Assembly (NCBI GenBank): GCA_009885545.1
Contig: VFKM01000155.1
Span: forward strand, 1-35,217
Direction of reading: 5' to 3'
From: Flavobacteriales bacterium
GTDB taxonomy: Bacteria; Bacteroidota; Bacteroidia; Flavobacteriales_D; Crocinitomicaceae
Length of the DNA stretch: 35,217 nt
Shown: piece by piece, positions 1 through 35,217 of the stretch
Numbering within the stretch: the stretch's first letter is position 1
Layout: every line of letters begins with the position of its first letter
Notes under the pieces: model-generated
Database searches by the model: none
What the model was told of the DNA's origin: nothing
What the model saw: only the letters and a program-made list of their open reading frames with translations
Program-made: the position numbers and the translations under genes

Positions 1-154
1 CGAGCTTTTAGCTTATCGATGGGAAGAATCACCTTCTGGTCCGCCAAGAAAATATTATGTGCTCACCAAAATGGGAAAAGCATTTTTAGAAGAATTACAA
101 AACACGTGGAGCGAATTGAGCGAAGCGGTAAATAAATTAACCCAAAACAAATAA
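1..154 (+). CDS. PadR family transcriptional regulator, C-terminal end (partial)
   Basis: This is the last 50 codons of a gene whose start lies before the window; the frame opens at base 2 and ends with TAA at 152-154. The peptide carries the run ESPSGPPRKYYVLTKMGKAF, which is the winged-helix wing of PadR regulators, where SGPPRKYY is close to invariant. A short charged helix follows, as expected for the C-terminal dimerisation helix. The stop is one base before the ATG of the PspC-domain gene, so the two are surely co-transcribed; PadR-PspC pairs are common in Bacteroidota. The probable role is repression of this operon, but the effector is unknown. Only the C-terminus is visible, so the length and DNA-binding helix cannot be judged. 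Confidence 0.88.
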   Translation, partial: ELLAYRWEESPSGPPRKYYVLTKMGKAFLEELQNTWSELSEAVNKLTQNK

Positions 155-155
155 A

Positions 156-1700
156 ATGAAAAAGACAACTTCCATCCACATCAAAGGAATGAATTTCCTG
201 TTCGAAGAAGATGCCTATGAATTGTTGCAAGATTACATGGATCGTTTGAATCATGGTTTGCGCAACGAAAAAGGAAACAAAGAAATCGTTGAAGATATCG
301 AATTGCGCATCGCAGAATTGTGCAGTGCCATGCTCAATGATAAAAAACAAGTCATCGCTATCGAAGATATTCAATCAATTTTGGAAACCTTAGGTGATCC
401 TTCTCAATACATCGATGAAGAAGAAGCATCAAAATCAACTTACACGAAAGAAACGTTTGACGGTTCTAAAAACAAAGACAGACATTTGTTCCGTGATGTC
501 GATAATGCTACAATCGCTGGAGTTTGTGCTGGAATAGCCAACTATTTTAAGATTGATGTGGTAATCATTCGTGCCATCTTTATTGTGATGTTCTTATTTG
601 GTGGATTTGGTTTTCCATTGTATATTATACTTTGGATAATTGTTCCTAAGGCCAATTCTACGATTGACAAACTGCGCATGCGTGGAAAAGCTATTACAGT
701 TGGCAGCGTTCGTGAAGAGGTTGAAAATGCTGGTAATCGTTTGACTAAAGAAACGAACAAAATTTCAAATCGCTTGAGAAATGATGATACGATTCATAGA
801 CGCGTGAGTTCAATCGGACGGTTAATTTCTGTACTTTTTGGAACAGGATTAATTCTTTTTGGCCTATTTTGGTTGGTAATGATTCTGATTTTTGGCGCAG
901 CTGGTTTACAATTTATCCCAGTTCAAAGTGAAAATGGTTTTCTCTCTTTATCAGATTTTAGCAACTTGGTTTTATCCAATGAAAGCGACAATACCTTGGC
1001 TTGGATTGGTGGTTTTGTAGCTGGTTTCTCTGCTATATTCTTTATACTATTATTGGGAATTAAACTCGTTTTCAATATTCGTAACAAATGGTCGAAACGT
1101 GCTTTAGGCTTGTTGTTTATTTCTGGATTTATTGGAACAATGATTTGCGTTTTCATCGGACTTAAAACAGGTCGTGAAATGACTAATGAAGGTGAAATCG
1201 AACGCTTAGTTGGAAGTGTACAGTGTGAACAATTGGTGATTCAATCGCATCATTCAAATAACAGAAAAACGGGAAGTTTTGAAGTTAAAACTGACGATGA
1301 TTTTAATTTTATCACCATCAAAGGTGAAAACATTGAAGAAAGTGGAATTCATTTTGAATACCGTTTATCAGAAGATAGTTTGTTTCATATTAAACAAAAC
1401 TTCAGCGCCCATGCACACACGCATCGATCTGCTGTTGCAAAAGCAAAAAACATCAAACATTCTGTTTCATTAGATAGCACATTTCTCAATGTCAACTCAA
1501 GTTATTCTTTTCCTAAAATAGATAAATTGAGAGATCAAGAAGTTTATATCATCATTGAAATTCCTGAAGGAAAATCCGTAATGATAAACAAACAGATTAT
1601 TCGACTTGGTTCTGATCATTTCAATGAAGAAATTATTGATGAATATTATGAAGAACACGGCATTTTAAAGAACGATGGAGAATACAACCATTATGACTAA
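156..1700 (+). CDS. PspC domain-containing inner-membrane protein
   Basis: A 514-residue membrane protein. Residues 1-100 are a soluble, charged helical region. The PspC domain spans about 110-166 (AGVCAGIANYFKIDVVIIRA, then a hydrophobic helix and LWIIVPKAN). Further membrane helices lie near 222-250, 281-305 and 316-337. The C-terminal 170 residues are soluble and polar, similar to the putative auto-transporter adhesin/DUF-type tails of Bacteroidota PspC proteins. PspC proteins sense or counter envelope stress; in Bacteroidota the exact role is not established. The gene starts one base after the stop of the upstream PadR gene, which fixes the ATG and suggests PadR control. A strong hairpin terminator follows at 1751-1786. 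Family call is confident; function is inferred. Confidence 0.9.
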   Translation: MKKTTSIHIKGMNFLFEEDAYELLQDYMDRLNHGLRNEKGNKEIVEDIELRIAELCSAMLNDKKQVIAIEDIQSILETLGDPSQYIDEEEASKSTYTKETFDGSKNKDRHLFRDVDNATIAGVCAGIANYFKIDVVIIRAIFIVMFLFGGFGFPLYIILWIIVPKANSTIDKLRMRGKAITVGSVREEVENAGNRLTKETNKISNRLRNDDTIHRRVSSIGRLISVLFGTGLILFGLFWLVMILIFGAAGLQFIPVQSENGFLSLSDFSNLVLSNESDNTLAWIGGFVAGFSAIFFILLLGIKLVFNIRNKWSKRALGLLFISGFIGTMICVFIGLKTGREMTNEGEIERLVGSVQCEQLVIQSHHSNNRKTGSFEVKTDDDFNFITIKGENIEESGIHFEYRLSEDSLFHIKQNFSAHAHTHRSAVAKAKNIKHSVSLDSTFLNVNSSYSFPKIDKLRDQEVYIIIEIPEGKSVMINKQIIRLGSDHFNEEIIDEYYEEHGILKNDGEYNHYD

Positions 1701-1750
1701 AAAAAGTGGCATTACCAATAATTAGGGTTATGTCAAAAAATTAGAAGGAA

Positions 1751-1786
1751 GGCAGTTGTTTGGGTATTCAAACAACTGCCTTTTTT
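1751..1786 (+). terminator. Rho-independent terminator of the padR-pspC operon
   Basis: A perfect 12-bp stem (1751-1762 with 1769-1780), a six-base loop and a run of six T. It lies 50 bases after the PspC gene stop. Confidence 0.88.
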
Positions 1787-2008
1787 GATTAATTCACTTT
1801 GTGTATTTCAAATGTTAAAATTTAGCTTTAAATTTAATTTATAAGTAAATTTACCCAAACTCATTTCGATTAGTGAAACTGCGTCTAAATTGATTCAAAA
1901 TAGTAAAACGTTTAAAGCTGTTTTGAAAAAGAAATCTTTCAAATTAGGTGTAATTCAAGACAATTGAATAGAATAAATTAAAACTTATATAAATTAACTT
2001 AAACCTTT
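1787..2008. other. AT-rich intergenic region upstream of the first T9SS cargo gene
   Basis: About 220 bases between the padR-pspC terminator and the ATG at 2009. No gene, RNA or repeat is visible. No exact TAnnTTTG box was found, so the promoter of the downstream gene is not identified. A 31-codon stop-free stretch at 1872-1967 has no start codon. Confidence 0.4.
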
Positions 2009-4714
2009 ATGAAAAAGATTATTTTATTATTTTCTTTAATTGCAAGTTCTTTTGCAGCTAATAGTCAACATTTTGCTCGGCCATCTGCCATTTCACATGC
2101 CCCAAAAAGTGTTCTCGACAACAAAGTTCAAGATGACTTCTCAACTTCTCAACCAAAAATGTTGCAGTGTATTGATACGATACGTTATACACAATTAAAA
2201 GAACAAGTTTTAAATCCTGTTCCTGATTTTTTCACATTTGGAATATGGGCATCAGATGCTGAAGCTATCACTCAAACGTATCTTTTAAGTGGATCAACTA
2301 TTGGTGTTAGCGGAATTGAATTTTTCGGTGCTAATGACGATGTAAATGGAACACCCTCTGTAACTGTAAGAGCCTCAATTTATTCAGTTAATGCATCTTA
2401 TGTACCAACCACTCAATTGGCAACTGGAACAGTTACAATATCTAGTGCGACAGCTGATTATTACTATGTAAATTTTGCTATGCCTGTTAATGTTAGTGCA
2501 AATTATGCGGTTGTAATCGAACCGATAAGTACGAATGGTATTGTAGATATTTTTATTAATTCACCAACGCCAGGACAATCATACGATGAATTATTAGCTC
2601 GTTACAAATCAAGTTTTTATGCTAGTTCAAGCGGCAGTTACATTACAATTCCTGCTTTAACTGAATTAGGAAACTATAACTTTGAACCAATTGTTGCACC
2701 AATCGTTTCTTATACAATTAACTCAACAGCATTAGCTACACCAGACCCAGTTTGTCTTGGAAATCCAATAGTATTTACTGGTACTGCTACACCTGCTAGT
2801 GTAATATCAAATAGAATGTACAATTATAATGTTTTTGAATCATACTTTGGCGAAGCTCCTTCTGATTCAACATTTGTTTGGGATATGGACAATTTATCTC
2901 CATTAATTTGGAGCTCTAGTGCAAATTATACATACCCAGCTGCGGGTGTTTATGACGCTACAAGATATGTACTTGGTGGTTTATGGAATTCTTGTGTAGA
3001 TATTGCTACAGATCAAGTTACTGTAAATGCATTGCCTACAGTAACTGCGAATGCTTCAAGTACTGCAATATGTTCTGGAACTTCTACTACCTTATCTCAA
3101 GGCGGAGATGCAATTAATTATTCTTGGAATAATGGTATAGGTGCGGTAATCTCTCCAGTTGTAAGTCCAATGGCAACAACTACTTATATTGTAACAGGTA
3201 CAAGTTCAGCAGGATGTACAAATACAGCTCAAGTAACAATAAATGTTACAACATCTGATAATGCTAGTTTCAATTATTCTTCAAACACATTCTGTACATC
3301 AGGAGGTAATGAAACACCAGCTGCCGCAACTATAGGTACATTTACTGCAACACCAGCAGGATTAGTGTTCGTTAATGCTACTACAGGAGAAATTAATGTT
3401 TCAGGAAGTATGGCTGCAACGTATGCTGTTACTCATACCACTTCTGGTTCTTGTCCTAATGTTGCTACTCAGAATATTACAATTACAACGATCCCTAATG
3501 CAACATTTAGTTATTCTCAATCAGCATACTGTGCTAATGAATCAAATCCAACTGCTATATTCCTTCCTGGAGCAAGTGCAGGAGTATTCAGTTCAACATC
3601 AGGTTTAATATTTGCAAATGCGAATACTGGTCTTATAAATCTTGCTTCAAGTGCTGCTGGACCATACACAATCACAAATACAATTGTAGCAGCAGGTTCT
3701 TGCCCAGCAGCATCAGCTACTTTTAATGTAACTATTAATTCAAGCCCAACTGCCACAGTTACTGGTGGTGGAACAATATGTGGAGATGGTTCTACAACAA
3801 TACCAGTTACAGTTGCCTTATCAGGAACTGGTCCTTGGAATATTGTTTATTCAAACGGAACGAGCACACAAACTGTTATGAATCAACTTACATCACCTTT
3901 GACAATTAACGCTTCTACATCTGGAACATATACTGTTACTGCTGTAAGCAATGTAAACTGTGCTTCTACTGGAATGGGTGCTGCAACAGTTCTTTTTAAC
4001 GCAAACCCAACTGTTACAATTACAGCAGTTAGTTCACTTTGTGATAATGAATCACCAGTTACTTTAGTTGCTTCACCAACGGGTGGAACATTCTCAGGAA
4101 CAGGTGTAACTGGTGATGTTTTTGATCCAGCTTTAGGAGCAGCTTCAAACACTGTAACGTATAACTTTACTGATGTAAATACTTGTTTTGGATCAGCATC
4201 AACTGTTATTACGGTAAATATGGCTCCAACAGTTACTTTGGATGCATTTACAGCAATTTGTATGCAAGATGCTGCTTTTTCTTTAAGCGGTGGTCTTCCA
4301 GCAGGTGGGACTTATTCAGGAACAGGAATCGCTGCTGGTCAATTTGACCCAATGGTTGCAGGTGCAGGTTCTCAAACAATCACTTACACTTTCCAAGATG
4401 CAAATACATGTTCATCTGATGCAATGCAATCTATCATGGTAAATGATTGTGCAGGTTTAACAGAATTAGATGGAACAAATATTACAATTGCTCCGAATCC
4501 TGTTAATGATCAATTATTCATTATTGTTGAATCAGTTGATGGTTCTGAAATTGTTTGGAATATGGTTACTGAAGATGGTAAAATCGTTATTGCTTCGCGT
4601 GCTATTTCAAACGGAACAGAAACTATTAATGTAAACAACTTCGCTCAAGGAATTTACTTTTTACAGTTTTCTTCTAGCAATGGAACAATGACTAAAAAGG
4701 TAATGATTAACTAA
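2009..4714 (+). CDS. T9SS type A sorting domain-containing secreted protein with Ig/PKD-like repeats
   Basis: A 901-residue secreted or cell-surface protein. Residues 1-20 are a Sec signal peptide ending in AANSQ. Residues about 40-235 form a beta-rich N-terminal domain of no family I recognise. A PKD-like segment follows (about 238-342, with FVWDMD and YTYPAAGVY) and an Ig-like domain (about 343-412). Two pairs of internal repeats follow: about 416-497 with 498-580 (related stretches such as GLVFVNATTGEINV and GLIFANANTGLINL), and about 668-740 with 741-815 (GGTFSGTGV and GGTYSGTGI). The last 85 residues are a type A T9SS sorting domain (APNPVNDQLFI, then GIYFLQF and a basic end). Composition is rich in T, S, A, N and G. 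It stands alone between two terminators. The ligand or function is unknown; adhesin or structural roles are guesses. Confidence 0.9.
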   Translation: MKKIILLFSLIASSFAANSQHFARPSAISHAPKSVLDNKVQDDFSTSQPKMLQCIDTIRYTQLKEQVLNPVPDFFTFGIWASDAEAITQTYLLSGSTIGVSGIEFFGANDDVNGTPSVTVRASIYSVNASYVPTTQLATGTVTISSATADYYYVNFAMPVNVSANYAVVIEPISTNGIVDIFINSPTPGQSYDELLARYKSSFYASSSGSYITIPALTELGNYNFEPIVAPIVSYTINSTALATPDPVCLGNPIVFTGTATPASVISNRMYNYNVFESYFGEAPSDSTFVWDMDNLSPLIWSSSANYTYPAAGVYDATRYVLGGLWNSCVDIATDQVTVNALPTVTANASSTAICSGTSTTLSQGGDAINYSWNNGIGAVISPVVSPMATTTYIVTGTSSAGCTNTAQVTINVTTSDNASFNYSSNTFCTSGGNETPAAATIGTFTATPAGLVFVNATTGEINVSGSMAATYAVTHTTSGSCPNVATQNITITTIPNATFSYSQSAYCANESNPTAIFLPGASAGVFSSTSGLIFANANTGLINLASSAAGPYTITNTIVAAGSCPAASATFNVTINSSPTATVTGGGTICGDGSTTIPVTVALSGTGPWNIVYSNGTSTQTVMNQLTSPLTINASTSGTYTVTAVSNVNCASTGMGAATVLFNANPTVTITAVSSLCDNESPVTLVASPTGGTFSGTGVTGDVFDPALGAASNTVTYNFTDVNTCFGSASTVITVNMAPTVTLDAFTAICMQDAAFSLSGGLPAGGTYSGTGIAAGQFDPMVAGAGSQTITYTFQDANTCSSDAMQSIMVNDCAGLTELDGTNITIAPNPVNDQLFIIVESVDGSEIVWNMVTEDGKIVIASRAISNGTETINVNNFAQGIYFLQFSSSNGTMTKKVMIN

Positions 4715-4734
4715 AAATAAATTTTATCAATTAG

Positions 4735-4764
4735 AATGCCGGGGTATACTCCGGCATTTTTTTT
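4735..4764 (+). terminator. Rho-independent terminator of the T9SS cargo gene
   Basis: Stem 4735-4744 with 4749-4758 (one G-T pair), loop TATA, then a T run to 4764. It lies 20 bases after the stop. Confidence 0.88.
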
Positions 4765-4808
4765 GTCCAAAACAACTAATTCGTAAAAGAAAAACAAAGA
4801 ACAACTTT

Positions 4809-4816
4809 TAAGTTTG
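4809..4816 (+). promoter_or_regulatory. Candidate -7 box of the exonuclease/GIY-YIG gene
   Basis: TAAGTTTG matches the Bacteroidota TAnnTTTG element exactly and would place the transcript start about 20 bases before the ATG. No TTG is seen at the -33 distance, so the call is weak. Confidence 0.35.
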
Positions 4817-4842
4817 AATAGTTCGTAAATTTACACCAACGA

Positions 4843-6213
4843 ATGAATTACGTTATAGTCGACATAGAAACAACTGGTGGAAGTCCTAAAGCATCTAAAA
4901 TAACAGAGATTGCTATATACAAGCACAACGGCATTTCTATCATAGATGAATTTTCAAGTTTGGTAGATCCTGAGATGAAAATTCCTGAGTTCATTGTTCG
5001 TTTAACGGGAATCAGTGATAGAATGGTTGAAAATCAACCCAAATTCTATGAAATCGCTAAACAAATTATTGAGTTCACTGAAGGGTGCATTTTTGTAGCA
5101 CACAACGTTGGGTTTGATTACGGCATACTTCGCCACGAATTTAAATCATTGGGTTTTGACTTTCGTCGTCCACATCTATGTACCGTGCGAGCATCTCGTT
5201 ATGTTCTTCCAGGTTTAGATTCATATAGCCTCGGTAAATTATCTCGTAGTCTTGGAATTGAAATTATTGGACGTCACCGCGCTGGTGGAGATGCATTAGC
5301 AACAGCTCACTTATTCACAATGCTGATAGAAAAGGATCCTACTAATTTGCAAACGTTCGTTCAGCAAGAAGTCAATCCTAAGATTTTACATCCCAATTTG
5401 GATTTAGAAGTACTAGATGAAATTCCAAGTAAAACGGGTGTTTATCAGTTTTACAATGAATTCAATCAATTGATTTATATTGGGAAGAGTAAGCAAATAA
5501 AAAACCGCGTCGACCAGCATTTACGCAATACAAAGACAAAAAAAGGAATTCAAATGCGTGGTGAAATTATGCGCATTGAATACGATTTAACTGGTTCTGA
5601 ATTAATTGCATTGCTAAAAGAATCACAATTAATTAAACACCACACACCTGTTTATAATCATCAATTAAAAAAGAGTCGTTTTCCATATGGATTGTTCGAT
5701 TATTTAGATGATAATGGTTATTTGCGCTTGCACCTCGGTTTAACATCCAAACGAACTGAAATCCCATATTTAAGTTTTTCTTCTAAAAAAGAGGGAGTTT
5801 TACATTTGGAAAAGATGGTCGAGGAATATAACTTATGTCAGAAATTATGTGAATTATATCCAACAAAGGCAGCTTGTTTTCATCACTCAATAAAAAAGTG
5901 CAATGGCGCTTGTATTCAAGAAGAAACAGCAGCAGATTACAACACAAGAGTTGAAAGCCTTTTGAATGAATTAAGTTTTAATGGCGACAGTTTTTATATC
6001 GTTGATAAAGGACGACACAAAAGCGAAAAGAGTCTAGTTTTGATTGAAAGAGGAAGTTTTGTAGGATTTGGATTTGCTCACTTCAGTTTTCAAAATCAGC
6101 CAATCTATAAATGGAAACGGTATATTGAAAATTCAACTGAAGACCGAGATGCAAGAACCATATTGAACTTATTCTTGCGCAAAAATGAAAAAATTGAAAT
6201 CATTCGATTTTAA
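4843..6213 (+). CDS. DEDDh exonuclease fused to a GIY-YIG (UvrC/Cho-type) nuclease
   Basis: A 456-residue two-nuclease fusion. The N-terminal 165 residues are a DnaQ-like DEDDh 3'-5' exonuclease: D7 and E9 in VDIETTGG, D92 in HNVGFDYG, H145 and D150 in HRAGGDALATAH, all present. A GIY-YIG domain follows from about 197: GVY at 199-201, YIG at 212-214, R222, and the metal-binding E253 in GSELIALLKES. The next region contains the cysteine pattern of UvrC/Cho (C-x-L-C, AACFHH, KCNGAC; about 330-370). It therefore resembles E. coli Cho joined to a DNA polymerase III epsilon-like exonuclease, an arrangement known in several phyla. It probably incises and trims damaged DNA (inference). It lacks the UvrC RNase H-like and HhH domains. 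The ATG is 10 bases after the last base of a possible leader TAAATTTA box; no partner genes adjoin it. Confidence 0.9.
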   Translation: MNYVIVDIETTGGSPKASKITEIAIYKHNGISIIDEFSSLVDPEMKIPEFIVRLTGISDRMVENQPKFYEIAKQIIEFTEGCIFVAHNVGFDYGILRHEFKSLGFDFRRPHLCTVRASRYVLPGLDSYSLGKLSRSLGIEIIGRHRAGGDALATAHLFTMLIEKDPTNLQTFVQQEVNPKILHPNLDLEVLDEIPSKTGVYQFYNEFNQLIYIGKSKQIKNRVDQHLRNTKTKKGIQMRGEIMRIEYDLTGSELIALLKESQLIKHHTPVYNHQLKKSRFPYGLFDYLDDNGYLRLHLGLTSKRTEIPYLSFSSKKEGVLHLEKMVEEYNLCQKLCELYPTKAACFHHSIKKCNGACIQEETAADYNTRVESLLNELSFNGDSFYIVDKGRHKSEKSLVLIERGSFVGFGFAHFSFQNQPIYKWKRYIENSTEDRDARTILNLFLRKNEKIEIIRF

Positions 6214-6374
6214 GGATTGATACCACTGCCGAAAACCCAATTTCCAATTATCATTATCATTACCAACCCGACGAAAAAAATCATACTCCTCTTTTTCTGG
6301 TAGACGTATTACATTACTTTTCGGTTGGGTTCAAGAAAAATATTCTTGGAAAAAGCGAATAACCCACTTTAGGT
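6214..6374. other. Convergent intergenic gap
   Basis: Lies between the ends of the converging exonuclease and porin genes. It holds a weak six-base-pair hairpin (6332-6337 with 6343-6348) and no convincing terminator. A 24-residue hydrophobic minus-strand ORF at 6210-6284 is noted but not called. Confidence 0.35.
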
Positions 6375-8096
6375 TTAATTGAAAAAGTCCCATGTGATAC
6401 CAATTCGCAATTGAGTCGATGATATTGGATAGCTTTTCATTAATTCGATATTATGATCGTTCCAAAAATAGCCGATGTTTTCAAATCTTACATAAAATTT
6501 AAATTCATCAATTTGGAATCCAGCAAAAAAGTGCAAATTAGAATATCCGGAATCATTGGTGGTTAAATTGTCCAGTTGAAAAACGCTTGTGTTCGAGCTA
6601 AAGCCTACCCTCTGGTAAGATGATACAAGTGAAAAATCAACTCCAGTGTATGCTATTAACTTTTTTGCCTTAAATATTCCACCTTTAATGAAAATTCTTG
6701 TCTGCAATTGATGCATTGGAATCAGTTGAAAATCTTTTTCACCTATGGTAAAGATATAATTCGGTTGAAAATTCAATATTCTGAATTTATATGACGCTCT
6801 TAACGAAAACTGATTGAATCCAAATGACTTTATCGAATCATTTCTCCATGTTTCTCCAATAAAAAAGTAATTGTTTGTCCAATTTGAATGCGTATAACTA
6901 GCAACAAAATCTATCGGCCCAAGACTTCCGTTTACTGCTAAAACAGCTTTTGTTCGCTGTTGTTTTTGAGGATTTAACAGCAAGGTATTGTAATTATTAC
7001 CTATCGCATATCGCTGGTAATAATCAGGTAATTTATTTTCGTGTTGTGCGTTTATTGCGATTTCGATTTTGTTCAATTTATACTTTAACCCTAGGCTATT
7101 CGAATATTCATTTTTAGCTCCAATTAGATTGAATTCAAAGTAATTGTTAATTGAAATTCTGCGTTTTGAATAATTATAATCTGCAAAAACAGAGATTTCT
7201 GTTGTATCGAAATAACGTCCTAAATTTTGAAAATTCCAAAATTTTGCATCACCACCAACTTTCAGAAAATTGTATGCGTTTTTCAGGAATAACCCTGCTC
7301 CATTTGAAATTTGTGACCATTGATGTTGATCGTAGGTATGTAAACTATCGAAATTAATTGAATTATACAATCCATAAACGGTATCATCCTCTTGATAAAG
7401 AAAGTGTTTAATTTTCAATTCATGTTGTAAGAATAATCCAAATGCCTTTATTGAATCCTTGTTGAAATCGAAATAATTACTTTCAAATACACGAATTCGT
7501 TTTGTAGTGGTTTCGGCACCTTCCTTGTTTATGGGTAAAAAAATCAAAGGGAAATCATTTGCAATAGTATCAATCTCTAAGCCTCCATTTTGCGCAACTT
7601 TTGAAGATTCATATGAGCCTTTAAATTCAATTGTGTATACTCGTCCAATTCTTTGCAATTGTACTTGTAAATCATTGTGGTTATAATTGCTATTTCTTAA
7701 AAATCCATTTGAAACACGTTTCGTATAATCAATATTCAATAAGATGGATTTATTAATCACTTGCTGATACTCCGCTTGAACGAATTGACTTCCTTGATTT
7801 CCAAATGAATATGCAAAACCAATGTGTGGCAATCCTGCAAAACGCATCGTTTGCCATTCATTGAACGAATAAAATTGTTGTCCTCCTTTGGAATTATAGA
7901 GTAAATCAGTTGTAGGAATTAAAAATTGCCCGCCAGGAACAGTTGATGATGATGAAGCAATAAAGTCAATAGAATCAAGCTTCCCTCCGATCCTATCAGT
8001 TAATTTAATTGAATCCAATCGAAAAAATGGATGCGAATTTTGTGCGTTAGCGATAACACAAAAAAGAAAAAAAGCACACAGCAACCAAAAACGCAT
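6375..8096 (-). CDS. Putative outer-membrane porin (Porin_10-like)
   Basis: A 573-residue protein with a signal peptide (residues 1-18, ending VIANAQ). The mature part alternates polar and hydrophobic residues with many aromatic strand ends (for example FYVRFENIGYF, LRIGITWDFF) and finishes in phenylalanine plus asparagine, as in an outer-membrane beta-barrel. The early sequence (SIKLTDRIGGKLDSIDF, then PFGG-like loops and a TDLLYNSKGGQQFYSF stretch) matches the Bacteroidota putative porin family. It likely forms a passive or substrate-specific channel; the substrate is unknown. It is downstream of rpsT on the same strand but separated by the rpsT terminator, so it probably has its own promoter; a weak TTG-N18-TAACTTTT candidate lies at 8109-8137. 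Class is fairly sure, substrate unknown. Confidence 0.82.
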   Translation of the reverse strand: MRFWLLCAFFLFCVIANAQNSHPFFRLDSIKLTDRIGGKLDSIDFIASSSSTVPGGQFLIPTTDLLYNSKGGQQFYSFNEWQTMRFAGLPHIGFAYSFGNQGSQFVQAEYQQVINKSILLNIDYTKRVSNGFLRNSNYNHNDLQVQLQRIGRVYTIEFKGSYESSKVAQNGGLEIDTIANDFPLIFLPINKEGAETTTKRIRVFESNYFDFNKDSIKAFGLFLQHELKIKHFLYQEDDTVYGLYNSINFDSLHTYDQHQWSQISNGAGLFLKNAYNFLKVGGDAKFWNFQNLGRYFDTTEISVFADYNYSKRRISINNYFEFNLIGAKNEYSNSLGLKYKLNKIEIAINAQHENKLPDYYQRYAIGNNYNTLLLNPQKQQRTKAVLAVNGSLGPIDFVASYTHSNWTNNYFFIGETWRNDSIKSFGFNQFSLRASYKFRILNFQPNYIFTIGEKDFQLIPMHQLQTRIFIKGGIFKAKKLIAYTGVDFSLVSSYQRVGFSSNTSVFQLDNLTTNDSGYSNLHFFAGFQIDEFKFYVRFENIGYFWNDHNIELMKSYPISSTQLRIGITWDFFN

Positions 8097-8120
8097 TCGT
8101 CAATTGTTAAAAGTTAAAGG

Positions 8121-8145
8121 TATAAAAAAAGGGGCAAAAGCCCCT
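8121..8145 (-). terminator. Rho-independent terminator of the tRNA-Glu/rpsT unit
   Basis: On the minus strand a six-base-pair GC-rich stem (8130-8135 with 8140-8145) and four-base loop are followed by a T run (8123-8129 as A on the plus strand). It lies 25 bases after the rpsT stop. Confidence 0.82.
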
Positions 8146-8169
8146 AAATATTATCCGAGAACGAATATA

Positions 8170-8421
8170 TTACATGTTATTCAAATTAATTTGCAAACCT
8201 GATTTCAAGTTAGCAGCTTTATTAGAATGAATTACATTTCTCTTAGCTAATTTATCCAACATTGAAACAAGACTAGCAAATAAACCTTCTGCTTCTTTCT
8301 TATCTGTCAACAAACGAAACTTACGCATAGCGTTACGAGTCGTCTTGTGTTGATACTTGTTACGAAGTCTTCTTCCTTCGTTCGTTCTTATTCTCTTTTT
8401 TGCTGACTTATGATTTGCCAT
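8170..8421 (-). CDS. rpsT: 30S ribosomal protein S20 (bS20)
   Basis: An 83-residue, strongly basic protein that begins [20 protein letters not shown] and contains the family landmarks KSAKKRIR and the late helix [17 protein letters not shown]. bS20 binds 16S rRNA early in 30S assembly. Length is normal for the family. It lies 33 bases downstream of tRNA-Glu on the same strand, with no terminator between and one behind it (8121-8145), so the two are probably one transcript driven from the tRNA promoter. No Shine-Dalgarno is seen; the start codon is preceded by an A-rich run on the minus strand, usual for Bacteroidota. Confidence 0.97.
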
Positions 8422-8454
8422 TTTTTTTTGTTTTTAAAGTTTTAAAATCTCTAG

Positions 8455-8526
8455 TAGCCCATAGGAGAATCGAACTCCTGTTACCAGGATGAAAACCTGG
8501 CGTCCTAACCACTAGACGAATGGGCC
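8455..8526 (-). tRNA. tRNA-Glu (anticodon TTC)
   Basis: A complete 72-base cloverleaf on the minus strand. The acceptor stem pairs seven bases, starting with a G-T pair, and ends at discriminator A (8455). The anticodon arm is CCAGG-TTTTCAT-CCTGG, giving anticodon TTC. The T arm is AGGAG-TTCGATT-CTCCT. CCA is not encoded. A strong promoter lies upstream at 8559-8589. Confidence 0.97.
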
Positions 8527-8538
8527 TTAATTTAAATT

Positions 8539-8556
8539 CTCCCATTAATTTGGGAG
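8539..8556 (-). other. Dyad in the leader of tRNA-Glu
   Basis: A perfect six-base-pair inverted repeat (8539-8544 with 8551-8556) with a TTAATT loop between the tRNA promoter and the tRNA. The predicted transcript start falls at its upstream edge, so it could be a 5' leader hairpin or a protein site. No T run follows, so it is not an obvious terminator. Confidence 0.5.
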
Positions 8557-8558
8557 TG

Positions 8559-8589
8559 CAAATATAGCCTGAAATTCTGTAATAGCAAA
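8559..8589 (-). promoter_or_regulatory. Promoter of tRNA-Glu/rpsT
   Basis: On the minus strand TTTG (8586-8589), 19 bases, then TATATTTG (8559-8566): an exact Bacteroidota TTTG-N19-TAnnTTTG promoter about 30 bases before the tRNA 5' end. Confidence 0.78.
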
Positions 8590-8606
8590 CGTCTAGCTGT
8601 TTTTTT

Positions 8607-9293
8607 TTAATTTATTTCGTTATCATCTGATTTCATTTTGAAACCTAGACGCTTACCTGTTTGCATTTGTGAATTATTACTTATCATTTGAGCTTCTTGA
8701 ACAGTCATTTCAGAAACAAACTCATAAGGCGGGATTAATAGATCAAATTCTATCGCAAAAACGAATGCCATTTGCACAACGAGCTTAATAGATTCTGCAT
8801 TCAGCTTCATATTTTGAACATCCCTGAATAATGTTCCTAATTGACCTTTGCCTTCAATCATGAAGTGACGATCTTTGTTGAACATAATCCTTCCGATCAA
8901 ATAACCATGATCTTGTGATCTATTTTGTAAAAAAGATTGAGCAAGAAAATTATATATATAAATAACACCAAAATACCCTCTATCATCGTCTTCTTTGAAA
9001 TATTGCGTTCCCCATAATGGATTATCATCTGGCAATCTAAAAACATTATTGTGAGCATGAAAAACAAGTACATCACTACCAACAAATACATGTTTTTCAA
9101 ATTGCCCTTTTTCTTTCGTAAATAATCGAATTCTAGGGTCTTTAATATGCTTTTGCAAGCCTTCCAACTCTTTGTTTATAGCGTCATTGAAATTCTTAAA
9201 GATTACCGTTGCATCTGCAGCAATATTTTGCTTTAGTGTCGCTTTACTTTTTAAAAGATCTAAAATAACTTTTCTGTTTTCCTCAATTTTCAT
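8607..9293 (-). CDS. Conserved-looking hypothetical protein in the proS operon
   Basis: A 228-residue soluble protein of no family I recognise. It has a charged helical start (MKIEENRKVILDLLKSKAT), a beta-rich middle rich in aromatic and charged residues (about 60-160, with FVGSDVLVFHAHNNVF and DDDRGYFGVIYIYNF), a helical stretch with LVVQMAFVFAIEFDLLIP near 175-193, and a polar tail. There is no signal peptide. The ATG lies two bases after the proS stop, so the two genes are translated from one mRNA; the spacing also supports this start. The neighbour suggests a link to translation, but nothing in the sequence shows it. No terminator is visible behind the gene before the tRNA promoter. Confidence 0.8.
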   Translation of the reverse strand: MKIEENRKVILDLLKSKATLKQNIAADATVIFKNFNDAINKELEGLQKHIKDPRIRLFTKEKGQFEKHVFVGSDVLVFHAHNNVFRLPDDNPLWGTQYFKEDDDRGYFGVIYIYNFLAQSFLQNRSQDHGYLIGRIMFNKDRHFMIEGKGQLGTLFRDVQNMKLNAESIKLVVQMAFVFAIEFDLLIPPYEFVSEMTVQEAQMISNNSQMQTGKRLGFKMKSDDNEIN

Positions 9294-9295
9294 GT

Positions 9296-10768
9296 TTAAT
9301 AAGCTTTAGCGAAAACTACCCTTTTGTTGGACGGTTTTCCTGTAACCATACAAAATCCAGCTTCTTCCGGTTGGTCGATAGCAATACAACGAATTGTTGC
9401 TTGAGTTTCTTCTTTTATCTTCGACTCAGTCTCAATGCTACCATCCCAATGAGCTAAAAAGAATCCACCTTTATCTATTTGCGCTTTAAAATCAACATAA
9501 GAATCAACATTTCTCATATTAGCAGTTCTAAATGCTTTCGCTTTTTCAAAAAGATTAATTTGAATTTCCGCTAACAATTTTTCGATATAGTTTTCAATAG
9601 AAGCGAATTCAACCACTTCTTTTGTTTTATTATCTCTTCTTGCAACCTCAACGTTTCCACTTTCTAAATCTCTTGGTCCCATTGCAATTCGAATTGGAAC
9701 ACCTTTCGCTTCATACTCAGCAAATTTCCATCCTGGACGTCGATTATCATCATTGTCATATTTGAATGAAATTCCTTTTGCTTTTAACTTTACAGCCAAT
9801 TCAGCCATTTTTTGATCAATAGCTGCTAATTCTTCATCTGTTTTATGGATTGGAACAGCTACAACTTGAATTGGAGCCAACGCTGGGGGTAAAACAAGAC
9901 CTTCATCATCTGAGTGAGTCATAATTAAAGCACCCATCAAACGTGTTGAAACACCCCAAGAAGTTGCCCAAACATATTCCGTTTTACCTTCTTTATCAGC
10001 GTACTTAACATCAAATGCCTTAGCGAAATTTTGACCTAAAAAGTGTGATGTTCCAGCTTGAAGCGCTTTTCCGTCTTGCATCATTGATTCAATACACAAG
10101 GTATCTTCAGCGCCTGCAAAACGTTCAGATTCAGACTTGCGACCTTTAATTACAGGCATTGCCATATACTTTTCAGCAAATTCCGCATAAACATCCAACA
10201 TTAATTCTGCTTCACTTATAGCTTCCTGTTTTGTAGCATGAGCGGTATGACCTTCTTGCCATAAAAATTCAGTCGTTCTTAGAAATAAACGTGTTCTCAT
10301 TTCCCAACGTACAACATTTGCCCATTGGTTTATAAGAATTGGTAAATCACGATAAGACTGAATCCAATTTCTATATGAATTCCAAATGATTGTTTCTGAC
10401 GTAGGACGAATAATTAATTCTTCTTCCAATTTTGCAGTTGGATCAACAATTACTCCACTCCCATCTTCTGCATTTTTCAACCGGTAATGCGTCACAACAG
10501 CGCATTCTTTAGCAAATCCTTCTATGTGACTTGCTTCTTTACTTAAATATGATTTCGGAATTAATAGCGGGAAATACGCATTGGAGTGACCTGTTTCTTT
10601 GAATTTTTTATCCAAAACATCTTTCATCATTTCCCAAATAGCATAACCATAAGGCTTGATAACCATACACCCTCTAACATCAGAATGTTCTGCTAAATCT
10701 GCTCTGTAGACTAATTCATTGTACCATTTGGAATAATCCTCTTCTCTTGTCGTATACTTTTGTGCCAT
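9296..10768 (-). CDS. proS: Proline--tRNA ligase, type 3 (archaeal/eukaryotic-like)
   Basis: A 490-residue class II aminoacyl-tRNA synthetase that charges tRNA-Pro with proline. It is the short ProRS type lacking the editing insertion of type 1 enzymes: length near 490, RPTSE at 121-125, motif 2 around 152-172 ([21 protein letters not shown]), motif 3 near 264-282 ([20 protein letters not shown]), then the anticodon-binding domain and the zinc-binding-like C-terminal domain (the last 70 residues) ending in FAKAY, a tyrosine end typical of this type. Type 3 ProRS is usual in Bacteroidota. It is followed after two bases by the hypothetical gene at 8607-9293. A -7 box lies at 10800-10807. Confidence 0.97.
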
Positions 10769-10799
10769 TATTATTGCGTTTTCTGAACGTATTAAGGTG

Positions 10800-10807
10800 C
10801 AAATTTA
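10800..10807 (-). promoter_or_regulatory. Candidate -7 box of proS
   Basis: TAAATTTG on the minus strand, an exact TAnnTTTG match, about 30 bases before the proS ATG. No clear TTG at the -33 distance. Confidence 0.45.
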
Positions 10808-10861
10808 GCAATTAAACTTCATTTTTGGGAGAATTATAAAGCGTTTCGTCATTCAAACTCT

Positions 10862-12400
10862 TCACTTATCAACTTCTATTTCTGCTTTTATAGCTTCAGA
10901 AAAAGAAATTTTATAAATTTTACTAGTGACCCACGCAGTAATATTGAAATATTCTAAAATCGTCCGCTCATTTTGGTCCTTCAATAATTCATCTAATTCA
11001 TCCTTCATTTTTTCAAGAATGATAATTTTCTCGTTTGATTGGAAGGTTTTAGATAATTTACGGATGTGTTTAATACAAACATTCTCCACTTCAAAGCTAC
11101 GTTCCTGCTTGTTTAGATAGCGATTTGTTGACTTTATTACATATTCGAGGAAATCATAATTTTCCAATTCGAAATGTAATACCAAGTTAAACAAACGCGA
11201 AAAACTATAAATATCTTGTCTTAAATTTTGCTCATTATCATTTAACACAGTGTTGATGTATGACAAGGCTTTTTTAAATTCACCAATTCCAAAACAACTA
11301 TACGCTTTATTATAAAGCAAAAGAACTTCTTGTTCTTTACTCACCTTATCGCCGTATTCTTCTTGTAGCCTTTCGATTTCTGGGATGAGTTCAACGCTCT
11401 TATTAAATTCACCCATCGAATGCAAAAGAACAAGTTCAAGATTATAAGAATTCGTGAAAATCCTCACCAAAATATCCGTGGAATTAAATCCTTTCTTTCC
11501 TTCAAGTTCACGAATATCTATTATAAGAGCTTTTGCTTTTTCAAAGTCTTTACTATCAATATAACAACGCAATAAATGGAAAAGTGTCAATACATAACGT
11601 TGACCAGAATCAACTTTTAACATTGGATTGTTGTCCAAAATCTCTCTTGTCCGATTGAAAAACTGATAGCTATCTTCGAAATTCCGATTTGTTGCAGCAC
11701 ATAATCCTTTGATATAGTAACACATTGACGCTGCTCTAGTAGAAAGTGCCGTGTTTTTTCCTTTAATTAAATGATAATCTGCAATTTCTTCTACCGCCTT
11801 TCTTTCGCTTTCTGTCCGAGTAAAACCACCACTTCTAAAGATCAAGTTGATTTTTGAATAGATTACTTGGTATTCAGCCAAGTTTCGTAGTTTGGCAATA
11901 ACCATTTCTTCTTCTGCAACGAGCGCATCCAAATTAGCTGTGAATTCACCAGATTCGTATGCTTCTTCTAATAATTTTTTCTCCCAAGACAATAACTCAA
12001 ACCAATAATAAAATTTCTCATGATCTTTAGCCATCTGCTTTGCTCTTGAAACAAATTTCTCACACTCTTTATAAAGTGCCTTATTGTAAAGTATTTCAAC
12101 GTTTTTTATTTCCTGCTTCAACAAACTACTAATAGATTGCTCACTGTAAAAAGAGCGAAGACTTTTCAGGATTAACTTATAAAGATGATTCTTCTCTGAA
12201 GGAAGGTGTTTTACAAAAGTCTCTTTTTTGAATTCATTTTTAAGATTTTCTTCGTCATATTTAGATTGACCTTCAATAAAATCAAAAATCTTTAAATAGT
12301 TTTTATCACCTGATTGCAAAGAAGAAGACAATTTAAAAAATCTTTTTTCTGATTTTGTCAAAGACTTAATCAAGCTAAATAATTCTGTAGATGGCTTCAT
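10862..12400 (-). CDS. Hypothetical helical-repeat (TPR-like) protein
   Basis: A 512-residue cytosolic protein without signal peptide or membrane segments. It is almost entirely amphipathic helix, with TPR-like helix pairs in the middle (for example VLLLYNKAYSCFGIGEFKKA followed by LSYINTVLNDNEQ near 360-395, and RAASMCYYIKGLCAATNRNF near 223-242). The N-terminus (TELFSLIKSLTKSEKRFFKL) is the most distinctive stretch and resembles uncharacterised Bacteroidota proteins annotated only as hypothetical. No catalytic motif is visible. A scaffold or protein-binding role is the most that can be inferred. It sits 93 bases upstream of proS on the same strand, but the proS -7 box lies between them. A loose TTG-N19-TAATTTAG promoter candidate lies before its ATG. 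Confidence 0.78.
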   Translation of the reverse strand: MKPSTELFSLIKSLTKSEKRFFKLSSSLQSGDKNYLKIFDFIEGQSKYDEENLKNEFKKETFVKHLPSEKNHLYKLILKSLRSFYSEQSISSLLKQEIKNVEILYNKALYKECEKFVSRAKQMAKDHEKFYYWFELLSWEKKLLEEAYESGEFTANLDALVAEEEMVIAKLRNLAEYQVIYSKINLIFRSGGFTRTESERKAVEEIADYHLIKGKNTALSTRAASMCYYIKGLCAATNRNFEDSYQFFNRTREILDNNPMLKVDSGQRYVLTLFHLLRCYIDSKDFEKAKALIIDIRELEGKKGFNSTDILVRIFTNSYNLELVLLHSMGEFNKSVELIPEIERLQEEYGDKVSKEQEVLLLYNKAYSCFGIGEFKKALSYINTVLNDNEQNLRQDIYSFSRLFNLVLHFELENYDFLEYVIKSTNRYLNKQERSFEVENVCIKHIRKLSKTFQSNEKIIILEKMKDELDELLKDQNERTILEYFNITAWVTSKIYKISFSEAIKAEIEVDK

Positions 12401-12647
12401 ATAGTTAATAATTATTGAGACTAAATTAAGAATAACTTTTAAACATTCAATTCAAATGCTAAATCCTTTGATTAAAATGTAATATCGATTTATTAAAAGG
12501 AATTTCACTTAAAACTATTGGAATCTCAAAAGTTCAATTCACACTTTAGGAATACAAGAAAAGCCTCAGTTTCCCAAGGCTTTTCAAACAAACAACAACA
12601 AACTAAAAACCTCACATAACCTGTTTAGCTCAGGCCGGATAAATCCA
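12401..12647. other. Intergenic region with the terminator of the glucosaminidase gene
   Basis: Holds a minus-strand hairpin at 12558-12585 and the presumed promoter of the helical-repeat gene next to 12400. Nothing else recognised. Confidence 0.4.
12558..12585 (-). terminator. Likely terminator of the glucosaminidase-LysM gene
   Basis: A nine-base-pair inverted repeat (12558-12566 with 12577-12585), loop of 10, with four T in the 3' arm on the minus strand. It is 63 bases after the stop. Confidence 0.6.
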
Positions 12648-13562
12648 TTAACGGAGGGTAACTTTTTCTCCCTTTGCCATTAATTGGTCAGCGGAAGAAA
12701 TTTCATTTAATTTTTGTAATGACCCAAGTTTCAGTGCTTGGTCTTGTGATAATTCTCTCAAACTCATTGCATGAGATAATTTTATGCTTTCTTTTTTTGA
12801 TTTTTTTCTTTTTGGTTGAATATAAACGATATCACCTTCAATCAAAACGTCTTTTTTAGGACCGAAATCATTGTATTTATATAGCTGCCATAATCCTAAT
12901 CCAAATTCCTTGGCAATTCTATAATACGTATCTCCTTTTCTTGCTACAATGTATTTCACCTTATTTTCATGGATCAAAACGGTATGTTTTGTAACAGTTA
13001 GATCTGATGAGTTTTCAGCGACTAGAACAGGTACTCTTTCATTGTTCGGTTTTCCTGTTTCATCCAAATCATATAGCTTTAAATCCTCTATAATTTCAAT
13101 TAACAAATCTGGATATTTAGGATTTGTAGCATAACCAGCTTCTTTTAATCCTTTTGCCCAAGCTTTGTAATCATCGGATTTAAGTGTAAATAAATTCTTG
13201 TATCTCGACTTGTTTTTCAGAAATTCACTGTGATCAACATACGATTCTTCCACGCTAGAATAAACCCTAAAACATTCGCCTTTTTGATCATCATCCATGA
13301 ACATTTTTTCACCTGTCCAATCAGCACATTTAATTCCAAAATGATTTTTCCCATTGATAGCTAAATCTGAATTACCGCTACCCGATTCAAGAATTCCTTG
13401 CGCTAAGGTAATACTCGCAGGGATTTTATTTTGAATCATTTGTTGAACTGCGGTCGAACGCCACTGTTCAACATATTCTTTTTTTGTTATCTGTTTTACA
13501 ATTTCCCCGGCTTGGCTAAAAGCGAAAACTGAAAGACAAATACTTGTTGCTAATAATTTCAT
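12648..13562 (-). CDS. Glucosaminidase (GH73-like) with LysM domains, secreted
   Basis: A 304-residue peptidoglycan hydrolase. Residues 1-18 are a signal peptide (ending FAFSQAG). The glucosaminidase domain spans about 28-165: ASITLAQGILESGSGNS with the presumed catalytic E59, then NHFGIKC (74-80), the YSSVEESYVDHSEFL motif and the AGYATNPKYPDLLIEIIE end. A LysM domain at about 203-250 (VARKGDTYYRIAKEFGL, YKYN, GDIVYIQPK) anchors it to peptidoglycan. The last 45 residues look like a second, degenerate LysM that has lost the usual V-x-x-G-D start. It should cleave N-acetylglucosaminyl bonds in the periplasm, in growth or division. It is divergent from clpB, with a long imperfect dyad (13605-13650) in its leader. 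Confidence 0.92.
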   Translation of the reverse strand: MKLLATSICLSVFAFSQAGEIVKQITKKEYVEQWRSTAVQQMIQNKIPASITLAQGILESGSGNSDLAINGKNHFGIKCADWTGEKMFMDDDQKGECFRVYSSVEESYVDHSEFLKNKSRYKNLFTLKSDDYKAWAKGLKEAGYATNPKYPDLLIEIIEDLKLYDLDETGKPNNERVPVLVAENSSDLTVTKHTVLIHENKVKYIVARKGDTYYRIAKEFGLGLWQLYKYNDFGPKKDVLIEGDIVYIQPKRKKSKKESIKLSHAMSLRELSQDQALKLGSLQKLNEISSADQLMAKGEKVTLR

Positions 13563-13604
13563 TTTGTTCCTGTTTGTGTTTCTAAATACGGAGGTTTATC
13601 TGAT

Positions 13605-13650
13605 AGGTTACAAAAAATGTTGATAAGTCAATTTTTCATGTTCATAACCT
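13605..13650. other. Imperfect dyad between the glucosaminidase gene and clpB
   Basis: Outer arms AGGTTA (13605-13610) and TAACCT (13645-13650) enclose an inner A5/T5 plus TTGA-TAAG-TCAA dyad. It lies about 45-90 bases before the glucosaminidase ATG; either a leader hairpin or an operator. Confidence 0.4.
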
Positions 13651-13778
13651 CGTAATTCCTTGATAAAAAGACATTTCGTCAGAACGGAATAAGTTCGTCT
13701 GCCATTATTACCGAATAACCTATTTAATTGGACTTGGCTTTTAATTTGACGAATGAATTCCGTTCAAAAATTAGAATT

Positions 13779-16394
13779 ATGGATTTAAATAAGTTTACAA
13801 CCAAATCGCAAGAAGTCGTTCAACAAGCCCAAAACCTTGCTGAGACAAATGGCAACCAATCCATTGAAACAGGTCATCTATTAAAGGCAATATTCATAAC
13901 AGACCAAGATGTAACTCCTTATTTACTCAACAAATTAAATGTTCACACAAAGGGATTAGAATCTGCACTTGATAGCATAATATCATCTTATTCTAAAGTT
14001 CAAGGAGGTCAAATTTATCTATCACAAAACACAAATAAGGTATTCAATAACGCCGTTAACGAGCTCAAGAATTTTGGAGACGATTACGTCACAATTGAAA
14101 TGTTACTCTATTGCCTACTCGACTCTTCTGATTCTATTGGGGCACTTTTAAAAGATAATAAAATAAACAAAAACAATCTTAAACAGGCAATTATGGATTT
14201 AAGAAAAGGTGAAAAAGTCACTTCAAAAAGTCAAGAAGAAACCTATCAATCGCTTGAGAAATATGCTAAGAATTTAAATGAACTTGCTAAAGCAGGAAAA
14301 TTAGATCCTGTTATCGGACGAGATGATGAGATAAGACGTGTTTTGCAAATTCTTACGAGAAGAACAAAAAATAATCCAATTTTAATTGGTGAACCTGGAG
14401 TTGGAAAAACGGCCATAGCAGAAGGTTTGGCGCATAGAATCGTTGATGGAGATGTTCCTGAAAACCTTAAAACAAAAGTAGTTTATTCACTTGATATGGG
14501 TTCATTGATAGCTGGAGCAAAATACAAAGGTGAATTTGAAGAACGATTAAAAGCCGTTATCAAAGAAGTAATCAATGCTGAAGGGGAAATCATTCTTTTC
14601 ATTGACGAAATACATACCCTTGTTGGAGCTGGTGGAGGTGAAGGAGCAATGGATGCAGCAAACATCTTAAAGCCTGCTTTGGCAAGAGGTGAATTAAGAG
14701 CGGTTGGTGCAACAACATTAAACGAATATCAAAAATACTTCGAAAAAGACAAAGCATTAGTGCGTCGTTTTCAAACTGTTTTGGTGGACGAACCAACAAC
14801 AGAAGATGCTATTTCAATTCTTCGTGGAATCAAAGAAAAATACGAAGCACACCACAAAGTTTTAATCAAAGATGCTGCTATAATTGCAGCAGTTGAATTA
14901 TCTCAACGCTATATTACCGATCGTCATTTGCCCGACAAGGCGATAGATTTAATTGATGAAGCGGCTTCAAAGATGCGCATGGAAATTAATTCTAAACCAG
15001 AAGAACTGGACGAATTAGAACGAAAAATTATGCAACTCGAAATTGAACGTGAAGCGCTGAAAAGAGAAAACGATAAGAAAAAAATAGAAAATGTTGAGAA
15101 AGAATTAGCCAACTTAACAGAGCAAAGAGACGCATTCAAAGCAAAATGGCAAGCAGAGAGAGACGTTGTTGATTCAGTTCAAAAATTGAGAGAAGCAATC
15201 GAAGATTTTAAAGTGGAGGCAGATCAAGCAGAACGAGCTGGAGATTATGGAAAAGTAGCTGAAATTCGATATGGCAAAATCAAAGAAGCAGAAGAACAAC
15301 TTGAAAAAATAAAATCCAAGCTTGCTGAAATGCAGTCAAAATCAAAAATGATCAAGGAAGAAGTTGATTCTGAAGATATCGCTGAAGTAGTTTCAAAATG
15401 GACAGGAATTCCAGTTAATAAAATGATCGAAAGTGAAGTTTCCAAGCTATTAAAATTAGAAGACGAATTAGGAAAACGAATCGTAGGTCAAGAAGAAGCA
15501 ATAACAGCTATTTCTGATGCAGTTCGAAGATCTAGAGCTGGATTGCAAGACGCAAGAAAACCAATTGGATCTTTCATTTTCCTTGGAACGACAGGTGTTG
15601 GTAAAACAGAATTAGCCAAAGCATTGGCTGAATATCTATTCAATGATGAAAATGCAATGACTCGAATTGACATGAGTGAATACCAAGAAAAACATTCCGT
15701 TTCGCGTTTGGTTGGAGCCCCTCCTGGATATGTTGGTTATGACGAGGGAGGTCAGTTGACGGAGGCTGTTCGTAGGCGTCCCTACTCTATTGTTTTATTA
15801 GATGAAATTGAAAAAGCGCATCCCGATGTTTTCAATGTTTTATTGCAAGTTTTAGATGATGGTCGTTTGACCGATAACAAAGGTAGAGTTGTGAATTTCA
15901 AGAATACGATTATCATTATGACTTCGAATCTTGGGTCACATATTATCCATGAAAAATTCGACAATATAAAGCCTGCAGAATATGAACGAGCAGGAGAAAA
16001 AGCGAAATTTGAAGTACTTGAATTATTGCGACAAACAATTCGTCCAGAGTTTTTGAACAGAATTGATGAAACAATCATGTTCTTTCCATTAACAAAAGCA
16101 AATGTGAAAGAGATTGTTGGAATTCAATTGAATAATTTGAAAAAACAATTAAAAGAAAATGACATCAATCTTGTTGTAACAGAAGATGCGTTTGATTGGA
16201 TTACAGAAGCTGGATACGACCCATTCTTTGGTGCAAGACCCGTTAAAAGAGTGATTCAAAAGCAAGTATTGAACGAATTGTCAAAAGCACTTTTAAGCGG
16301 AACAATTGACAAAACTAAAAATGTTGTTCTGGATACATTTGATGGAAAAATTGTTTTCAGAAAACCGATTTTGGAATCAGAAGAAGTTAAATAA
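13779..16394 (+). CDS. clpB: ATP-dependent disaggregase ClpB
   Basis: An 871-residue Hsp100 chaperone that, with DnaK, extracts polypeptides from aggregates in the cytosol. The Clp N domain spans about 1-145 ([20 protein letters not shown]). NBD1 has Walker A GEPGVGKT near 204-211 and Walker [11 protein letters not shown] coiled-coil middle domain (about 405-525) separates it from NBD2, with Walker A GTTGVGKT near 604-611, [13 protein letters not shown] and the arginine finger region FLNRIDE. The ATG at 13779 is chosen because it matches the conserved ClpB N-terminus; a TTG at 13728 would add 17 residues without support. A terminator follows at 16423-16449. The last 16 codons and stop have a diverged duplicate at 21093-21143. 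A 9-bp inverted repeat (13682-13690 with 13757-13765) flanks the presumed promoter. Confidence 0.97.
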
Positions 16395-16422
16395 AAACAA
16401 TTAATTCAATAAATGTAAGTAG

Positions 16423-16449
16423 AAAAGGAGTGGTAATACCACTCCTTTT
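16423..16449 (+). terminator. Rho-independent terminator of clpB
   Basis: Eleven-base-pair stem (16423-16433 with 16439-16449), five-base loop; the 3' arm ends in four T. It begins 29 bases after the clpB stop. Confidence 0.8.
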
Positions 16450-16680
16450 ACTATTACCTAAAACCTAAACATCTACTTTTGATTATTATTGAAACCACTC
16501 TACAAATAATCTAAACATACCTAGTAATAAATATGCCATAAATAATACTTCATTGAAATACAACAACTTAACTATATATTATTTTTGAATATTTTCCCAA
16601 TTTTGGAATTATTTCCCAAAAAAAATCAATATATCTCTGAATTAAAACGACAATTTGGATCTCAATGAATCTTAAAAACA

Positions 16681-16712
16681 AAAAAAGGGGAAAGCTCGTT
16701 TGCTCTCCCCTT
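16681..16712 (-). terminator. Terminator of the large T9SS gene
   Basis: On the minus strand a stem (16687-16695 with 16702-16710, one mismatch, extended by AA/TT) is followed by a T run (16681-16686 as A). It starts 21 bases after the stop. Confidence 0.82.
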
Positions 16713-16732
16713 CCACATTTAGACCATTAGTT

Positions 16733-19700
16733 TTAACGCAAACTATGTTTCACCATATATGAAGTAATGGTTCCATTTGAAACCTGTATATAGTACATTC
16801 CTGGGGCAGATTCCAAATCTTCAATATGGAACACATTGCTGCCTTTTTCGACAAGAACATCTTGTCTATAAATAACCACTCCTCTCGCATCAAATACAGA
16901 GATAATAGAAGGACCAGTTATATCTTTTGTGTAAAAATCTAAATAAAAACTTCCATTACTTGGATTTGGATAAGATATTAGCTTAGTTTCTGTTTCATTG
17001 GAACCACAGTTTGCTGAAACGATATTGAACGTTTCAGAAACACCATCAATATCAAACTGTGTTAATCTGTAATACGTCGTTCCACTTACAACATCAGTGT
17101 CTGTTATCGCATATTCAATTACTGAAGTTGAATTACCTGCAGCGCCCAATGTATTCAAGATTGTCCAATTTACACCGTCTCTTGATTTTTTAACTACATA
17201 ATGACTCGTGTTGTGCTCTGAAGCAGTTGACCAAGTAACATCCACTTGATTATCTCCTGCACAATTCGCTTGGAAAGAGATTAATTCGACTGGAAGTCCG
17301 ACTACATTTGAAAATGCAATAGCAAACCAACTATAATTACTCATGCCAGTCCTATTAATCGTGTAATCAGTCGAAGTACCTGAAATTGCCCCATGAACAC
17401 CGTCAAGCGTCCAGATAGTATGAGAACCAGGGGATTTAATTATTCTTGAATAATTGTAATTTTGTATAGTAAAATTATTGACCCTAGCAGTAGCTGAATA
17501 AAAACCTCCACTTAGAGCTCCTGGAACTGCTTCCCAATAGCCGTTAGGTGCAATACTATTTAGAGTGATGGAACCATCGATAAGATCCATCCCATTAGTA
17601 GCAGCCGTTGTGGTTGTCGGGTTGATGCCTTTAAATTCGACTGTCATGTAACCTGCCGTTGACGGAGCCGATGTATATTCCAATCTGTACCATCTGTTAA
17701 GAACCCCTGAACCAGGATTATTTCCTACTGGGAACAAACCTGAGATGTTGCCTGAATTTGTTGAGGCATTAAACCATCTTCTAAGTGGACCGAGAACTGT
17801 TCCAGTAGTCCAGTTCATAGAACCAGGGAAACCGGCTGATACACCTAAAGTTAAAAGATTAGTAGACGTTGTAGAAATATCCCCATCAATCATCGCTAAT
17901 TCGCCATATAGATTCGCAGCACCACCAATTGTCAATAAACCGGATGTGCCCATATTTGTTGTTAACGATCCAAGATCAGACCAAGGAATATTGGTCGTTG
18001 GTGTTAGATTACTCAAAGGATTGGTATAAATAATCCGCGAAGTTGATGTACTAATTGTACGTGTACCTGTCATGGCATAGTGAGTATTGAATGTTGATGC
18101 TTTTAATTCAGTTGTTCCATTTAAATCCAACAAGTTTACATTTCCATTTACAAATTGAATGCTCGAAGATGAAAATCTCAAAACAGAACCGGCATTGATC
18201 GTAATTTTTCCTGCTACTGCAGAACCATTGTTAGCTCCGAAATTCATACCAAGAGTCACACCAGCCGCACTTGTGTTACTGATAACAAGCTGTGATACTC
18301 CTGCATCCTTTCCACCAATAAATGAACTGGTTCCTGAACCAGAAAAACTTTGAGCACTTGTCCCATTCAGTTCTATAATATAATCGTACGTCCCGTTAGA
18401 ATATCCTTGACCAATTATTCCATTATTAACCACGTTACCCCCGATACGAATTGTCTGTGTTCCACCTCCTGCCCAATTCAACACACCAAACTGAGCCCCG
18501 CTGTTCACTGTGAAATCACCTGTGCACACATGTGTTACAGTAGCGGTTGACATTTTTAATGAAGCATTGCTAAGAATGATAATACTTTTCACATTAATTG
18601 CAGTAGCAGGAAGATATACAAGATTCGCATTTAAACTCGTTGTGGGTGGAGCTTGAATAATAACATCTGCAGTTCCATCTATGGGTGGAATTAAACCACA
18701 TTCCCAAGTTGCCGCATTGCTCCATAGTAAAGCACCATTTGTAGTTGTCACCGTTTGATATACTCCACCCGGACCAATTATTAAAATTGAAGTTACAGAA
18801 GATATTGCTGATTGTGCACTATTCGTACATGTAACAATACATCTGTAATATATAGCCGAAGTCAAAGCTGGAGTTGTATACGTTGCCGTAGTTGCTCCTG
18901 AGCCTCCAGTTGCATTTGCCCAACCTGTGGAACCATTATTTGATTGTTCCCATTGATAAGTAAGACCAGTGGCTATTGTTTGACCGCTTAGTGAAATTGT
19001 AGAAGTACTTCCGCTGCACACTGCCGAAGGATTTGCAGTAGCCGTTCCTGCGGTTGGAGTTCCTGTACAAGCAACAGGTGCAATAATAGTCACTGAATAA
19101 TCTTCGACCTGTCCATATGCACTGGTACCGCAAGAAGAAGTAGCTCCTGAATTTGTATCATATAACCTCACGCGCATTCTTGTTGTGCCTAGAGTTGCAG
19201 TTCCAGGAACAGTAATACTTGATGAATGTGGTCCAACCCCTGTTGCTGAAGTATATGCTTGTTCTCCAGCATCTGCGAAGTCACCATCCAGGTTATAATC
19301 GATCCAAACGATTATTTGATCAGTAGCAAAACCTCCCGCGATACTGCCTGAGAATGAATATGCTGCACCCTGAACAACTGTAGTAGAAACACCTGTAAAA
19401 TCTTCATAAACTGCAGTGGAAGTTGAGTTATTATTTATAGTATTAAACGTTACATTCGAAATTTTCTCAAAACTAGTTGTAGTCGACGCCGCGGTACAAT
19501 AAGTACAAGCTGCACTTGTCAATACCACATCATCGGTAGATGTACAAGTGCCATTGGTAGTTGTCCATCGGTAAGTATTAGCGCCTGTATTGAAACCACT
19601 TACAGTAGAAGTAGCGCTTGTTGCATCGCCAAATGTACCTACACCGCTTACCACACTCCACACACCTGTTCCAACCGAAGGTGTATTAGCAGCAAGATTA

Positions 19701-20863
19701 ACTGATGTACCTCCCGAACATACCGTGATATCACTTCCAGCAGCAGCGGTTGTTGGTGCAGCAAGTACGGTTAACGCAATTGATGCTGAATTAGCAGCAT
19801 TAGTAACAACAACATTTCCTGAAGTTGCTGTTGCCGGACAAGTTACTGTTATTTGTGTAGTACTGTTTACGGTATAAGTAGCCGCAGTTCCATTAACTGT
19901 AACTCCCGTAGTTCCTTGAAAATTGGTACCGGTTACTGTAAAATTCGTTCCCTGACAAACACTTGAAGAAGATAAAGAACTGATAGTTGGTGGTTTTATT
20001 TCATACCACGACATGATGGTTTTACCACAATTAGTTGTAACAGACTCTGTTTGAGAAACATTTCCTGTAGCGCCTGTCGTGGTAGAGTTTTGTAAATAAT
20101 AAGCAATCGAAATGCTTTGGTCACTACCAGAAGTATTTCTGTATTGTGCTCCAAGTCCAGTTTTACTCCAACCGGCACCTGTTAATGTAGACCATGTAAC
20201 GGCACTAGAACTTCCCCAAAATGCTCCGGTAACCGTGCTGGGCCATGTTGTAGTAACCCCAGATATGGTTTCTATTGCAGTATTAGCTGTAGAATTAACG
20301 GGATTTACATTGACACCCCAATGACTCGTGCCTGCACTGGGTCTGAAAACTGACATCACAGCACTTATACATGTATTATTTGAAAATGAAACAGACGGAC
20401 TTGCCGACCAGGTGCCATTGTATCGGCACCAAAATATTTTTTGTTGAATGTTTGCTGTCGGGGTGTAATCCGCTACACTTGTCCATGTTTGACCGCCTGC
20501 CTGGCTTATAGCAATTGTTGAACCATCAACTCTACTCTCGGCAAAAATTACAACCAAATCACCGGTTACCATAGATCCAGGAGGTGCAATAACTGTTGGA
20601 CTTGCAGTATTGGTACCAGGGTCAGCGGGAGTAGAAGCTACCCCAAAAAATGTTTGAGCGCTTACATTGGCTGTGCCTGCGAGCATCACCACCGTCAAAA
20701 GCAAAGCACCGCCTATGTGAAAGCTATGCCTAACAAGTGACGCAAAAGGAGAAATATTTTTTAGCTTTGAACTAAAATCAATAAATTTCAAAACATTTCT
20801 AAAGAGCCCTTTAAGATCCTTTGAAATCTTGTGATTTGATGTGAAATAATTTTTCATGATCAT
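16733..20863 (-). CDS. Large T9SS cargo protein with IPT/TIG, GEVED and beta-solenoid-like regions
   Basis: A 1376-residue surface or secreted protein. The N-terminus is unusual: about 48 charged residues precede the hydrophobic core (GGALLLTVVMLAGTANVSAQ, 51-70), an extended signal peptide. Then follow a beta-rich domain (about 75-285), an IPT/TIG fold (about 290-372, VTVNGTAATYTV), an Ig-like segment (about 372-455), a GEVED domain (about 456-600, with IDYNLDGDFADAGEQ and YGQVEDYSV), an Ig-like domain (about 600-690), a long solenoid-like region (about 700-1150), an Fn3-like domain starting LPVELISF (about 1187) and a type A sorting domain (YPNPSNGSFYLDFY to GMYYIQVSNG). The last 190 residues are related to the shorter neighbour at 21292-22410. 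Transcription probably starts within the 215-bp repeat directly upstream. ATGs at 20863 and 20857 are both possible. Function unknown; adhesion is a guess. Confidence 0.9.
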   Translation of the reverse strand: MIMKNYFTSNHKISKDLKGLFRNVLKFIDFSSKLKNISPFASLVRHSFHIGGALLLTVVMLAGTANVSAQTFFGVASTPADPGTNTASPTVIAPPGSMVTGDLVVIFAESRVDGSTIAISQAGGQTWTSVADYTPTANIQQKIFWCRYNGTWSASPSVSFSNNTCISAVMSVFRPSAGTSHWGVNVNPVNSTANTAIETISGVTTTWPSTVTGAFWGSSSAVTWSTLTGAGWSKTGLGAQYRNTSGSDQSISIAYYLQNSTTTGATGNVSQTESVTTNCGKTIMSWYEIKPPTISSLSSSSVCQGTNFTVTGTNFQGTTGVTVNGTAATYTVNSTTQITVTCPATATSGNVVVTNAANSASIALTVLAAPTTAAAGSDITVCSGGTSVNLAANTPSVGTGVWSVVSGVGTFGDATSATSTVSGFNTGANTYRWTTTNGTCTSTDDVVLTSAACTYCTAASTTTSFEKISNVTFNTINNNSTSTAVYEDFTGVSTTVVQGAAYSFSGSIAGGFATDQIIVWIDYNLDGDFADAGEQAYTSATGVGPHSSSITVPGTATLGTTRMRVRLYDTNSGATSSCGTSAYGQVEDYSVTIIAPVACTGTPTAGTATANPSAVCSGSTSTISLSGQTIATGLTYQWEQSNNGSTGWANATGGSGATTATYTTPALTSAIYYRCIVTCTNSAQSAISSVTSILIIGPGGVYQTVTTTNGALLWSNAATWECGLIPPIDGTADVIIQAPPTTSLNANLVYLPATAINVKSIIILSNASLKMSTATVTHVCTGDFTVNSGAQFGVLNWAGGGTQTIRIGGNVVNNGIIGQGYSNGTYDYIIELNGTSAQSFSGSGTSSFIGGKDAGVSQLVISNTSAAGVTLGMNFGANNGSAVAGKITINAGSVLRFSSSSIQFVNGNVNLLDLNGTTELKASTFNTHYAMTGTRTISTSTSRIIYTNPLSNLTPTTNIPWSDLGSLTTNMGTSGLLTIGGAANLYGELAMIDGDISTTSTNLLTLGVSAGFPGSMNWTTGTVLGPLRRWFNASTNSGNISGLFPVGNNPGSGVLNRWYRLEYTSAPSTAGYMTVEFKGINPTTTTAATNGMDLIDGSITLNSIAPNGYWEAVPGALSGGFYSATARVNNFTIQNYNYSRIIKSPGSHTIWTLDGVHGAISGTSTDYTINRTGMSNYSWFAIAFSNVVGLPVELISFQANCAGDNQVDVTWSTASEHNTSHYVVKKSRDGVNWTILNTLGAAGNSTSVIEYAITDTDVVSGTTYYRLTQFDIDGVSETFNIVSANCGSNETETKLISYPNPSNGSFYLDFYTKDITGPSIISVFDARGVVIYRQDVLVEKGSNVFHIEDLESAPGMYYIQVSNGTITSYMVKHSLR

Positions 20864-20875
20864 AGATTTTGCGTT

Positions 20876-20909
20876 AATTCGGCATCATGGTCTAAATGAT
20901 AGTCGAATT
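20876..20909 (-). promoter_or_regulatory. Conserved dyad in the leader of the large T9SS gene
   Basis: AATTCG and ATCAT face ATGAT and CGAATT around a seven-base centre. The same dyad is at 22609-22642 with the outermost pair lost. It would fall at the 5' end of the transcript. Confidence 0.5.
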
Positions 20910-20917
20910 CTCACAAG

Positions 20918-20945
20918 GAAAAGTATGCCATGGATAAATAGTCAA
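20918..20945 (-). promoter_or_regulatory. Candidate promoter of the large T9SS gene
   Basis: On the minus strand TTG (20943-20945), 17 bases, then TACTTTTC (20918-20925), seven of eight bases of TAnnTTTG. Both boxes are unchanged in the other repeat copy. Predicted leader about 45-50 bases. Confidence 0.5.
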
Positions 20946-21092
20946 TAAAACAAGGAGGTTTTGAAAAATTAAGAAATCACAATTTCCCGTTTTGGGAGAA
21001 AAAATCTCAAAAAGAAACTTATTTTAATTATTTGAAGGAAAAAAACAATGGGATCGAATTGACAAACTCGAATTTTCTTTATCCTTAATAAT

Positions 21093-21143
21093 TATGGGGA
21101 AATTGTTTTCAGAAAACCGATTTTGGATTCAGAAGAACAATAA
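21093..21143 (+). pseudogene. Duplicated clpB 3' end (remnant)
   Basis: Bases 21094-21137 match clpB 16342-16385 with three mismatches, including an uninterrupted 28-base identity. The clpB frame is kept: [16 protein letters not shown] and stop here, [17 protein letters not shown] and stop in clpB. There is no start codon or upstream clpB sequence; the match begins about 14 bases after the end of leader repeat copy A. It is a detached gene tail with no expected product. Confidence 0.88.
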
Positions 21144-21291
21144 AAATAAGAGATGACTGAAGAGATTTAATAATGTTTTTAATGCTTTTCTATAAATCAA
21201 TCAATGAATTAGAAATTTTACATTATCTGGGTTAGTCGATTTAAAAAGAGCCATTCACATTGAATGGCTCTTTAAATTAATTTAAACCGAA
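21144..21291. other. Spacer between the clpB tail remnant and the small T9SS gene
   Basis: Contains the terminator of the small cargo gene at 21245-21273. The rest shows no similarity to the sequence after the intact clpB that I can see. Confidence 0.4.
21245..21273 (-). terminator. Terminator of the small T9SS gene
   Basis: A perfect 13-bp stem (21245-21257 with 21261-21273) with a three-base loop; a T-rich 3' side on the minus strand. It lies 18 bases after the stop. Confidence 0.85.
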
Positions 21292-22410
21292 TTACTTTTT
21301 TATATACTTTGTAACTTCCAATGGAGATACTTCTGAAATAATACTGATGTAATATAATCCTGGTAAAGAGTTAAAGTCATCAATAATAAAAGTATTTAGA
21401 CCAATTGAAGAGGTATTTTTTCTTGAATACACTTCAATACCTTTTGAATCCGTTATCACTATTTCAATATTGTCCTCAGTAATTTTACTGTTTTGTTGAA
21501 TATAAATCGTCTCATTTCCTGGATTTGGATAAATTCTTACATTATCATTATTCCCAATAAAATTAGAACTTATTGGCCCATATATTTTGAATTCACCATC
21601 AATATCATATTGCATTAACCGATAATAATTCGTTCCGTCAAAAGGATTTGAATCAGAAATAGTATAATCAATACTCGTTGTTGAATTTCCTGTTGCTGAA
21701 ACCGCATTGACAAGTGTCCAATATTGACCTTCTCTTGAACGTTCAAGGTTAAAATAACTCGTATTATGTTCTGATGCAGTAGTCCAACTTATATTTATTA
21801 ATTCTTTCGAATTTGTCGTGTAAAAAGCAATAAGTTCTATTGGTAACGTACTTACATCACTCGTAAAACAAGGAGACACAGTACATTCTGCTGTAGAACC
21901 AAAAATTGTTGAGTTTCCAGAAGTTGTTATTGTGCCAGTAGCCGATAGACTTCCTGTACCTGTAATTGTAGAACCATTTCCGGTAACTACATTACCCGTA
22001 ACATTGACTGTACCATTAAATGAAACACCTGTACTATTGTTATTATTTGTAAGGGTGCCAGTAACATTTAAAACAGAAGATCCTGTACTAGTGAAAGTTG
22101 AATTATTTGAAAAAGTTAAATTCCCACTTAAAGTAAAGGTTGTGGTTAAATTCAAAGTGCCTCCCCCATTTACATCATAAGTTGTTGTTGTCAGATTCAT
22201 TGGGTGATTAATATTCACAACATCACCAGAAGAAATACTTGTCGAAGATGGGAATGAAGGACATGCTGGCCCTGGACTGCTATAAGTCACTGACCATGCT
22301 GCAGGATCAGTCCAATTGGTACTTGCTCCAGTTGTTGTAAATCTGCAATCAGCAAAACTTATTATTGGAAACAAAAAACAAATTGTTAGTATTAGTATTA
22401 ATTTGGTCAT
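21292..22410 (-). CDS. Small T9SS cargo protein, paralog of the large one
   Basis: A 372-residue secreted protein. Signal peptide 1-20 (MTKLILILTICFLFPIISFA). Residues about 25-165 are a low-complexity N/T/G/S-rich solenoid-like region (GTVNVTGNVVTGNGSTITGT), matching in style the start of the solenoid region of the large neighbour (TNWTDPAAW here, LLWSNAATW there). From about 172 an Fn3-like domain (LPIELIAFY, WTTASEHNTSYFNLERSREG) and a type A sorting domain (YPNPGNETIYI to GLYYISII, ending YIKK) align with the last 190 residues of that neighbour. The ATG at 22410 is chosen because it starts a clean signal peptide; a TTG at 22425 would add five residues. The 215-bp repeat lies about 190 bases upstream rather than adjoining the gene. 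Function unknown. Confidence 0.88.
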   Translation of the reverse strand: MTKLILILTICFLFPIISFADCRFTTTGASTNWTDPAAWSVTYSSPGPACPSFPSSTSISSGDVVNINHPMNLTTTTYDVNGGGTLNLTTTFTLSGNLTFSNNSTFTSTGSSVLNVTGTLTNNNNSTGVSFNGTVNVTGNVVTGNGSTITGTGSLSATGTITTSGNSTIFGSTAECTVSPCFTSDVSTLPIELIAFYTTNSKELINISWTTASEHNTSYFNLERSREGQYWTLVNAVSATGNSTTSIDYTISDSNPFDGTNYYRLMQYDIDGEFKIYGPISSNFIGNNDNVRIYPNPGNETIYIQQNSKITEDNIEIVITDSKGIEVYSRKNTSSIGLNTFIIDDFNSLPGLYYISIISEVSPLEVTKYIKK

Positions 22411-22524
22411 TTTAAGTGGTTTCAAGTAAATTTCTGGTATAATATAGTAAAATAATTTATAAAATATTTTTTTTTATTTAATAACAACGAACACTGCTTT
22501 GTTGAAAATTTAAATAAAAAGAAA

Positions 22525-22596
22525 TTATATGTTAATAATGATCAAGTCTTTCGTGCGCAACCGGTTAAAAGAGATATTTAAATTATTCATAAACAT
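22525..22596 (-). pseudogene. Possible decayed start of a cargo gene behind leader repeat B
   Basis: A 23-codon ORF, MFMNNLNISFNRLRTKDLII and three more residues, then stop. Its two ATGs (22596 and 22590) stand at exactly the same distance from the repeat as those of the large cargo gene (20863 and 20857), whose product begins MIMKNYFTSNHKISKDL. The shared pattern (M-x-M, N at 5, S at 9, KDL near 17) suggests common origin, but similarity past the first few codons is weak. It may also be a translated leader peptide. Confidence 0.5.
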
Positions 22597-22811
22597 TTAT
22601 TTTGCGTTCATTCGGTATCATGGTCTAGATGATGGTCGAATCGGCACAAGGAAAAGTATGCCTTGGATAAATAGTCAATAAAACAAGGGGTTTAAGGAAA
22701 ATTAAGAAATTACAATTTCCCCTTTAGGGAAAAAAAATCTCAAAAAGAAACTTATTTTAATTATTTGAAGGAATAAAACAATGGGATCGAATTGACAAAC
22801 TCGAATTTTCT
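22597..22811. repeat. 215-bp leader repeat, copy B
   Basis: Second copy of the segment at 20864-21078: same length, no indels, about 20 substitutions. The promoter boxes are intact, the central hairpin is perfect here (22716-22721 with 22727-22732), and the dyad is at 22609-22642. Its far end adjoins the speDE upstream region instead of a clpB tail. Confidence 0.9.
22651..22678 (-). promoter_or_regulatory. Candidate promoter in leader repeat B
   Basis: TTG (22676-22678), 17 bases, TACTTTTC (22651-22658) on the minus strand, identical to copy A. It would transcribe the 23-codon remnant and possibly the small T9SS gene. Confidence 0.45.
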
Positions 22812-22897
22812 GTTTCAAATAAAAACGCTTTACACCAAATTAACATTGGCTTTTAAATATATTCATTCAACTTTCTTTCCTTTTTGCTCGAAAACCT

Positions 22898-22905
22898 TAA
22901 CTTTG
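22898..22905 (+). promoter_or_regulatory. Candidate -7 box of the polyamine operon
   Basis: TAACTTTG, an exact TAnnTTTG match, 26 bases before the ATG at 22932. No TTG stands at the usual -33 distance. Confidence 0.45.
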
Positions 22906-22931
22906 CGCCAAATTATTAAGCGTCTAAGAAA

Positions 22932-24215
22932 ATGAGTACAGCACTAGGGAATCACATACTTGTAGAGTTTATGAATTGCGACCCGCATATTATGAATGAT
23001 GTAGCAGCAATTGAAAGAGATATGGTTGCAGCAGCGCAAAAGGCTGGAGCTACTGTTATTAATTCTACGTTTCACCATTTTTCTCCTTTTGGAGTTTCTG
23101 GAGTAGTTGTTATTCAAGAAAGCCACCTTGCGATACATACTTGGCCTGAGTATGGGTATGCTGCAGTTGATCTTTTTACCTGTGGTGAGATGGATGCTTG
23201 GATTTCTTTTGATCATTTAAAAGAATGCTTTAAATCACAATCCTATTCGGCGATTGAAATGAAACGTGGATCAGTAAACTTATTGACACGTAATGATTTC
23301 GATATGACGACTATGCGTCAAAAAGCAGGAGAATGGAGAAATCCTGAATTCTTCACGCGCAATGTTTGGTTTACAGATAAAGATGAATTTCAAGCGCTTT
23401 CACTTCGATTTACAGGTGAAGTATTCTTTGATGTTCAATCTCCTTTTCAACGTGTAAGAATCATTGAATCATATAAATACGGTAAAATGTTGGCGTTGGA
23501 TGATATGGTTATGACAACCATCGAAGATGAATTTCATTACCATGAGATGATTGCTCATCCTGCGATGTTTACACATGGAAACGCAAAAAATATTTTAGTT
23601 ATTGGTGGTGGAGACGGTGGTACCGTTCGTGAAGTTTTACGTCATGAAAGCGTTGAAAAAGTTACAATGGTCGAAATTGACGGTGAAGTTATTACTGCTT
23701 GTAAAGAACATTTACCACAAATCGCTGCTGCTTTTGATAACCCAAAATTAGAATTACTAGTTGATGATGGTATTGCATTTTTAAAAACTGCTACTCCTGA
23801 ATCATACGACATTATTATAATTGACGGTTCTGATCCGGTTGGTCCTGCTGAAGGGTTGTTTTCTGTTGAATTTTACACGAACTGCTATAACGCATTAAAA
23901 AAAGATGGAATCTTGATTGCTCAAGGTGAGTCACCAAAGTTCAATGAGAAAGCATTTACAGAATTGAACCATACGTTGCAAGATATTTTTGGAAAAGACA
24001 AAGCGCCAGTTTCTTTGTTTTTTGTCCCTACCTACCCTACAGGAATGTGGAGTTTCCAATATGGATTAAAAGGTAATACACATCCTAAAATGATTACAAA
24101 TGATTCTACAATAGATGCATTTGTTGAAGAAAAAGGATTACGCTATTACAATGCTGATGTTCACAAAGGAAGTTTTGCAACTCCTAATTTTGTGAAAGCA
24201 TTGTTGAAAAAATAA
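22932..24215 (+). CDS. S-adenosylmethionine decarboxylase-spermidine synthase fusion
   Basis: A 427-residue bifunctional polyamine enzyme. Residues 1-120 are a SpeD-type (class 1b) AdoMet decarboxylase: the self-cleavage site is E63-S64 in [20 protein letters not shown], where S64 becomes the pyruvoyl group, with H69 and catalytic C84 present. Residues about 135-427 are an aminopropyltransferase (SpeE): GGGDGG at 225-230, E248 in MVEID, DDG at 278-280, and [13 protein letters not shown] at 298-310. One chain therefore makes decarboxylated AdoMet and transfers its aminopropyl group to putrescine, giving spermidine. SpeD-SpeE fusions are known in diverse bacteria. After self-cleavage the SpeE part would stay joined to the pyruvoyl alpha chain. 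It is followed seven bases later by an agmatinase-type gene, which would supply putrescine. Confidence 0.95.
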
Positions 24216-24222
24216 ATCATTT

Positions 24223-25266
24223 ATGTCATTTGATCCAAACGGTGTTGGAATTGCCAACGGAAATTTATTTGGTTTTCCTGTTACGGAAAATGAAGCTGAC
24301 ATAGTAATAATTCCAATTCCTTGGGACGCAACCGCTTCTTATGGCAAAGGAACCAGTGATGGTCCGAAAGCAATATTAGACGCTTCGGTTCAATTGGATT
24401 TTTATCATCCCAAGTTGCAAAATGCTTTTCAAACAAAGGTATTCATGACTGCCATTTCAAACGAATGGAAAGAAATCAATACCAAATTATGTGTTGAAGC
24501 GATTGAATACATTGATTTCCTTGAAAATGGAGGGAAATTAGAAGACAACAAAGATTTTCAACTTACTGTTTCAACCATTTCAGAAGCTCAGAACGCTTTA
24601 AAGGATAACCTTAAAAATCGTGCTTTAGAATTAATGAAACAAGGTAAGTTAGTCGGTGTTTTAGGTGGCGAGCACTCTACTCCACTTGGACTGATCGAAG
24701 CAATTGATTCTCAAAACAAACCATTTGGAATCTTGCAAATCGATGCCCACGCTGATTTGCGTGATGCTTATGAAGGATTCGAACAATCTCATGCGAGTAT
24801 CATGTTCAATGCCTTGAAAAACTGTTCAAATTTGACAAAATTAGTTCAAGTTGGAATTCGTGATATTGCACAATCTGAAGTTGATTTAATACAAAACAGC
24901 AATGGTCGAATAGCAACTTACTTCGATTGGGACCTGAAAGAAAGTCAATTTAACGGGAATACTTGGGCAAGTCAAATTGAGAAAATAATCAGCCTATTAC
25001 CTGAAAACGTTTACATTTCTTTTGACATTGATGGTTTGTCACCTGAATTATGTCCAAACACAGGCACCCCAGTTGCAGGTGGATTCAAATTAGAAGAAAT
25101 CACATATTTACTTTTTAAACTTGCTGAATCAGGCAAAAAGATAGTTGGGTTTGATTTAAATGAAGTTGCTCCTGGAAAAGATGATGATTGGGATGCAAAT
25201 GTTGGAGCAAGAGCATTATGGAATTTAATTTGTGCAGTTGAATTGAACAGACGGTCACACGTTTAA
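24223..25266 (+). CDS. speB: Agmatinase-type ureohydrolase (arginase/agmatinase family)
   Basis: A 347-residue binuclear manganese hydrolase. All six metal ligands are in place: H151 in GGEHS, D174, H176 and D178 in DAHADLR, D268 and D270 in SFDIDGLSP. The first 120 residues are longer than in E. coli SpeB and include an inserted helical segment (about 80-135), as seen in many Bacteroidota members. The gene begins seven bases after the SpeD-SpeE fusion, so the operon probably converts agmatine to putrescine and urea, then spermidine. No arginine decarboxylase gene is in the window. Arginase or formimidoylglutamase activity cannot be excluded from sequence alone, but the context favours agmatinase. 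Confidence 0.88.
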   Translation: MSFDPNGVGIANGNLFGFPVTENEADIVIIPIPWDATASYGKGTSDGPKAILDASVQLDFYHPKLQNAFQTKVFMTAISNEWKEINTKLCVEAIEYIDFLENGGKLEDNKDFQLTVSTISEAQNALKDNLKNRALELMKQGKLVGVLGGEHSTPLGLIEAIDSQNKPFGILQIDAHADLRDAYEGFEQSHASIMFNALKNCSNLTKLVQVGIRDIAQSEVDLIQNSNGRIATYFDWDLKESQFNGNTWASQIEKIISLLPENVYISFDIDGLSPELCPNTGTPVAGGFKLEEITYLLFKLAESGKKIVGFDLNEVAPGKDDDWDANVGARALWNLICAVELNRRSHV

Positions 25267-25323
25267 ATCAATCTTTAATTGTAAAAAGTATTGTGTATTT
25301 TAGCGTTCTTATTACATTGAAAA

Positions 25324-25839
25324 ATGCTTCAAAAACTAAATCTTAGCATCCTCATCACAGCACTCCTTTTGTTCTGTTATAGTTTGTATTCAGTAATCAT
25401 AAAGAGTGAAATTTACCCTTCTACTTTCTTACTGTTTTATTCTTTTCTATGTATTTCAGCTTATTTTTCACTTTATGGACTTAGAACACATCACCCTAAA
25501 ATATATAGCGTATTTTCTTTTTTAAACCTGCTAAACATTGTTGTTCTTTTTGCAGATTATTTTTATTTGGATTTATTAAAAAGTACTTGGAATTTTTCTT
25601 TTGCTTTACTATTTCTCCAACTTCTAATTGGATTTTTAATGAGAATTAAATCCTTTAATGGAAAGATGGCTAGTTTCACCTTTTGGTCAACATTTGTTTC
25701 AACATGTTTAATTGAAACAATGATCGTTTTTAAACTTTCAAACTATTACTTGCATACGATCATCATCTATTCATTTCTTATCAGCTCAATTCTTATGATC
25801 GTTTTATTTGGATTAAAGTTGAAACGAAAAAATCAGTAA
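25324..25839 (+). CDS. Hypothetical polytopic membrane protein
   Basis: A 171-residue very hydrophobic protein of no recognised family. About six transmembrane helices can be drawn, near 5-27, 32-53, 60-81, 90-107, 118-137 and 143-164, with short polar links and a basic end (LKLKRKNQ), suggesting an inside C-terminus. It starts 57 bases after the ureohydrolase stop and may be read from the same message. Its last seven bases overlap the end of the converging NlpC/P60 gene. No functional motif is visible. Confidence 0.7.
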   Translation: MLQKLNLSILITALLLFCYSLYSVIIKSEIYPSTFLLFYSFLCISAYFSLYGLRTHHPKIYSVFSFLNLLNIVVLFADYFYLDLLKSTWNFSFALLFLQLLIGFLMRIKSFNGKMASFTFWSTFVSTCLIETMIVFKLSNYYLHTIIIYSFLISSILMIVLFGLKLKRKNQ

Positions 25840-26732
25840 ACATAGGTTCCGAAACCTGAAAGGCGTGTCAACCAATAATCAGATTGCTCAATTTCAGTAA
25901 TTATTACGCCTTTTGACGAACTTGCATGTATCATAACAAGTGGTTTTCCTTTTTCTGAAACAATCATTCCGACATGAGAAATACCTGAGCCATTGTCAAA
26001 AAACACTAAATCTCCTTTATGAACATTCTTTTCTTTTATTTTTCTAGAAGACTCATGTTGATCAACAGCTCTTCTAGGTAAATCTTTACCAAACTCTTTC
26101 AATACGTATCCTGTAAATCCACTACAATCAAATCCATTTGGATCATTTCCAGACCAAACATATGGCACTCCTAATTGTTTTTTAGCATAATCAACGATTT
26201 GGTCTCTTTCTTTGAAATATAAATCTTTCTCTGAATCATCGGATTCTACAATGTCCTTTTCCGAAATTTCTCCTTGAAAATCAATATCTGGAATCTGGTC
26301 AAATAAATTACTAATAGCTCTTTGTAGGCGCTCAAATTCTTCTTTCTTCCCTCTTCTTTTTAAATCTTCGGCCCAAGAAATCAAATCGTGTTTTAAAAAA
26401 GAAATTTCATATATATGTGCGTCAAATACTTTTTTACCATCACTGGACTTCTTAATTTCAATTAATAACTTAGCTGCGTCTTCCAAGGCATTCGGATGTC
26501 TGATTAACCACCGATCATTTTGACATAACTGAAATAAGCTAATTGCTTTATAAAATTTTGGAATTTGTGAAAAATCGTAATCAGGTATATCTAATAAAGT
26601 ATTCGCTTTGCGATAAACCATTTTATAGTGATTCTGCGCATATAACACTTCTAATTTATCAAATTCACGTATCTGAGAACTTCCTTGTAAAACACAAAAA
26701 GCAACAAAAACAACTACTATCAGACTCCTCAT
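25833..26732 (-). CDS. Secreted NlpC/P60 (C40) peptidoglycan peptidase
   Basis: A 299-residue protein with a signal peptide (1-19, ending LQGSSQ). Residues about 20-150 are helical and TPR-like, of unknown role. The catalytic NlpC/P60 domain is about 175-299: C203 in GFDCSGFTGYV, H253 in ISHVGMIV, and H269 in MIHASSSKGV as third residue. LGVPYVWSGNDPNGFDCSGF is a classic family signature. It should cut gamma-D-glutamyl-diaminopimelate bonds in peptide stems. It is a single gene that converges with the membrane-protein gene (seven-base overlap at their ends) and diverges from the S41 peptidase gene across 194 bases of AT-rich DNA with no exact promoter box found. Confidence 0.93.
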   Translation of the reverse strand: MRSLIVVVFVAFCVLQGSSQIREFDKLEVLYAQNHYKMVYRKANTLLDIPDYDFSQIPKFYKAISLFQLCQNDRWLIRHPNALEDAAKLLIEIKKSSDGKKVFDAHIYEISFLKHDLISWAEDLKRRGKKEEFERLQRAISNLFDQIPDIDFQGEISEKDIVESDDSEKDLYFKERDQIVDYAKKQLGVPYVWSGNDPNGFDCSGFTGYVLKEFGKDLPRRAVDQHESSRKIKEKNVHKGDLVFFDNGSGISHVGMIVSEKGKPLVMIHASSSKGVIITEIEQSDYWLTRLSGFGTYVY

Positions 26733-26926
26733 TTATTCTTTTTATTGAATAACTAAGTAACTAATAATTTATTGAAAAATGAACCAAGTAAATAATTTTC
26801 ATTCAACATTCGATTGTTTATTGAATCCTATGATTAATTAACAATTTTTCTCAAGTCAAGTCGTTACTAATTTTAACATTCCTTCGTTATTTGAATTATA
26901 TTTATGCAGTTAAATAATTATCAACT

Positions 26927-28519
26927 ATGACAAAGATTCTTTCTCTCCTAACAATTGCTCTAAGCGTATTTAATAGCTACTCTCAAATTGATCCAAATAA
27001 AGTTGGTACAACTCAAAAATTTGACGAGGTATTAACTTACATTACAAGAATGTATGTCGACACCGTTAACAACGATCAACTAACAGACGCTGCAATTGTG
27101 GCAATGCTAGAAAAATTAGATCCACATTCAACTTATATCACAAAAGAAGAAGTAGCTGAAGCAAATTCATCAATCAATGGGAGTTTTGTTGGTATTGGAA
27201 TTCGTTTTCAAATATTAAAAGATACATTAATGGTTGTAGCAACTATTCCTGGTGGTCCTTCAGAAAAATTAGGAATAATGCCAGGAGATAAGATTACAAA
27301 AATTGAGAATGAAAACGTTGCAGGTATTGGATTGAAAAATGGGCAAGTCAAAGAACGTCTTTTAGGTGAACTTGGAACCAAAGTAAAAATTGAAATCATG
27401 CGGAAGAAAGCTAAAAAACCTCTTGATTTTGTTATTACTAGAGATAATATTCCAATTAATTCTGTTGATGCTCACTATATGGTTACCCCAGAAACTGGTT
27501 ATATCAAATTGAATAGTTTTTCAAGAAGTACAGTCGAAGAAATTCAAAAAAGTTTAGTTGATTTAAAAGCACAGGGGATGAAAAACCTCATTTTTGATTT
27601 ACAAGGAAATGGCGGAGGATTGCTGGATGCTGCTCAAAAGGTGGCTGATGAATTTCTTTCTGGTGATAAATTAATCGTCTATTCAGAAGGGCGAGCACAA
27701 CCAAGAAATAATTTGAAGGCTGGTAAAACAGGATTATGGGAGCAAGGAAAATTAATTGTTTTAACTGATGAATACTCTGCTTCTGCAAGTGAAATAGTTT
27801 CTGGAGCAATACAAGATTGGGACAGAGGAATGATTATCGGAAGACGAACTTATGGAAAAGGACTCGTTCAACGACCAATTGATTTAACCGATGGATCACA
27901 AATGCGCTTAACAATTGCACGTTATTACACACCAACTGGAAGATGGATTCAAAAACCTTATGACGACATAGAAGCGTATAAAAAAGACTTGACCCAACGA
28001 TATTTAAACGGTGAATTCAGCAATGCGGATTCAATAAAACTTCCAGATTCATTAAAGTATCAAACCATGCTTACAAAAAGAACTGTATATGGCGGCGGTG
28101 GTGTAATGCCGGATTTATTTGTTCCAATTGATACTTCAGGTGTTACTGACTATTATAGAGATTTAGTTCAAGGTGGTCACTTAAATAGCTATTCATTGGA
28201 TTATGTTGACAAACAAAGGGATAAATTATTGATTACCTATCCTACTTTTGACGGATATTTAAAAGGTTTTTCATTGGATAAAACATTCATGGATGAATTT
28301 TTTGAATATGTTGCAAAAGAGGACAAAGAATTAGTATTTAATGAGGAAGAATATAAAACAAGTGAAGCGTTAATAAAACTCCGTTTAAAAGCAGTCTTAG
28401 CTCAAGATATTTGGGGGTACAATGAATTCTACCAAGTTTACAATGACTCAAATGAAATTATTCAAAGGGCAATTAAAGCCCTAGAGAATAAAGAATATGA
28501 GAAAGCTAATTTGAAATAA
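26927..28519 (+). CDS. S41 family carboxy-terminal processing peptidase
   Basis: A 530-residue periplasmic protease. Signal peptide 1-19 (ending FNSYSQ). A PDZ domain spans about 75-170 (GSFVGIGIRF, VVATIPGGPSEKLGIMPGDK). The S41 core has DLQGNGGG (224-231), catalytic S286 in SASASE and K311 in TYGKGLVQ, 25 residues apart as in E. coli Tsp. The C-terminal 150 residues form the extension usual in Bacteroidota members. It probably degrades or trims envelope proteins by their C-termini. The promoter of the next gene overlaps its end, so the DUF1573 gene may be both co-transcribed and separately expressed. Confidence 0.95.
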   Translation: MTKILSLLTIALSVFNSYSQIDPNKVGTTQKFDEVLTYITRMYVDTVNNDQLTDAAIVAMLEKLDPHSTYITKEEVAEANSSINGSFVGIGIRFQILKDTLMVVATIPGGPSEKLGIMPGDKITKIENENVAGIGLKNGQVKERLLGELGTKVKIEIMRKKAKKPLDFVITRDNIPINSVDAHYMVTPETGYIKLNSFSRSTVEEIQKSLVDLKAQGMKNLIFDLQGNGGGLLDAAQKVADEFLSGDKLIVYSEGRAQPRNNLKAGKTGLWEQGKLIVLTDEYSASASEIVSGAIQDWDRGMIIGRRTYGKGLVQRPIDLTDGSQMRLTIARYYTPTGRWIQKPYDDIEAYKKDLTQRYLNGEFSNADSIKLPDSLKYQTMLTKRTVYGGGGVMPDLFVPIDTSGVTDYYRDLVQGGHLNSYSLDYVDKQRDKLLITYPTFDGYLKGFSLDKTFMDEFFEYVAKEDKELVFNEEEYKTSEALIKLRLKAVLAQDIWGYNEFYQVYNDSNEIIQRAIKALENKEYEKANLK

Positions 28520-28541
28520 ATCTAAGAAAATTATAAATTTG
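28510..28541 (+). promoter_or_regulatory. Promoter of the DUF1573 lipoprotein gene
   Basis: TTTG (28510-28513), 20 bases, TAAATTTG (28534-28541). The first box overlaps the last codons of the S41 gene. The predicted start lies just before the ATG at 28559. Confidence 0.65.
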
Positions 28542-28558
28542 TCTTGTAAATGCATACT

Positions 28559-29071
28559 ATGAAAAATCAACTTATTTTAGGATTATGTTTGTTCCTTTTG
28601 TCAAATTGTGGCAATGAACCGAATACAGTTAACTCCAAAAACGGTGAAATTTCTTCGTCAATAGCTTCAAGTGATGGATCAGAGCAAGATTTAAAAGCTT
28701 CTCTAAAGGAAATAGAAAAGGAAGAGCAAGAATTGGCAAAAGAAGCAGCTGCATCAGCTACAACAATGTCATTTGATAAGACAACTCAAAAATTCGGGAC
28801 AATAAAAGAAGATACAGACAATAATGCATCGTTCATTGTAACCAACACAGGAAAAAAACCTTTGATAATTGAAAAAGTAGATGTGAGTTGCGGATGCACA
28901 ACAGCTAAAAAACCTGAAAAACCAATTATGCCAGGTAAATCAGACAAAATAGAAGTTGTTTTTCATCCAAAAGTAGGTCAACTTAAAGAACAGCATAAAA
29001 CGATAACTGTTACTGCAAATACAGACCCTCCAATTGCTGTATTGAATATTGAAGCTTTTGTAATTAAATAA
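28559..29071 (+). CDS. DUF1573 domain lipoprotein
   Basis: A 170-residue lipoprotein. The lipobox is LLSNC with C17 as the lipidated residue. A charged helical linker (about 43-65, EIEKEEQELAKEA) leads to a DUF1573 domain (about 68-168), an Ig-like fold with FGTIKEDTDNNASFIVTNTG and the family signature SCGCTTAKKP (110-119). Function of the family is unknown; it is very common in Bacteroidota. The ATG at 28559 gives the cleaner lipoprotein signal and suits the promoter at 28510-28541; an ATG at 28550 would add three residues. It converges with the unknown gene at 29095-30174 across 23 bases without a visible terminator. Confidence 0.92.
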   Translation: MKNQLILGLCLFLLSNCGNEPNTVNSKNGEISSSIASSDGSEQDLKASLKEIEKEEQELAKEAAASATTMSFDKTTQKFGTIKEDTDNNASFIVTNTGKKPLIIEKVDVSCGCTTAKKPEKPIMPGKSDKIEVVFHPKVGQLKEQHKTITVTANTDPPIAVLNIEAFVIK

Positions 29072-29094
29072 TTTTGGGAGGATAGAGAAGTTAT

Positions 29095-30174
29095 TTAATT
29101 CTCAAACTTTCGTCCGTTTTTATATACGATATAAGAACTATTAAAAAGTTTCACTAAAACAAGATTGCCATAAATTTCATATTCAGATTCCATTTGATTA
29201 GTGATTTCATGCACTTTCCCATCAATTAATGCACTTACGCCCCCCATCACATTTCTAAATGCGAACACGTTGTTTTTTAATAGATAATCTTTTGGTGTAA
29301 AATTCGTGACCTGAATTTTGGTATTGTTTTGATATGCGAAAACGAATGAATTCTCTCCCCAAATAACAATATCATCTTTTACGTCCCAAAATGAAGAGGA
29401 AAAATTAGAAAGCTGAATTTTTTCTCCTTTTTTGTACATCATTAAATTTCCATTTAAATCTTCATAAACAATAAATCCTCTGCCTGCTTTGTACTTCTTT
29501 ACAAAAAACTGTTCTACATCTAAAAACTCCCCATTTTCAAATACAGCAAAAGTTCTCGTGGTCGGGTCATTTAAACACAGAATATCGGTTCCCGCTTGAA
29601 ACTCAATTGAACTATTCCAAACACCCAAGTCATAAATTTCACCATTCCAAAAAACCTTGTAAAAATTTCCGTTATCTTTAAATGCAAGTATATTTTCTCC
29701 GATCGCAACTGGCATATAAACACCTTCAATAATTGTGTAAAGAGGATAGGTTAGTTTGTTCCAATAAACATTTAATGTATTGAATCGAGTGTCTTCATAA
29801 ACAATTATACTATCCTTTACTTCATAATTATTAGCAAAATAAGTCAAGGTTTGTAATTTGCCTGAATCCCACATGTTCAAGGTGCTACCAATGTTATAGG
29901 CTAATAAATGATCAGATACTTGATATTTCAAGTTCATATTGGAAATATCTTTTCTTTCTTTTCCATCAAAAACACGAAGATTTCCTTTCGTGTCTATATA
30001 TGCAACGAGTTCGTCACCAGCTTTGTATTCGCGAATTCGTTGAAATTCTATTTGACGAAAATTGTCATTTTCAAAGGATTTGAAATAATAATTAAAATCA
30101 ATAAAAGGAACAACATTTTGAGCCGACAATAATGTCGTAAAAAAAAGAAAAAGAAAAGTTATAGAAATTTTCAT
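29095..30174 (-). CDS. Secreted hypothetical protein with beta-propeller-like repeats
   Basis: A 359-residue protein with a signal peptide (1-18, ending LLSAQ). No family is recognised. The mature part consists of recurrent units of about 40 residues with similar beats, such as YEDTRFNTLNVYWN, FKDNGNFYKVFWNGEIYDLG, YEDLNGNLMMYKKGEKIQL and FRNVMGGVSALIDGKVHEI, each ending in a G-x-(I/V/L) strand; this suggests a beta-propeller (inference). It may be periplasmic. A strong promoter ends four bases before the ATG, so the mRNA may be leaderless. It diverges from the M16 peptidase genes. Confidence 0.8.
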   Translation of the reverse strand: MKISITFLFLFFTTLLSAQNVVPFIDFNYYFKSFENDNFRQIEFQRIREYKAGDELVAYIDTKGNLRVFDGKERKDISNMNLKYQVSDHLLAYNIGSTLNMWDSGKLQTLTYFANNYEVKDSIIVYEDTRFNTLNVYWNKLTYPLYTIIEGVYMPVAIGENILAFKDNGNFYKVFWNGEIYDLGVWNSSIEFQAGTDILCLNDPTTRTFAVFENGEFLDVEQFFVKKYKAGRGFIVYEDLNGNLMMYKKGEKIQLSNFSSSFWDVKDDIVIWGENSFVFAYQNNTKIQVTNFTPKDYLLKNNVFAFRNVMGGVSALIDGKVHEITNQMESEYEIYGNLVLVKLFNSSYIVYKNGRKFEN

Positions 30175-30178
30175 TATT

Positions 30179-30208
30179 CAAAGTTAATCAATTTTTAAGC
30201 CAAACCAA
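30179..30208 (-). promoter_or_regulatory. Promoter of the secreted propeller-like gene
   Basis: On the minus strand TTG (30206-30208), 19 bases, TAACTTTG (30179-30186). Only four bases separate the -7 box from the ATG. Confidence 0.65.
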
Positions 30209-30317
30209 TGTAACATCCATTTCACCCCTAGAACGAATAATAACCCGAATATCATATAAGATTTTTTTTTTCGATAAAACTGATTTACTTTGTATCCGTT
30301 ATAAACTGAAATAATCA

Positions 30318-31784
30318 ATGAAAAAAATCATCGTAACAGGGATATTGGCAATTATTGCACTTTCTACCCAAGCTCAAAAAAAGATCGAATACCTTGAGTA
30401 TGATCTTCCAAACGGAATCCATGTTATTATACATGAAGAACATGCTACACCAATTGTTGCTGTTTCCATACTATATCATGTTGGTTCTAAAAATGAAATT
30501 CCTGAAAGAACAGGATTTGCTCACTTTTTTGAACATTTGTTATTTGAGGGGTCAGCTAATATTGGTCGTGGAGAATACAGTGAGCTAGTAGAGAAAAATG
30601 GTGGTACATTAAACGCGAACACCTCACAAGATAGAACGTATTATTATGAAATACTACCTTCAAATCAACTAGAATTGGGACTTTGGTTAGAAAGTGAAAG
30701 ACTTCTTCACGCTAAAGTTGACAATACAGGAATTGAAACACAAAGAAGTGTTGTAAAGGAAGAAAAGCGTCAACGAGTTGATAACCAACCATACGCTACA
30801 TTCATAACAGAAATGTTTAAAAGAATGTTTACAGTTCATCCTTATAACTGGGCACCAATTGGAAGTATGGAGCATTTAGATGCTGCTCAAGAAGAGGATT
30901 ACGTGAATTTTTATAAAACTTTTTATGTTCCTAGTAATGCTACACTTTCAATTGCTGGAGATTTAAATGTTGAAGAAACGAAAAAATGGATTGAAAAATA
31001 TTTTGCTTCAATGCCTAAAGGTCAAGCAATCAATTTGTTTAGAGATTTTGAAAATTTATCAGATGATGATTTCTTCAAACGATATAGCGTTGCTAAATCT
31101 AAATTCGACGCAAAAGACTTTATGAATTCTAAAAGTCCTGAAGCAAAAAGATTGATTACTTCTTATTCGAATAAAGAAGTTGAAATTCGTCGCCCACAAA
31201 AAGATTCCGAAAAAATGACAGGTGTTATTAAAGATGTTATATATGATAACATCCAACTTCCTGGAATTTTTATGGGTTATAAATTCCCTGCTCAAACCCA
31301 TCCTGATACGTATGCTTTAGAAATGATGAATGAGGTATTATCTGGAGGAACTAGTTCAAGAATCAATAAAACAATTGTAGAGAAAAAAGAAATGGCAACG
31401 TTTGCTTTTTCATTCAATTATGGTCTTGAAGATGCTGGAGTTGGAATAATGGCAGCTATTGCAGCTCAAGGAATCAATTTAGATGATATTCAAAAGGAAT
31501 TTGATGCTCAAATAGACCTAATGAAAAACGAACTTATTTCTCAAGAAGAATTCGAAAAAGTTCGTAATCAGTTTGAAAATAACCTAGTTTCATCCAACTC
31601 ATCAATTGCTGGAGTTGCAGAAAATCTTGCTGATAATCATGTTTATTATGGTACTGCTAGTCGCGTAAACACACAATTAGAGAACTATATGAAAGTAACA
31701 CGTGAAGATATTCAACGCGTTGCTAAATTGTACTTTACACAAGATGCTCGTGTTATTTTACATTATTTACCAAAAGAGAAATAA
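30318..31784 (+). CDS. M16 family zinc peptidase, catalytic subunit
   Basis: A 488-residue secreted M16B peptidase. Signal peptide 1-20 (ending STQAQ). The inverted zinc motif HxxEH is H69-E72-H73 in FAHFFEHLLFEGS, with the third ligand at E148 or E149 in VVKEEKRQRVDNQPY. The second half is an M16 C-domain (residues about 190-450), but at the place where the substrate-binding R/Y pair normally stands it has TIVEKKEMATFAFSFNYG, with no clear R-x6-Y. The next gene has that pair and lacks HxxEH, so the two proteins probably form a heterodimer, as in other split M16B peptidases. The second gene starts 45 bases downstream. Substrate unknown. Confidence 0.93.
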   Translation: MKKIIVTGILAIIALSTQAQKKIEYLEYDLPNGIHVIIHEEHATPIVAVSILYHVGSKNEIPERTGFAHFFEHLLFEGSANIGRGEYSELVEKNGGTLNANTSQDRTYYYEILPSNQLELGLWLESERLLHAKVDNTGIETQRSVVKEEKRQRVDNQPYATFITEMFKRMFTVHPYNWAPIGSMEHLDAAQEEDYVNFYKTFYVPSNATLSIAGDLNVEETKKWIEKYFASMPKGQAINLFRDFENLSDDDFFKRYSVAKSKFDAKDFMNSKSPEAKRLITSYSNKEVEIRRPQKDSEKMTGVIKDVIYDNIQLPGIFMGYKFPAQTHPDTYALEMMNEVLSGGTSSRINKTIVEKKEMATFAFSFNYGLEDAGVGIMAAIAAQGINLDDIQKEFDAQIDLMKNELISQEEFEKVRNQFENNLVSSNSSIAGVAENLADNHVYYGTASRVNTQLENYMKVTREDIQRVAKLYFTQDARVILHYLPKEK

Positions 31785-31829
31785 ACTTGACTTCAAAAGC
31801 TCAATTTGACAGTTAATAAAATAAAAAAT

Positions 31830-33911
31830 ATGAAAAAGATAATCATAATTGCAGGACTTATATTACCGACATTTTTGTTCGGCCAATTAGACCGTTCGAT
31901 TCGTCCAACACCTGCTAAAGCTCCGACAATTAATATTAAAGATTCAGAAGTTTTTACGACTCCTAGTGGGATTACAGTAATTCTGTCTGAAAATCATAAA
32001 TTACCACGTGTTTCTTTCGCTTTATCTATGGGTTCTGATCCAAGAATTGAAGGAACAAAAGCAGGGATGTCTGATATGTCTGGTTCTTTAATTCTTTCAG
32101 GAACAACTAACAGAACAAAGGATCAATTGGATAATGAAATAGATTATATAGGAGCATCAATCAATGCAGGTAAATCTTCTATTTCACTTTCGTGTTTGAC
32201 AAAACATATGGACAAAGGATTAACGCTAATGTCTGATGTTTTGATGAATGCAAACTTCCCTCAGACAGAGTTTGATCGAATTAAAAAACAAAATGAATCT
32301 GGATTATTATCAGCAAAATCTGATCCTGGTACAATGGCGCAGAATGCTGAATCAAAAGTAAACTTTCCAAATCACCCTTATGGTGAGGTTATGACAGAAG
32401 CTTCTTTGGCTAATATTACAAGAGAAGATGTTGTTAATTATTATAAATCTACATTTACACCAAAAGGAAGTTATTTAGTAATTGTTGGTGATATTACAAA
32501 ATCTCAAGCAACTGCATTAGTCGATAAATATTTCTCAAAATGGTCAGGTGGCGAACCATACAAAATGGAAAGTGGTGACGGTCAATTTAACAAGGGAAAC
32601 AGAGTGATTTTTGTTAAGAAACCAGGGGCAGTTCAATCTGTCGTTCAAATTTCATTTCCAATGAAAATTAGATCGGGTGAAACAAATCAACTTCCATTAA
32701 CTGTTTTGAATGGCATACTCGGTGGTGGTGGTTTTGGAACACGTTTGATGCAAAATTTACGTGAAGACAAAGCATATACTTATGGTTGCTATTCTTCTTT
32801 GAATGTTACAGAAGATGGTTCTTGGATGTCAATTGGAGGGAATTTCAGAAATGACATTACAGATTCAGCAATAACACAAATTTTATTTGAAGTAGATAAT
32901 ATTGGTAATGGATACGTGAAAGATGAAGAATTAAATTTGACAAAATCTTCAATGGCAGGTGGATTTGCACGATCATTAGAGAGTCCTCAAACAATCGCAC
33001 GATTTGCTTTGAACATAATTAAAAACAACTTAGCAAAAGATTATTACCAAACATACTTAAAACGTCTAGAATCAATCAACAAGGATGATGTGCTTACTAT
33101 GTCACAAACATATTTTACAGCTAAAAACTGTAACATCGTGGTTGTAGGAAACGAAGAAATTATTGATCGATTAAAACAATTTGATACTGATGGAAAAATT
33201 GAATTCTTAGATGCATATGGAGAAGTTTTGAAAGAGGTTAAGAAAGCTGACATAACTAAAGAAGAGTTAATCTCTAAATATGTTTTAGCTGTAACGCAAA
33301 CAACTTCAATGAAAGCTGCTCAAAAAAAGATGAAGAAAATAAAATCGTATGAGGAAAAGACAGATTTATCAATGTCGCAGGTTCCTTTCCCATTAAAATC
33401 GACTAAAGTTTGGGTTTCTCCAAGTACTGAAGCACAAAAATTAGAAGGTCAAGGGATGGTGTTTCAAAAATCATTTTTTGACGGTACAGCTGGAGCATCC
33501 ACAAATATGCAAACAGGAAAGAAAGATATGACTGCTGAGGAAATCGCTTCTAAGAAAAAAGCAATTGGACTTTTTCCTGAAATGAATTACGCTACTTCAG
33601 GTATGACATATGAAATGGTTGGTATTGAAACCTTAAATGATAAAGATGTTTACGTTTTGAAATTAAATGACGGAACAACTGAGTCTTTTGACTACTATGA
33701 CACAAAAACTTTTATGAAGTTAAAATCCCTTTCTATTAATAAAGATGGAGACGAAGTTACTGAATCATCATCGTTATTCAGTGATTTCAAAGATATCAAT
33801 GGATTGTTATTTCCTCATATCGTTACGATTTCAATGGGAGAAATGGCTTTCTCAGGAAAAGTAACATCAATTGTAGTTAATGGAAAAGTAGATATTAGCC
33901 TATACAAATGA
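31830..33911 (+). CDS. M16 family non-catalytic partner with a LolA-like C-terminal extension
   Basis: A 693-residue secreted protein. Signal peptide 1-18 (MKKIIIIAGLILPTFLFG). Two M16 domains follow (about 38-225 and 255-445). The zinc motif is absent: the aligned helix reads GMSDMSGSLILSGT. The second domain has the substrate-binding pair R311 and Y318 in LREDKAYTYG. After about 475 comes an extension of some 215 residues (ADITKEELISKY, then beta-rich sequence with KDVYVLKLNDG, FDYYDTKTFMKLK and NGLLFPHIVTI) that resembles the LolA/LppX-type lipoprotein-binding fold (inference). The ATG at 31830 gives a standard signal peptide; an upstream TTG at 31806 is unlikely. It works with the preceding catalytic subunit. 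A terminator follows at 33930-33963. Confidence 0.92.
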   Translation: MKKIIIIAGLILPTFLFGQLDRSIRPTPAKAPTINIKDSEVFTTPSGITVILSENHKLPRVSFALSMGSDPRIEGTKAGMSDMSGSLILSGTTNRTKDQLDNEIDYIGASINAGKSSISLSCLTKHMDKGLTLMSDVLMNANFPQTEFDRIKKQNESGLLSAKSDPGTMAQNAESKVNFPNHPYGEVMTEASLANITREDVVNYYKSTFTPKGSYLVIVGDITKSQATALVDKYFSKWSGGEPYKMESGDGQFNKGNRVIFVKKPGAVQSVVQISFPMKIRSGETNQLPLTVLNGILGGGGFGTRLMQNLREDKAYTYGCYSSLNVTEDGSWMSIGGNFRNDITDSAITQILFEVDNIGNGYVKDEELNLTKSSMAGGFARSLESPQTIARFALNIIKNNLAKDYYQTYLKRLESINKDDVLTMSQTYFTAKNCNIVVVGNEEIIDRLKQFDTDGKIEFLDAYGEVLKEVKKADITKEELISKYVLAVTQTTSMKAAQKKMKKIKSYEEKTDLSMSQVPFPLKSTKVWVSPSTEAQKLEGQGMVFQKSFFDGTAGASTNMQTGKKDMTAEEIASKKKAIGLFPEMNYATSGMTYEMVGIETLNDKDVYVLKLNDGTTESFDYYDTKTFMKLKSLSINKDGDEVTESSSLFSDFKDINGLLFPHIVTISMGEMAFSGKVTSIVVNGKVDISLYK

Positions 33912-33929
33912 TGCAACTAATTGTAAATG

Positions 33930-33963
33930 AAAAGCGTTCACTTTAAAATGAACGCTTTTTTTT
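33930..33963 (+). terminator. Rho-independent terminator of the M16 operon
   Basis: A perfect 11-bp stem (33930-33940 with 33949-33959), eight-base loop and a T run to 33963, 19 bases after the stop. Confidence 0.88.
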
Positions 33964-33997
33964 GTAACCTACTTTTTAATCAGCCGTAATAAACAAA

Positions 33998-34822
33998 GTG
34001 AAAAAGTTTATACTATTTTCTTTTGTATTGGTTTTACCAATAATGATTTTTTCCCAAACGAAAATCAAATCTTTCTATTTTGAAAATGATCAAAGTATTC
34101 CAACCCCTTATTCTCAAAATCAAATAGAACTATTTAAACTAAAATTAAATAAAAATGAAGTAGTCATCTTAGAAATTTATTCCTACACTGATTCGCTTGG
34201 CAGCAATTCTTACAATAATGTACTTGCTGAAAAGAGACTTGTTTATGTCGCTGAAAAACTAAATTTAATTGATAATTCTTTTATTCAATTGAAACCATAC
34301 GGGCTTAATTACAAATACGATGTTAAAGATTTTAAAAGTTGGAGGAGAGTGGATGTTTATTTTCAGTTATTAGCTTCCGAAGATTCTATTTTAAAAAACA
34401 ATTTTATTGACAATGAAAATCAGTTTGAAGAAGAATATTCATTTATTCAATCCAATCCAATTGACGAGGCTATTAATGATGACAAACCCTTTATCTTAAA
34501 TGTTTCTTTTAAAGAAGGAACTTCTAAAATTGAATTAAAAAGTTTTTCCGAAATCCAAAAATTAGCAGACTATTTAAATGCAGACACTACTAAAAACAAT
34601 GTGCTTATTCGTGGGCACGTTTGCTGCGGAAACAACATGTTTATTTCAAAAAATCGGGCTAAGGCAGTATATAAAGAATTAAAAAAAATGGGTGTTGATA
34701 AATCGAGATTAAAATTTAAAGGTATGTCAAACCTTGACCCTTTGGTGTTTCCAGAAAAAACCAGTGCTGATCGACAAAAGAATAGACGTGTTGATGTATT
34801 ATTCAATACACCGAATTTCTAA
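33998..34822 (+). CDS. Secreted protein with two OmpA-like domains, GTG start
   Basis: A 274-residue protein with signal peptide 1-20 (ending MIFSQ). Two OmpA-like peptidoglycan-binding domains stand in tandem. The first (about 22-125) has the family pattern YTDSLGSNSYNNVLAEKR with D65 and R80. The second (about 163-270) has RGHVCCGNNMFISKNRA: the arginine (R220) is kept but the aspartate is replaced by cysteine (C209, next to C210), so it may not bind diaminopimelate. GTG at 33998 is the only start that yields a signal peptide; an in-frame TAA precedes it at 33977 and no ATG intervenes. The next gene, of similar type, starts four bases after its stop. No beta-barrel is present. Confidence 0.88.
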   Translation: MKKFILFSFVLVLPIMIFSQTKIKSFYFENDQSIPTPYSQNQIELFKLKLNKNEVVILEIYSYTDSLGSNSYNNVLAEKRLVYVAEKLNLIDNSFIQLKPYGLNYKYDVKDFKSWRRVDVYFQLLASEDSILKNNFIDNENQFEEEYSFIQSNPIDEAINDDKPFILNVSFKEGTSKIELKSFSEIQKLADYLNADTTKNNVLIRGHVCCGNNMFISKNRAKAVYKELKKMGVDKSRLKFKGMSNLDPLVFPEKTSADRQKNRRVDVLFNTPNF

Positions 34823-34826
34823 ATCA

Positions 34827-35217
34827 ATGAAATACCTTATAGGATTTTTTTTCTTGTTTTCAGTTACATCAGCGCTTAATCAAGAAGACAGAAACACCCT
34901 TATGTTTTATTTCAAATTCAATGAATTTGAACTTTCCATTGCTGATCAAGAACAACTTAAGGAATTAATTGCATCTAATCAAAAAGGTGAATTTCACATT
35001 GAAAACATCACGGCATATTCTGATTTAATTGGTGATATTCAGTATAACAAAGTGTTATGTGAAAAACGAATACAATCCGTTGAAAAGATATTAAACATTT
35101 ATGATATCGATGTATTAAAAAAGAATGCGGCTGGTGAAAATTACCCTGAAGACGCAAAAAACACTGCTGATTCTAAATATTGGAGAAGAGTAGAAATTCA
35201 ATATGTAATCGTTCATC
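34827..35217 (+). CDS. OmpA-like secreted protein, cut by the window end (partial)
   Basis: 130 codons are visible, without a stop. The start is a signal peptide (MKYLIGFFFLFSVTSALNQ), then an OmpA-like domain with FKFNEFELS, AYSDLIGDIQYNKVLCEKR and WRRVEIQY, matching the first domain of the preceding gene (SWRRVDVYF). The aspartate and arginine of the peptidoglycan site are present. It begins four bases after the upstream stop, so the pair is an operon and probably a tandem duplication. Whether a second OmpA domain follows cannot be seen. Confidence 0.85.
   Translation, partial: MKYLIGFFFLFSVTSALNQEDRNTLMFYFKFNEFELSIADQEQLKELIASNQKGEFHIENITAYSDLIGDIQYNKVLCEKRIQSVEKILNIYDIDVLKKNAAGENYPEDAKNTADSKYWRRVEIQYVIVH

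Follow-up and report, generated by a model that had tools for sequence, protein, structure and literature searches.

In Bacteroidota, the genes for cargo proteins of the type IX secretion system (T9SS) are numerous and large, and to our knowledge the switching of single T9SS cargo genes is largely open. The vegetative promoter of flavobacteria has the consensus TTG ... TAnnTTTG. Promoters of the sigma54 type are described with the consensus TGGCAC-N5-7-TTGCT (PMC12316311). With respect to translation, initiation in Flavobacterium johnsoniae is described as independent of Shine-Dalgarno sequences and as adjusted by the RNA structure near the start codon (PMC6847099). For the icaR mRNA of Staphylococcus aureus, base pairing between the 5' and 3' UTRs is described: the 3'UTR contains a UCCCCUG motif that anneals to the Shine-Dalgarno region, creating a substrate of RNase III (PMC3868564).

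Here, we describe a locus of an uncultured bacterium, in a Crocinitomicaceae draft genome (GCA_009885545.1, contig VFKM01000155.1), analysed over a stretch of 35,217 nucleotides that we call the window, where a non-coding leader occurs twice. On balance, we lean towards an explanation in which both segments would be copies of one promoter and 5'UTR of a T9SS cargo transcription unit located between clpB and speDE, with a panhandle of the mRNA as part of its function.

Two copies of a leader between clpB and speDE

The order at the locus is clpB, gene A, leader A, a clpB fragment, gene B, leader B and speDE, with the following features:

13779..16394, plus strand: clpB, from its translation (ATG at 13779; the ORF has a TTG start from 13728)
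16342..16418, plus strand: clpB 3' end, from which the fragment at 21088-21170 derives (repeat search; local alignment)
16733..20863, minus strand: gene A, 1376 aa, T9SS cargo (GEVED and Por_Secre_tail)
20848..21083, minus strand: leader A, repeat copy 1 (repeat search and alignment)
21088..21170, plus strand: fragment of the clpB 3' end, a scar next to leader A on its outer side (repeat search, local alignment)
21292..22425, minus strand: gene B, 377 aa, T9SS cargo (Por_Secre_tail), with start TTG 22425 or ATG 22410
22581..22816, minus strand: leader B, repeat copy 2, with an AGGCAT box at 22658-22663 and a palindrome at 22718-22730
22932..24215, plus strand: speDE, a fusion of AdoMet_dc and spermidine synthase, the right-hand neighbour

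The original prediction held that a 215-bp leader is repeated without gaps and with about 20 substitutions before two T9SS cargo genes. Pairwise alignment of leader A (20864-21078) with leader B (22597-22811) bears this out: over 215 nt, the two match end to end without indels and differ at exactly 20 positions. Both minus-strand genes downstream carry a Por_Secre_tail domain. The full extent of the repeat is 236 nt (20848-21083 and 22581-22816) with 25 substitutions, 9 transitions and 16 transversions, corresponding to 89.4% identity and a divergence of 10.6%. A 35-nt piece of it, allowing up to 3 mismatches, occurs 2 times in the window against a mean of 0 in 100 shuffles. Both copies are upstream of cargo as claimed, but their layout differs: gene A begins inside repeat A, whereas roughly 160-170 nt separate the end of repeat B from the start of gene B downstream. 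Likewise, the leader is well kept as a whole, although its changes are uneven, with 1 in the 76 nt of 21003-21078 and the remaining 24 spread over 160 nt (Fisher p 6e-4 for a stretch picked post hoc; an equally clean 76-nt window appears in 50 of 5000 permutations). As an RNA family, the leader has no match at gathering score in Rfam 15, where the whole window gives only a tRNA.

The cargo genes were said to be alike only in their last 190 residues or so, which is about right. The similarity of the proteins is strongest C-terminally (A 996-1372 against B 22-377, 29% by BLASTP), with weaker matches elsewhere, and the last 190 codons share 54% DNA identity. Genes A and B have diverged more than gene A and its counterpart in the sister species (G017), which share 77% over 220 aligned codons; in this comparison the gene A region aligns at 80% over its 3'-terminal 700 bp or so, and the whole proteins are 34% identical over 887 aligned positions. 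At fourfold sites, the genome of the window (G000) and the sister species differ at 123 of 309 positions in clpB and 66 of 167 in speDE, that is, around 40%. Because the A-B divergence is far below this value and the sister leader is strongly diverged, the leaders seem to be of more recent origin than the cargo genes that follow them.

The clpB fragment at the edge of leader A aligns with the clpB tail with a local score of 87, the maximum of 1000 shuffles being 52, and it reaches 86% identity over 21094-21149 (E 1.7e-12). With 4 differences in 45 nt, it is about as young as the leaders. A further copy of the clpB tail is found on contig C95 of the same genome (80% over query positions 35-546), accompanied by the ncRNA unit described below and a cargo 3' end. 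Among the 26 genus genomes, 25 have a clpB match at E<=1e-100, in some of them only a ClpB-like paralogue at about 50%, and in G010, G019, G020 and G022 the gap between clpB and speDE is about 300-340 bp without a cargo gene.

Beside leader B, a possible clpB piece at 22540-22582 is suggestive only, since in three tests 23, 79 and 11 of 1000 shuffles did as well; against the C95 fragment, 805 of 1000 shuffles were as good. A gene-start remnant below leader B was unsupported (856 of 1000 shuffles as good), and the reading of the leader as decayed clpB was dismissed (437 and 101 of 1000).

Relatives of the leader

The leader sequence occurs at 2 places in its own genome and, at E<=1e-5, in 1 of 240 family genomes, which is the window's own. 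This speaks against the widespread cassette envisaged earlier. The search of relatives for further copies gave no near-identical leader in the other 239 family genomes at E<=1e-5, with 3 candidates scored per genome among the matches listed, but it did give likely diverged ones, with a GGCAT box and an AGACC element, before T9SS cargo. One of them lies upstream of a cargo operon in G017; the others, recognised by eye, lie upstream of two cargo genes in G006 (G006a and G006b, both Por_Secre_tail genes). Since these likely relatives precede T9SS cargo in both genomes, the leader may belong to a small family rather than being a one-off.

A sequence-model search of 26 genomes returned below E 1e-20 solely A, B and the G017 leader, and at 80 named speDE loci the leader model found G017 alone with a clear match (E 1e-28), the next being 0.037. 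Aligned directly, leader A and the G017 leader score 74 against a best of 59 in 300 shuffles (0/300), and leader B only weakly, with a score of 45 reached in 14 of 300. Upstream of speDE in G006, G012, G023 and G001, and in the spacers of G019 and G020, no leader similarity rises above shuffles.

Other candidates were rejected. Short matches in 10 other genus genomes, none above 55 nt, did not make the leader one of many near-identical cassettes; a third match to a loose leader pattern in its own genome (C172) and the two best weak leader-model matches, in G025 and G017, are inside ORFs. The two short matches inspected, L003 in a genus relative and L014 in the own genome, also lie within ORFs. 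In the literature, judged by title, no paper was found on leaders of this kind, none on T9SS cargo promoters with RpoN, and nothing relevant linking type IX secretion with tandem duplication.

A promoter-like anatomy

The leader has the appearance of a promoter, possibly one of the sigma54 type, and its design resembles that of the promoter of a putative, conserved ncRNA gene adjoining clpB. The elements compared are:

16420..16511, minus strand: putative ncRNA gene convergent with clpB, with a conserved TAGAGTGGTTTC core at 16491-16502 and a terminator-like hairpin at 16423-16449
16533..16617, minus strand: promoter-like region of the putative ncRNA unit, with TGGCAT and a pair of GGGAA half-sites, the nearer of which is 61 nt from GGCAT
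20925..20930, minus strand: TGGCAT box of leader A (-24-like)
20985..20997, minus strand: palindrome TCCCAAAACGGGA of leader A, whose GGGAA begins 59 nt upstream of GGCAT

The TAGAGTGGTTTC core recurs in several genus members, in tandem in some, and the units of G019 and the window gave nothing near gathering score in Rfam. A position-specific matrix was trained on 10 of 15 distinct ncRNA-unit promoters. G000 and G017 were excluded on purpose, as were G015 and G020, with no box at the usual place (2 of 14 units), and G018, which was unaligned. In leaders A and B, the G017 leader and G006b, the best combined site, taking the best spacing within 56-65 nt, falls on GGCAT, and among 2.0 million background positions, window included, 30 score as high as leader A, 142 as leader B, 2 as the G017 leader and 12 as G006b, the last being scored with a matrix containing two G006 units. 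For G006a and G006c, the best site is off GGCAT and the palindrome is not at about 60 nt.

By the box alone, leaders A and B score low, and the -12 half is poor. Read against the sigma54 pattern (-24 GG and -12 GC, 10 nt apart), GGCAT is present in the leaders and the -12 element is degenerate. RpoN is encoded in the genome (PF04552, E 1.2e-51). The pattern GGGAA-N52-58-TGGCAY occurs 375 times in the 26 genomes versus 154 for its reversal, coding and non-coding DNA being pooled; for coding DNA, such a reversed pattern controls poorly. We rejected a genome-wide operator role for TCCCN5GGGA, as no enrichment is seen (5 against 6 in the control for G000, and 3 against 8 for G017); of 5 such sites outside the leaders, 3 are inside ORFs and 2 are not. 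The AGACC hairpin with an upstream GGYA, used as a search pattern, gave 5 matches, with no clear excess over permuted motifs.

Complementary ends of the predicted cargo mRNA

From the GGCAT box plus 25 nt, transcription of leader A is predicted to begin near 20904. The transcript would contain two complementary arms, and a hairpin lies after gene A:

20861..20898, minus strand: 5' arm of leader A, CATTTAGACCAT to the start codon ATG (20863-20861)
16716..16747, minus strand: 3' arm of gene A, made up of its final codons, the stop codon and 3'UTR sequence and complementary to the arm in leader A
16683..16714, minus strand: intrinsic-terminator-like hairpin after gene A

The calculated duplex of the gene A arms is -29.8 kcal/mol, which 0 of 300 shuffles reach. 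Complementarity beyond chance is also found for the G017 operon (-28.0) and G006a (-31.6), each 0 of 300, and for G006b (-25.0, 2 of 300). Among 826 ORFs, gene A, G006a and G006b take ranks 2-4 in 5'/3' pairing, rank 1 being a GC palindrome present on both sides. Aligned as sequences, the inverted ends of gene A and G006a beat all 500 shuffles, whereas those of G017 and G006b are matched by 10 and 52 of them. No such complementarity is found for gene B, G017:C7 and G021:C11; the latter two are cargo genes with the same 3' arm but without the 5' arm (-11.5 and -8.0). Leader B gives -9.2 with the 3' end of gene B itself, reached in 39 of 300 shuffles, and seems orphaned because gene B is without a 3' partner. 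Non-native pairs of arms match native ones in strength; therefore, there is no gene-by-gene co-variation. Local hairpins in the leaders are weak (-2.0 kcal/mol in A and -1.1 in B), shuffles being equally good.

Taken together with the promoter-like anatomy, these arms suggest the following scenario. An activator would bind TCCC(N5)GGGA, and RNA polymerase, probably with sigma54, would start about 25 nt after GGCAT. The mRNA would open with a small dyad, weak in A and B, that has AGACC within its loop or close to it. The stretch from the dyad to the start codon would be able to anneal to the final codons, the stop codon and the 3'UTR of that cargo mRNA or, in the sister species, to the 3' end of a two-gene operon. 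With the start codon and the two ends of the message hidden in such a panhandle, initiation would be reduced, or the RNA would be protected, until translation or some factor unfolded the structure. The start of the gene A mRNA could fold back on its 3' end in this way, and this may control the timing of protein production. Leader B would provide promoter activity without the panhandle.

Possible origin of the repeat

In our preferred explanation, a segment comprising clpB tail, cargo and leader would have been duplicated, leaving its edges present twice, and the cargo of the second copy would have been replaced or derived from another allele. Both ends of the unit are found twice, leader and clpB tail, with the joint at 21083-21094. 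Between the clpB fragment and gene B, there is no trace of the intergenic sequence of copy 1 (712 of 1000 shuffles as good); had the event been a plain tandem duplication, its interior must since have disappeared. Moreover, genes A and B have diverged more than the leaders and the spacer after the tail is unlike; with an interior not of the same age as its edges, plain duplication is not claimed.

Three options had been put forward for the conserved leader. A recent duplication with different cargo fits best because the clpB 3'-end fragment adjoins leader A. Selection alone fails to account for the A-B identity, since the leader at the same place in the sister species is far more diverged, even though A and B head different genes. 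Gene conversion, which would keep two older leaders similar, is retained because the substitutions are uneven and clustered; we nevertheless regard it as improbable, as conversion of the leader alone leaves the similarly young clpB fragment unexplained. A less remote alternative, still unlikely in our judgement, is a tandem joining of two alleles of the cargo locus: in another strain, the same clpB tail and leader would have enclosed a different cargo, and recombination at clpB would have brought this DNA in; no later cargo replacement would then be needed. The duplicated edges with a differing interior, the different cargo bodies between similar edges in G017 and the relatives of gene B upstream of speDE in G001 and G005 would agree with this joining, but the arrangement clpB, gene B, leader and speDE was not found in the genomes examined.

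That the arms act as DNA, being inverted repeats that bracket the cargo gene and serve as recombination or inversion sites for cargo exchange, seems about as improbable as gene conversion. The inverted similarity of the gene A ends and the C95 block with its cargo 3' end are in line with it; however, the arms stop at the predicted transcript ends, with the promoter box and the terminator hairpin outside. Furthermore, the C95 block, the one copied block examined, carries the clpB tail and the ncRNA unit beyond the arm, so that the copy does not end there and the inverted repeats do not delimit what was moved. We consider it very unlikely that the assembly fused two strain haplotypes into a chimera: in a draft of 206 contigs, 89% complete and probably metagenome-assembled, two stitched cargo alleles would give the same picture, but the longest identical run common to leaders A and B, 42 nt, is short for a false join, and the second clpB-tail copy elsewhere in the genome suggests a real process.

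Comparison with known systems

A broader generalization is conceivable, albeit doubtful: in this Bacteroidota lineage, some giant T9SS cargo mRNAs would have complementary ends forming a panhandle over start and stop codons, with the promoter type of a conserved small RNA beside clpB and dependence on an activator, and the panhandle-promoter edge would have been duplicated and reused while cargo bodies were exchanged. If so, clpB-tail scars would let cargo exchange be traced through similar edges and changing bodies. As in an ordinary tandem gene duplication, both edges of the segment are present twice with the joint inside, although here the interior genes appear older than the edges.

With sigma54 promoters the leaders share the TGGCAT box, a palindromic site upstream and RpoN in the genome; they differ in the degenerate -12 half. 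Compared with the flavobacterial vegetative promoter, leader A has, by eye, TTG-N17-TACTTTTC, but this TTG is not kept in the sister leader. The panhandle, if true, would be a further bacterial case of 5'-3' mRNA pairing, in a phylum that starts translation without Shine-Dalgarno sequences. The likeness to icaR is that the 3' end of an mRNA is complementary to the region governing its own translation start. In contrast to icaR, the cargo arms are longer, span start and stop codons and belong to T9SS cargo genes, whose mRNAs are from a phylum without Shine-Dalgarno sequences.

Leader repeat and its likely relatives

The two non-coding segments of 215 nt were predicted to be alike without gaps, and this is confirmed, as they differ at 20 of 215 positions; the full repeat extends to 236 nt with 25 differences. 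The features considered here are:
16420-16617, minus strand, putative small RNA gene with its box, conserved in genus loci
16733-20863, minus strand, gene A (1376 aa)
20848-21083, minus strand, leader A, heading gene A
21292-22425, minus strand, gene B (377 aa)
22581-22816, minus strand, leader B, upstream of gene B

Both genes are assigned as cargo of the type IX secretion system (T9SS) because of their Por_Secre_tail domains (30.1 bits in gene A and 28.1 in gene B; cut-off 27). The differences between the leaders are unevenly spread, with a single one across the 76 nt from 21003 to 21078 and 24 in the remainder. Compared with this divergence of 10.6%, fourfold sites differ by 40% between the present genome (G000) and its sister species G017 (123/309 in clpB; 66/167 in speDE, a fusion of AdoMet_dc and spermidine synthase), and genes A and B share 54% identity over their last 190 codons, so the leaders appear to be much more recent than the divergence of the genes that follow them. 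Moreover, gene A is closer to its sister gene (77% identity, 220 aligned codons) than to gene B. Constraint on the leader would be another way to explain the identity between both copies. However, the leader of the sister species is strongly diverged, with an alignment score of 74 against leader A (best of 300 shuffles, 59) and of 45 against leader B (equalled by 14 of 300 shuffles), making constraint a poor explanation. Of the options initially proposed, a recent duplication with differing cargo is favored and likeness by selection alone is not.

A fixed-sequence cassette with wide distribution, raised as a possibility in the original prediction, is not supported: at E ≤ 1e-5, a nucleotide match to the leader is present in only 1 of 240 family genomes, G000 itself (three candidates scored per genome among the rows listed). 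Also, when a sequence model built from leaders A, B, and G017 is run over 26 genus genomes, nothing but these three leaders falls below E 1e-20, and in 80 named speDE loci the G017 locus alone is clear. Two further likely relatives, spotted by eye, lie in genus genome G006, each ahead of a cargo gene (L206 598-4959 and 8789-11470; Por_Secre_tail, 37.9 and 29.1 bits). The G017 leader precedes a gene of 159 aa that has no Pfam match, and the next gene carries Por_Secre_tail. GGCAT occurs in all five leaders, with a small dyad carrying AGACC in or near its loop 20-odd nt onward, fairly stable in G017, G006a, and G006b (-7.3, -5.9, and -6.1 kcal/mol) and weak in A and B (-2.0 and -1.1 kcal/mol). 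Downstream of clpB, the G006 locus (contig C43, L206 1-12900) has a series of T9SS cargo genes and of 3' ends resembling those of cargo genes, the latter consisting of HSLR or HSFR, a stop, ATGGTCTGA, and a terminator.

Probable cargo exchange at the clpB-speDE locus

The window is the entire contig C151 of a draft assembly (206 contigs, 89% complete), in which clpB (+) is followed by gene A (-), leader A, a clpB fragment, gene B (-), leader B, and speDE (+). In the interval from leader B to gene B there is a 23-codon ORF (22525-22596, minus); at this place the sister species carries the 159-aa gene ahead of its cargo gene. Relatives of gene B are found upstream of speDE in G001 and G005, and the clpB-speDE gap is of about 300-340 bp, without a cargo gene, in G010, G019, G020, and G022, which points to this locus as a site of cargo gain and loss.

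The clpB fragment (21088-21170) repeats the clpB 3' end (16342-16418) and starts 5-11 nt past the outer edge of leader A. Its alignment score is 87 (best of 1000 shuffles, 52) against the clpB of its own genome and 53 against that of the sister species, suggesting that it probably arose in the G000 lineage. As leader and clpB tail are both repeated, each edge of a predicted unit running from clpB tail to leader has a second copy, and the joint falls at 21083-21094. The cargo of one copy would then have been replaced, or else two alleles with different cargo would have been joined. A third copy of the clpB tail (80% over query positions 35-546) is located in the same genome on contig C95 (11581-12178, L231), followed by a non-coding unit like that at 16420-16617 and a cargo 3' end, so copying of this type seems to have occurred more than once. 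A further cargo 3'-end remnant adjoins it, and the cargo ORF of this copy is interrupted near the contig end. Altogether, the leader pair is most readily explained by duplication of the edge of a cargo unit open to exchange.

Predicted panhandle of the cargo mRNA

The most interesting part of the finding is a panhandle that the cargo mRNA is predicted to form with its two ends. Complementarity to the end of gene A extends in leader A from the predicted transcript start to the start codon, with CATTTAGACCAT, TTAACGCAAA, and CTATG each able to pair within the 3'UTR, the stop codon, and the last codons before it. Native ends give duplex energies of -29.8 (A), -28.0 (G017, across a two-gene operon), -31.6 (G006a), and -25.0 kcal/mol (G006b), reached by 0, 0, 0, and 2 of 300 shuffles, respectively. 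When 826 ORFs that begin with ATG and encode 150 aa or more, taken from the window and the other loci analyzed, are ranked, places 2-4 go to gene A, G006a, and G006b (-32.2, -31.9, and -23.2; mean -9.6, SD 3.8); the corresponding value for the G017 operon, over stretches of the same kind, is -25.3. The first place is an artefact: in an uncultured Fluviicola (L200 5100-5790), a small gene is flanked by a palindromic, GC-rich repeat.

The arms could be DNA rather than RNA elements, but they sit at the predicted mRNA ends, inside promoter box and terminator, which favors an RNA role. Against the panhandle itself, non-native 5'/3' pairs equal native ones in strength, the 3' arm is partly coding, and two cargo genes have the same 3' arm without the 5' arm (-11.5 and -8.0). 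In G017 (L232 15071-18715, 1214 aa) and G021 (L233 686-8758, 2690 aa), apparently orthologous Por_Secre_tail genes share this 3' end and have a different leader lacking the 5' arm. The prediction of a panhandle is based on four transcripts from three species. Leader B does not pair with the 3' end of its own gene B (-9.2, reached by 39 of 300 shuffles) and would do so with that of gene A (-21.5, 1 of 300), which suggests that it formerly headed an A-type gene.

Putative promoter of the leaders and the unit beside clpB

The putative small RNA gene belongs to a terminator-bearing non-coding unit that is conserved in the genus and in most cases adjoins clpB. It is also found in G006 (L206), G012 (L205), G017 (L066), G010 (L082, L216), G015 (L217), G018 (L211), G019, G020, G022, and G023, and is repeated in tandem in G006 and G012 (two or three copies); one G010 copy lies elsewhere and the G015 copy was seen near speDE. 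Rfam searches, where run, gave no match above the gathering score. The unit usually carries a GGCAC/GGCAT box; of 14 units aligned, 12 have GGYA at a distance of 34-36 nt upstream of the core TAGAGTGG and 26-28 nt upstream of a conserved GATTA. Ten units have a GGAA-type half-site, taken as the best match within 56-65 nt, at 57-60 nt on the upstream side of their box; in the unit of G000 the distance is 61 nt.

The leaders show a similar spacing from GGGAA to GGCAT (59 nt in A and B, 60 in G017) or from GGTAA to GGCAT (61 in G006b), from which G006a and G006c depart. With a promoter matrix trained on these ten units, among which G000 and G017 are not represented, the highest-scoring combined site coincides with GGCAT in A, B, G017, and G006b, and not in G006a or G006c; for the first four, 30, 142, 2, and 12 of 2,009,228 background positions, respectively, score as high. 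The -12 half of the leader box is poor. Upstream of clpB, TGG-N10-GA or GC occurs within 90 nt in 13 of 14 usable genus loci (from 16, L036-L051; start not found in two), mostly 39-45 nt before the start codon, and may be a sigma54-type promoter. RpoN is encoded in the genome, and ClpB belongs to COG0542. A survey places COG0542 proteases, GrpE, and GroES within sigma54 regulons of Bacteroidota (PMC12316311). Together with the spacing, the matrix sites, RpoN, and the clpB upstream pattern, this favors a predicted sigma54-type promoter for the leaders, despite the poor -12 half.
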